From: Sporodiniella umbellata
Lineage: Eukaryota > Mucoromycota > Mucoromycetes > Mucorales > Rhizopodaceae
Reading direction: 5' to 3'
DNA: 64,000 nt
NCBI GenBank assembly: GCA_025677835.1
Contig: JAIXMR010000047.1
Coordinates: 62,001 to 126,000, forward strand
Of the stretch, positions 1-64,000 are shown in pieces. The translations under genes were made by a program, and so were the position numbers. The notes beneath the pieces are model-generated. The model was not told the DNA's origin. It made no database searches and worked only from the letters and a program-made list of their open reading frames with translations. The first letter of the stretch is position 1. Every line of letters starts with the position of its first letter.

Positions 1-838
1 GTGGTCGAGACCACTTCCAGCCTCACAACAACAACAGTGGTAACAACAACAATAACAACAACAACAGCAGTAGTAATAACAATGTTGTTGATGGCTGGAA
101 CACGGTTGGGGCCTCATCACCTATTGCCGAAAAATCGCCTACAAACGACTTATCAAACTTCGGTAAGCCACTCAGAGGACGATCCAAGAACAACATTCTT
201 GGTCCTTCCAACAGTCCTTTCCCCAGTCTTGCTAGAAACAAAGCAGCTACAGAGAGCAAAAACGCAGGTGACGGTAGATCAAGCCCTGCAGTTAATATGT
301 TTAGTGCTTTGCTGTCTGATGGCGACGAATCAGAGGAGCACAAAAAAGTACAACAGTCACCTGAAACAAGCCCTTCAGAAACCAACACTTCCAGTGAAAA
401 GTTGTCAGATGATGTTGTCCGACGTAAATCTAAGAACATAATTGATGAGTATTTCAATCTTCGTGATAAAAAGGTAAAACGAAAAGATATTCGATAGCTT
501 TGCTAAAACTAACGTTGCCTAATCAGGAACTTTCTGAATGCATTAAGGAGCTTGACGATCCTCACTATCTTGAGCTGTTTGCTCAAGAAACACTGACTGT
601 AGTTGAAAAGAAATCTGAGGACGTTGATACAATGTGTGATGTGGTGTCCTATATAATAGCTGAAAAGCTGATTGAAAAACAAACCTACATCAATGCTTTT
701 AAGACTTTTATGGAAGGTTATGATGATTTGACAATCGATGTTCCCCAAGCCCCCAAATACGTATCGAAACTGTTAGAAGCTTCAACTATTGATTCGTCGG
801 ATGAAGGCACTGAAGATATCTTCAGTCATTTAAGTTAA
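1..838 (+). CDS. Translation initiation factor eIF4G, C-terminal part (5' partial)
   Basis: Scaffold of the cap-binding complex eIF4F; only the C-terminus lies in the window. Reading frame 3 is open from the left edge, so the first two bases belong to a split codon. Exons are 1..473 and 527..838, with a 53-nt GT-AG intron containing a CTAAC branch-like site just before the acceptor; the frame closes across it. The start of the fragment is a poly-Asn/Ser low-complexity tract, followed by an 'FSALLSDGDE' segment and then an MA3-type helical domain ('KSKNIIDEYFNLRD', 'ECIKELDDPHY', 'FVxxxVSYIIAEKLIEK'-like). The protein ends soon after this domain and no second C-terminal HEAT (W2) domain follows, as in other fungal eIF4G. 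An AATAAA overlaps the stop region. Family assignment rests on recognised MA3 motifs; Pdcd4-like MA3 proteins are a less likely alternative. Confidence 0.88.
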
Positions 839-920
839 ATAAAACAGTGTAGTTAGATAAATTGTATGTTCATGTGCATGTTTTATTGTAATTGTTATAG
901 TTCAATAGGTATAAAAGGAC

Positions 921-2085
921 TTATTTCTTGTTTGCAAGCTATTTCAGTTTTGTGAGTTTGAGTTTTTAGAGAGGATCAACTTACTCTAGCGCGAAGTGCT
1001 GCCATTCGGTCCTTTACACTACCTTTTGGTGTTGGCTTGGGAGTTTGGCTCTCAATCTTTTCCTCTTTAACCTTTGAGTGAGCCTCCAATAAAGATCTAA
1101 CCTAAAAAGGTGTTACTACGGTTCGTATTAAATACAAGAGTATTCTTACACCAGGAGGAAGCTTTGCATCCTTCATCCATTCTTTTTTGTCAATCACTGT
1201 ACTAAGCTTAGGTAATGCTACCTCTGGGACAGTGGCGTCTGGCTACATAAACAATGGAGTGAATCAAAACTCTGAATTAAATTCTCGCTGCTATACCTTC
1301 ATGTTGGTCTCAAAGTAGGTCTTTAGTCCATTGTGGACTGCCTCTTTTCGAGTCACATAATCTTTGGGACTTAAAGGTAAAGACCAGCTGCTTTCGAACT
1401 CGATCAAATAATCTTCAAAAGTCTTGTTCCCGAAGCGTCTTATTTCTTTAGCTTGCATTGCATAGAGCTTAGGCGCAACATACATCACTTTAAGGATATG
1501 TGTAATGGTAATACTTTTCCTAGTTGAATTTCTCAATGGTGACTCAATTTGAGAATATAAAGCAGGGATATTGCGACTAGCACGGTCAGTTAGTACAATG
1601 TCGAGCACCTTTTGAAGTTTTTCTAAAGTATTTTGCTCATCCTCCATTCTCAATTTGTCAGCCAAAGATACGTATTCTCTAAAAGAAGCTTCGGATACAG
1701 ACTGATGGTAGCGCTGTGAATTGCTTGGGGGCGTAATAGGCTCAACATGACGCTGGGCTGCTGAAAGTGTGTCATCTAGTTTTTCCTCTAAACTACTCTG
1801 ATGAGGTGGGCTTAAAAGATGACTGTTATAGAGGCTTTCGTTTTCTGTATTTTCATTGCTCTTTGGTTTCTCAAGAGGTACACTTTCAGTTTCCAATTCA
1901 TTTTTTGTGAGAAGGTCTGTTTCCTGTTTTGATGATGCAATCTTATTTTCGTTGGTAGTATCGATTATTGCTTTTTGTTTTTTGTTTGGCAAAGCATCCT
2001 GTGGCGAAAGTTTACGTTTGCTGTTCTCCTTTTCAATTGGCGCTATGGACTGTAACCGTTTTTGCTGTGTTGCTCTGGTGGTCAT
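921..2085 (-). CDS. CDT1: DNA replication licensing factor Cdt1
   Basis: Cdt1 loads the MCM2-7 helicase at origins with ORC and Cdc6. Model: complement(join(921..938, 985..1101, 1150..1242, 1297..2085)), 338 aa, all introns in phase 0. Residues ~1-120 are disordered and basic ('KRKLSPQDALPNKKQK', NLS-like), as expected for Cdt1. Residues ~125-245 carry the geminin/MCM-binding winged-helix region ('LADKLRMEDEQNTLEKLQKVLDIVL', ... 'YSQIESPLRNST', 'ITHILKVMY'). The C-terminal exon has the characteristic 'VKDRMAALRAR' helix. The last 18-nt exon (LANKK-stop) depends on a consensus GTAAGT donor; without that splice the protein would end three codons later with a TGA near 976. The N-terminus is short compared with animal Cdt1. 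The gene is convergent with eIF4G, about 80 bp apart. Confidence 0.85.
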
Positions 2086-2551
2086 TTTAACTAACTGATT
2101 TATTTTTTAATGATTTGTTACGGTCAATCAGAATTTTACTTTAAGTTTGTTTTCTTCTACAGTAATCTATAGTAAAAGATAACCATGAGAAAAGAGGGTT
2201 TCAGACACTTCTGATATTCCTTTTATCTTACAACTTCAGAAGGAATGAAGGCCTTATCTGTTTCCACTGAAACGACTTTCTTCACTAATAGGTTTTCGCC
2301 ATTTCCTCTTACGCTTTTCTATAATGTAAAAGAAATCTCAATTAGCTAAAGTCGTTTTATGAGTTTGTTGATGTCATACTCTCGTTCGAATGTTGAGCCG
2401 ACCGTTTAGATTCATGACGAAGAAAAGACAAGTAATTTTTAAAAATCACTTTTTTTTTTTTTCATATAGAAGTGACTGTCTTTATAAAGAAAGCAAAAAA
2501 CACAAATGGCATTTACTGGTATACAAAATATAAAGGGATGGGCATAAGAGA
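2086..2551. other. Intergenic, CDT1 promoter / ARP1 3' flank
   Basis: This gap lies upstream of CDT1 and downstream of ARP1, both on the minus strand. It has a T13-like run near 2450-2462 and no supportable ORF. It presumably holds the CDT1 promoter and the ARP1 3' UTR; no specific site was recognised. Confidence 0.5.
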
Positions 2552-4045
2552 TTAGAAGGTCTTTTTATGGATGATATCCGGATCCTCTTGGTATTCTTCA
2601 GAAGAAACCCACATTTTCTTGAAAGTACTTAGAGACGCCAAAATAGAGCCACCAATCCAAGTACTATATTTTCTTTCAGGAGGAGCGTAGATTTTAATTT
2701 TGATGTCCTTAAGAGCAAGTTTCTTGATTTCAGCTAAAAGACGCTCGCCAAAACCTTTACACAAAGTAGATCCCCCAGACAAAACAACATTTGAGTAGAG
2801 AGACTTTCTCAAGTCAAGGTCGGCCCTGCTAATACAGTCAACAATGACTTGATGAATACCTGGGTATTCCTCGCCAATTAATTCAGGCTGGAAGAGGATT
2901 TCGGGGGCTCGGAATCTTTCAGCACCAAGCTTATAATTAAAGATTAGCAAAGAGTCGTGGAAAGCTATAGAGTATCTCATACCTTGATAATGTTACCATC
3001 AGGTAATGCAAAATCGTCTAATTTGCCGCTTGTTTCTTTCTCCTCTTTGGCTGGGTTTAATGCAATATAACACGCTTTTTCTTTAATGATACGGACAACT
3101 TCTTTTTCCGCTGTTGTATGGAAATTATAACCGGATTTTCTTAATAAAAGCTGTAGATATTCGGTTACATCTCTTCCAGCAATGTCGACTCTGCGTATAG
3201 CATGGGGAATAGCAAACCCCTCATATACAGGAACTGCATGAGTCACACCGTCTCCTGAATCGAGTACAATACCGGTCGTTCTACCAGAAGAGTACCTATG
3301 TAGGTGTAGCTGTACTATTAGTAAGGCTTATTATTGTTATTAGTTTCCACCTACAAACTAAGTACAGCTTGGATAGAGGTAAATAAAGCAGGAACGTTGA
3401 ATGTTTCAAAAAAAATTTGAGCAGCTGTATCTCGATTTGACCGAGGATTCAAGGGAGCTTCGGTGAGCAAAACAGGGTGCTAATAATATGAGAACGTGTG
3501 AATCGGGGGGTTTTTTTTTACCTCTTCAGAGAGCGTTTTAAGTTCGTCTGTATAGATGTATTGCCAGATTCGCTCCATATCTTCCCAATCAGTGACAATG
3601 CCGTGCTCAATAGGGTATCTAATTTTTAACAGTCCACGCAAATCTTGTGCCTTTTTGCCAATGAAGTTATCTCCTTCAACTGCACCTGCCATGATGCGTA
3701 CATGCTTTGGTCGACCCACCCTTTTGTAAAAAGAAAACATTAGTTTTGAGAACACAAAGATGAGACAGTATGTTTTTTGTTTTTATGTTTTTTTTTACAT
3801 TGATGGGAAAAAGCACTTTGGTTGTTCTTCTCCAGCAAACCCTGCTTTAATAACACCAGAGCCCTAAAAGATGAAAGCATTATTAGTTTGCTTTGTTTTG
3901 TGAATGAGTAACGCAATTACATTGTCTATTACAACAGGCTGATTGGTCAGCACCTATATACGTGAATTCAAATTATTTCAAAGAAGCTGTTAGCATAGAT
4001 TTTTAGCAAGTAAAGACTATATACATCATCAAACTCGGTATTCAT
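2552..4045 (-). CDS. ARP1: Actin-related protein Arp1 (centractin), dynactin filament subunit
   Basis: Arp1 forms the short filament of dynactin, the cofactor of cytoplasmic dynein. Model: complement(join(2552..2929, 2983..3295, 3355..3479, 3522..3720, 3799..3863, 3921..3953, 4025..4045)), seven exons, 377 aa, matching the ~376 aa of animal centractin. Actin-fold landmarks are all present: '[16 protein letters not shown]' (phosphate loop 1), '[15 protein letters not shown]', '[19 protein letters not shown]' (phosphate loop 2), 'SGGSTL' and a C-terminal '[12 protein letters not shown]...FKKMWVS.EEY'. The C-terminus ends in HKKTF, as centractin ends in a similar RKTF, which separates it from conventional actin (KCF). 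The first exon is only seven codons. All seven exons join in phase and every residue of the fold is covered, so the model is strong. Confidence 0.94.
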
Positions 4046-4127
4046 CTTCTATTTGTCCTGAAAAGAAAAAAAAAATTGATGGCTATTCCGAAAATTTGAA
4101 GGAGAAGCTCAGCCAATGAGAATTTAT

Positions 4128-5578
4128 TTACATAATTTTATGATCAATTTTCAAGTAATCTCTAAAGGAAGCAGATAAATGGTCTTTTTGTAAGTTTTTC
4201 CCAATCAGTACAATCTTGCTAACTGTGTTTGACTCTTCTTCTTCAGAGTAGCCTTCTTGAATATCATATAGATCTTGTACACCTTGAATAACAAGTCGCT
4301 TGTTTAGGTTTGCCAACGCTTTGTTTTTGGGTGGGTAGATAATACCCTTCAATCTCAAAACAGTAACTGGATCATTTTCGATGCCTTGGATTTTTTTTTC
4401 CCATAAAAGGTCTTGAATCCAGTATTCAATTGTTTCGATAGTCTCTAATTGCTTTTCAAACTGTATACATACAGTTTGTATTTCCTTTAAAAAAATGAAT
4501 GAATGGCTGTACTAGTAGCTTTTTTTTCTTGTTTCTTTTTTACATGAGTAATAGCATGGGCATGGGTATTCGCATGCTCTTCCATCTTTCTGGTCTGCTT
4601 AACGAGAGAGTCTACGTTGCTCACATCGTAGGCCTTAATATCAAGCACGTAGTCCAGAGGAATCTTGGAGCGCTCAGTTACAAGCATATCCGCAACAGAG
4701 TTGACTAACCCAAGATCCGTTTTGAGTTGCTCTAGCTCAATATCAGTAATGAGATCCTTTTTGTTAATAACTAAGCGATCAGCAATAGCAACTTGCCTAT
4801 AAAAAACTTTTCAAAAAAAAAAAAAAAAAACGCACACGTTTTTCTTTTACTTCAATGCTTCATTCATCATTACATCTTTTTTTTCCTCAGCCATATATTC
4901 TCTTATATTTTTCGCATCAACAAGTGTTACAATACCATCTAAGTATATCTCACTTCCCAAACCATCATCCAACCAGAACATAGAAGCAATTGGACCGGGG
5001 TCAGCAAGACCACTTGTTTCTAAAAGAATGTAATCGAATTTTCCCTTCTTTTCCATCAAGCTTTCGATGGCTTTTACACCAATATCTCTGTTATTGCATT
5101 AAAACTCTGCTCTTTTTTTCGCTTTTTTTTTTTTTTTTTTTTTTTTTACTTTGTAGAACAACACAAGCATCCGTTTCTTAGCTCCAGCCATTCCTCGTAC
5201 AAGCTACCGTCTTGGTTGACAGAAAGGCTCTTCTCAATATCGCTGCCTTTAATAAAAAAAATTAGATCTCTTGCCATTATCTCTTCACTTTTAAGCAAAC
5301 TGACTGTCTCCGAATTCGTTTAAAATTACTGCAATTTTCTTCTCATGTTTTTCGGTCAGTATATAGTTTAAAAGAGTAGTCTTTCCGCTACCCAGAAATC
5401 CTGTAACAATGGTCACTGGGATTTTTTTACTGGGTTCAGTAGCTTCAACCTGGATTGCTTGTTCGCTATGTAGAGAGTTATTTGTCTTTTACAAAGAAAG
5501 TTTTAATCGTTCTTCAAACCTGCTGTTGTTAGCAGACGCTGATACAAGCTCTGGGATGTCGTCGAAATCTTCCAACAT
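4128..5578 (-). CDS. ZNG1: Zn-regulated GTPase metalloprotein activator (COG0523/CobW family, Zng1/CBWD)
   Basis: G3E-family GTPase that transfers zinc to clients such as methionine aminopeptidase. Model: complement(join(4128..4484, 4544..4796, 4851..5087, 5150..5246, 5305..5465, 5520..5578)), 387 aa (human CBWD1 is about 395). Walker A is 'GFLGSGKTT' at residues 42-50. The metal-binding signature is 'GCLCC' at 99-103. '[11 protein letters not shown]' is the switch/Walker B region and 'INKKDL' the base-specificity NKxD motif. A His-rich stretch ([11 protein letters not shown]) near residues 265-275 is typical of the variable metal-binding loop. The 3' domain has 'LRLKGIIY' and '[13 protein letters not shown]'. 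The start at [12 protein letters not shown] resembles other family N-termini. A 27-nt intron alternative near 5464 was rejected in favour of the 54-nt one. It shares a divergent promoter region with RPT3. Confidence 0.92.
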
Positions 5579-6372
5579 TTTAATTTGCTAAAGAAAACTA
5601 TTGTCTTCTCACCATCATTTGGACAAAAAAAGCATTTCGGAATCTGAAACTGCTGGTATAGAGAAAACCGATCTAGTTTTTTGACTTGTAACGAGACTAC
5701 TGGGAAGATTTCATTTGTATCAGAGACCATTACAAACTTCAAAAAAGAGCATAAGAAAAAGATCTAAAATCATTAATCAACGTTTTTTTTAGATTAATTG
5801 TGAGTGTGTGTCTGCTACTTTTATACTTGCTGTGAATAAGATGCTCTATGAAAACAGACATACGAAGCTTACTTGACAGTTCAGACAACTGAAGGTACAT
5901 TCCTGGGAAATGAAGAATATAAAGATTATGGTTTGGTAGTTTTCCAAAAAAAAAAAAAAAAAAAAAAAAAGAATCCAGGCTTGTCAGTAAGGTTTTTTTT
6001 TAATTTAAATACGCGCTGTGGGCATAGATCCGAATATTGTTTACTTAGTAAATAAGCATAAAAATCTAGCGGTAATCACATAAACAGCACTATAATTGAA
6101 AAACTAGCGAACATAATACTACTGTAAAAAAATAAAGAAGTTTTTTCTTCCTTTCTAACTCTGCAACAACCTCTATTAAAATGCAATGCCTCGTGTGTGC
6201 ACTTTTTGGCTCAGCAGTCTCGTCTTAGCTTGAAATTGTAACTTTCAAAGCATTGAATACGGTGTTTCAAATTTACTGTTGATGACGTTTCATTGAATTT
6301 GATTTTATATTACGCGTTGCTTCATCCACTTTCTTTTCTCTTTATATCCAAGCGGTAACTTAGTTTTTAGTA
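5579..6372. other. Divergent intergenic region ZNG1/RPT3
   Basis: About 0.8 kb between two divergent starts. It contains an uninterrupted A run at about 5946-5970 and several shorter T runs. A minus-strand open stretch at 5585-5742 runs into the ZNG1 5' side and is probably 5' UTR. No proteasome-type PACE element (GGTGGCAAA) was seen upstream of RPT3. Confidence 0.5.
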
Positions 6373-7739
6373 ATGGAAGAGATTGGAATTCACATTAAGT
6401 CAGAAGTAAGACGCCAAAAGCTTTTTTTGCAAACTTTGATTAATGTTTCCGTTATTGTTTTATTTGTAGGCAAAGGACATCAGTAACACTCTTCCCCTCA
6501 AAGAGGAACCACTCGAAGATCTATCCGAAAAAGATCTATACGTTAAATTAAAAAAGCTTCAAAGAGACATCGAATTCATTGAGCTTCAAGAAGAGTACAT
6601 TAAAGATGAACAAAAAAATCTCAAGAGAGAACTTGTTCGAGCACAAGAGGAAGTAAAGCGCATCAAGTCTGTTCCCCTTGTATTGGGTCAGTTTTTGGAG
6701 CCTATTGATCAGCACACAGGCATCGTTGGCTCTACTACAGGCTCCAACTACGTTGTACGCATTTTGAGTACAATTGATCGTGAATTGTTAAAACCAAGCT
6801 CATCAGTTGCTTTGCATCGTCATTCTAATGCTCTTGTTGATGTTTTACCACCAGAGGCCGACAGCAGTATTTCGCTTTTAGGATCTGATGAAAAGCCTGA
6901 TGTATCTTATGCTGATGTAGGAGGTTTGGATATTCAAAAGCAGGAAATCCGGGAAGCTGTGGAGCTACCTTTGACTCACTTTGATCTTTATCGCCAAATT
7001 GGTATTGATCCACCAAGAGGTGTTTTACTTTACGGCCCTCCAGGTACAGGCAAAACCATGCTAGTCAAAGCTGTTGCACATCACACCACAGCCAGTTTTA
7101 TTCGTGTGGTGGGATCAGAATTTGTGCAAAAATATCTTGGTGAAGGACCACGTATGGTTCGCGATGTATTCAGATTAGCTCGCGAAAACTCCCCTGCTAT
7201 TGTATTTATTGACGAAATTGATGCTATTGCTACAAAGCGTTTCGATGCTCAAACGGGTGCTGATAGAGAAGTGCAGCGTATTCTTCTTGAACTGCTTAAT
7301 CAAATGGACGGATTCGATCAAACATCAAATGTTAAAGTCATCATGGCTACCAATCGTGCAGATACACTAGATCCTGCTTTGTTACGTCCAGGACGTCTTG
7401 ATAGAAAGATTGAGTTCCCTACACCCGACAGACGTCAAAAGCGTCTTATTTTCCAAACAGTCACATCAAAAATGAACTTGTCTGAAGAAGTTGACTTAGA
7501 AGATTGTAAGGAAGCATCTAAAGAATTAAATTCTAGCATTATTAACTTTTTTTTCTTTTGCGCTTTTAGTTGTATCACGACCCGATAAGCTATCAGGTGC
7601 TGAAATTGCTGCTATTTGTCAAGAAGCTGGTATGCAAGCAGTGAGAAAAAACCGTTATGTTATTTTGAGCAAAGATTTGGAGAAGGGATACAAAGCCAAC
7701 GTAAAGAAGGAGGATTCGAACTTTGATTTTTATAAATAA
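6373..7739 (+). CDS. RPT3: 26S proteasome regulatory particle AAA-ATPase Rpt3
   Basis: One of six AAA+ unfoldase subunits in the proteasome base. Model: join(6373..6405, 6470..7505, 7570..7739), 412 aa (yeast 428, human PSMC4 418). Order: N-terminal coiled coil (~25-80), OB domain (~80-150), then the AAA domain with '[18 protein letters not shown]', Walker A 'GPPGTGKT' (~200-207), Walker B '[10 protein letters not shown]' (~256), sensor '[26 protein letters not shown]' and the C-terminal small domain '[14 protein letters not shown]'. The C-terminus ends FDFYK, identical to the Rpt3 tail and a hydrophobic-Tyr-X motif of the kind that docks into the 20S alpha ring. The intron at 7506-7569 removes an in-frame read-through that would truncate the protein. 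The identity to Rpt3 rather than another Rpt is supported by the tail and the short N-terminus. Confidence 0.96.
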
Positions 7740-9124
7740 AGAAAACGTTTACTTAGTAGAACACATCTCGTTGACTTTGTTCTAGCTGTCGTTCGCTGAA
7801 GAGCACGCTATAGAAGTCACACTTTTCTTTCAGTATTAGCAGTCGAATATAAAGAATTTCTGTCTTTGTATTCAATTTTTTTGAAAAACAGTTGCGTGTA
7901 AATAGCAACATAATTACATGCGTTAACCTCCTGTTTGTTGCATAGAATTTTGGATTTTGTTTGTGACTAAGATAGACAGGGAAAAGGCGGTTGCTTCTAA
8001 ACATGACCTCAAACAAATAATACCTTTTCTCACGGTTATAAGTAAATCAGCTAAACACATATACACACTCAAAACAATAAAGATACTCAAATAAAACCTA
8101 AACGTATTATTTTTAATTTACGGTCGATGATACTCTCATATCCTTAACAAGAAAAAAAAAAATGATGGCAATCGGTAGAATCTGTTAGAACTCAACACGA
8201 CTCAGTAGATTCAAATATATATATATTTGTAGATGTTCTTTTTTTTTATTTGCTACAGATACTTTGCTTCTTTGTTTTATTTATTTTTATAACATGTGTC
8301 TATTATTTCAACACAAAAGTAAGAATGTTGGAGGTATTCAAGGCTATAGAGCAAATTTACTGAAAACCTATTGTTCCATTATGCAAATCCAAAAACTCCT
8401 TCACTGCTAAGCTAAATCTGAGCTCAATAAACAAACAGTCATATACTGATTTTTGCTTCAAAAGATTTTGTGGACACACTATCGGTCTGGCTGAATATCG
8501 CAAAAAATTTCAATAGCTACTTGTTGTTTATTTTTATTCTCTTGATATATACTTGAAAGAATAAAATGATACATTCTACATACGATGTATGAGTATCCAT
8601 ATGTTTGCTTTGCTATAATATCAAAGATATAAAAAAACTTAATTGTATTTCAACCTGTTAAAAAAAACAGAAAAAAAGCAGTATAACGGTATTCACAACT
8701 GTCTTTGTCATGTTAAAATGAATTGTAGTAAATAAATTTACAAAAGCAAGGGATTTAAGAAGTATTCTTATTAAACAGCAAGCTCAGTATAATAAAATTA
8801 AATAATCTTAGCGGCATGAATAGGAGAGACAAATAGAAGGAGGAAAAAAGGGGGATTGGACAAAAAGAAAGATATACCCAATCTTCTATAAACTAAACTA
8901 ACCAAAACCTGACAACTAAAGTCTTTAGCGGGATCTTCATCCTTTTTATTTATTACCAGTGGTCTGATTTTCCTTTGAATAAAGTCAAATATAGTATGCT
9001 ATTCAAAATAAAATCACCACTTCTCTTCTTCAGCCCAGTTGCGGTGTTTGTATTTTTACTAAAAGCAAACTATATCCCTTTAATCACCTTTTCTTCTCAT
9101 CGCAAAAAAGAATCCTATCAGCGC
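7740..9124. other. Intergenic, RPT3 3' side to coiled-coil gene
   Basis: About 1.2-1.4 kb, very AT-rich, with an ATATAT run near 8218-8228. Small ORFs here lack coding character. I see no RNA gene, repeat or transposon end. Confidence 0.5.
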
Positions 9125-10351
9125 ATGTCTACCACAGACGAATCCTCATTCAGCTCCTCTCACATCAACGAAACTGATTCAGATAAAGACCTTATCATTC
9201 AGTCTCTAAGCGAATCTTTACAAATTCACAAAGAAATCCTAGAACGAATCCAAAACGAGAAAGATACAATTCAGGAGCAAACAGAGAGTGAGCTGAAAAA
9301 GCAAAAAGAAGAATTTGACCATTGGAAACAAGATGCTGAAGATGCTTTAGAAAAAGAAGAAGAGAAGTTTGAAAAACTACAAGAAAGTATTGCTACCTTA
9401 AGAAAAGAGTTAGAAAAAAAGAAAGAGGACTACCAGCAGTTGGAAGTAAACTTTTATTCGTACGTCAAAACTATACGGGTGACAGATGACGATTTATCTA
9501 CAATACAGCCGGAAATATCGCATTTATTAAGTCAACTGAACAATACTTGTATGGGACTCAAATCCAAAATGGACCGTCAAGGGGGAACAGAGTTTGTTTA
9601 CCGATTTTACTCTGACAAGAAAGAATTTATTGAGCGTTATATGACGCCCACAGATGGTGTTTTAGACGCTTCATATACCACGCTTTTTGTCGAGAAATAT
9701 CTAATCAACACACTACTGATTCAAGTATTGGATGTGCCTATTCACCTTGGTGTTTCTGTCAACGGTCCTTTCCAAGAGCTACATGAGTGGCTTTCTGATA
9801 GAAACAAGGAATGGTCAAACAGGCTGAGACAGCAAGTGTGCGCATTAGTCATACAGCAACCCGGTTCAGAAGAAGAAGAAAAGATAGAACAGGCGAAACA
9901 AGAACTTCTTCAAAAAGTTGTCAATGACCTAGGAATCGTCTACCCATCTCTGAAACAAGACCCAAAAAAGATTGAAAATTTAATTATGCGATCATTAAAG
10001 CTGAACTTGGCAGTAAAAGGACAAGAGATAAAAATTGAGAGACTGCTTATTGAAGAAGGTGTTACACAATTCGATGCAGGAACTATGAAAGCAACAGCAA
10101 AAGGAAAATCAGCTGGTACAGTTGGTCTGGTCATTACGCCGCCATTTGTTGCGAGAGACGAGCTTGATAATGAGCATGGATTTACTGTACCTGGAAAAGT
10201 GTTTTGTATACAAGAAGTTACTGTAGAAGAAGTAAAGCAGGTGCTTTCAGATAATGAGCATGATTTAGAAGAGTCGATACATATAGATTCAGAGGCAGTA
10301 GACTATAATGCAGATAGCGAGAAAAAATCAGAAACAAATCAGCGTGAATAA
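8975..10351 (+). CDS. Coiled-coil protein of unknown function
   Basis: I do not recognise a family. The open frame is uninterrupted from 8975, but the better start is the ATG at 9125 (408 aa): the upstream 50 codons are hydrophobic and non-acidic, and the MSTTDESS start opens an acidic Ser-rich head that suits the rest. From the first ATG the upstream segment could instead act as a signal anchor. Residues ~30-130 (from 9125) form a strong heptad coiled coil rich in Glu/Lys/Gln. This is followed by a globular part with 'GLKSKMDRQGGTEFVYRFYSDKKEFIERYMTP' type helices, 'YLINTLLIQVLDVPIHLGV', and an acidic tail (DNEHDLEESIHIDSEAVDYNADSEKK). A late 'GTVGLVITPPFVA ... VPGKVFCIQEV' block is beta-like. 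The pattern is that of a lineage-restricted fungal protein. A single exon is unusual next to its intron-rich neighbours. Confidence 0.7.
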   Translation: MNKVKYSMLFKIKSPLLFFSPVAVFVFLLKANYIPLITFSSHRKKESYQRMSTTDESSFSSSHINETDSDKDLIIQSLSESLQIHKEILERIQNEKDTIQEQTESELKKQKEEFDHWKQDAEDALEKEEEKFEKLQESIATLRKELEKKKEDYQQLEVNFYSYVKTIRVTDDDLSTIQPEISHLLSQLNNTCMGLKSKMDRQGGTEFVYRFYSDKKEFIERYMTPTDGVLDASYTTLFVEKYLINTLLIQVLDVPIHLGVSVNGPFQELHEWLSDRNKEWSNRLRQQVCALVIQQPGSEEEEKIEQAKQELLQKVVNDLGIVYPSLKQDPKKIENLIMRSLKLNLAVKGQEIKIERLLIEEGVTQFDAGTMKATAKGKSAGTVGLVITPPFVARDELDNEHGFTVPGKVFCIQEVTVEEVKQVLSDNEHDLEESIHIDSEAVDYNADSEKKSETNQRE

Positions 10352-10430
10352 AGCAGTTTCGAGCTATTTTTTTGTTTGATGTTTTCTTAATAAGATCTCT
10401 GAGTCTGTCTTTTTTAGCATTTTAATTGGC

Positions 10431-10450
10431 TTTTTTTTTTAAAAAAAAAA
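10431..10450. repeat. Perfect T10A10 dyad
   Basis: Ten T followed directly by ten A, just downstream of the coiled-coil gene. This is one of at least seven TnAn blocks in the window (others near 14780, 17203, 24846, 25971, 29804 and 46081). It could form a hairpin or a stiff A-tract; a 3'-end role is only a guess. Confidence 0.7.
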
Positions 10451-10495
10451 TGTGTTATTATTTCTCGCGAAGAAGCAGTATGTTTGCTTTATGCT

Positions 10496-10723
10496 ATGCC
10501 ATACAATAAAAAGAATGTTAGAAAGCACATCAAGATCATAGATGAGCCAAAAGATGCAGAAGGGTCCCTTAAAAGAAAACCCAAGGTACCAAACTGTTTG
10601 AGTAAAAGAGTTGTTTATACAAATTGGTCTGTTGTCAACTAATATACATCAAAAGAGGCAAATGAAATTACAAAGGAACTACGGTTAAAGCCAGAGAATA
10701 AACATTTAGAGAACATAATATAG
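10496..10723 (+). CDS. Possible small two-exon protein, unknown
   Basis: ATG at 10496 opens 30 codons (MPYNKKNVRKHIKIIDEPKD...) to a GTACCA donor at 10586. A CAACTAAT branch-like site precedes an acceptor ending at 10657. The second exon, 10658..10723, reads ANEITKELRLKPENKHLENII-stop in phase. The result is a 51-52 aa basic peptide with charged helical composition, too short for most ORF callers. No family was recognised. The splice is plausible but there is no homology support, so this stays a candidate. Confidence 0.35.
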
Positions 10724-10901
10724 TTTATGATACCAGCCTACCTTTACATCTGTTTCTGTGACAAGACGCGGTTAGAAAAAGTACTGGCAAACAAGAAAAG
10801 ACGAGCCGGATGTGTGAGTGAGTGCGTACTTGTGCTAAACTAGTTCTATTATAGCTAAAATTAAGTTGCAAAAAAAAGCCCATTTAGAAACTGTGTTTTA
10901 T

Positions 10902-11060
10902 TTAATCTCTATTGAACGTCCAATCAAAACCATAGCCAGAGGAGAGTGCGCTATGACCTTTCAATTTTTCCCAAACAGACTTTTTTGTATCAAAAACCTT
11001 TGTGTTTCCTTTAGGGCTAAATTCTGCTATGAAAGAGTTTAGCAAATGATGCTTATACAT
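10902..11060 (-). CDS. Possible small protein or terminal exon, unknown
   Basis: A minus-strand frame from an ATG at 11060 to a TAA at 10902 encodes 52 aa with good coding character (...'AEFSPKGNTKVFDTKKSVW', 'SALSSGYGFDWTF'...). It may be the last exon of a spliced gene: an AG at about 11052-11053 would allow an acceptor before His-His-Leu-Leu. Upstream exons could not be placed with confidence. No family was recognised. Confidence 0.35.
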   Translation of the reverse strand: MYKHHLLNSFIAEFSPKGNTKVFDTKKSVWEKLKGHSALSSGYGFDWTFNRD

Positions 11061-13418
11061 GAATATGCCCAGACTATTTTACCTTCAGCAGCTTACTTAG
11101 TCTATTGAATTTAGTAATTGAAAAAAAAAATGATGTTGAGCAGCAAAGTGGATTTAGAGTGGATGTTTACAACCAGGTAATCACTTAAAGTGTTTCTTTT
11201 AGTGTACCATATTCACCAGGAAAAAACAATAAAGAAACCGCTTTATCTAGACCTTAGGAACCTGCTTTTTTGTTGTCATTAGCCTTTCATCCGCCATGTT
11301 TTTTTTTACGAGTGCGCATAGCAGGCGCTACTTTAAAACCACCAAAAACACATTAGTGTTACACAAAAGGTTTTTCACCGTTGAGTAACGATGAGAACTT
11401 TACTCACTAAAAGACTATATTAGAAAAAGAATTAAGAGCAGATATGCCTACATATGCTTATATCAATAAAATATAAGAAATGTAGCTGATATTGTTATAA
11501 TACGCTTATTAACTTTCTTTCTAGTTTCAAAGTGTGGTGGTATATGAAATTTTTACACTTCAGTATTGTTAATCGTTTCTCATTGTTTGACCCGCCTTTG
11601 ACTATTGTAGCTATTGAACCTACCGATCTACTACCTAAACGTTTCTAATTAAGTCACAAAAAACATATGGATATCTGCAAGTTACTACAGACAGGTCTTA
11701 AATTAGTACAGTGGGGGTTTTCTTTGATTCTGTTTCCCAATGGTTTGCACTCTGAAAGCTCGAGTTTTATGTCTTCATTTTATTCTCGCTTTCTTGGACG
11801 TGTACAGAATTATTGGCGGTACTAGACTCACAATAAACACATACGGATTTTATGACTGTATGTTTGTTAGCAGATTACTCCAAGACTAGACGTTGAAGGC
11901 TCATAATTTAGATTGAGAGAAAAAAAGAGGTGAGAAAGAGGTTAGAAAGAAAGAGTTCAAAAACTTTTATACGACGCCAGTTTCCTATCGTTACAAAGCT
12001 CTCTAAAATTTCAATAAATTTGTATTTATGCGTGCTTCTTTCATCCCATCCAAAGTCAAAAGGTGTCTTTTTTCTCTAACATACTGATTTTCTTTTTGTT
12101 TATTGTTTTACAGAAAGGTGCAGCAAGAGAGTACACCTACCAATTTCGATCTTGTTTCGGATATGAACTATGCGCATTAATGACTCACTGCGCAATAATT
12201 AAAAACCAACCTACTTTATATCCCGTATTGCTTATCCTTAAGAGAGCCCTACGTCTTGATATAAAATGATGAAAGCCGGAATAAGCTCTAATATTAGTAT
12301 TTTTTGAAAGCCGTTGCATCAAAGCCAAGGTGTCTGTATTTGCTATGTGTAGACTGTAAAGTGTATCTGATAAGCTCAGCTTTACCCTGCCAAAACCAAA
12401 TGCCTGCTTTACATGATTTTTCATACAAACTAAAATAGGTGACAATGTTCTTTTCAATGCAGTTTTTTCTTCTTGGTTTGAATGATAGCCTATATAAAGT
12501 TAAAATTGAACAATTGCTCAATCAGCTTCTTAATTTATATCCAAATGTACCCTCTGAGTATCACTCAAGCTCTTTTAACAGCCAACATGTTCCCATACCT
12601 TTCTAATTATACTATTTCAGCTTGATGCTCCAAACAATATGTTCGAAGCATAGTTTTGAGGGTTTTTCGCCTTATTCATTAGAAGCTTCTCTTTCTTTTT
12701 TTTTTTTTTTTTTTTTGAAAGCACGGGAAATTCACACTGCCCGTAAAATCAGTAAGAAACAAAAACACATTTTTTTTCAAGCACAATATATATATAATGC
12801 ATTATTGTTGTGTTCATTTAAGATATTATAACAACCAAAATAAAATTTATGTGTGTGTATATGATTGTAATTGCAATTATTACTATCTATGCCTTTTTTT
12901 AGGTATTGTATTGACGTAAGTATGAAATAAATTGCATATATTTGGCAGTGATGTAAAAGAAAGGCCTGCACTTATTTTAAACTGGAAAGGGACTTTACAG
13001 CCATGAACAGTCAGCTTTCAAAAAATGCAGAAATAGAGTAGAAAAAAAGGGGAAGCAACTGAGGAATTGGGCAATGATTATGCCGATTGTAGGCGTTGAG
13101 GAAAACCATGTCACGCTTAATTAATTCACTGCAATACGATGCTGTTTCACAGTTGTTACTTTTTGGTCAAAAGCCTCTTCAAACTACCCACAACACAATT
13201 TATACAAAGCTCTATTTTATAGTGTTGCATACCAAAATAGTTTTTTATTGGCTGGTGTTTGAGTGCAGCTTCGATTTTAAACGCACATCTGTCATTGAGC
13301 ACGAGACAAAGGTAACTTTTGGTGGCTATTCGATCCCAGCTAGCCTATGAGGAATTAGACAACACCTCCTTTGCCTTTTTTTTCTTTTTCTTTTTTTTTT
13401 CTTCTCGACCACTTTGGA
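11061..13418. other. Long intergenic stretch
   Basis: About 2.3 kb with only short low-complexity ORFs, T/A homopolymers (for example T22 near 12696-12716) and ATATAT repeats near 12785. No coding exon, RNA gene or transposon terminus could be supported. Confidence 0.45.
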
Positions 13419-16160
13419 ATGACTTTATTCTCTAAATTCACCAAAAGCAGCAGTAGCGAAAAAGCAATATACCCTTGGTCACAAAAAAAACTGAATGGCA
13501 ATCACGGTGCTCTGCCAAGATCTGGACATGTAGCCACTGCGATTGATAGTCAACACTTTTTTATATTTGGCGGTGTCCACAAAGGCAGCACAAAAAAAAA
13601 CTCATTCATGATAGATACCAGTAAACAATTTCAAAGTCATTGAAACAGTTGCCCTGAAAACTTTTATTGCATAGACACAATGTCCGCCAGCTCGATCTAT
13701 GTTACAGGCGATATTCCTTCCCCAAGAAACTATGCAGCCGTTACCTCCATTGATGAAAACGTAATATGTAATTAAACAATGCTTAGCGAGAAAATAGCAA
13801 ATCCTAAAGCAGCCGGCGTGTCATGTTTATTAATATGCTCGAATAGTGTTTGGAGGAGAACCCATTGTATCTGGCGAGACTTGGGATTCACAGCTATACA
13901 TTTTAAATACAGGTAGCATTCTATTTGGATACATTGGGTTTTTTCTAAAAAGCATCTTGTTTTAGCTTCCAATCAATGGTCAAAAATCAAAGCTAACGGT
14001 AATTTGCCTCGTGCTAGATCAGGACACACAATATCAGCTCATAATGGCAGTATTTACATCTGGGGAGGTCAGAGTCAAGGACATTATTTGAACGATCTTT
14101 ATGAGTTTCGTTTAAGAGAATGTAAGCAAACAATAAAAAAAAAAAAAAGCAGCAAGTTTGAAACAAAACAATAACAGGAGGAAATAGACCCAACAAAAAC
14201 AAATTGGGTGCCCATCTTGTATACCAATCAATCTCCGTCACCAAGAACAGGGCATATGTCAGTTGTATATAATAACAGATTGTACATGTAATACGAACAT
14301 CAACACTGTGCAACACCAGAGCTACGATAACTCATCTTAAATTTCTAAAATAGATTTGGTGGCGTTGACGCTAACCGTTTATATAACGACGTTTGGTATT
14401 TTGACCTCACATCACAAGTCTGGAACCAGGTGAAAGCTGTTGGCTATATACCCCCACCAAGAGAAAGTTGTGCCGCCGCTTTAGTCAATGATACTATATA
14501 TATATTTGGCGGAAGAGGTCCCAATGGTGTTATACTAGGCGACCTGTATGCGTTCCGTCTTAAAAGTAACCGAGTAGGTGCTGCAGTCAAATAATAATAA
14601 CCTTGATTTATTGTTTAGATCAAAGGTGGTATACTTTTCAAAATATGGGGACCCCACCCTCTGCGAGATACGGTACATCACTCACGCTTTGTCAAAAAAA
14701 GCTCTATGTTTTTGGTGGCGAATCTGTCAACGGAAAAACAGAAGATGGGTCTCATATACATATACTAGACTGTTGTAAGTTTTTTTTTAAAAAAAAAAAA
14801 AAAAGAGAGAAAAAAAAAACATGCCTATTCATATTTCTGTAGCCAAAATAAAATACCCACCAGAGACACCGGAAAACGAATTCGACAAATCACCTTTCAA
14901 CGATACCCTCACACAAGAGACAGTAAGAAGATCGAGCATTGCAACCCCTTCAAAGCCACCGGTATGTCAAAATCAAACGAAAAACTAATTTAAATCGAAT
15001 TGTTATAGAGTACAAGGCTTCCAGACCCACCTATCCAAGATCATCCTGGTGCAGTAGAATCGCCAGCCAGCAGACGTCAATCCAACCACAATAGAGAATC
15101 GGCTACCAAATCACCGATTGCTCGACCTCCGAGAGAGGGAAGCTCTATTGGCTCTTTGAAACGGATTTCTAGTCCTAGATCAGAAGAAAAAAGCAAGCTG
15201 CTCCGCGAGATATTGGTTCGGGACACAATAATTTCAGAAATGAAAAAAAAAGAGCATTGGTGGCGTACAGAGGTTTCAATCGTTCGACATGCTTATTCTG
15301 AAAAGGCCTCTTTAAAAGAAGATAGACACTCGATGCTTTTTGATTTCAAAAACGAAGGGGATGATAAAAACCGACTGTTGTTAGAGCAGCTTGTCAAAGC
15401 AAAAACAGAAATTCGAAAAATGAAGAACGGTTTGATCAAACAAGCAGACACCATGGCACAGAATATATCGAGACCTGAGGGCGTAAGGGCAGCGGCACTG
15501 GAAGAAGCCTCTTACTACAAGTCAAAGTACGTGGCGTTGAAATCGAGAGACATTGTATCATTAAATAAAGTTGAAGACGAGCGAATTGAATACTTGGAAA
15601 AGAGGTTAAGAGAAGCCCATGCACAAAAAGAAGACGTCAACGCCTTATTGCTGGACGCTCAAAGGTATTCGCAAGAAAATCAGACAGGAAGACTTCTTGC
15701 TGAAGAACGCGCATCGATTGCCCAAAGACAGGCAGAGGTAGCTCAAGAAGCCCACCAAGCAGCTTTGGAGAAAATATCTAAACTCTATGGAAACATTTTA
15801 AAAACCGAGACGAAATGTAGAGAAGATACTATAAAAATTGCGAACCTTTCCAACAGCTTGGTGCATCAGCTTTCGTTAAAAGAAAACCATGTTGATCTAT
15901 CCGAAGTACATATAAAAATGGTACGCTTAGAGGCAATGAACATCAAGTACAGAAACGAAATGGCAGTACTGTTAAAAGAACTAGAAGAGGCTCAAGACAG
16001 ACAAGAAGCGTTCGAAGCTATGCTTACCGAGAAGGAACAAGAATATACTGATTCCTTGATTGAACTTGAAAGAATCCACATTGAGCTGGACTTGGTGAAA
16101 AAAAACACAGCCTACAAACAGAACAATAACCACAAAGAGGTTGCGACAGAACTGGGGTAG
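13419..16160 (+). CDS. Kelch-repeat / coiled-coil polarity protein, Tea1/Kel1-like
   Basis: Likely a cell-end marker of the Tea1/Kel1 type linking microtubules or formins to polarised growth. Model: join(13419..13620, 13675..13767, 13847..13912, 13966..14121, 14188..14287, 14354..14577, 14619..14774, 14843..14961, 15009..16160), nine exons, 755 aa. Residues ~20-390 hold six kelch blades, seen as repeated 'R.GH....' / 'IYIFGG' / 'YVFGGE' / 'W....' signatures (FFIFGGVHKG, VILFGGEPI, IYIWGGQSQG, YIFGGVDANR, IYIFGGRGPNG, LYVFGGESVNG). A Pro/Ser-rich linker follows to about residue 470. From there to the C-terminus is a long coiled coil (Glu/Lys/Gln heptads). At one intron (14122-14187) the nearer AG at 14176 would break the frame, and the next AG at 14187 restores it. 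Intron 7 contains a T/A dyad. It is shorter than S. pombe Tea1 (1147 aa) but has the same architecture. Confidence 0.85.
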
Positions 16161-16166
16161 CAGAAC

Positions 16167-16197
<31 letters not shown>

Positions 16198-16415
16198 TTA
16201 TAGAAAGAAATAAAATGTACATTCTTTACAAAGCTTAACCAAATACATACCGTTTCTTACTTTAGTTTTTCATAGAGTAAAAGAAAAAACAACAGCTACA
16301 AAACCAAATATATATTATCAAATACTAATGTTTATTTTTATCGCGTGTATACAGAGCAGAAATGGAAAGACAATCATCGGCTATTAATTACATCTTGTTT
16401 CTGTTTCATCTTTTC
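16161..16415. other. Convergent 3' region with long A run
   Basis: The space between the kelch gene stop and the ERV14 stop. It holds a ~27-nt A run at 16169-16195 directly after the kelch gene, probably a homopolymer in the 3' UTR region and not a retroposed poly(A). Confidence 0.5.
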
Positions 16416-17081
16416 TTATGAGTCGGAGGCAATCAAGGCACAAATCATTCGGTACAAAAAGTAGAAAAAGCACTGCAATAAAAACCGTTAGTTTTGTTTT
16501 GCTCGTATCTCTTAGTTTGTTCCTTGTCAAACTTACAATCAAGTAGAATCCCACTTTAATAAAGCTCTCTTTTTTGTGTTGAGGAAGCGTTCGAAAAATT
16601 TCTGTTGCATCGTACATATGACGTCCATTTGTTACTCTATTATGGTTGTTAAAATCCTTTCAGTCTATCAAAAAAAAAAAAAAGGGGGTTGCTTACTTTC
16701 TAACATTGTATGCAAACAAAGGCAAGTTCAAAAGTGCTGCCCACCAACTTCCGCTGACCAAGAACATGACAAATAAGAAGGCGTGTGCTCCCATTTCAGG
16801 CAAAACAAACTTTTTTTTATTTTGGTTTGTTTGTAAAACGTTAGCTTTTTAGTATATACAAAGCAGCAACTTTACCTGGTTCAATTTATTACAAAGGTCG
16901 ATGGGGTTGATGTAATCACATTCTAAATCCGAAAACATAATGACCTAAGGTAACTTTGTAATGAATCGAAGGTGTTTTTTTCGGGGCTCTACTAAAATAA
17001 ACTTACAAAAAACACCATAGTAAACAGCAGCAAGGCTGCCATAATCACTGCAAATAAAAAGAGCATAGATTCACCTGTCAT
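16416..17081 (-). CDS. ERV14: ER export cargo receptor Erv14/cornichon
   Basis: Transmembrane adaptor that loads membrane cargo into COPII vesicles. Model: complement(join(16416..16472, 16537..16636, 16697..16809, 16876..16944, 17007..17081)), five exons, 137 aa (yeast Erv14 138). The N-terminus MTGESMLFLFAVI is the first membrane segment. 'VIMFSDLECDYINPIDLCNKLN' is the signature cornichon loop. 'SWWAALLNLPLFAYNV' lies in the second segment, 'MYDATEIFRTL.QHKKESF' is the conserved cytosolic motif that contains the COPII-binding region, and 'FYFLYRMI.ALI' is the last segment. All residues of the family core are present and all splices are in phase. Divergent from GRX3. Confidence 0.95.
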
Positions 17082-18080
17082 GATTGCCCTTGAAGATTTT
17101 TTTTATTATTATTAAAAACGACAAGAAAAAGAAGAAAAAACGAAGCGGAAATTGACCCTTTTGTTCCACTCAGAGCTCCGCATATTCATTCGCTGTGGAT
17201 GCTTTTTTTTTTTTAAAAAAAAAAAAAACAGATCTTGGGCCTTTCACATCAATCTATAAAAGTGGGCCTTCGATCAACATTAAATATCCTTAGACCCTTG
17301 TTTTTATATGTTTTTGTTCCTGGGTTCTGAAAATATAGCAGCTACCAAAGCAAGGTATTGCTGATAACAGTATGGATGCGCTTTGCTACAACCGTGTTTT
17401 TATGGCATGATGGTATCGAAAAGGGTTTACTACAGCCGAAAATAACACCCGAAAAGATAGGCCACTCTACTAAGTAAATGGGTTGCATGCGTAATTGTTT
17501 TTCGAAAGAGAAAACAAGTCAGCGACCTGAGCACTCTGCTCTAAGGTATACCAAAAATATACAGGCAGTGATAAGATGTAATATAGCTATAGCCTTTATG
17601 GAGTATTATGTCCGGTGTTCTTTGTAACAGAGCCCTGCATCTAAAGCAGATTTGGATCGAACGGTTCAAAGTTGCGACAAAAGAATAGCAAATAAAAAAA
17701 AATATATAACAGCTATCATAAACCCTTGAGCCAAAGTTCTCTTTTAAATTGCTCTTCAAGATGATTGGGCTGTCTATGTGTACCTTTTTTCTGACGCTTT
17801 TATGATGAATGCTAGCTATTAAGGAGTCGTTTTTAATAGCTGCAGTCGAAATAAATATGGCTTTTGATGTTTTGTTTTTGTTTTTGTATATACGTTGATT
17901 GAAACATTCGTTGTGTCTATGGCTGCATAGGTTAAAATCACACCAGCAGATACGCCATAGTGATCATTCATCACGTGATTTTACGCGATTGAGAGAGAAA
18001 TCTCCGACGCCTTTATCTCTATCAGTCCTCGAAAAAAAACAAAAGCAAAAAGAAAAACTTTTTTTTTTTTCTCGTCAATC
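17082..18080. other. Divergent intergenic region ERV14/GRX3
   Basis: About 1 kb. It contains a T12A14 dyad at about 17203-17228. A CACGTG-like E-box occurs in 'tcatCACGTGatttt' near 17970-17980. It should contain both promoters. No ORF is supportable. Confidence 0.5.
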
Positions 18081-19427
18081 ATGTCTAGTGTTATTGAAAT
18101 CCAATCAGACGCACAATTCAACGAGCTCGTACAAAAAAAAGACTTTGTTTTTGTTCTTAATTTTTGGGCTTCGTGGGCAGATCCATGTCAACAAATGAAT
18201 GAGGTGTTTGCCGAACTTTCTAGCAAATTCCCTGCTCTCCAGTTTTTAAAGGTAATTGTCTATAGAAACCATATACTCTAGAGATGCGCAATATATACTG
18301 AACTATAATGATACAAAGATTGAAGCAGAAGAGTATCCGGATATCTCTGAAAGCTTTGAAATTTCGGCCGTACCCACTTTTATAGTTATCAAGGTAAAAA
18401 AAAAAAAAAAAAAAAAAAAATAGATGTATTATGCTCAGGAGCTTAGAGGACTGTTTAGGGTGGCAAAATAGCTGAACAAATTGAAGGAGCCAAAGCAGCC
18501 GAACTAAGTAACGCTGTAGCTAAGCATGCTAAAGGTGTTTTGAACAAATTCGCAACCACCACCTCTGTTTCTTCAGAAGCTAAGCCTGTTAAAGATCTTA
18601 ACTCTCGATTAAAAGCGCTCGTTAACAGTGCACCTGTAATGATTTTCATCAAGGGTACTCCTCAACAGGTAAGATTCGTCTGAAAATGTATTGAGCCTCA
18701 ACTTCCTCTCTCCTTTCTATATATACGCCTTTTACGCATATAGCCTCGCTGTGGATTTTCTCGTCAACTTGTGGACATACTAGCCGAACAAAAAGCGAAA
18801 TACAGCTCCTTCAACATTCTTGCTGACGAGGATGTTCGTCAAGGTACTTTTTTTTTTTTTTTGCGGAAGGACAAGCCGTCCTAAGGGAAACACTTGTAAT
18901 AACGCGTATAGTATAGGGTTAAAGGCCTATTCGGACTGGCCAACTTATCCTCAAGTATATGTTGGTGGAGAATTGATAGGTGGATTGGATATTGTGAAAG
19001 AGATGATCAGCTCCGGGGAATTTCAGGATATGCTTCCCAAAGAAAAAGATTTGAACACTCAGCTTCAAGAGTTAATAGATAAACAACCTGTCATGGTCTT
19101 TATCAAAGGCACGCCTGAAGAACCTCGCTGTGGATTTTCTAGACAAATGGTAGCATTGCTAAATGATAGGCACGTCAAATACGGCCACTTTGATATTCTG
19201 TCAGACGACGAAGTCAGACAGGGATTAAAAACCTATGTTGATTGGCCAACATTCCCTATGCTTTTTTATAAAGGAGAGTTGTTAGGTGGATTGGATATTA
19301 TTAAAGAAATGGTACAAAACCCAGAAAAAAAACAAAAAAAAAAAAAAACAAATATGGACTTTTGCAAACTGACTCGTATTTGAAATAGATAGAAAGCGGT
19401 GAGTTTGATCAAGTCATTACAGCTTAA
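18081..19427 (+). CDS. GRX3: Monothiol glutaredoxin Grx3/4 (PICOT type, Trx-Grx-Grx)
   Basis: Cytosolic/nuclear [2Fe-2S] chaperone that signals iron status and delivers Fe-S clusters. Model: join(18081..18251, 18319..18393, 18459..18668, 18744..18843, 18917..19311, 19389..19427), 329 aa (human GLRX3 335). Domain 1 is thioredoxin-like with a degenerate active site WADPC at 32-36, one Cys only. Domain 2 is a glutaredoxin with CGFS at ~155-158. Domain 3 is a second glutaredoxin with CGFS at ~257-260. Each Grx domain also has 'W(P)T(Y/F)P' and 'GG(E)L(I/L)GGLDI' GSH-binding motifs. The final exon ([12 protein letters not shown]) replaces a read-through ending and fits the family C-terminus. Yeast Grx3/Grx4 have only one Grx domain, so the three-domain form is notable. 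Confidence 0.93.
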
Positions 19428-19733
19428 GAAAACATAGTCTCGAAAATTCAACCAAATAAACATACCATATAAACGGCCGACTTTACAAGCAAAAAGTATG
19501 CTGCTTGCTTCTCAATAAAGTGTTTTTTAGTCGCTTGTGCTTTTGCTCTGGAAGCATTGTTATGTTCTGATACACTTTTGAATCCTAATACATCTCTCAC
19601 ACAGCCTTTCTATTTTCCAAGTCATACACTTTGATTATTAATCTATTGTTTTAAAGTAGTCACGTGAACATGGCACTGTACAAAATGAATGGGGCATCGG
19701 AAACCATTTATCCGTAGCGAGTAAATTGACGAG

Positions 19734-19740
19734 TATAAAA
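19734..19740 (+). promoter_or_regulatory. TATA-box candidate of the GST gene
   Basis: TATAAAA 39 nt before the GST start codon, in an AT-rich but otherwise non-repetitive promoter of ~350 bp. The spacing allows a very short 5' UTR. A CACGTGA-like motif lies upstream near 19661-19667. This is motif evidence only. Confidence 0.4.
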
Positions 19741-19778
19741 CAAGTCTTTCTTTACTTCAAAAATCTGTACATATTAAA

Positions 19779-20435
19779 ATGGAAAAAATAACCCTTTACT
19801 ACTTCCTTATTGGTGGCAAAGTGACTCTTGCTCGAGGAGAAAATGTCAAACTGTTTCTGGTAGACGCTGGCTTAGATCACGAATATGTTCGTGTAGAAAG
19901 AGAGGACTGGCCCGCTATGAAGGAGCAACTGTCAAAAGAGGGCTACTACGCTGGAAGCATGCCCTACATAAGAATGGGTAACCAGATTTTTGGTAGATCA
20001 GTTTCTATCATGCGTTACCTTTCTGTCAAAATGGGCCATAAATACCATGGATCAACAGAAGAAGAAAACTACCTCTTGGATGTGATTGCTGATATGACTG
20101 ACGACTGGTTTGAGTGTATGAAGGCTGCCTTTTTCGGTGGTGACGAAAAGAGAAAACAACACGAAGAGTCTGTGAGGCCCGCCTGGTTAAATAAGTTTGA
20201 AAAGTATTATTCAGACAATACACAGGGACCCTATATCCTTGGGGAAAAGGTAACAATCTTCTGATACATCTTTGAAATTAACCATCATTAGATTACATAC
20301 CCCGACTTTTTGGTCTACCACCTTATTGATGACGACAGCGCTCGCAATATGTTGGGAAATTATCCAAACCTTAAGCGACTTGTAAATGAGTTTGAGGCCC
20401 GCCCCAATATTAAACAATATCTGGAAACACTTTAA
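19779..20435 (+). CDS. Glutathione S-transferase (sigma-like)
   Basis: Conjugates glutathione to electrophiles, or isomerises substrates, in the cytosol. Model: join(19779..20249, 20292..20435), 204 aa, the usual GST length. The N-terminal thioredoxin fold has 'ITLYYF' with the candidate catalytic Tyr. 'SMPYIRMGNQIFGRSVSIMRYL' is the G-site with a cis-Pro and the Ser that binds the gamma-Glu of GSH. The all-helical C-domain includes 'YPDFLVYHLIDD' and ends with 'LKRLVNEFEARPNIKQYL', typical of sigma/prostaglandin-synthase-like GSTs. The single 42-nt intron is in phase 0. Substrate cannot be told. Confidence 0.9.
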
Positions 20436-20811
20436 AGAGCTGCTTTAAAATAATAAAAAAATCAATACTTTAAATACCATAATCTATTACCCTCCTATTA
20501 CAATTGAACAGTGGAATAAACAAGTCTTATATTAAGACCCCGCTGTCAGTGGCCTTCCTTGATCAGTCGCTCTAACTTTATAACAGACTGACTCTGACAG
20601 GTTACAGAGGCATACAGAATCTGGGGCTTGGTCTTTTTTTTTTTTTTTTGGTTTTGTTTTTTAGAGCTGGGAAGGATTTTATAAAATGTGATAATGAAGG
20701 GAAAAAAAATAAAAGCGGCAAGAAAGCTACAGATGTATATTGAGGTATGATGGTTTATTAGGTCTTTAAAAAGTTTTTTTTTTTTTTTTTTGTATTGAAT
20801 ATCGATGTCTA
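20436..20811. other. Convergent 3' region GST/FKBP
   Basis: Spacer between two convergent stops, with two long T runs (near 20635-20650 and 20776-20791). No ORF is supported: the minus-strand open stretch here is a shadow plus homopolymer. Confidence 0.5.
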
Positions 20812-21613
20812 TTACTGATCTTTTTTCTCTGATTGCTTCTGTTGAGCAGCCAAGAAAGCGCCCGGACTGCTGCGAGCATCCATATTCTGCTGTTGAGTAT
20901 ACAAATAAAAAACAAAGCAAAGAGCAATGCCACTCAGCCAAAACCAGGGATTACTGTGAAAACGTTATATAAGCAGCCACAGAGAAAAAATCACTTTTTT
21001 TTTTTTTTTTTGTAAAGAATACTTACGAAAACTGCGATATCACTTCTACAACCTCGACCTCCACAACCACAGCTGTATTGGCTATGTACAAAGTGAGAAA
21101 GAGGATAACAAAAAAAAAAAAAAGCAACTTACGTGGTACAAAATTAGGAATTCCTAAATCACCATAAGCTAAAAAAAAAAAAAAAAATTATTAAACAATG
21201 GCCCTATACTCATATTTTATTATTACCTTTATAAGATGGAATCAAGAGTCTACGAACTTCGCCAGTACACATTCCGTCTATTCCCTCTTCGATGCCTTTT
21301 ATAAGCTTTCCTTTTCCAAGTGTCACCTCCAAGGGCTTTTCTCTAAGATATGTATTTTCATAAAACTCTTCTTGTCCCCAAGCGCGAGCTCGATAGTGGA
21401 CCTTAATATCTGACGATGCTGAAGCTTTAAAACCACACTTTTCTGGTTTTTTTAATACACCTGATATACAAAAGTTTAGTTTTCCGTATGTCTCTTGTAA
21501 TATCTACCTCCAAGCAGGGTCTGTGGCTGTTCTAATTCAGATTCTTTGTTAGCAAGAACAGCTGCATATAAAGTTAAGAAAATAGCAGCTTTTTGAATGA
21601 AACAAGAAACCAT
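20812..21613 (-). CDS. FKBP-type peptidyl-prolyl isomerase, secretory pathway, membrane-anchored
   Basis: Catalyses cis-trans isomerisation of Xaa-Pro bonds, probably in the ER lumen. Model: complement(join(20812..20953, 21027..21081, 21133..21168, 21227..21460, 21508..21613)), five exons, 190 aa. Residues 1-21 form a signal peptide (hydrophobic AIFLTLYAAVLA, then NKESE). The FKBP domain spans ~45-145, with 'VHYRARAWGQEEFYENTY', 'LGKGKLIKGIEEGIDGMCTGEVRRLLIPSYKAYGDLG' and the C-terminal strand 'AVVVEVEVVEVI'. A single membrane helix follows ('NPWFWLSGIALCFVFYLY'). The short tail has no HDEL. The tail anchor sets it apart from soluble FKBP2 and resembles fungal FKBP2-like proteins with a TM. 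Several hydrophobic-pocket residues are substituted ('FYENTY' for the usual 'FDSS'), so FK506 binding is uncertain. Confidence 0.88.
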
Positions 21614-23140
21614 TTTTTTCAAAGTGAAAAAGAAAAAAAAATAAGCTTTGAGTGTTTAGAGAAGACTTTTACCAAAGTTCTCAGATCATGTTTAGCAATT
21701 TTATCCATTTTAGGTAATTATCAGCACTCTTTCTTTACCTATTAAAGCTCGGAGCGGCTAATCAAACACAATATTAGATTAGATGGCTCTAGTTGATGTA
21801 AGTCTACAAGACAAAAAAAAAAGCCTTATATACAAGACAGAAGCAATTGTTGTTTTCTAATAAAGAAAATTCAGTATATGATTGGACAAAACTAGTAAGA
21901 AAATACATCTGTAAGCATATCTGCTTTCTGCAAAGCAATGTCAAAATATGATATCTGTATTTCGTTTTCGAATGTAAAAGTAAAGCTTTTTAAATAACTG
22001 TGTTGTTCTTAACTACATTAATATATATACGGATGAGTGTTTTGAATATAATTAATTCACAAGCATTAAAAAAGATACGTGAATAATCTAAGAGAACCTT
22101 GTTTCTTTATAGTTTATTTAAAAGTGTAAAATAGCCATATCGTATAGTTCAAACATACTGAGAAAAGAAAAGAATTGAGAGATAACTCAAAAGGGTCACT
22201 TCTCATGTCGTGAATAAACATAGGCATTAACGTCAGTCTTCATATTATTTTACAATAACATACCTCGCCTTTTTTTTTTTTTTTAAAGAAACGTATATTC
22301 TTCAATTTGGTTTATTTAGATTTAGATGATCGACCCGACATAAATGCTTTTGAAAGCTTTTGGCAAAAAGAGCAAAATACGATTTCAGGATACATTTTGT
22401 TCTATAAATCTCAAGTAATTGAAACCTCTGTGAAGAGGTGTATACATAAAAAGCCAGAAAAAACCCTTTCAGCAGGCCAGAATCACGAAAAGAACAATAA
22501 CATTAGCAGTTATTCAATAGATTACAAAAGCTAAGCTAAAGTTTTTACAAAAACATAGAGCAAAATGGCTGTTTTATAAACCAACAAGTGTTTTTATGTT
22601 GAATACTTTTGTAAAAATACAGATCAAAAGGTATCAGTCTCAAGGTACAAATATAAATCACCCAAAAGAGGCTGGTTTTGATACTAAAATGTGATTTATA
22701 GTAACTAAACGCGAAAACTCTATAATTAGCTTAATACAGGGAACGAAGCACGATGGTCGTATATGTATCGAGACAAACACTACATCCTCTTTCGAGTCAA
22801 TGTTTCTATATTCGATTTACAGTTTTTGTAATTGAATTTTGCTGTCTTCCATAGGCAAGAAAAATAAAAACTCTCAAAGTCTGGCATTCAGCTTCTTGCA
22901 TTTGATCACCCTGTTTTGTACATAAAAGAAGGCGCTATTTATTTGAAAATACAGAGACGAACTTTAGACTGAGACTAAAGCAAGTTTGGTAAACGCTGAA
23001 AATGAACTTTGTGCCAGAATCGCTAAACAGAAAAGCAGTTACACTATACATGGGACTGAGAAGCTTTTTTTTTTTGATGTCAGTTTGTTTATAAAAAGGT
23101 CTGCTCAGAAACGTAAGAAAGGTAAAGAGGACAAAAGAGA
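21614..23140. other. Intergenic, left flank of the transposon
   Basis: About 1.5 kb of AT-rich sequence. An open frame at 22307-22534 begins downstream of a T/A homopolymer and lacks homology features. I see no gene here. Confidence 0.45.
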
Positions 23141-23142
23141 TA

Positions 23143-23552
23143 CAGTGGAACGATAAATTTTGTCACTTTGAAAAAATTAAATGTCCGTAACAAAAAAATA
23201 AATGGCATTGAGCCGAAAATGATTGTCCCTTGTCCTTTTGAAAAAAAAAAAAAAAAAAAAAGTAATAATAAGTTAAATCAAATTGACCTAAAAATGACAT
23301 ATACTTTCTGACTTTGTGATGATAAAGATTGAGTTTTGTTATAACATTGAATGGCGTATCGTTTAGAAAGATAGGTAAAGCTGTAAAGAACTTCAGCAGG
23401 CATGGCTTTACATGCTTCAGTAATACTATCAGACAATTTTTCTTCAGTCAATTGAGTTTAATTCAGGCAAATATGCAGGCAGACACATCAGTTTGTAGCC
23501 ACCACATTAGATTTTCCTACTCATCTGTTCATTTTACTGCTTGGAAAAAAAA
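23143..23552 (+). repeat. Left terminal inverted repeat
   Basis: 410 bp. Pairs with 23949-24360. A frame beginning MSFVITLNGV reads inward from it, and the mirror-image frame exists in the right arm, so this 'ORF' is partly a property of the repeat. Confidence 0.9.
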
Positions 23553-23907
23553 ATCAATCGATCCATTTTACTGCCTAGAAAAAAAAAATTTAACTCCATT
23601 TCACTGCTTTTATTTAGAGTCTAAAACGAACACCGTCTCTTGTGAAGAAGCATGTTGCATCTTTTTCTGTAAAAAATTTAATGAAGAGAATGTTAAAATA
23701 TGTATAAAAAGAGTAGAAAAAATGATGGAAGTTGAAATTTGTTACCAAAGTGATCCAATTGAGTCAGAGCTTGTTTGTGAAGCACGAATGTTTGGTGCCC
23801 CAGGTCTATTCAACATGTACAAATCAAAAGAAATAAAAAAAAAACATGAAGAAATTGAAAAGAACAAAGATGAAAAGGGAGATATCTTGTTTTGTAAGCC
23901 AAAATAA
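23329..23907 (+). CDS. ORF spanning left TIR and core of the element, unknown
   Basis: 192 codons open from within the left arm (alternative start codon TTG, or an internal ATG at 23473) through the unique core. The arm-derived half is low-complexity and Phe/Ser-rich. The core-derived half has normal composition with paired Cys ('CEEACCIFFCKKF') and a Lys/Glu-rich C-terminus. No transposase motif (DDE/DDD, HTH) was seen. It may be a captured host fragment or a chance frame. Expression is unknown. Confidence 0.3.
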   Translation: MSFVITLNGVSFRKIGKAVKNFSRHGFTCFSNTIRQFFFSQLSLIQANMQADTSVCSHHIRFSYSSVHFTAWKKKSIDPFYCLEKKNLTPFHCFYLESKTNTVSCEEACCIFFCKKFNEENVKICIKRVEKMMEVEICYQSDPIESELVCEARMFGAPGLFNMYKSKEIKKKHEEIEKNKDEKGDILFCKPK

Positions 23908-23948
23908 TTGCGAGAAACGAAATCTGTTAAGATATAGGCGACTGGTTG

Positions 23949-24360
23949 TTTTTTTTCCAAGCAGTAAAATGAACAGATGAGTAGGAAAATCTAATGTGGT
24001 GGCTACAAACTGATGTGTCTGCCTGCATATGTGCCTGAATTAAACTCAATTGACTGAAGAAAAATTGTCTGATAGTATTACTGAAGCATGTAAAGCCATG
24101 CCTGCTGAAGTTCTTTACAGCTTTACCTATCTTTCTAAACGATACGCCATTCAATGTTATAACAAAACTCAATCTTTATCATCACAAAGTCAGAAAGTAT
24201 ATGTCATTTTTAGGTCAATTTGATTTAACTTATTATTACTTTTTTTTTTTTTTTTTTTTTTCAAAAGGACAAGGGACAATCATTTTCGGCTCAATGCCAT
24301 TTATTTTTTTGTTACGGACATTTAATTTTTTCAAAGTGACAAAATTTACCGCTCTCACTG
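23949..24360 (-). repeat. Right terminal inverted repeat
   Basis: 412 bp, the reverse complement of the left arm with few differences, for example a longer homopolymer at ~24241-24260 and divergent bases within the terminal 20 nt. Confidence 0.9.
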
Positions 24361-27300
24361 TATAGTAAGGAAGTTGCTATACTTAATCTATTTTAAGATT
24401 CTGTTATAATTAGTGCCAAAAAAAGCTGCTTCTTAAGAAAAGGCAAAACAAGATGGGAAAAAAGGTTACCAGTTGTGGCCAAACCTTATTCCCATGAGAA
24501 ACCACTGTCTTTCCCTGCTAAATAATATACTCTCAATAAACACAGCATTACATAGTACTTTGGTCTCTAATACACTTTTAGCCAGTCAGCAAATAAAGAG
24601 TTGAAGAAAAGAGATACGATCCAGACCAGATTGTCTGCAGTAGAAAAAGCAAACTGCCGACAAAAGGCGACTTAAATTCGTATTTTCGTATCACAGCTCA
24701 TATTGTCTTACAAGAAGCCGAGAAACACAAACCTTAGTTGTTTCGGTAAATGTCTTGTACCTTTTAACAAAAAAAAATACAAATAGTTTGAGATTTCTCG
24801 ACAAAAGCACGTAAAAAGAAACAGTGTGTCATGTATAAAGTTTTATTTTTTTTAAAAAAAAGGTAAAACGGTATGTTCTCATAGTGCTACGTTGTACTTT
24901 TTCCTAGACCAACAGAGTCCTAAATCAAGAGGCGGGTTTTTATTTTTAAAAGACGGTTTTATAGACTGTGGGTTGGAATTTTTTTAAAAATTAATCAAAT
25001 GCATAAGCTTTAAATAAGTATATGTAATGTCTTTGAAGGTTTTTCTCTTTGAAAATAGGCAAAATATCTCAAAGATCAAATACGGGCTCTTTACTTTCCT
25101 CTCTTTTTTTAGTAGGAAACACCAAGTGGTTTCAAGTTCTATTCTTGAAAATAAATCTTTAATTTTAGTCAGCCTACAAAAGTCTAGGTACCAAATCGAA
25201 AGTGCTACTGGTAAAGAGCTGACTGCTTAGTCCGCTTAAATTTTGAAAGAATGTTCGAAGTATACAAAAAAAGTTGCTAATAGCTAATCTGTATAAAACA
25301 CAAAGAGAAAATCTTCATGCATTAAGCTTCACATAAGCTTTTTTTCACGTTATTGTATATAAATACGTATATCTGTATATACTTGGCAGTTTTCAAAATA
25401 AAATACATTATTTTACAACTAACAAAGCACTATTTCTTGTTCATGGTTTGAAAGTCTAAAATCTTTGGCAGCATATTTCTTCTGATGAATATAGTTTGGA
25501 GTCCTGCTTTGTCTTTATGGAAAATTTTTTTAGCTATCCTTTTATTCATTCATTAAACAGCACTCAGTTAGCACAAAAGTGATTGATCTGGGCCGAAGCT
25601 TTAGCCTCAAACTTCAAAGTTTAGTAGTCTTTAGATCGTATTTTCCGGTATTTTACTTGGACACACTCGCTAGCCATTTTATTCATTATTTACAGGACCA
25701 AGCGAACGATAGTTTAAAGTGGGTCTCTATCCTATGCGGTTTAAAACTGATTTACAAGACATACAACACCCTGTTATTTGCCAAATTGTCTACTACAAAC
25801 GTTGTCTGTAACGAGGTCAATTACTCAAAATTCGAGATTTAATACGGAATCAATATACTTTATTAACCACTTTCAATGAAAGTGGTTAATAAAGTATGTT
25901 AAGGTGTGCAAGCGATATGGACAGAAAGAAGAAATTGTCATATAGATTGTGCTTCTTTGTTTCTTTTTTCTTTTTTTTTTTTTTTAAAAAAAAATAGAAC
26001 AACTAGAACGCAAAAAAACCCATAAGCTTGTTATTGGTAAGAGTAAATAACTTCTATATTTGGGTGTGTCGATCCTTTTTTTTTTTTTTTTTTTTTTTCG
26101 TGAACTTGGAATAAAAACGCGCGTATATAACACAGTGCCTCTTTATGTTCATCTTATGTTTTTGTTCCTATATAGAAAAAGCTAACATCCTATGTGCGTT
26201 CTAGAAACAGAAGTTTTGTGGGTATTTCCGCAAGCTATGCTGCATTTGAATATATTTTTACCAAAAATATGTAATAGTTGTGTCGAAACAGTTGCTTTGA
26301 TATATGCAAAAAAATAGCTTTACGAAGTATAAGCCTAGTAACACCAAACAACATTCAGTCATACTGTTACATCAACAAACCTTAAAATACAGAAATATGC
26401 TCTCATTTTTTTTTTATGATTTACAAAAAAAGAATATGCGGGCAGGGTTGACAATCCCTTTCCTTGGTATAACAGTTCACAAGGATAGAGTGCTTTGTGT
26501 ACTGATAGTAGTAAATAGGATTTTAAAGCCAAAAAGAAAAAATAAAAAAATGGGGCTACATAATTCAGATAGAACCTGCAACAGGCGCTACCATGCTTAA
26601 AGTGTAACTCTTTAGTCAATGGTTTGAACAGTCGGTCTGGCTTTTAATCATCTATCTCTTCCGTGCCTTTTTTTTTTAGTGACACGGTTTTTTGGAAATA
26701 CTTTCGTCAAAGAAAAGATATCCAAAAGTACGCCAAATCATACAGTTTGGTCAAGGCAAAAAAAAAGCAGGCTAACGTATAGTAAAATAAAAGCCTTGGA
26801 TTTGGAAAAATAACACTTTATAACGCCCTTGGATTGCCCATCAACCGAGCATTTAAAAAGCTTCAACGTTACAGTTTGTGTTTCTCAAAAGCGAGCGCCC
26901 TAGTCAAAAGATATGCGTACTACCAAAAGCTCTGTAAATGATAAGTTGTCTTGGTTAATACACCAGACATTAACACTCTGTTTCTGTAAACGGTTTAATA
27001 CGGTCAGTCTGATAGCGACGATGACCTACGCTTCCAGGGAATTGTTTTTTTTTTTTTCTTTTTTAAAAAAAGGGGGGAGATACATTGTAAAACGCTCTTT
27101 CCGCACCCTAGTCCAAAATCTGAGAAAACTCTTAATCTATAAGTTCGCGTTTTTAAAAGAAACAGCTTACTTCGATGTGTTTTTTTTTTATGTTAGTTGG
27201 ACTCATTATAAGTAAAGTTGATGTGTTATTTTTATAGCTTTGCCGGTCCAAGACGGTAGAAATTATACACAAAATACGATAATTATGGGCTTTTGGATAA

Positions 27301-28022
27301 ACGCGTATAGAAAGAAAAAGTTATTCAAAAGAGCAGCCGATATGTAACTTTGGTTAGAAAAAAAAAAATAAAGGAAAAAGGGGGATTTTAACTTCATTCG
27401 GGAATATAATAGCAGATGTTGATCGGGACGTTAGCGAAGTGTGAGAATAACGCCTCTTTTCAGCCATCAAAGGAAAATGGTTCAGGTGCTGCACTCTTTA
27501 CAAATAAGCAGTGTTATGTCCTACCCTCTTTGGGCTAGTGCACTGAAAACCCAAAGACCCAAAAAAAAGAAAAGAAAAAGACTGTTACTATCCGAGAAGG
27601 GGGCAATCGGGACTTCAACCTTAATAGCATTTTTTTGGCCCTGTTTCATCTTTTTGCAGGCAAATAACGCGACCTTACACAAACCTAATGTAAGCGCCTA
27701 TTTCTTTAATTAGCGTTATAAATATTCGAGTCATCAAAAAAGAAGGGCCCTAAAAATCACGGTGAATTCTACGTGAAAGGAAACTGTGAGAGTGATACAT
27801 ACGTTAGCATCTGAGATAAAATAGGATTGGCTAACGCATGCTTCAAAAAAGAAATGCTATACACTAGTAATACAAAGGTATCACACAGCAAGATGTGCTA
27901 CGCAAATAAGTCGCGTATAGACACTCACAGATGTGTTACAGTTTGGATTTAATATAATACTCTCAAGGGAGTTTCATAGTTTTTTTCTTTTTTCTTTTTT
28001 TTCAACTTTTTGCCTCACGAAA
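24361..28022. other. Long gene-poor region upstream of the giant gene
   Basis: About 3.6 kb with no convincing coding exon. It contains a T15A9 dyad at ~25971-25994, T-runs near 26078-26098, and a perfect 21-bp inverted repeat at 25855-25897. Small ORFs up to ~100 codons are Ser/Phe/Lys-rich and unsupported. Confidence 0.45.
25855..25897. repeat. Perfect 21-bp palindrome with 1-nt loop
   Basis: Two perfectly complementary 21-nt arms (starting ATACTTTATTAACC...) are separated by a single A. Such a near-perfect cruciform is unusual outside transposon or plasmid contexts. It has no TA-CAGTG ends and no adjacent gene within 1 kb. Function unknown. Confidence 0.8.
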
Positions 28023-31000
28023 ATGAAAGTTTTTGAAAAGAGCAGTGATTTTCCTGAGAACTGGTTCTTTATTAAGAATCATAGTAACGGCTATGTGTTG
28101 ATGGTCGAAAATGAGTCTCAAGAGACAGGAAGTCCTGTCGTTCTTTCTACTATTCGAACCAAAGATTATTCTTCGCAACTTTGGCGCTATGATCCCAAGG
28201 GATTCATTGTAAACAAAAAGTCAGGCCAGGTTATGGATGTTGCAAAAGGTAATTGAAAGTGCTATCCAAACGGGATAAATCCGAGAATTTCGGTCATTCA
28301 ATATGCCCTATGATAGGTAACGCAAAGGCTGGCGTAGACATTGTACAGCAAATCTCTTCTGAGGATAAGTCCTCTCAAAAATTTGGCCTGTCTTCTCAAG
28401 GCCATATCTTCTTGGTCAATAACGATTCGCTCGTTCTCGGCATCAAAGAGTCTTTTTTTTCTAGACGTGAGGGTCTTCATGTCCATCTTCAGTTAGTCGA
28501 TGGACGCCATTTGGATCGCAAAGAACAACGTTGGGACTTTGTTCTTCCTGTGATCAAAGACGACAGCGATAAATCGTCTGATAAAATACATGAGCGCTCT
28601 CTCCCTCCTTCTGCTAGACCTGACTCTTTGGCTGGCAGAAAAAGTTCTCGTAAATTGATTGATAAATATACACGTATCAATCTATCATATACTCATTTCA
28701 TCCTTAGATCGTCTTTCTTTCATGTCTGATTCTTCTCCTCGCTCCAGTATCGATCAAGAAGAAGCCACACGCATTCCTAGCGGTACTTTTCCTGACAAGC
28801 CTTTTCTCCTAAAGTCTGACGTCTCCGGTCTCTATATCAGTACTGAGGCCTCTACCGCAGATAAGGCTGGATCCCAACTCTCGATTCAAGCTTTCCGTAA
28901 GAGAGGATATGAAAGTCAACTGTGGATCTATGAAAGCTCTACCAACCGTATCGTAAGTAAGCTGTCCAATCTTGTCCTGGGCATCGAAAGCAACTCTGTC
29001 AAAGATGGCGCCTACATCAATCTCACCAACTCCTCCTCGGCTCAAGATAAAACTCAAGCTTGGGTTCTATCTCCTGAAGGCGAGGTCACTTTGAAAAGTG
29101 ATCCTAGCTACGTTCTTGGTTTCAAGGACAGTTGGTTTGGAAACCGTGAAGGTGCTCATCTTCATATTCAAAAGAAGGCCAAAGGCAACCAACAACAAAA
29201 ATTCACTGTCGTTCTACCTATCATTAAGTCTAGTGCTAACGATAAAAAGGGTGTTTTCCCTGAAGGATGGTTTTTCGTAAAGAGCCAGGCCCATGGTTTG
29301 GTATTAACAGTATTGAATACTGGTACTATCGCTGCCGAAGTCGAAGCAACAAAGTTGGATTCCGCAAATTATAGTCGCCAACTTTGGATGTACGAAAACG
29401 GTTATCTTGTTAACAGAGCTTCTAAAATGGTGCTTGATATTCGTGGAGGTAAGCTTGAGAATGGTTCTTTTAGTTTAGCCCAAGAAAAAAGTCTCGTACA
29501 CTTTTTTAATTACAATCGATAATTAGGTTCCATTACATCTGGCGCTACCATTTGTCAATATACTAAAAAGACCGAGAACGCTGAAAACCAACTCTGGGAG
29601 TTATCAGCTGGAAGCTCTATCTATTCCGCATCAAACAAAAACCTTGTATTAACCGTAAAAGAAAACGAATTGAAAAGATCTGCCTTGTTTTTATCTGAGA
29701 AAAAATCTTCGAATGCTAAAGGCCAATGCTGGAACTTTGTTTTGCCGGTGTTTAAACCAAGAAGTAAAGGGATAAGCAAAATTATATGTTACTTACAGTT
29801 TTCTTTTTTTTTTAAAAAAAAAAATAACAATAATCGTTAGAGTTTACGCTTGCTGAGTTCCCATCAGGCTGGTTCTTTGTTCGTTCTTATGTAAAAGGCT
29901 CTACTACAGAGTCACCCTATGTTCTTACTGCTTCCGAAAAATCTATTGAATTATCGCTTCTTGATCGCGACAATTGGCAAAGCCAACTTTGGTCTTTTAC
30001 TGATGGAAAATTGACAAACTATAGCACTGATCTTGTTATTCATGTTGATAGTAAGTTTGCAATACAAGTATATGTTGGGGTTGATCTGTTCCTTATATAT
30101 TTTTTCTCTCTAAAGATTACACAGCTGGATCAGAAATCGTTCAAAAAGAAAAAGCCGACAAAAAGTGGTGCATGACAACGGATGGTTACCTTTTGTACAG
30201 CTCTGAAAAAGAAAAGCTTGCTTTGTCTGCTAACCTCCAAGGCGACAGGCACAAATTGATTTTGACTGCAAACAAATATTCTCAAGAGCATCAATGGGGT
30301 TTCTTGGTTCCCAAGTTTGGCTATCGTCATGGATATCAAATTCTCACTCAATGGTCTGTCTCTGTTATCCGTGTACTAAAAGAAACCGGTAGTTCAAAGA
30401 CTATCGTAAATACTAACGTAATCGATCACCCTGCTGCTGAATGGCCCCAAGGAGAATTCTTCATTCAAGGCGGTGGCGGGTACGCACTTGTACCAGAACA
30501 ATCTGAAGCTGGATCTTTCGTCACCATGAAGCAATTGGCTTTGGATAACGCGGAAATATTTAAATGGTCATACAGAAATGGTTATCTTGTACATGTTGTA
30601 TCAGGATATGTTTTGCATATTCAAGGTAGTTTGCAAAAGAAATTAGCCTTTTTTAGCACCGTTTAAACTAATATCTATATAGATAAATGGGTAGATGGTG
30701 CCAAGCTTCAACTATCAAAAGAGGTTGCAGATGATCAGGATCAGTTCTGGACTCTCAAGACGAATGGCCAAATAGTCTCACAAAAGAACTCAAAGTTCGG
30801 TTTGAATTTTGTTCAACTGAACGGTGCATGGACTGTTCAAATCTCCTCTACTATATATTATGCCTGGAGATTACTGTACGGAAAGTATGAGCTTCGATAT
30901 TCTGAAAAGGAGGGTCGAGAGATTTCGTACCTTGTTAGCTTCCGAAGAATTATTTTAACCCTGAGAATCATCCGCAAACGTAAGTGATTGTTTCTATAAA

Positions 31001-34000
31001 CGACGTTTTGTTTGATTTCTAACCTTTTGGTATAGAAAAAGTAGATCAAAAGCTGGTCACTCGTTCATATGGTGTTTTTCCAGAAGGTTGGTTGTTCATC
31101 CGGTCTAAGAAGAACCCAGAACTGGCCATTACTGTTTCCGATAAGAAGAAAGGTGCTCAACTGATCTTATCTAAGCTCAGTACCAAGACTTTTACTCGCC
31201 AATTGTGGAGATACAACGATGATAAATGTCTTGTAAATATGGAAACTAACTATGTCATTGATGTTGCTGGCGGAAAGCTCCTTCAAGGTGCTAATGTTAT
31301 CCAATGGTCACCCAAATTTCTACGTATAAGCCAAAAGAATCAAATCTGGGGTCTTTCTGTTGACGGACACATACATACCAAAACCAACACAAATCTCATT
31401 CTTTCTGGTCAAATTAAGGAAGGTGCGCAGTTGAAGTTGAACAAACGAAGTGAATCAGTTCAGGAAGATCAGCAGTGGACTTTTGCTCGCCCTATCTTTG
31501 GCAAGACATCGCATACCAGTTATGCTGCTCAGCAGGCCCACCGAAGTAGTTTGGTAATCGACAAAGTGGACAGCAACGAAACGGTTCGTGTGTCTAAAGA
31601 AGATGAGTATGAGAGCGTAAATAAGCGAGTCATCACTCGCAGATGGGGCGTTTTCCCTACCGGTAGTTTCTTTATTCGTTGTAAGAACTTGGCTTTGACT
31701 GTTGAGCGAGACGAATCCTCTCAGAAATACCGCATTGTACTCCGAACTTTGAACTTTAAGCAGTATAAGCTTCAGTATTGGACATATATGGATGGCTATT
31801 TGGTCAATGCAGAAACTGGATTTGTTCTTGATGCTCAAGCATCTGAGGATGTTTCGGTTGAGAGTGCTCAAACTCAAGTTTACCTTAATGAAAAAGGATC
31901 TCATGAAGGCCAATTTTGGGACCTTGGGGCTAATGGAGAGATACATTTGAGATCTAACGAGCGTTTAGTCATTGGTGTATCTAAAGCTGCTGATATTAAA
32001 GAAGGCGCACTTGTTGGCCTCCAAAGAATTCGTGTCGTTCTTTCAGAAGCCGACAATAAGCAAGTAACCGAGCTTAAGTCTGATTCTTGGTTGCACTGGA
32101 CATTCTCCAAACCAGTTTTCGGCAAACGTGCTATAACTTCCGGTACACCTGATGAGACCCCCGAGGTTGAAAGCTTTGAAGATGAAAAAACCGATATTCA
32201 GGAGCAAGATGAGGTGGTTCCTGAGAATGAAGATGAAGAGGAAGAAGAGTATGACGATGAGGATGTAGTAATTCAACCAGCTGGGGAGATTGAGGATTCG
32301 TTTGAGTCACCTATTGCAAGTCCTACACCCAGTCCCTCCCCTTCCGACAAAACTACTGCTTCAAATAAAGGAGTTGAAATCGTCTCTCCTAATACCGTTG
32401 TCGAGGCAGTCGAAACCAAAGATTTTAAGCCTGAAGAAGTTGAGACTGAGGTTAATGTCAAAAAGGATGAAGGTACTGTGGTTGAAGTTGTGCAAGAAGG
32501 TGAATTAATCAGCAGAGTACCACACGATGCTCCTTCTTCTCGACCTACCACGCCATCACCTAGCTCTAGCGCCCGCCCGCAGAAACATGTTCGTACAAAG
32601 TCCAACTCTTCAAACCGTAGCTCATTCCAACTCGAAGAACACTATGTCCCTACTGGATTTGAGAAAATTGTACGCTACAAGAATCACCAAGGTGGTTTCC
32701 CTGAAGGTTATTTTTTCATTAAAAGCTCTCTTCATGGTTATGTCCTGGAGCTTATAGGTGAAGTTAAAGATGGTGCTGAGGTTGTTTTGACAAAAATCAA
32801 ATCCCAAGATTTTGCCTCGCAACTTTGGACTTGTCAAAACGATCACTTAGTTAACCTCAAGGGCGATTCTCTCGTTTTAGATGCTGCTGAAGGCTCACTA
32901 GTTACAGGGGAGCGTCTGCACATGTCCGAAAAGACTTTGGAATCTGTAGGAAACGACGATCAGCTCTGGGATTTCACTCACGAGAAATTCATTCTGCTCA
33001 AAAACCAACGCCATATTGTATTATCCATTAAGACCGCCAAAACCAAATCAACTCCAGAGCGTATTGAGGTTTACTGTCAAGAAGCTAAAAATCTTATTAA
33101 AAAGGAAGCGCGTCCAGAGCAACGGTGGGAGATCTTGGTCCCAGCGTTAATCGCGGTTAACAACCACGATGATGGTGTTCATATCATTGAGCCTGGAAAA
33201 GTCAATACTGTTTCTAGCTCTGCTGCAACAATCCTTTCCTACAAGTGGCTCAAAGAAACTTTCTGTCATCGTGTTACTGAGCGAAACCAGTGGCCTAGTA
33301 CTGAGGGATGGTTTTTTATTCGCTTTGGTAATGATAATCATTTTATAGCCTCCGGAGAAACCTCTCAGAGTGAAATTGGCCTGTATGAAATTACAGAGAA
33401 ATCAGACTACAGAAGGTTCTTATGGACATATGTTGATGGATACTTAATCAATTATCGATACAATCTTCGCTTGGTTTTGAATTCATGTAATGGTTCATAT
33501 TCTACTTCTATTTCAGAAACTAATTTTTTTTATAGCTCGTCGCTGGGTTTTATCAAACTCACATGCCACAATGGATCAAAAATTCTTTATCTCATCCAAC
33601 GGTGCTCTTTCAATCCGTATCTCCAAAATTGTCTATTATATTAGATTCATTAACAAGTCTGGATCCTACTACTTGGATGTTACTACTGATGCAACAGCCT
33701 CAGACGTACAGGGTTTGGAGATGCATATTCCTGTAGTATCTGATACTGAATATCAGAAGACACTTACTGAAGCTCATCATAAAGCTTATAGCTTTATTCG
33801 TAAGCAAAAAACTGATTGGTCCATTTTAAGTGCAAGTAATTCTATCCGTCGAGCTATATTTCCTGTTTCTACCTGGTTCTTTGTTAAAGCAAGTGGGGCT
33901 GAAGAACTTGTCTTGTGCATCAAAGACAATGAGTCGCAGCTTGCTCTCAAAAAATTAGATTTGAAAAACTTCAAGAACCAACTCTGGACCTTTAACGATG

Positions 34001-37000
34001 GACACTTGATCAATTACGACAGTAAATTTGTTATCACTGTCGAAGGTAAGCACTTGTACATGAATGTGAGCTATACAGCGTTCGGTTTATTTACCAGCTA
34101 CTGTTCTTTTCACTCCTTTAGGTTCTGTTGCCTCTAATTCAAAGATTATTTATTCATCTGAAGCTGGTATAAGCACTCAAAAATGGATTTTAACTACCGA
34201 TGGACATATTGAACTTGAAGCTCATGAGCGTTTCGCTCTCAGCGTTGTTGAACTCAAAGACTCACAACCATTGATTCTTGATTCATCTAATAAGCCAAAC
34301 TACAAGGTCATCCAATGGAAATTTTCAACTCCAGTATTCGGCAAAAGAACAATCAACGCTGCCAAGGCTATAGAAAGTGGCGATATAATTGAAGGCGAAA
34401 AAGAAGTACAGACAATTAGTAAAGCTAACTTGGCCCTTACTCGTCGTTCAACAAAAACTGCTTATGATACTTACCATGAAACATTAACCATTGTTCGTTG
34501 GTGGAAGATTGTCTTCTTGCGCCGCGTATCTACTTGTCGTACCCAAAAAGAATATCTGCAGGTTCTTGAAGAGTATCGCCAAATTTTGCACAGTAGACTT
34601 GTTCAATATATTACTGTCTGTCGCACCTCAATTTATGGTGAAGAATTACGTATTATAGAAGATTTTGTAGCAGAAAACGAACAGTTGTTTGAAAAGCACA
34701 TTTTTACAAAGTCATTAGCAAGCCTTAAAAATCACAAGCCTGAAGATACTATCAAAAATCTAGATTTGACCAATGCAGTGGAAGAGGTTTGCAGTGAAAT
34801 AGAAAAGAAGGTGCAATCAATTGCCCAATCTAAACCTAAAGAAGGCTTAAGCCTGCCAAAGTCTGAAATGGAAACTGTTGATCGTTCCGTAATCGCTATC
34901 GATAAGGTTCAAATCACTGTTCGTCGCTATATCATTATCATTCGACGCCGTGTTACTGAGGCAGTGGAAAACAACAAGAAGCCCGAAGATATTGTTAAAA
35001 TGATTGAAGATTCGCACAAAGAGTTGGTTGTTGAAATCGACGAGATACAAAAAGACTCTGACAAAGCATTGACCGAATCTACCTATATCAGTACTGGGTA
35101 TAAAAAGCAGCTTGAAGAGTCAGTTCATACTGTCATCAAGAGTTCTAAAAACGAATTGGAAAAAATTACATCTAATGTCGAAAAGTGTTGTCATTACACA
35201 CACGAAGATTGGGATAACATCACAAAAAAATTGGACAGTGAAATAACAGAGTGCAAGAACACTATTGCATCTTATGACAATCTAACCGAAGAAGAACAGC
35301 CTATTGTTGTTGAGGAAGACGATATTGAAAGTGCACGTTTAGACGTCGTTGCTACTGTAGCGGAAACTAAAGGTTATATTCAACAATGGTTTACGAACTT
35401 CGAAAGTGATCTTGAATACACTAGCAAGCACTCTCCCAAAAATACTGAGGTTATAATTGATGCAGCTAAATTGGAAGTAGTCTCAAAGCTGGACGAAACA
35501 ATTGCATTGGTTTCTATGCTCTCTAGAACCTTGACTTATTTGACATGGAAGGAGCGTTACCATTTGATTTCGTATTTAATCACAATTAAGACACATTTGG
35601 TATCCTCCTTGAATTATATTGGAGCTCAGCCTAAAGATCGATTGGAAACATTCAAAATTATCTTTGACAAGCGCCAACAAATCGATTTGTTAAAAAATAT
35701 CGAGGTGATAATTAAAAAGACATCCCATTCGAACACAGTTGAGGACATTGATTCAAGGACCCAATCTAAGGCATTAAAATCATCTGAAATCGAAAAAAAC
35801 AAAACGGTAAAAAAAATAACAAACATGCCAGTTGTCAATCAACAAGCCATTGAAACTTCTAAGGTCGTTAACACTGTTGCTGACAAGGTCACTGGTGCTC
35901 TCATTGATGATAAGAAGACTGTATCTCATATTGAAGACATTGTCAAGGATGCTAAATATGTCACTGTTGAAGTCATTGCTGACGGCAAGAAGACCCAGAC
36001 TGTCATTGACACCGCTCACGTTACTGATGAAGTTATCTCTACTCACAAGGATAATGAATTCACCAAGAAGGTAGTCACTGGCGCTGTTACTGACGCTATT
36101 GTCAACGACAAGACTGTCACTTCTGTCATCGAGACTATTGCTGACACTAAGAAGACTGTCCCTGTTAAGATTGTGAAAGACGAAAAAGAAATCGATCACA
36201 CCAAGAAGGACCAAGTTTACGTGATTGTCAAGAAGACTGACGAGATTACCTCTGAAGTCAAGCCCAAGGTCAAGACTGTGGAAGAGATTCACACTGTAGT
36301 AGACGTGATTGAAGGCAAGACCAAGCCTACCAAGCCTACCAAGCCTACTGGGCATACCGGCAAGGTAGCTGAAGTCAAGAAGACTGAAGTCATCGAGACT
36401 ATCACTACCAAGCCTGTCACTGAAGTAGTTGATGTTACTGAAGAAGTTACTGTCATTGAAACTTCTAAGGTTGTTAACACTGTCGCTGACAAAGTCACTG
36501 GTGCTCTCATTGATGATAAGAAGACTGTATCTCATATTGAAGACATTGTCAAGGATGCTAAATATGTCACTGTTGAAGTCATTGCTGACGGCAAGAAGAC
36601 CCAGACTGTCATTGATACCGCTCATGTTACTGATGAAGTTATCTCTACTCACAAGGATAACGAATTCACCAAGAAGGTAGTCACTGGCGCTGTTACTGAC
36701 GCTATTGTCAACGACAAGACTGTCACTTCTGTCATCGAGACTATTGCTGACACTAAGAAGACTGTCCCTGTTAAGATTGTGAAAGATGAGAAAGAAATCG
36801 ATCACACCAAGAAGGACCAAGTTTACGTGATTGTCAAGAAGACTGACGAGATTACCTCTGAAGTCAAGCCCAAGGTCAAGACTGTGGAAGAGATTCAACT
36901 GTAGTAGACGTGATTGAAGGCAAGACTAAGCCTACCAAGCCTACTGAAAAGGTAGCTGAAGTCAAGAAGACTGAAGTCATCGAGACTATCACTACCAAGC

Positions 37001-40000
37001 CTGTCACTGAAGTAGTTGATATTACTGAAGAAGTTACTGTCATTGAAACTTCTAAGGTTGTTAACACTGTCGCTGACAAAGTCACTGGTGCTCTCATTGA
37101 CGATAAGAAGACTGTATCTCATATTGAAGACATTGTCAAGGATGCTAAATATGTCACTGTTGAAGTCATTGCTGACGGCAAGAAGACCCAGACTGTCATT
37201 GATACCGCTCATGTTACTGATGAAGTTATCTCTACTCACAAGGATAACGAATTCACCAAGAAGGTAGTCACTGGCGCTGTTACTGACGCTATTGTCAACG
37301 ACAAGACTGTCACTTCTGTCATCGAGACTATTGCTGACACTAAGAAGACTGTCCCTGTTAAGATTGTGAAAGATGAGAAAGAAATCGATCACACCAAGAA
37401 GGACCAAGTTTACGTGATTGTCAAGAAGACTGACGAGATTACCTCTGAAGTCAAGCCCAAGGTCAAGACTGTGGAAGAGATTCACACTGTAGTAGACGTG
37501 ATTGAAGGCAAGACCAAGCCTACCAAGCCTACCAAGCCTACTGGAAGAAGGTAGCTGAAGTCAAGAAGACTGAAGTCATCGAGACTATCACTACCAAGCC
37601 TGTCACTGAAGTAGTTGATATTACTGAAGAAGTTACTGTCATTGAAACTTCTAAGGTTGTTAACACTGTCGCTGACAAAGTCACTGGTGCTCTCATTGAC
37701 GATAAGAAGACTGTATCTCATATTGAAGACATTGTCAAGGATCTAAATATGTCACTGTTGAAGTCATTGCTGACGGCAAGAAGACCCAGACTGTCATTGA
37801 TACCGCTCATGTTACTGATGAAGTTATCTCTACTCACAAGGATAACGAATTCACCAAGAAGGTAGTCACTGGCGCTGTTACTGACGCTATTGTCAACGAC
37901 AAGACTGTCACTTCTGTCATCGAGACTATTGCTGACACTAAGAAGACTGTCCCTGTTAAGATTGTGAAAGATGAGAAAGAAATCGATCACACCAAGAAGG
38001 ACCAAGTTTACGTGATTGTCAAGAAGACTGACGAGATTACCTCTGAAGTCAAGCCCAAGGTCAAGACTGTGGAAGAGATTCACACTGTAGTAGACGTGAT
38101 TGAAGGCAAGACCAAGCCTACCAAGCCTACCAAGCCTACTGGGCATACCGGCAAGGTAGCTGAAGTCAAGAAGACTGAAGTCATCGAGACTATCACTACC
38201 AAGCCTGTCACTGAAGTAGTTGATGTTACTGAAGAAGTTACTGTCATTGAAACTTCTAAGGTCGTTAACACTGTCGCTGACAAGTCACTGGTGCTCTCAT
38301 TGACGATAAGAAGACTGTATCTCATATTGAAGACATTGTCAAGGATGCTAAATATGTCACTGTTGAAGTCATTGCTGACGGCAAGAAGACTCAAACAGTC
38401 ATTGATACCGCTCATGTTACTGATGAAGTTATCTCTACTCACAAGGATAACGAATTCACCAAGAAGGTAGTCACTGGCGCTGTTACTGACGCTATTGTCA
38501 ACGACAAGACTGTCACTTCTGTCATCGAGACTATTGCTGACACTAAGAAGACTGTCCCTGTTAAGATTGTGAAAGATGAGAAAGAAATCGATCACACCAA
38601 GAAGGACCAAGTCTATGTGATTGTCAAGAAGACTGATGAGATTACCTCTGAAGTCAAGCCCAAGGTCAAGACTGTGGAAGAGATTCATACTGTAGTCGAT
38701 GTAATCGAAGGCAAGACTAAGCCTACCAAGCCTACTGGAAAGGTAGCTGAAGTAAAGAAGACCAAGGTTGTTGAGACAGTTTTGGCAAAGCCTGAAATAA
38801 TGACAGTTACACAGGAAGCTGATAAGAAAACAGTCCTTGTTTGTGAAGACGAAGTTAGCTCTGTTGCGATTACTTCCACTACTAATGTTGATTGCTCATC
38901 TAAACCAATTGACTTAAAGGTCACTGTAGAAAAGAACGGCGTTACTGAAACTGTGGAGGTCGTTAAAGATAGCTCTGATAATGATATTACACAGTTCGTA
39001 GAAGTTGGTTACATAGCTGGCCAAGTTATGGCTAAAAAAGAAACAGACGATAACAATGGAAAGACAACTATCACTGTTGCTAGAGACGTTGGTGCAGGTA
39101 TGATACAGATATCTATATATTTAATGATGGTAATTTACACTTTTTTATAAACGCAGATGTAGTTAAGAATGTAGAAATTGCTACAGAGAACACATATGGC
39201 TGGTTATCCCAATTGGCTGACAAAATTAACTCTATGCTTGAGGTTGGAGATTGTAAAGAAAATGTTGAAGCAGTTATTGCTTCGGAAGAGTCCCAGTTAC
39301 AACATATCATTGAGAAATCGAAGGCTGAATCAACAACTAACGTTCAAGGAATAGATGTTTACTATGAAAAACTACATGAAACTTTCAAGAATCAACTTCT
39401 GGATATCAAAGCTTCTGTAAATGAAGTTTACACTGATAATGAGGTGCCCAAAAAGATTGAATTTGAGAATGTTAAAGAAAACATCAAGAAGGTTGTTGAT
39501 AACCAATTCCAAGATGTCAAGAAAGCAGTCTCCAAAGATTCCTTGCCCAAAAAGACTTCTAAGGATGAGGTTAACTCAGGCTCTGTTACTGTTGTTGACA
39601 ATAGCATTGCTAAAATCATTGAAACTGTCCGCTATCAGAATATTGAGCAGGCCCAGAAAGGAACCAAGGTGGTTGTTTCTAATGTTGTTCGCGATACTCA
39701 AGAAAAACTCATTACACTGCATGGAATTCTATTTGGAAAGATTAAAGATGTTATAGTCTGCAGGGAAATCAAGACCGATCAGAAGAAAAAGGATATTCAA
39801 AAACTTATCGCTGACGCCAATGAACAGGTTTCAGTTGTTATTTCTGAGGGAAAGAAAGCCTTTGAATACAACTATAGTGTCTCAGACAGCTGTAAGCCCA
39901 ATGTTGTAGCAACTATTCAACATGCTCAAAAACAAGCCGTTGACTCGTTTAACAATATCCAAAACATTATATCTACTCAGATGTCTACTATTGAAGAAGT

Positions 40001-41015
40001 AGTTATTTCCAACAGCGACTTTGAGATTATTGGTGAGAAGGTTTCTGTCATTGAAATGCAATCCAAGCGTAAAGCGATTTCTGCTTTGGAGCACACTACT
40101 GAAGCTGCGATATCTGTTGGGTTTGAAGGCAAGACTGTTACGTGGGTTGAAACTGCTGAACTTCCTGAGTCATTCAAAGATGTTAAAGTCTTTGCTTTTG
40201 ATTTGCCTGATACAGTTGTCGATTATCGTTCAACAATTTCTCAAATTTGGAATACGATTGTGTCCAAGAAGGGAGGTTCTGCTTTTGAAAACGTCAATAT
40301 TCAAAGGCTCATTGTAAGATGGTACAATGTTTTCCTTGAGCAACGGTGCAAGATAAATTACTCTACGTGCGATAGAGAAGTTCTACTGATTTCCTTGAAG
40401 CTTGTTTTGACCGAACACTCTTTGGAAAAGGCTTTTACTGAAGAGGAGCTCAATACTCTTTGTATAACGTGGTTTAAACTTCAACCTTTCGGTGACAGCA
40501 GCAGTCTCAAGAAGATCAATCAGTTTGACAAAATGTACTCTGTTTCTATTTCAAGTGGATTCAAGCTTTGTACTTTGATGAAGGTTGCTAGAAATGCTAA
40601 TCTTAGCTGGGACGCTCAATTTACTGGTGATGTATTTGCTGCTTGCATTGCAAGAGACAATATTACTGATATCAGAAGTACTTCAAGCACTGTTCTTTCT
40701 AATGCTGCTATGCTCTGTTGTTTACAAGATCCAAGCGAGCTTGCTATTGTATCGTCTAACCCTGAAATCCTTGAAGCTGCCAAGCAAAATGGCTCTAAAA
40801 CAGTTTTACTTGATCGTTACGAAAGTACACCTAACGCTCAAGATTACGATGTACGCTTTGATGGCTTAGATGTTTTTGCTGAAAGTTATGAAACTCTTCA
40901 CGAATCTAAATCCACTACAAAAACAGAAGCCCCAGTTACTCGCTCATGGTTCCAAAGAGTAGTCTCTACTGTCTCTGAAGCTGCTGAATCAGTAACACAC
41001 GCTGTCATTGGATAA
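28023..41015 (+). CDS. Giant modular protein: ~10 RICIN-like beta-trefoil modules, helical region, tandem repeat array, HAD-like C-terminus (frame broken in the array)
   Basis: Model: join(28023..28248, 28317..28649, 28708..29448, 29527..29763, 29841..30050, 30116..30625, 30683..30979, 31036..33486, 33536..34045, 34122..39097, 39157..41015). All ten introns are in phase 1. About ten modules repeat 'FPEGWFFIKS..HG..L', 'SQLW.Y.DGYLVN..S..VLD(V/I).GG' and a 'Q.W' ending; they resemble RICIN/beta-trefoil lectin units and no toxin catalytic chain is present. An acidic Ser/Pro linker sits at ~32150-32640. After 34.4 kb come basic helices ('VRWWKIVFLRRV', 'VRRYIIIIRRRV'), then five ~200-aa repeats (35849-38760). 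The C-terminus has a HAD-type signature ('VFAFDLPDTVVD', later 'LAIVSSNPEILEAAKQNGSKTVLLDR'). Four indels in the array (about 36897 -1, 37547 +2, 37742 -1, 38283 -1) disrupt the frame. If they are sequencing errors the protein has ~4116 aa; as written it stops at 36904 (~2765 aa). Function unknown. Confidence 0.8.
35849..38760 (+). repeat. Tandem array, five copies of a ~588-606-bp coding unit
   Basis: Unit starts are at 35849, 36455, 37042, 37641 and 38246, giving lengths 606, 587, 599 and 605 plus a partial last copy. Each encodes ~196-202 aa rich in Val/Thr/Lys/Asp ('IETSKVVNTVADKVTGALID', ... 'KPTKPTG' linker). The copies are nearly identical at the DNA level; most differences fall in the KPT/GHTG linker or are the four indels. 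This indicates recent unequal crossing-over or gene conversion. The antisense strand is also open over long stretches only because of codon choice. Confidence 0.92.
40183..40860 (+). other. Degenerate HAD (haloacid dehalogenase type II-like) domain of the giant gene
   Basis: Motif I is 'FAFDLPDTVVDY' (nucleophile Asp codon at ~40200, the second motif position altered from the usual YGT). Motif II corresponds to 'SISSGF' (Ser kept). The Lys-Pro motif III is replaced by 'ACIARDNITD'. The loop 'LAIVSSNPEILEAAKQNGSKTVLLDR' matches the family's motif IV region. Retained Asp/Ser but lost Lys suggests a pseudoenzyme. This is an inference from recalled motifs. Confidence 0.55.
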
Positions 41016-41137
41016 AAAATGCCATTCATATAATAAACTACAAAACTTTATTGAACTACACAATGCACATAGCTTTTGATTCTAAAAGATTATTGTCACT
41101 TGAGACTAATATACCAGTAAATAGAGTCAACTTCATA

Positions 41138-41212
41138 TTGTTTCCAAAATCGATGTCGTACATTTTCTTATAATTTGTATTATAGAATGCGACATCGATT
41201 TTGTAAATTGTT
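41138..41212. mobile_element. Short MITE-like inverted repeat, copy 1
   Basis: Arms CAAAATCGATGTCG (41145-41158) and its exact complement (41190-41203) are separated by 31 nt, with further partial pairing outside (TTGTTT/AATTG). The arm sequence recurs at 61.47 kb with CAGTG-type ends, so this is probably an eroded copy of the same small family. It lies in the 284-bp gap between the giant gene and APS1. Confidence 0.6.
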
Positions 41213-41299
41213 GTAACTTAAAAAACAAATCGGCAGCATTCAATCTCCGTATATCAGCTTCAGAAAGTTCCAATAGGCTTTCTACTTTTTTCACATAAA

Positions 41300-42040
41300 A
41301 TGGCAGTAAGTTACTGCCGTTATTGTTTTGAAAAGTATGTTCATGTTTTGTGCACTTTAAATTATACTTTAGATAAATTGGCTGCTACTTGTAAGCCGGC
41401 AAGGAAAAGTTCGTCTCACAAAATGGTTCATCACGATTCCCCCTAAAGAAAAAGCCAAAATTGTTAAAGATGCAACGCAATTAGTCTTAGCCAGACGAGT
41501 TAAGATGTGCAATTTTCTAGAATATAAAGGTAGAGAACATGTGATAGTAATTCACAGGAATTGGATTAATTTAACTTTTCCACTAGACCAAAAAATAGTT
41601 TACCGAAGGTATTAAACGGATTTAAAGAATCTTATGTAATTAAGATTTGGTTTAGATACGCAAGTTTGTTTTTTGTTGCAGGAATTAACCAAGACGACAA
41701 TGAGCTCATAACTTTAGAAATTATTCATCGATACGTTGAAATACTTGACCGCTACTTCGGCAATGTGAGCAAACCTGAATATAAATTGAAAATTACTTAC
41801 GTTTTGAATCAACTAGGTTTGCGAGCTCGATTTAATATTTAACTTTCAAAAGGTAATACTATACCCTGACAGTTGTACATCTTAAGTGTACTCAACAAAA
41901 AAATCCAGGCATACTTTATTCTAGATGAGCTTTTGATAGCAGGAGAATTACAAGAAACTAGCAAGAAGTCAGTTTTAAGAGTCATTACACAAGCGGACCA
42001 GTTTGAGGATCAAGAAGGAAATGAAGTGAAGGCAGGATGA
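41300..42040 (+). CDS. APS1: AP-1 clathrin adaptor complex small subunit sigma
   Basis: Sigma subunit of AP-1, which sorts cargo between trans-Golgi and endosomes. Model: join(41300..41305, 41373..41529, 41587..41608, 41656..41764, 41817..41852, 41909..42040), six exons, 153 aa. The first exon is only ATG-GCA; splicing gives [17 protein letters not shown], the canonical AP-1 sigma start. '[17 protein letters not shown]', '[31 protein letters not shown]', '[27 protein letters not shown]' and '[23 protein letters not shown]' are all diagnostic. The Lys-rich 'TIPPKEK' separates AP-1 from AP-2 sigma ('YVPYTDEEK'). Confidence 0.95.
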
Positions 42041-42281
42041 GAAGTACTGGTTGAAAGTTAAAAAGAGATGAATAATAAACAGTATTCTCAAGAATGGCTG
42101 AGAAAAATTAGAAGGCTTTATACATCAATTCTTTTAACAAAAGCAATATTTAGTCACGCAAAAACCTTATAGAACACACAGTATATATAATTGGAAAATG
42201 CAAATGAGTTGGCAAAAACATAAAAAATTAAGACAGGAGCAAAGCAGAATTTGCTGTTCTTTGAGTTCATCTTCTAATGCT

Positions 42282-45200
42282 TTAAAAATACTGTTTCTCA
42301 ATCAATTAGTATGGAGTCTTTAAATCATAAAAGTATAACATAATTACCAAGCTTGCAGCGAACACAATGTCACGCTTTATATCTTGCTCTGCTTGTTCCA
42401 TCTTTTTGTAAAGGCTGGTATCTCCTACCATACGAGCAGCACCCATCACTTCACGACACGTTTCATCTATTCTACTTATACATCGTACTATGGACCCTTC
42501 CAATACGTCTGTCAAATCAGTAATATGTTTGAAAGGCTACAGTTGCAAGTTAAAATATAGTTTTTAACAGACTCTCACATTACCAGTCCTTTTGCCCACT
42601 CATAGACTACTTCAACTAAGCCAAATCGGAAGCCATCGACATAATCTTCGACAGAAATAGACAACCCGCATTCTGCTTGTTGTTCTGCGAGACGCTTTGC
42701 ATATGAAAGTACGATTTCTTTTCCTTTAGCCAGTTTAGGCGTCAACCTTGGCTCACTGTCGCTACGCTCTTGAAATACAAAGCAGGAAAGAATGGCCACT
42801 AATTCTGCGGGTTCAAAATCAGCAAACACATTGTCTAAAACGAGCTCCGTAAGCAAAAGCTCATCTGATGAATTAATTTCGCAAGCAACTCGCCCTTTAA
42901 GTTGGACTGTGCCCTGGTCGTCAATATAGTTCAATCGACGGAGAACTTCAATACGTTGATGATAGTCAGGCAACAACTCTAAGTTTTGATCGGAGATAGT
43001 CATTTTCAGCAAATCTATTTGGCTAGAGAGTTTTTTATGTGCATGTATGAGTGCGTACTAAATTAGAGGAGTTAGGTTAATACGGTTGTATAACAGCTGG
43101 ATCTTGATAAAAAAAATTACATGTTCGTTTAGCTCTGGGCATTTGGTACATTGGAACTCTGTACGTAATCTTTTCATGAAGCTATTTTTTTTTTGAAGCA
43201 TCTCTTGAAACTCAACGCTTTTAATTTTTCCCCAATCATACTCTGTAAAACCATTTTGGCAAATATTTTCTCCAAAAGATTGAAGTTCTTGGGTAGCTTG
43301 CACAGCTTCAATGCTGTTCTTTTGGTCAGTCATTATGGAGTCTATATCTATTTTTAAGGCGTTTTTGGTGATATAAAGAAGGTCAGGTGCACCGATTACG
43401 ACAATTTCTGTTTTTTCGTTTCCTTGTTCTGGGGTGTATATTTCTGTGATTGGTAAAGGAGGAGCCTCATCCAAATTGGGCGTATCATTAATATCAATAT
43501 TTTTGTCCATCAAAACAAGACAATAGAAAGATCGGTGACCGGAATTGACGTTTGAAGGAACAGGCTTCAGAATCATAGCCGGGGAATTACGATATAAATT
43601 CGATTTGATAACCACCAACCGCCCGGGACATAATGCTCTATTTCCCGCTGGCGTCGCCGTGATAAATTGAGTTGTCATTACACGGTTCCAATGAACTATT
43701 TCGCTACAAACATCATAAAAATTTTCGAGGTCTGTTTCACAGATGGCACAGTCTAGTTGACGTAAGGCGCTTCTTTTTTGTTCATTTTCGTTTACTAATC
43801 TCTCTGTATCAGGTAGAAGTTTTTGGGTGCTGTTTTCTGAAAAACTTCGCTTAATCATCTCTTCTACTTTGAGAGCCTCAACACGAAGTAAGTTTAATAT
43901 CATGTTGTAGGTCAACCTAAATTGAGATTCGAGTTTGGTGGGTTTTCCCAAAAGCATAGTTGACAAAACGGATGCTTCTGGAGGCTCCTCACCTCCCGCT
44001 GCAATAATCACTACACCTGTATTGTCAAGGCCACGACGACCCGCACGCCCGGACATCTGGGTGTATTCACCAGGCAGAAGATAACGAAAGTTGCGTCCGT
44101 CATGCTTGCGAATACCAGAAAATACCACACAACGTGCAGGCATATTAACACCCATGGCAAAGGTTTCGGTTGCAAATAGTACTTTTACTAAGCCTCTAGC
44201 AAACAATATTTCCACAATTTCTTTGATAATAGGCAATAAACCGCTATGGTGTACAGCGATACCTCTACTCAAAAGATCTCGCGTTCGCAAAATTTGGGGT
44301 AGCTCTTTATCAGAGCCGCGCAATCTAACCAAGCTACGCTCAATGAATACGTGAATTTCACTCTTTTCTAAACTCGTGCATAAGTCTGTTTTAGATAGAC
44401 CAGATGCATATTCTTCGCAACGTTTTTTTGAGAAGGTGAAGATAACCACTGGCAAAAGGCTTTTTGCTTTCAGCATGCCAATCAAGTGTACAAAAAGATT
44501 ACGATCCTGTTTATCGGAAAAAAAAAAATGTCAAAGAAAAAAAGATGCGTTATTAACGAAGATAAGAATAGGGGAAAATAAAACGCTTACTGTCTGGATG
44601 GTTGATTGGTAACTACGACCTATTGGCTTACTACCTCCTCGAACACCACCCCGGCCTCCACGACTTCCACGTGTATTACTATTTCCACTTGACTTGTCGA
44701 CTTGCTCTTTACGCTTCAACATTGCATCCTGCGCTTTTTTGTAGCTTCACAAAAAATGTGTTAGCTTTTGTTCTTTTTTAGCCGTTTGTAGATCTCTTAC
44801 CCTACTGTGCTGAGTTTGGTTTCGTTTGCCCCTACTATTTTGTAAATATCTTTGTTTGCATAAAGATGATGTTCTAAAGGAACTGGTCTCTTCAATGTAC
44901 TGATAACGTAAATATCTTTTTTTTTTGTACGTCTAAAGTCAAAGAATTAAATATAACCTAGGATTGTTTGAAATTTCGAGTCATACCCAACCCAGCCGGC
45001 AAACTCTCTTGTATTTGGTACAGTGGCTGATAGCAGAATTATACTTACGTGAGCTGGAAGCATAATGATCACTTCCTCCCAAACGACGCCTCTCTAAAAA
45101 GCCAACTAAGTAAGTTCCCTTTTCTTTTTACTGTAAATGTAATCGTGTGCATGCAGATACGTCTACAAAATATACGTACTTCTATATCGTTCACGTAGTG

Positions 45201-46701
45201 CACTTCATCAAAGATAACAAACTCTACATCTCGAATCAAATCTGCCCCACGATACAACATACTGCGCAAAATTTCTGTTGTCATAATCAAGCAACTTGCT
45301 TCAGGCTTGATCTGAACATCGCCTGTTAGGATACCAACATCTTCTCCGAAAGAATGTTTGAAGTCTCTAAACTTTTGATTACTCAGCGCCTTAATAGGTG
45401 AGGTGTATATAGCCTTAGTCATGTGTTTTGTGGCCAGCGCAATTGCATAGTCTGCTACAACGGTCTTTCCTGCAGAAGTATGTGCTGCAATAAAAACTGA
45501 GTCACCCATTTCTAAATGATAAACGGCCTGCTTTTGAAAGGTATCCAATTCGAATGGAAACTGCATGGCCATTTCGGGGACCAGTTCGTGAAAGTTGTCA
45601 AAAGGCTCGTTTACGTTTATTTCGTGAGCCCATTCTCGACGCTTGAGAGATTCGTTTGTAGATATCATTTTCTTTGGAACATGTTCTTTCTGAGGGGGGA
45701 GGGAGGTCGGAAGAAGCTCGTCGATTGCTTCGGGAACTGTGTTGATTATACCGTAGTGCAAGTGAATAAACAGCTTTTATATCAATTGTTAAATTTATAC
45801 CGCTATTGTTATCTGCCTTGGGTGTTAGTACTGTATCGGAATCGTCGCTAACACTATCTGCCTTTAAATCCAAAAAGCCAAATGTGCTGTTGATTGGATC
45901 CACCATGTCTTCAATACTAAACACAGTGTTTTTGAAAGCCTTTTCTTCTTGATTTGGCCCATCCTCTAGACACAATCATTCTTTGAGTATATTTCATCAA
46001 AGCTTTTTAGCTTACCTTCAAACAATAGTCCTCTCTCCAAGCCTGGTGCTACCTTGCATATTTCTAATATATATTTGACGTTTTTTTTTTTTTTTAAAAA
46101 AAATAAACATAAAGATAGGCACACAATAGTTTTATGTTACCATTTAAATCAAATGGATGATCGCTAATATTGGCGTAAATCAAACCACTGTCACTTTCAC
46201 TAACGACTTCTTTTTCGAGACCGCCTGGTGCAAAGGGAAATTGAGAAGCTGAGCCACGTACAAAGTTTTTTGTAGATCCAAAAGCTCTTGAAAAGCTTGT
46301 TGAGTTGGTAGATAAAAGATTGGATTCATCCATTATGAATTCGTTGTATCCTGTAATCACACCATCGAACCCTTCACGAGCAACTAGAAGACCTGTACAT
46401 GGTTTAGTCAACTGCGAGTAAACATTGTTGTTATAGTCAGGCGTTTCTTCCCAATGCCTATACTGAACTTTAATAAATCATAATCAATCTTTGAGAAAAA
46501 AAAAAAAAAAAAAACACATACTCTTGACATTTTGAAAGCCAAGAAACGGGAAAGGTTTGTCTAGGTGTAAGAAATGCTTCCTCTAGTTCGTTTTTGATAT
46601 CCCTTGCCTCAGGCTTCTTTAATTTTGAAAACTGATTATACTTTAATTTTACAGTGCATTCGTCAAATAAAATTACTAACTTGTTTTTCTGAAGAGTTCA
46701 T
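42282..46701 (-). CDS. SKI2: Ski2-like RNA helicase (superkiller complex)
   Basis: DExH helicase of the Ski complex that feeds mRNA to the cytoplasmic exosome. Model: complement(join(42282..42290, 42348..42536, 42584..43057, 43121..44506, 44591..44744, 44801..44932, 44987..45093, 45180..45736, 45801..45965, 46016..46063, 46141..46457, 46522..46631, 46681..46701)), 13 exons, 1222 aa (human 1246, yeast 1287). N-terminal arm, then '[15 protein letters not shown]' (motif I), '[11 protein letters not shown]', 'TGDVQI', 'FDEVHYVND' (DEVH, motif II), 'LLSATVPN', a Gly/Arg insert ('[11 protein letters not shown]', 44.65 kb), '[13 protein letters not shown]', '[11 protein letters not shown]', 'MSGRAGRRG', arch domain and C-terminal '[27 protein letters not shown]'. 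The last exon is nine nucleotides (Tyr-Phe-stop) and restores the usual FAASLY ending. N-terminal exons 3-5 are the least certain. Confidence 0.93.
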
Positions 46702-47649
46702 TTTGGAAAAAACTTCCTGTAAATTAATTTCGTTTACTATCAAAATAGGTCAATGACCAAATCTTTAAGGTAATCACAAAAGCATCTTCACTTTAATTTT
46801 TACGTTCGTGCGACATTTTTAGTCTCCAGGTCCAAACTTGGAGAAAAAACAAAAGTTGACATAAATCTTTTAAAATGCAGTACTTTTTTTTTTTTTTTAA
46901 CCCAGCTAGTTGATACTGAAAAACTAAACCAGTTCTTAAATTCGCTCTGAAAATAAAACAAAACAGATGTTGTATTACTATAAAACAAGACCTTTTTATT
47001 TAAAAAATAAAAAATAAAAATAAAACAAAACCTTTGACTGGGTTCCGTTTTGATTTTGTTTAGGTATTCAATACGAGCAAAGAAAAGGAAAGCAATCAAT
47101 CATTTGTTCCGTACAAGACCATTTTGTATCTTTTTCAAAGAATTATTTTTGTTTTTTGTATTGCTTTATTTTATATTTCTTTGGAAGATATGTCTTTGAA
47201 TAAGCTTTATGAGCAGTACAGGTCAATATCGAATTGATCTTTGCTACTCCCCAGTATTAATACCAGTCTTCCAAAACTATACTAATGCCTAAAACATTCC
47301 ACCGTGTATAGACTAACTGTTTTGAAAGGGTCTAAATGAACTTTTGCGCTTTACATTATTCTTACTACTATTAATTGAGTGAATACAGTTAATTTGAGAT
47401 CAGATCATGTTTGTACAGGAGCACAAACCTGTATAGATATCAGCACAAAAAGCGGAGATGGCTCGAGTCTTTGGGAGCTAAAGAAGCAAAAACAAGGACA
47501 AAAGAGAAAACTATGTATTTCAATAACCTTATAAGAAAAAGTGCACGATATTTGACAGTTGATAGCCCTTGCTAGGTCTAGTTATACTCGATGTTGTTTA
47601 GATTTTTTTTTATTTCTTATTTTGTTAATAAAGGATATTCGGTTTCGGC
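46702..47649. other. Intergenic, SKI2 upstream
   Basis: About 0.95 kb between the SKI2 start and the stop of the PAP2 gene. It contains T15 at 46885-46899 and A-rich stretches near 47000. Small minus-strand frames here are homopolymer-driven. No gene seen. Confidence 0.5.
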
Positions 47650-48955
47650 TCAATCAGCAGCTGTATGGCTTGAGCTAGGTTCACTGATAGGGGCATCTTT
47701 ATCTATAAAAAAAAAAAAAAAGTTTAGGCTGTGTAGGGTAACTTTTTTTTTTATATATATACAATGATCGAAGCGGGAATCATTTGCTTCAATGTCACTA
47801 TCTTGTAAAGTTTGATATTTTGCGTTTGAAAACATATCATCTGGATTTCTAATGCGTGGAGGGTAAGGTATTTGACACCTCAAGGATGCCAAAGAGGGAT
47901 AGTATTGCCGATAAGAAAAGTAAGAAGAGGCAACGCCGATAAGCCCGCCTACAAAGACGTCTTGCCAATGATGTCTGTAGTCATGAACTCGGGACATAGC
48001 AACCAACGAAGCTCCAACAAAAGGGAAGCAGAAAACAAAGCTTTTATAAGCATGCTAAGAACTGTTTAAGTTTGATGTTTTGTAGTTCTTTCATTCACAT
48101 ACTCCCATTTTATCAAAAATATGCATTTTTCCGGCCAAGTAAAAAGCTAAATATCCCAGGCCTGCAAACGAAACTGAATAGCCATCCACTAGTTAGCATG
48201 CTTGCTGTCTCATTTCGAAAAAAAAAAAAAAAAAAAAAGTACATGAGGAATGTCCACTGGGAAAGCTTTTGAACCCATCTTTAAACTTATAGGTGTTTGG
48301 GTCTGCAGTGCAAATAGTATAGTTTAGCAAGTGTAGTACAGGGTCTTCAATCCCCGGAGGTGGTTGGCACCGATCAAGCATATCTGGCCGAGGTCGTCCG
48401 ACACAAACCTTAATTTTTTTTTTTTTTTTTTTCAAAAAAAACCGGATCTTTCATTTGGGGTAAAAATAGGTTACCTTAATTACGTCTGTCATCATGATGG
48501 TCATAGACAAAGCCAGACCTAGTCCTATAGCGAATAGGGCGGAATATTAGCCTTGCATTTGTTTACGAATATATGTGTATAAATTCAAACCTAATAGGCC
48601 ACTATGAAAGTCCAACCAACTAGAGCGAAAGTAAAGAGAAACAGTACATATAATAAAAGTCGGAATCAACAGCGCAATAACCTATAATACGCATTTGTAC
48701 GTATGCTTTCCGTAAAAAAAAAAAGTTCAGTTTAAATAACCTTACTGTCAGCATCCAGAGAGACACTGTCTGGCTCTCTGTATAATAATGCATTATTGTA
48801 GTGTCGTGTATAGAGAACTCGCGATGAAAAGGAGGTAGAATGTCAATAGCAAAAAAAACCACTGTCATAGTCACCACAAGAAGCCAATCCAGAGAGTAGC
48901 TTAAGAAAAGCTTTTTTGTTGTAGGGTCCTGCAAGCTAAATTTGACTAAAGTCAT
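47650..48955 (-). CDS. PAP2-family lipid phosphate phosphatase (Dpp1/Lpp1-like)
   Basis: Integral membrane phosphatase acting on phosphatidate or diacylglycerol pyrophosphate. Model: complement(join(47650..47702, 47763..48054, 48103..48173, 48243..48408, 48475..48524, 48591..48681, 48746..48955)), seven exons, 310 aa. The three catalytic motifs are complete: K-x6-RP at 117-125 (VCVGRPRP), PSGH at ~167-170, and S-R-x5-H-x3-D at 217-228 (SRVHDYRHHWQD, catalytic His224 and Asp228). About six membrane helices flank them. The acidic/Ser C-terminal tail is cytosolic. The internal acceptor at 48055 was chosen because the nearer AG reaches a stop. Substrate preference cannot be told from sequence. 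Confidence 0.92.
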
Positions 48956-49476
48956 CTTTGTAATAAAGATAAAAGGGGAAGCTTAAACGAAAGAAAAAGA
49001 AAAACAACCTCCCCCAAAGAAAGTGGACCAAGAAAAACGAAGAATGGTATGTGTAACGGTTACAAACAGACAAATTTCCCAAATGTAGTATATTTATATT
49101 TCTTTTCTTTTTTTTTTTTCTTTAAAGGTGCGTTTTTTTTGTATGGTGCAAATCTCAATAAGCAAAACTAGATAACATACGCTCGTGCACTTTCATTTGT
49201 ATAAGGAAAGTGTTGAAAAAAAAACACAGTCTTTTGATTAATTAGATGGGAGGCGTTGGCATCTATTTTACCTTGTCTGGAAAAAATAATGATTAAAGAA
49301 AATAGAGCTCCAATTCAATTTGAAAATGAGTTTTTTTTTTTTTTTTTTTTTTTGGCAAACTCAACACAGTAGCACCTACCAAATCTACCAAGAACTAAAA
49401 GAGTTTTTAAAAGGCTTGATTAAAAAAAAAAAAGAAAGCTGAAATTGAGTCTGTCCAAATAAAGCGTTGGACTTGT
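48956..49476. other. Intergenic, PAP2 gene promoter / MIC60 3' flank
   Basis: About 0.5 kb with a T-run at ~49331-49353 and several shorter homopolymers. No ORF. Confidence 0.5.
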
Positions 49477-51329
49477 TTATTTTGCCTGTAACATACTGAT
49501 CAAAGATGCTTGCGACCTCATAACCTATAAAAATCAATTAGTTTTATGAAGCAAGATAAGATGGTTATACAAACTTACCTCCAATGCCTGTTTAACTTCT
49601 AAATGCCGGCGAGCAGCATCAAGCCAGTCAAGAGCCAATCGCTTAGGCCATCCAGTGAGTTGATTAACTTCTCTTGTAGCGTTTTCCAAGTCTTTTTCAG
49701 TATGGAGAAAGTGCTCAGCACGAGCAAGTCTTGACTCAACGTCGTCGCCAGTGACCAAACCCTTCTTTTTGAACATCAGACCACTTAGTGCAATAGATAA
49801 AAGGTGGGATATCATGGACGACTCCTCATCAGGTATTAAAGCTGCACGACGTACTTCGCGTGAAACAACCTCAAAACGTTCAGAGAGTTGGGCTATAGAT
49901 GTAATACCATACTGTGCGACGTGTTTTTGAACACTTGAGGCTACCAATTGAAGCAGTTCGTCGCTTTGACGTTGACCTAAATTGGCAAAGGGCGTCTTGT
50001 TGCTCAACTTTTTAATAGCCTCCAACTCCAACTCGAATTGGGTTTGTTGGCCAGAAAGTGCCGCTTTTTTTAAGGCGTCAATAGCAACAATAAGTTGGTG
50101 GGCTTTGCGGTTATCATCTAGTAGCTCTGCATCAGCTTGTGCTAACGATTCAAGCTCGATTTGTTTAGCAGCAACCAGCTCGATTTGGGACAGACGACCG
50201 CCTCGTTCAGTCTCTACTTGTTTTTTGACCTGCTCGACATAATCTGACTGAATCTTGATGGCTTTGTTTTTCAGCTCAGTTTCAAGTTCGGCTAAGCGCT
50301 TTTGACGCAGGGCTGCCAATTCCTTTGCACGAACATCGGAATGCTCCTGCTCTACCTTTGCTGTCTGTTTGGAGATATCAGCTTCAACGGCGCTTACGTA
50401 TTTTTGGGTGCGATCGTCTGCCTTTGTTTGGTGTTCTTGAATTCTTTCAGATACTTGTACACGATGAGCTTCGATGTTTTCAGAAACAGTATTTAATTTC
50501 TTTTCAAGAGCATTAATCTCATTGCGGGCTTTGTCTTCTTCTTCCTGGATCAATTTGAAAGCTTTATCGAGTAACTCAATATCCCTAATGGCTAAATCGG
50601 ACAAGCGCTTGGCGTACCCTTGCATTCCAGCATCGTTTAACACTCTAACAAGACCTTCAACAGTTTTTGCAAAGGTATTAACTGCTTCTTGTTCTGAGTG
50701 AGCAAACTGAGGTATGGGCTGGTTTTCGGTGGTGTGAATTACGTTAGCAAAGAAAGTTTCTTTCTTGAACTTTCTGCGTCTGGCTGATGGTGAAGGACCA
50801 GACCCAGGTGCGGCAGGAGGCTCTTTATCTCCTCTAAGCTGAGCAATGGTGTCGGAAACATACTCGTACCAATCTTGGGCAGTCTCTTTAGTCTGGTTCG
50901 CAAGCTGCTTGGCTGAATCAGCATGTGTACCAACTTGCTGTTTGATGTCGCTTGCCTGTCGATAATATTGTTTAAATCGATCATCTGCTGCCCAATCTTC
51001 TAACTGATCCAATAGCTGTTCCCCGCCAGGAATGTAAGTTGTATAAGTATCATGAAAGGCCTCATTCTTTAATGCAAAGTAGGTTGCTCCAGAATAGGAG
51101 GCAGCCGAGATTATAGTGAGCCAAGCTAGCTTCTTTCCTAAAGAAGAGCCCTTCACAGCTGTTTGTTCAACAGTAGAATATAATCTCTTGGGCTAAATCG
51201 GAAAGATTAGTATTTGTTGCGGTTTAGTTTACATGTTTAATAATAGCTTACAGTGAGCAGACGCGCGCTAGCCCTAGAGTTAGCCACGGATCGGGCGGAA
51301 ACATTTAGTCTGGAAGCACCCCTTAACAT
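49477..51329 (-). CDS. MIC60: MICOS core subunit Mic60 (mitofilin)
   Basis: Inner-membrane protein that shapes crista junctions. Model: complement(join(49477..49524, 49579..51192, 51252..51329)), 579 aa (yeast Mic60 540). The first exon encodes a basic, Ser/Arg-rich presequence (MLRGASRLNVSARSVANSR...). One membrane segment follows at ~47-66 ('KLAWLTIISAASYSGATYFAL'). Then come a disordered Pro/Gly linker, a long coiled coil (~200-400) and the C-terminal mitofilin domain ('ESSMISHLLSIALSGLMFKKKGLVTGDDVESRLARAEHFL', 'LTGWPKRLALDWLDAARRHLEVKQALEVMRSQASLISM'). The last 16-codon exon supplies the conserved lipid-binding end. All splices are in phase. Confidence 0.95.
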
Positions 51330-53184
51330 TATAAGCAAACTAAAAGATTTTACAATGGCTCGAATCTCTCCAACAGTTTTTCAAACACCAGGGCACAGCT
51401 GTTGAATTACCGCAACCATTATGGAGCAACTAGCCGAAAACGATTGAGCGATGACGTATATCGCGAATTCAAATTCAGACGCTAACTAAGAGGGCAATCT
51501 GTAGCTGATCTTTGGTAATAAGTAAAACGTTTTGCTAAGATAGAATACCAATAAAGCTAGACATGACGGGATTAAAAACAATAAGATCTGTGCACAAAAA
51601 CTTGCCAAATTTTTTTTTTGTGGAAAAAACAAAAAACTCAAGTATCATGAAACAAACTTCGTTAAAGTAAAAGATGGCCAAAGTCGATGTTGGGGGGAGT
51701 GTGCAGCTCTCAACAATTGTGCTTGCCTCTTGCTCTGGTCGCAAATATGTCGTCTAAATAGCTCTTAATACTTAATTAGTTGCTGTCAAGAAAATACCAA
51801 TAGCTACCCAAAAATAAAAAGAACTTCGTACCTAGTAACTAAAGCCAAGCTCCAAAGCTACCAAATCTCTATAGATAAAAAATTAGTTTTTAAGGGGAAT
51901 GGTAGACAGCCCTTTGTATTAAGCATCTGGTACAGATTTTATCGTCTAACAGTTGAAACTCAATTTTGCCTTTGAAACAACAACAGTGTTTAAAAAACAA
52001 AAGACTTTTAGGAACCATCAAGGATATATGTCCGATTTAGAAATTGCCTTTTTAGGAACAGCGCTTGTCGACATTGTGTTCTATTACTATGGACCTAAGG
52101 AATAAAGCCCATGTATCTTGTTCTCGTATACACTTTTATTCAAAAAGTGCAAATTAAGAACTTATGGGAAGCGTGAGGGGTTTACAATATGTTAATAGTA
52201 ATTAAATATAATAAAAAAAAATAGTTGTTGTCTTTACAAAAAGAATATAGCAGGCGCTTTTGAATTACAATGATCACAGATAAACACACGTTAGTTTCAA
52301 ACTTTCTTACATATACTTGTACAGTGATTTTTTTAGCTGAGGTGCTTTTTTTTTCAGAGTAAACACACCAAATTCTCTGCAGGTCCTCCCTACTTTTCTT
52401 TGGTTGAAAACTTTCTATAGTCAAACATACATATAAACGGCAGACCAGATAAATAGTGGAAAGAATTACTAATGAAAAGGCCAGTTTGTTAAAAAAAAAA
52501 AAACATGAAAGTCTTTCAAGTATTTCTTTTAGAACGATTTAACTGTATTCTTTCAAAAGTTTAACCTAGCTATGGTTGATTAAAAACCGAAAACATTCTA
52601 AAAAACTACCAAATCCAACACTGAGGAATAAAGTGATGTAAAGCAGTTTAAAAATAAATCAAATTCGATCAACAAAAGATGTATAGTACTACTGCACCTA
52701 AAAGGAAATCTTCTGTTGCACTGTAAACCATATGACATAGGATTACTAGGTCATGACTTGGCTGTTACGGGAATGGTTTAAATGACGATTGCAGTCATTC
52801 AGGAGGATTGTTGAAGTCCAAATAGCTTTAAAGACATAAAGCTTTTGCTTTATTTTGACTAAATTGACCAATGGACAACTCCTATATGAAATCCGACGAA
52901 GCCATTACTACTACTAGTGGTCTTGTGTTCTCAAAAAAAGTATTTGTTTTCCTACTCTAGCTCGTTTTTGGAAAGAAAAGTATAGATATAGAAATTTACT
53001 ATACTGAGAGTCAGTGACATCTCCTGAATAGGAGCACCGAGTACAATATAGTAAAAAAGAATTGTTTAGAGACTGCTTTTTTTTTGTACAAAACGCCCAT
53101 AGTCTATACTCGAAGGACATTCATTTGAGAATAAAGAATCAAATTGTTTGTAGTTCGTTTGATTTGCGGAAAAGACTTTCTGGT
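51330..53184. other. Intergenic, MIC60 upstream to Gemin7-like gene
   Basis: About 1.85 kb. A 25-codon frame at 52028-52105 is listed separately. Otherwise there are only short AT-rich frames. No RNA gene or transposon end was recognised. Confidence 0.45.
52028..52105 (+). CDS. Possible micropeptide with one hydrophobic helix
   Basis: ATG to TAA encodes 25 aa (MSDLEIAFLGTALVDIVFYY...). It has an acidic N-terminus, a ~16-residue hydrophobic helix and a charged PKE end, the layout of small membrane subunits such as Ost4-like or TOM-like peptides. There is no homology I can name, so it could be a chance frame. Confidence 0.2.
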   Translation: MSDLEIAFLGTALVDIVFYYYGPKE

Positions 53185-53445
53185 TTATTTTTCTTCTGTT
53201 TGCAATTCAGTATTCCACTCAATTAAATCAATGTCGTTTCCACGAATTACCGCTTTTTTATATATACCAAGAGGCGACTCTAGATCATCTACTCTAAATC
53301 GATTGTTTTCACTATCGCTGGCGCATAATTTTCCTTGAATGACTATCCCCTCATGCATATGAAGCTTTGCAATAGGCTTTTGTTTTGCAATATTTATCCA
53401 AAGATTCAAATAGCGATCTCTTAGTATATCTTTTGCATCTGACAT
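53185..53445 (-). CDS. Gemin7-like Sm-fold protein (SMN complex)
   Basis: Probable SMN-complex subunit assisting snRNP Sm-ring assembly. Single exon, 86 aa. Residues ~9-22 form the N-terminal helix ('LRDRYLNLWINIAKQKP'). The rest is an Sm-like beta-barrel ('KLHMHEGIVIQGKLCASDSENNRFRVDDLESPLGIYKKAVIRGNDIDLIEW'). The block 'F.V..L.SPLG.....VIR..DI' parallels the Gemin7 'F.V..LETPLG....ALLR.SDII' motif, and canonical Lsm motifs are absent. The assignment is from recalled family pattern. A divergent Lsm protein is the alternative. Confidence 0.65.
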   Translation of the reverse strand: MSDAKDILRDRYLNLWINIAKQKPIAKLHMHEGIVIQGKLCASDSENNRFRVDDLESPLGIYKKAVIRGNDIDLIEWNTELQTEEK

Positions 53446-53581
53446 GAGCGATTAATTTCTAAAAGCTGTAAAGGATAGAAAAAATACTACTCCAGAGCCA
53501 AAAGCGGTACTTAAACTATGGGTTTAGAGTATCGTCCGAAAGGTAAGCTCTCCAGATTTTGGCTGTTGTTAAATATTTGCT

Positions 53582-53825
53582 TTAACTCAAATCAGTTGGA
53601 TTACTAGAGAGATTTTCGGTCTCGAGCTAGTTGAAAGATAACAGAGTGTACAGTATATTCATTTTTTTCAAAAAAAAAAAAAAAAACATTCATCGTTAGA
53701 TTAGATATAACCTCAGTTTGGTATGTAGACAGTTCATCATAAGGGATCGCTGATAGCCGCATGATGTTTTTGCTAAAAAAGGCACATGGCTTGTCAGGAC
53801 AGCGATATGCAGTAGCATCGTCCAT
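53582..53825 (-). CDS. Small protein of unknown function
   Basis: Two models share the start MDDATAYRCPDKPCAFF at 53825. Unspliced, the frame runs to 53604 (73 aa) but passes through a poly-Phe homopolymer. Spliced, complement(join(53582..53626, 53712..53825)) gives 52 aa ending ...LSSNPTDLS, with the T-run removed in an 85-nt intron; I prefer the spliced form. There is a Cys pair (CPDKPC) near the N-terminus. No family recognised. It lies 136 bp upstream of the Gemin7-like gene on the same strand. Confidence 0.4.
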
Positions 53826-54019
53826 TCTACCTCTTGATCAACTTTTAAGAGAAAGACGTGTAACTTGAGCTGTTTTCAAATGACTTGGGACGTTAAAAAA
53901 TACATCATGAAAAAGAAACAATAGTAACCAGAGCCGTTAAATCCATTCACTTTGTACAACTACTATCTAGCTATAAATACTTGTGTTAGTTTTTTTAGAA
54001 AAAATTGTGACAAAAGTCA

Positions 54020-55338
54020 ATGTGCGTAAACCAAGTAATACCACGAAAAATTGTAATCTGTCTTGACGGAACATGGGAAAGTCCAGCAGGTAACCTATGT
54101 TGTTTTTTTGCTTGTAGTCTCTAAACGCGCTACCTTTACATATATAAAAAGAAAAATCCAATGTATACAAATTCTCTCGACTGCTGACTGAAGGCGAGGT
54201 GACCGACAACAAAGGTATTGTTTGGGAGCAAGTATGCAAATATTACTGTGGGCTAGGTACTGTTGGGTTTCGGGTACTTGGAGGCGCATTTGGATACGGA
54301 ATCAGCGAGCAGATAAAACAAGCCTATGAGTGTATTTGTAAAAACTATAGAGATTCTAAAGATGAGATATGGCTACTAGGTTTCAGTAGAGGGGGTAAAA
54401 GCTAATATGTTTTGATCGAAAAAAAGAGAAAAGAGAAGTAAAATTTAGTTAGCCTATGCCATCAGAAGCTTGGTAGGAATGATAAATAATGTAGGACTTT
54501 TGCCTCAAACGCTACTATCAAAAACAAATCAAGCATATTCAATATACAGAAATCAAGGACAAGATCAACAGCCTAATGGGATATGTGCAGTTAAATTTCG
54601 AACGGAGAATCTTTGTCAAATACCCTCTATTCATTTTATGGGATGTTATGATACAGTAGGGTCTCTGGGGGTTCCAGTACTTCCTTGGTATCTTGGAGGA
54701 CCTATTTGTAAGCAATTTGAAAAGGATAGATAGACTTAGTGCTGTTACTCAGTTTCGTTAAATTAGTATACAATTTGTTTGATGGTTTACATAGTTTTCA
54801 CGATACTATGCTGCCTCCTATAGTAAAACATGCCTATCACGCTTTATCTATACATGAACAGCGAGCCTGGTTTTGTCCAACCCTAATGCATTTTTCCGAC
54901 AAAAAAAACAGATATGAGCAAGTACTGGAGCAAGTGTGGTTTCCTGGTATGCATACAGACGTTGGAGGGAAACAAACCACCAAGCATAGCAGAAACATCA
55001 TTTCTTGCCATTCTCTGCATTGGATGACGCTAAAAGCATATAATCTAGGCTTAATTTTTAACAATGGAGCAATATCAAGTGCGCCTAATTGTGCCCATTG
55101 CAAGTTTCTGTCTGAAGACAGCTATCTAAGTGCTTTAGTATACAGAATCGAGCCAAGAAAAGATAGAACTATACCAAAAGACGAAACAACTCGCATCTAT
55201 GACCCAAAAACACAAATATATCTTCAAGGACAATTTGAGACGTTTTTAAGTGCGCCAGAACTAGGTGGGTTTAAGTCAAAAACCTTGGAGCTTTATTATA
55301 AAAACTGTTTAGAGCAAAGTTTGTTAGGGTCTGAATAA
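54020..55338 (+). CDS. DUF2235 (Tle1-like) alpha/beta hydrolase
   Basis: Family with the fold of bacterial T6SS phospholipase Tle1; fungal members are mostly uncharacterised. Model: join(54020..54089, 54152..54394, 54453..54707, 54767..55338), 379 aa. Start 'KIVICLDGTWESPA' is the typical DUF2235 N-terminus. Nucleophile Ser102 is in 'GFSRG'. The Asp candidate is D171 in 'GCYDTVGSLG', and His252 is in 'WFPGMHTDVGG'; together they make a complete Ser-Asp-His triad in family order. 'NVYKFSRLL' and 'YAIRSLVGMI' also match. There is no signal peptide. All introns are phase 1. Substrate unknown; lipid hydrolysis is inferred from the bacterial relatives. Confidence 0.88.
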
Positions 55339-56144
55339 AACAACCCAATTTTTTTTTCACAGAAAGAAAAGTTCAAAATATCATAACACAAACGCATTAG
55401 ATCAAAGTTTTTTTATTGTACCCAACATTATAGCATAAATCTCTTCAGTCTTGTTAGCATGTTTTGTTTTGCTAAACATATTAAACAAAACTACGTCTCT
55501 AATTGTAAAGAGAGAATTTTTGGGAATATGTATATAGAAGTGCTTTAGAAATACAAAAAGAGTATATAAATCAATTTTCTGTTGTGCTTTTTTACTGTAA
55601 TGTACCAATACAAAAGAGCGCAGAGTACAAATTAGAATTTGATTATGTCCTCACATTACATACTACTAATGGACTAAGGGCAAAGTATGTGGTAAATAAT
55701 ATCTAATAGGACTATGGTGAACCAAAAAAAAGGGCAAGCTAGTTTCAAAAACCTAATATTCTCCACAAAAAAAAAAATAAAATAAAAATAAAAAAAGCAG
55801 ACGGAAAGAGTATCAACATCACTCCTGAATAAAAAGGAGTGTATACATGATCATTTAAAGCTGAAAATAAACTGGTTGAATAAACAAGGTGTTGTGCGTT
55901 GGTTTTTTTGTTATTTTTTAGGAAGAAAATCCTTTGTTTTAATTCATTTTATACATTTTTCTTTAGAATTGTAGTTCTATTGCCACAATAGTTGCATCCC
56001 ACAGAAATGGCTCCCTAGAATGCTAACATGACAATTGAAAAGGAGATCAATAATAATTGATCAATGTTTCACCAAAAAATATGAAAAACCCATTGTTCTA
56101 AACAAGATGGTCCCTTCTTTCTTTTCTCAACACAACATATTTAG
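55339..56144. other. Intergenic, DUF2235 gene to NTF2-like gene
   Basis: About 0.8 kb, AT-rich, with an A/T run at ~55768-55796 and a short inverted repeat 'ACTCCTgaataaaAAGGAGT' at ~55820-55839. No ORF is supportable. Confidence 0.5.
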
Positions 56145-57227
56145 ATGCTACAAATTCCCAACCAAACTGAAAATCCTATAGAAAAAACATGGAGCCTTTT
56201 TAAGCAGAGGCGCACCTCTGTAGAAATATATACAGAAAACGCCACTGTTGTGTATGTTCCTACGTTTGTAGGTGTTAGAGGAAATACAAAAATTCGCAAA
56301 TTTTTCTTGCATCCACATTTCTCTCAAAAAACAAATACTATAAAAGAAACTGTCTTCAATACTCTTGTATCGAGAAACAAGCTTATTGAGGAATCAATCT
56401 GGTCAATTCAGTTCAATTCGGGCGAATGTGATTGGTTAGTTCCTGGTATTGACGAGGGATATTTGGTAAGTGTTAAGCTTTTTTTTGTTTCTATGCTTGA
56501 TTTCTAATGTTTGATTATGCTTCTAAACCAGCTTAATTCAACGGTCAAGTTCCCAGTGGTAAGTATCTATATATATAACTCAAAATTTATATAGACAAGC
56601 ACCTTATCTTTAATTTCAGACCGCTTCAGTTTCTTTTGTTGACAGTAAAATTGAGTCTATTCGGTATCTTTGGGACCAAGCTTGCGTTTTAAAGCAACTG
56701 AAGGTAATCTCTAGTAAGACTTCATGGCCGATCACGGGTGAGTGTCAGATACATGCTCTCTCTTCGCTTGGTAATATGCACTTGAGAGATATAAACGGAC
56801 AACAGGATGAAGCGAAGGTAATAGAGAAAGTAAAAATTGTAGACAAGTAGTTGTACTTAACTAGTTTTTGCCTCTAAATAGGCGTCTGTATCCACAAGCT
56901 CTGTACCTAGCCAGTTTTGTAAGTTTAGTCAATAGTTATTGATTTAAACTAATGATCGTAGTGCCCGGAAGAATTTTTGGCCCTGTTGATCCCAAACACC
57001 AAGTAGTGAGGCCTGTACGACATGCCGAGCCAGACACTCCTCCTATAAGAAACATTTTTACTTATAATCCGCCAAAGGACCGCCCTCTTGTGGCACCTCA
57101 GCCTGATAAACTTAGCTCAAGTATTATTTTAGGGCAAGAAGAGACAGGTGATTCTGTCAAACCGAAAGAAGTAAATAGGGTAGCTGGTAAACCAACTCCT
57201 CGGGTGTACCAAAACATAATTGGCTAA
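56145..57227 (+). CDS. NTF2-like/SnoaL-fold protein, unknown function
   Basis: Model: join(56145..56465, 56532..56558, 56620..56817, 56882..56918, 56962..57227), 282 aa. Residues ~15-190 look like an NTF2-like cone fold: 'TWSLFKQRRTSVEIYTENATVVYVPTFVGVRGNTKIRKFFLHPHF', then 'KLIEESIWSIQF', then 'FPVTASVSFVDSKIESIRYLWDQACVLKQL', which fits the last two strands with the characteristic 'I..IR.LWDQA' ending. The C-terminal ~90 residues are a disordered Pro/basic tail (FGPVDPKHQVVRP, 'RNIFTYNPPKDRPLV'). Exon 2 is only 27 nt. Fungal proteins with this arrangement exist but I know no function. Catalysis cannot be claimed. Confidence 0.75.
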
Positions 57228-57499
57228 AAAAAAAGAAACAACCGTTTGTTTACAAACTGAAAACTCTAAATTCTAGAAATAAACATTAGCTTACACTCAA
57301 GACTTGTACTTTTGTAGTTGCGATTTCAATTTAGAGAACAACAAAATACGATAGTTTATACCAAGATAACCGAAAATATAGTTTTGAAGTTCTTCAAAAG
57401 TATCAAAAGTGTACGCATGAATCTTATTACAACCGTTTTGTGACTGAGCAGAAACAATTGTATAAAAACAAATAGATATCTTGGTTGATTATGTGATAT

Positions 57500-59857
57500 T
57501 TATTTCGCATTCTGTCTTCTTTCCTCTTCCTCTTCTTCCATAGCTTGAAGACGTCTTCGTTTTCTTCGGCTCATGCCTTCATACTTGTCTTTTTTGTCTT
57601 TCTTTTCCTTCTTGTCCTTCTTGTCTTTCTCCTTGTCTTCTTTCACTTCTTTGCTCTTCTTCTTTTCAGTTTCTGTCTGGAACCATGTTCTGGCAGGTCT
57701 CGACATAATCTCATCCTGGTGCTTTATAATATTTTCGCTTCTTTTGAGCTGCATTTCCGCATTTTTTATTGCTTTCTCTTGTTTTTCTTCCTCTAAAATG
57801 TCTTTGATGTGTTGTTGTGATTTCTCGACCTTTATTTTGAATTTTTGAACAATCTCATTGGGGACTACACGGTTCTTAACTTGTGCACCAGCAGCTGAGG
57901 ACTTGACAGCCATTTTCAACATTTTTCTATCTGCTTCTCCTACTAATGTGACTGATCTGTTTTCAAAAAATAAGTATGTCTATCTCTATACTTAGCGAAA
58001 AGACCAGGTTTGTTACTTACCGTCCATTTCTGCCTGCTCTTGCTGTACGGCCAACACGATGAAGATATTGTGCGAATTGGGTAGGCATATTGTAATTGAT
58101 TACAGTCTCAATTCCTTTAATATCCAAACCTCTTGCAGCCAAATCTGTAGCTAATAAATATTCAACCTCCCCATCTCTAAACTGTTCAAGCGCATCCAAA
58201 CGCTGTTCTTGAGAAAGGTTGCCATGTAATTCAGCAGCAGTCAGACCCATCAACCCAAATAGAATTTTCATCTGGTGCGCTGCAGCTTTAGATCTAAAAA
58301 AGACAATCACTCTTTTTTTGAATGACTTTTTACACAGTGTAAGCAAAACTGCGGCTCTATCTGCTTCACGGGCTTGTCGAATACGAACAAATTCTTGAAC
58401 TAAACGGCTTGCAGCCTGATTGCTTTTATCAACAAACAGTCTAGCAGGGTTGTTTAACGACATGCGAATCAGTTGATCTACGTTATCAGTCATGGTAGCC
58501 GAAAAAAGCATAGTTTGTCTCGACTTGGGACAGGATTTGATAATTTCTCCCAATTCGTCAGCAAAACCGTCTTCCAGCATACTATGAACAAGTTAGGTTT
58601 GATGCATTATAAGTATAAACGCTCTTCTACCGATCAGCTTCATCCATAACTAAAATTTCGCAAGCATCCAAGTGAAAGCCGGATGTGTTACGTACATGGT
58701 CAATCAGACGACCAGGCGTGGCGACAACTACATCCGGTTTCAGCTTCAATTCCTGTTCTTGTGTCTTCAAACTTAAACCACCAACACAAAGACAAAATGT
58801 GATGTCTGTGTAAGAGGCGAATTTAACGGCAGCGCTATGTACTTGGGCGGCTAATTCACGAGTGGGACAAAGAATAAGTACACGTGTAGAAGGGGTCTGT
58901 CTGGGTCTATATAAAAGACGTTCTATAATAGGAATAACAAAAGCAGCTGTTTTTCCGGAACCAGTAGCAGCGCCACCACAGATGTCTTTACCCATCAAAG
59001 CAATTGGAATTGTTTGTGACTGAATAGTCGTTGGTTTGACAAAGCCCAAACCAGTAATACCTCTCAAAATCGGTCGAGAGAGATTCATAGAGGTAAACGA
59101 AACATGCTCCTGTTTGTCAATCTCGCTCTCATCAGCAAAGAACTCTTTTTTGCGCTATTAAATAATACATTGTTTAATGAAAACAAAGTAAATCACATTA
59201 ATGTTGCTTTTACCTGCTTTTCGGCTTCATCTTCTAGTTCTTCCTCATCACTGCCTGCATCAATATCCTCACCGCTTTCTTCATCAGAACTTTCTTCGTT
59301 AGAGTCGCTGGAATCGGAGCTATCTTCCTCTATTATCTTTTCAGCACCACCCCCGAAACCATCAAGAGCTAAATCATCATCATTATCGTCGTCACTTGCA
59401 ACAAATTCTTCGGCCTTTTGGTTTTCAATAGTGGCCTTCTTAGCCTTTTTGTTTTCCTGTCTTTTTTTGGCTATAATATCGTCAATCGACACTCTTTCAA
59501 TCTAGGTTTTGAAAAATAGGTTATTATTTGTCTTGCTATATCACGCTTTGTTTTTACCTGTTTTGTTTTAAGCATATCTTTTGCAGCTGTGAAGTCCCAG
59601 CCTTTGAAAACTTTTGATCCGCCACCATCAATAGCAAACGAAAATTCAGAGTTGAATTCTTCTTCAACTTCAGATGCCTTTCTCTTTTTATCTGCTTTGT
59701 TTCCCTTTTTGTTCTTCTTGTTCTTTTTGCCTTTCTTGCTTTCAACAGCCCTTTCTTCCTCTTCGCTTTCGTGAGTACTTTCGGCGGTGTTGTCTAAAAA
59801 GTCCTCAGTAACGATGGTATCATCGTCATCGATGGTCATAACGAAATCGTCGCTCAT
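57500..59857 (-). CDS. DRS1: DEAD-box RNA helicase Drs1/DDX27 (60S biogenesis)
   Basis: Nucleolar helicase for early pre-60S processing. Model: complement(join(57500..57956, 58021..58581, 58631..59154, 59214..59501, 59558..59857)), 709 aa (yeast Drs1 752). Residues 1-200 are acidic/basic low-complexity with '[11 protein letters not shown]'-type and nuclear-signal stretches. The helicase core has a Q-motif ('GFVKPTTIQ'), 'AATGSGKT' (motif I, ~258), 'PTRELAAQ', 'TPGRLIDH', 'VMDEADR' (DEAD split by an intron after the D), 'SATM', 'VIVFF', '[23 protein letters not shown]' and '[15 protein letters not shown]'. The C-terminus is Lys/Glu-rich with an '[17 protein letters not shown]' tail. The intron in the DEADR motif (58582-58630) is well supported by phase. 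Confidence 0.95.
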
Positions 59858-60043
59858 TTTGTTCTGGAATGGGTATGTTTAATTATGAGATCTGGAAAAG
59901 GTTTGCTTTTTTTTTTTATTTAATTTTTCTTGACAGCAGGTCACATAGCAGTCATGAATCATCAAATATTTAATTCTAGAAGCAATTTTTTTAAAACGCG
60001 ACACAACTGATTGCAGAAAGATTACAGGCTGGCTTTATTTAGT

Positions 60044-61311
60044 CTATGGCTTAATCTCAACGTATTTAATATCGACTTTTTCAAGGTGTGGATTTTCGAT
60101 GAACTTCTTGCCTTGGATCAGTAGTAGTTCTCGTCTATGAACAAGTTTAGGTGCGCTGAGTTTTTCCTGACTGATACATTTTTGTTGATAAAGGTATGTT
60201 TTTTTGGTGATGGCATTCACACTACAGATAGCCTGAAAGGCTGCGTCCACCAGTTCCTTTTTTTCAGTAAACCTCGCTACAACCAAAGATGACATCAAAT
60301 CTCCAGTCCCAGTGAAATATCCTTTGTAAGTGGGAAACGATATCATATGCTGCTTTGCCTGCCCGTTTGGCATTTTTTGACTAGTGAAACAGTACAACGA
60401 CTCATTGTCACTGCTTTCAAGCCTGAGCTCTAAAGGTATACTGTCCAAAGGTAGGGAAAGAGTAGTAATGATCACATTGGGCGATCCCAAACTATGAAGC
60501 TTCTCTGAGACTTTACATACATCTTCCATAGTTTTAATCTTCATTTCGGTCAGTATTCTAAAGTTATAAAAAAATTAGAGTGGCTGACTAGTCTTTTTTT
60601 AGTAATATGCTTACTCGGCTTCAAACTGATTAGGTGTGACCACATCCGATATGCGCATTATGTCACGATACAAAGGCACTATTTCAGGAGAAACGTACAG
60701 CGCACCTTCATCACCCATTACGGTGTCACAGACTTTGCAACGTATTACTATTTTGTTGTAAAGGGTAGTTGTTACCATAAATCAAGTTTGGGTTCTCTAG
60801 TTTCAGCTTTTTGACCATGAGCTCAATCTTCTCTAGAATAGCGTAGTTTCCGATGTATCCTAAACAATTTATAGTACTTAAATTAACGATAGTAGTTCAT
60901 TTTTAAAAAGAAATAAACGAAAAGCTCACCTGTTAGTACATGGGTATATTCACCTGTCAACTCGTTTTGCTCTAGTCCATCAAACAGCGCCTGTATATCT
61001 TCCGCACTGAACTTTTTGCCTGTCCAAGAGGGATAGGCAGTATGGTTGGAAAACTGAACTGTGTTTACGAAATCCACATCGTATCCTAAGGTTTGGAGCG
61101 GAAAAACAGCGGCTTTGTTCCCTAGTATTGAATTTTTTAGATAAGGAACATAAAAATGATAAGAGGCATTTACCGCAATAGCCTGATACCTAAATACGTT
61201 GGAAAAAAACAGAATCAATGAATATACCGTAGCTAGTTTTTTTCTTACTGTATGTGACTGAATACTCAACACTCTATATCCAGGCTCGAATTTATCTTCA
61301 GCTTTAGTCAT
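60044..61311 (-). CDS. BUD16: Pyridoxal kinase
   Basis: Phosphorylates pyridoxal/pyridoxine in the B6 salvage pathway. Model: complement(join(60044..60557, 60615..60732, 60776..60859, 60930..61121, 61174..61189, 61249..61311)), 328 aa (yeast Bud16 312). Motifs: N-terminal '[44 protein letters not shown]', 'TGYIGN', '[11 protein letters not shown]', '[16 protein letters not shown]', 'VIITTL' and the C-terminal ATP/catalytic '[12 protein letters not shown]' (Asp is the general base). Exon 2 is a 16-nt microexon. The residues 'SGYCGN' span exons 2 and 3. Complete and in phase. Confidence 0.94.
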
Positions 61312-61728
61312 GAATGAAAATAGGAAGAAACAAAAGCAAAAAAAAAAAAGCAAAGCCAGAAATAACTGCACCCTAAAGTTCGGAAGCCAAAACATTCGGA
61401 TGTTGATTTCTTAGTTTTTTTTAAGAAAATGCAGACACCTGCTTCTATCACCATCAGCTACACAGTGTTTCCAAAATCAATGTCGCATTTCACAATAAAA
61501 ACTACACAAAAATATACGACACCGGTTCTGAAAACACTGTCCTTAAGTCGCTAAAACTGAAATGACAAGCCTTTTAAGGTTTTTTCTTTTCTTTTTTTTT
61601 TTCTAGACAAAAAACAGTGTAAATAAGATACATTATGCCAAAAAGCACAGTTGAAACGAACAGAGGCATTATAAATCGTTTAAGAACAAAACCATCCCCT
61701 TTTATTTAAAACAGAGTTGGTGCTATCC
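61312..61728. other. Intergenic, BUD16 promoter / VMA13 3' flank
   Basis: About 0.4 kb with the MITE above and a T-run near 61590-61600. No gene. Confidence 0.5.
61462..61540. mobile_element. Short MITE-like element, copy 2
   Basis: About 79 bp with imperfect terminal inverted repeats beginning ACAGTGTTT(C/T)C and continuing to a shared TGTCG ~20 nt inside each end. The left arm (CCAAAATCAATGTCG) matches the arm of the element at 41.14 kb. No TSD longer than 2 nt was evident. No coding capacity. It lies 150 bp upstream of pyridoxal kinase. Confidence 0.6.
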
Positions 61729-63546
61729 TCACCAAGCCTGATGCATGTATTTTTGAACAGCTAGCAAGCCCTGGTATCTGACCTCTTGATCCTCATGTGT
61801 CATCAGCTCCATAATACGTCTCTTTGCGCCGATTTCTTGAAGTATACTTTAAAAAATGTAAGAAGCTACTTTTCGATTTCATTGTCTTGTATGTTACTTA
61901 CTTTTTTCCACCCTTGGAAGCAAATTTAATATAATACCCTATATCACTAGCGCCAACAGATAAAACCAATGTACTGTTGGATGTACTCAAAAGACGAACA
62001 AGACTTCGAAGCAATTGGTAGTTATTCTCTTCCAGCTTATGAGCGTTTTCTTTCCAAAATACATCTGACCTATGGGGTGGTGACCATTCCAACTTTCCTG
62101 TCTCGATCTCAGATGCATACTGTTCGAATGTACTATATACATATAGTGTTTAAGCTTTGCACTCTGACTTTGTTTGTTATCTTACGTGAGACTTTGAAAA
62201 TCCTCTTGAAGTCTCTCTTTAATAAAGTCAATATCTTCCACTATATCAGTATCAGACCATTTTCTTCCACTCAAATTCTCTGTGAAGGGAAGCAACTTGG
62301 CTACCAACATAGCAGCCAAATTTTGAGAAGGGGCCTTTTCTACAAGATTCTTTTTACAGATTTTTATAAATCGTGTTCCAAAACATGTATGAACTCTTAC
62401 CCTCAAGGTAGCAACCGAAACACGGATTACTTTTTCCTTCAAAGCAGATTTTGAGATTTCTACTAACAAAGGAATAATATCGAATTTTCTTTATGATGTT
62501 AAAGTTCGTATTAGTATAATGTTGAACTTTTTATAATTTGTTTTACTCGTTAATTTGGCCAGCAATCTCCTTTTCAAAGGTAAGAAGCCAGAGACAGAAA
62601 ATAATTTGGTATTGGGTTTGGGGAGTTGATGCCGTTTTGTTAGCAAAAAGATGATGTATCAATCTAAGTTTAGCGTTACATTTCACACATACACTTCTGT
62701 ATTTTTTTATATACACATACTCCTTCACAGTGTTTTGGGTATTCCAGATAGACATTCTATACTCTCTGATACGTAATAACGATTCCAGCTCTTGAATGAC
62801 AAGTTCTACGACTTCCTTTTGGTTACTTGAAAGCTTTTGGGTAACCCAATTATACAAAGCTGATAAATCAAATTGAGACGGTTCAGGAGTAGAGCTAAGA
62901 GAGCAAACACGTTAAAAAAAAAAAGCGTAAACTATATTTTCGAGACTAAAGAAGTCTCATATATACTTTACCAAGCTAGAATAGTCAATACCTTTGATGC
63001 TTCAAGAGACATAAACTCGTCTTCGTTCTCAAGAGCCTTGAACAATGGGTCAAAGCGAAGGCCCTCCTCGGCTGTAGCAGAGTGAAAATAGCGGGCATTG
63101 TTTTCATTTGCTTTTAAAAGATACAAATAAGAGAGTGAGCTTCAAACGTTCTTTTTCCTTTTTGAGTACCCCACCTACCCGTCAGAATGTCGTCTATCAT
63201 TAAGAATAGATACTGAATAGTGTCGGGCCGAGAAATTGATTTCAATAGATGTAGAATGAGAGAAGCGTACGTTTCGCCCTTTTCATTCATGGCAGATTGA
63301 ATCTCTGAAGCCGATTTTTTGTCAATAGCTTTGATGAGCTCAACATTCTCGCTAGTAACTATGTTGGCACGTTGATATCCCTATAGTAAAAAGTAGGTAT
63401 TTGTTACAGATAAAAATGCGTGCTACCAGAAACAGTTTTTTTTTTACCTCCCAAAGAATATTTTTTTCTCGGATAGCAGCTGCTTTTTTTTCAAGAAAAG
63501 CGTTGGATACGAGAACTATTGGGACTTCAGGGACTTGTTCTTCCAT
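61729..63546 (-). CDS. VMA13: V-type proton ATPase subunit H
   Basis: Regulatory V1 stalk subunit that activates the assembled pump and silences free V1. Model: complement(join(61729..61846, 61902..62132, 62186..62349, 62401..62488, 62547..62663, 62721..62894, 62972..63110, 63179..63380, 63448..63546)), nine exons, 443 aa (yeast 478). The fold is armadillo-like alpha-helical. Anchors: 'NILWEGYQRANIVTSENVELIKAID', 'SRPDTIQYLFLMIDDIL', 'SLKASKVLTILA', 'QTQYQIIFCLWLLTFEKEIAGQIN', '[42 protein letters not shown]' and a C-terminal 'GAKRRIMELMTHEDQEVRYQGLLAVQKYM'. An apparent in-frame read-through at 62664-62720 was treated as an intron because it replaces a short conserved helix. Confidence 0.94.
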
Positions 63547-64000
63547 TGTTTGTTGTTAAAAAAAAAAAACTAAAAAGAAAAGAAAAATCACCTTTGCATT
63601 CTGAGTATATTTCATTGCACACAAATGCGGTGTGTGAAGTTTTCAGCCTGTAACACGGCGTTTCAGTAGCAGACTAAACATAAAACAAGTAAGGACAGTA
63701 ATAGCTTCCAATGACAGAATAATTAGTTTTACAGTGTTTTTGTTTACCAAGACAAAAGAAAGGTAAAAAAAGGCGTTTATAAATCGCAGCTGTTTTACTC
63801 TATAAGCTTTTTATCAGGCCCTTGATAACTGTTCATAGATGTTTTAGCGCGAAAACAGGATCTGTTTGAGTAAATAAACCTTTTGTTTGCTTTAAGAGTT
63901 CTTTCCTTTCTTTTTCTTATTTCTCTCTTTTTTAGTATTAGTAATTTGTTTACTGTAGGGCCATTTTTACTTTCAAATATTATTCTTTGAGTAGAAACTT
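63547..64000. other. VMA13 upstream region to window edge
   Basis: About 0.45 kb. It holds the VMA13 promoter and possibly that of an off-window gene. No element or ORF is supported. Confidence 0.4.

Follow-up and report, generated by a model that had tools for sequence, protein, structure and literature searches.

Gene Organization at the Locus

The DNA analysed here, referred to as the window, is a stretch of 64,000 nucleotides from a contig of 172,163 bases (C141) in the 25.9 Mb genome of Sporodiniella umbellata. On its forward strand, a spliced gene is located at 28023-41012, with the stop codon ending at 41015, and corresponds to a public protein model of 4,033 residues (P0031) deposited as 'hypothetical protein BY458DRAFT_490968' (Sporodiniella umbellata, Mucorales, Rhizopodaceae). 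When the residues of this model were mapped onto the window, 4,028 of the 4,033 were matched directly in 14 blocks and the other five fell on split codons. Ten introns are given by the map outside an array of repeats, nine of them 5′ and one 3′ of the array, and the segments flanking the array have an open reading frame between introns. Inside the array, the public model bridges frame breaks by three small gaps, one of which is only 20 bases long. A sequence-only reading had proposed at 28023-41015 a giant gene consisting of trefoil modules, a Val/Thr/Lys array, and a haloacid dehalogenase (HAD)-like domain; the parts and their order are borne out by the present analysis, whereas the single open frame is not, owing to the ten introns and the frame breaks in the array.

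The gene was also compared with a paralog on another contig of the same genome (C57). The spliced alignment of this paralog to the window gave good exons up to ~36.4 kb and, for want of a comparable array in the paralog, implausible introns beyond that point, and the public model was therefore used there. The encoded chain begins with the first trefoil at residue 10, and no stretch of 19 residues in it exceeds a hydropathy of 1.4, although hydrophobic motifs of the kind ascribed to Gellins may be shorter than that. The features of the gene are collected in Table 1. Neighbouring genes in the window, at 43058-44485 (-), 49534-51156 (-), and 6683-7588 (+), are of ordinary kinds according to Pfam, namely a Mtr4-like helicase, mitofilin, and a proteasomal AAA ATPase.

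Table 1. Coordinates of the gene and its parts within the window.
Feature	Position	Strand	Basis
Complete Gellin-type gene (model P0031 of 4033 aa, with ten introns lying outside the array)	28023..41015	+	Residue map
Beta-trefoil 1, spans intron, relative of 6lci	28050..28612	+	Own profile and PDB search
Beta-trefoil 2	28788..29255	+	Own profile and residue map
Beta-trefoil 3, spans introns	29256..29854	+	Own profile and residue map
Beta-trefoil 4, spans intron	29858..30408	+	Own profile and residue map
Beta-trefoil 5, spans intron	30442..30963	+	Own profile and residue map
Beta-trefoil 6	31077..31577	+	Own profile and residue map
Beta-trefoil 7	31653..32195	+	Own profile and residue map
Linker joining trefoils 7 and 8, acidic and rich in Ser/Pro	32196..32696	+	Sequence, by eye
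Beta-trefoil 8	32697..33200	+	Own profile and residue map
Beta-trefoil 9, spans intron	33291..33825	+	Own profile and residue map
Beta-trefoil 10, spans intron	33859..34417	+	Own profile and residue map
Middle part, helix-rich on visual inspection, which aligns with the C57 paralog	34418..35847	+	Spliced alignment
Five-copy Val/Thr/Lys array	35848..38762	+	Repeat comparison
Part separating array from tail, helix-rich by eye	39156..40094	+	Sequence and residue map
Domain resembling haloacid dehalogenase type II, with a degenerate active site	40185..40823	+	Profile searches and motif alignment

The Val/Thr/Lys Array

The Val/Thr/Lys repeats seen in the sequence-only reading form an array of five units, each of 518-606 bases, which are 95.6-99.3% identical. 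The reading frame is broken in copies 2, 4, and 5 by single-base gaps and in copy 3 by a gap of 7 bases. These gaps favour the view of a gene in decay, in which the breaks are real and sever the tail. However, the 27 variable sites of the array are distributed over the first, second, and third codon positions in the ratio of 2 : 1 : 24, and the predominance of the third position indicates that the array is maintained as protein. Moreover, the breaks are confined to the near-identical array, where an assembly is least reliable, and the flanking parts are open between introns. Decay is improbable on these grounds, and we infer that the frame breaks are assembly faults in near-identical repeats.

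A profile of the array was searched against a set of 43 proteins, comprising the window protein and its relatives, and matched only P0031 itself and the Rhizopus proteins P0028 (R. stolonifer, 8e-39) and P0029 (R. delemar, 9.4e-10), values that are to be read with the strong composition bias of the array in mind. In Pfam, no family matched the array above its cut-off; the best was Laminin_G_2 (E 0.0017; 19.2 bits against 22.9). A weak signal of internal duplication was found within the unit (E 0.014). An AlphaFold2 prediction of 1.5 units alone reached a mean pLDDT of 59 (31-37 for the other four models); its quality did not warrant a fold search, and it gives no more than a hint that the units might form helix hairpins. 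Random low-complexity sequence was considered and rejected.

The Beta-Trefoil Modules

Ten beta-trefoils, strongly divergent from one another, were found in P0031 by a profile of our own that was built from 20 modules, ten from the window protein and ten from the C57 paralog; the count of ten in each of these two proteins is expected since the profile was built from them. This profile matched none of the 43 proteins after shuffling. An independent Pfam scan of P0031 gave Ricin_B_lectin in nine stretches (E 1.7e-58) and RicinB_lectin_2 in five, both well above the Pfam cut-off. Among the 41 proteins other than the window protein and its paralog, 22 also carry ten trefoils by our profile (24 of 43 in all), and in the remaining 19, many of which are partial models, the count is two to nine. 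Elsewhere in the genome, ricin-type trefoils also score over the Pfam cut-off at the loci L001 (C133), L002 (C152), and L004 (C1).

The closest solved relative of exon 1, which holds the first module, is by far the structure 6lci, 'mdaA-1' (E 1.1e-37), whose sequence is almost the same as that of the N-terminal end of a Mucor bainieri protein (P0012). In the literature searched, 6lci is not named. Behind it in the PDB, exon 1 matches lectins that bind sugars or the lectin portion of a ribosome-inactivating protein, at E 3e-4 to 6e-3. Like the ricin-type beta-trefoil lectins (PF00652 and PF14200), the window protein has the trefoil fold with QxW-type repeats; unlike them, it carries ten diverged copies in one chain and no toxin chain in Pfam at E up to 0.1.

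These likenesses could be explained by a lectin scaffold in which the trefoils bind sugars and which serves in the cytosol for defence or storage. The Pfam matches and the lectins that follow 6lci are in line with such a role, as are the public names of two relatives (e.g., 'carbohydrate-binding module family 13'). On the other hand, the strong divergence of the ten modules, the distance by which 6lci leads the solved structures, and a hydropathy profile in which no secretion signal was seen all point away from it, and a lectin scaffold appears quite improbable. A secreted lectin was also considered and rejected, as was a ricin-type toxin: at E up to 0.1, the two trefoil families are all that Pfam lists for P0031, with no toxin or ribosome-inactivating chain.

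Relatives and a Second Gene in the Same Genome

Three protein searches, two of which scored the candidates sharing most words (~8,000 each) and the third 1,145 candidates, yielded 42 proteins, of which 28 are Mucorales by genus name and 7 are of Mortierella type at 23-26% identity. A tree of 33 of the 43 rows was constructed by a quick method with a midpoint root, leaving out P0001, P0003-P0007, and P0033, none of which has more than five trefoils, together with P0038, P0039, and P0042, which are of Mortierella type. In this tree, the window protein is joined to that of Rhizopus stolonifer (support 100) within a clade of 12 rows that includes Mucor, Parasitella, and Gilbertella and in which the Mucor bainieri protein related to 6lci is also found. 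The paralog is placed with Rhizopus delemar RO3G_13835 in another clade. Since R. delemar and R. microsporus are represented in both clades, the duplication predates their split. Two relatives are peculiar in other respects. P0016 from Absidia repens combines seven trefoils with Pfam PF06985 (HET) in its public model and may be a real fusion or an annotation fault. P0033, labelled Rhizopus arrhizus, is 90% identical to the Mucor bainieri protein over 48% of the query and is possibly mislabelled.

The paralog, at C57:185559-203434 (-), is a second Gellin-type gene of 5,803 residues in nine exons, one of which spans 2,963 codons; this is our own model, in which introns were placed by splice signals, including one GC-AG. 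In its protein, ten trefoils are followed by long repeats, interspersed with hydrophobic stretches rich in Ala/Gly, and by a tail like that of the window protein; other repeats stand in place of the Val/Thr/Lys array. Trefoils of the same number are 35-54% identical between the two proteins. The hydrophobic stretches, mostly Ala/Gly-rich, lie between the repeats at residues 1975, 3161, 3421, 4394, 4632, and 5151. Five of the six have a look-alike in P0021 of Rhizopus delemar, and none was found in the window protein at the same threshold. They are possibly membrane or assembly segments.

The HAD-Like C-Terminal Tail

Profile searches for trefoil and HAD similarity had been set beforehand as a check that could refute the sequence-only reading, and both similarities were found. 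The tail of the window protein matches TIGR01428 at E 3.5e-8, yet with 33.7 bits against a curated cut-off of 125.4; all six proteins tested match this model (E 3.5e-8 to 2.4e-13), far under the cut-off in every case. Pfam Hydrolase is found on the tail at E 0.019, below its cut-off, and is not listed when the whole of P0031 is scanned at E up to 0.1. Searched alone against the PDB, the window tail recovers HAD hydrolases at E 1.2e-7, and a profile of eight of the 13 tails recovers epoxide hydrolases and haloacid dehalogenases with a best E of 2.6e-21. A designed TIM barrel in the latter search (40 positions, E 3.1e-6) is unrelated and was taken as chance. The fold assignment rests on these profiles because the AlphaFold2 structure, predicted from a two-row alignment, is too poor for a fold search (mean pLDDT 44).

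In HAD type II enzymes, motif II provides Ser/Thr followed by Asn, motif III a Lys, and motif IV the catalytic Asp. The positions of these motifs in the tails were taken from alignments with PDB chains and among the 13 tails. The nucleophile Asp of motif I is kept in all 13 tails, as is a Thr or Ser four residues on. At motif II, Ser is present in one of 13 and Asn in none, and the stretch of motif III is not alignable, with any Lys absent there in 6/13. The catalytic Asp of motif IV is found in no tail; the corresponding column is occupied by Asp in 8wbk and by some other residue in 8wbm and 8wbn as deposited. Since the Asp of motif I is retained throughout and that of motif IV is lost throughout, the tail, which is real and conserved, is probably a non-hydrolysing HAD fold with a degenerate active site. 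It shares with the HAD type II and cis-epoxysuccinate hydrolases (TIGR01428; PDB 8wbk-8wbq, 8wmt, and 3umc) the similarity over the whole domain and the motif I Asp with its Thr/Ser, but differs from them in its fusion to a giant protein, the loss of the motif II Asn and the motif IV Asp, and a score far under the cut-off.

Tails occur in 13 of the 43 proteins. In the clade of the window protein, no other row has one; six of the other 11 are marked partial and five are not. It is scarcely credible that the HAD part represents an active enzyme with a gene of its own, which annotation alone has fused to that of the trefoils: the broken frame of the intervening array and the 30 of 43 models without a tail, including those five non-partial ones, could be read in this way, but many of the 30 are partial models, the 2,963-codon exon of the paralog and its short introns, as we placed them, connect the trefoils with the tail in an unbroken frame, ten of the 43 proteins hold ten trefoils and the tail within one model, and the missing motif IV Asp speaks against an active enzyme. 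We may also speculate, while giving the idea very little weight, on a 'trapped' HAD: the retained Asp would become esterified to a partner molecule, the lost motif IV Asp being needed for release, and on wounding the tail could couple the protein to a metabolite, a lipid, or a neighbour and thereby lock a gel. The literature searched, whose reach did not extend to the original Gellin description (Nguyen et al. 2021), contained no description of a HAD tail in Gellin-type proteins.

Probable Identity as a Gellin and Proposed Mechanism

Gellins, the subject of a 2021 paper by Nguyen et al. in Curr Biol, are said to be proteins of Mucoromycota with ten trefoil 'Gll' domains, some of which reportedly unfold in flow and form sheets; their hydrophobic motifs are said to bind membranes, and loss of Gellin reportedly leads to bleeding from wounds. 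The structure 6lci is presumably a module of the Mucor Gellin that was studied. The window protein comes from a member of Mucoromycota and has ten related beta-trefoils, in agreement with this definition, and its kinship to 6lci would tie it to that Gellin. It has in common with the Gll proteins of Nguyen et al. 2021 a very long chain, a start without signal-like character, a distribution across Mucorales, and a relative of its first module solved as 6lci; its array and HAD tail are possible differences. PMC12712441 states that Mucorales possess Gellins that cause protoplasmic gelation upon disturbance and that Gellins were not detected in Glomeromycotina, and PMC10023807 states that gelation occurs in Mucoromycota and supplies the reference to the 2021 paper.

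Taken as a whole, the gene very probably encodes a Gellin, probably cytosolic, which is a relative of the Mucor-type protein with 6lci as its first module and would gel the protoplasm when a hypha is cut. Gelation, unfolding by force, and membrane binding are attributed to the window protein by analogy with the published family. In the proposed mechanism, the fast outflow from a cut hypha would pull on the long chain, some trefoils would unfold and stick together into sheets, and other parts of the protein would hold membranes, so that the leaking protoplasm sets to a gel by which the wound is plugged. The array and the helix-rich parts could be spacers that stretch or stick; the tail could be a degenerate HAD fold used in binding or assembly rather than in dehalogenation. 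The structural role suggested in the sequence-only reading fits the Gellin family. Its view that no such protein had been described does not hold, given the public model, the relatives in Mucorales, the structure 6lci, and the ten-trefoil Gellin family; nor is the gene the strongest candidate for an undescribed system, being Gellin-type and thus of a known kind.

The window gene belongs to a known kind of protein, and its tail is the less familiar part. The identification would give a name to a giant 'hypothetical protein' that is present across Mucorales. The analysis also reveals two old Gellin-like lineages, each with members that carry a conserved, degenerate HAD tail, and raises the question of what role the tail and the fast-changing array may have in a gel driven by force.
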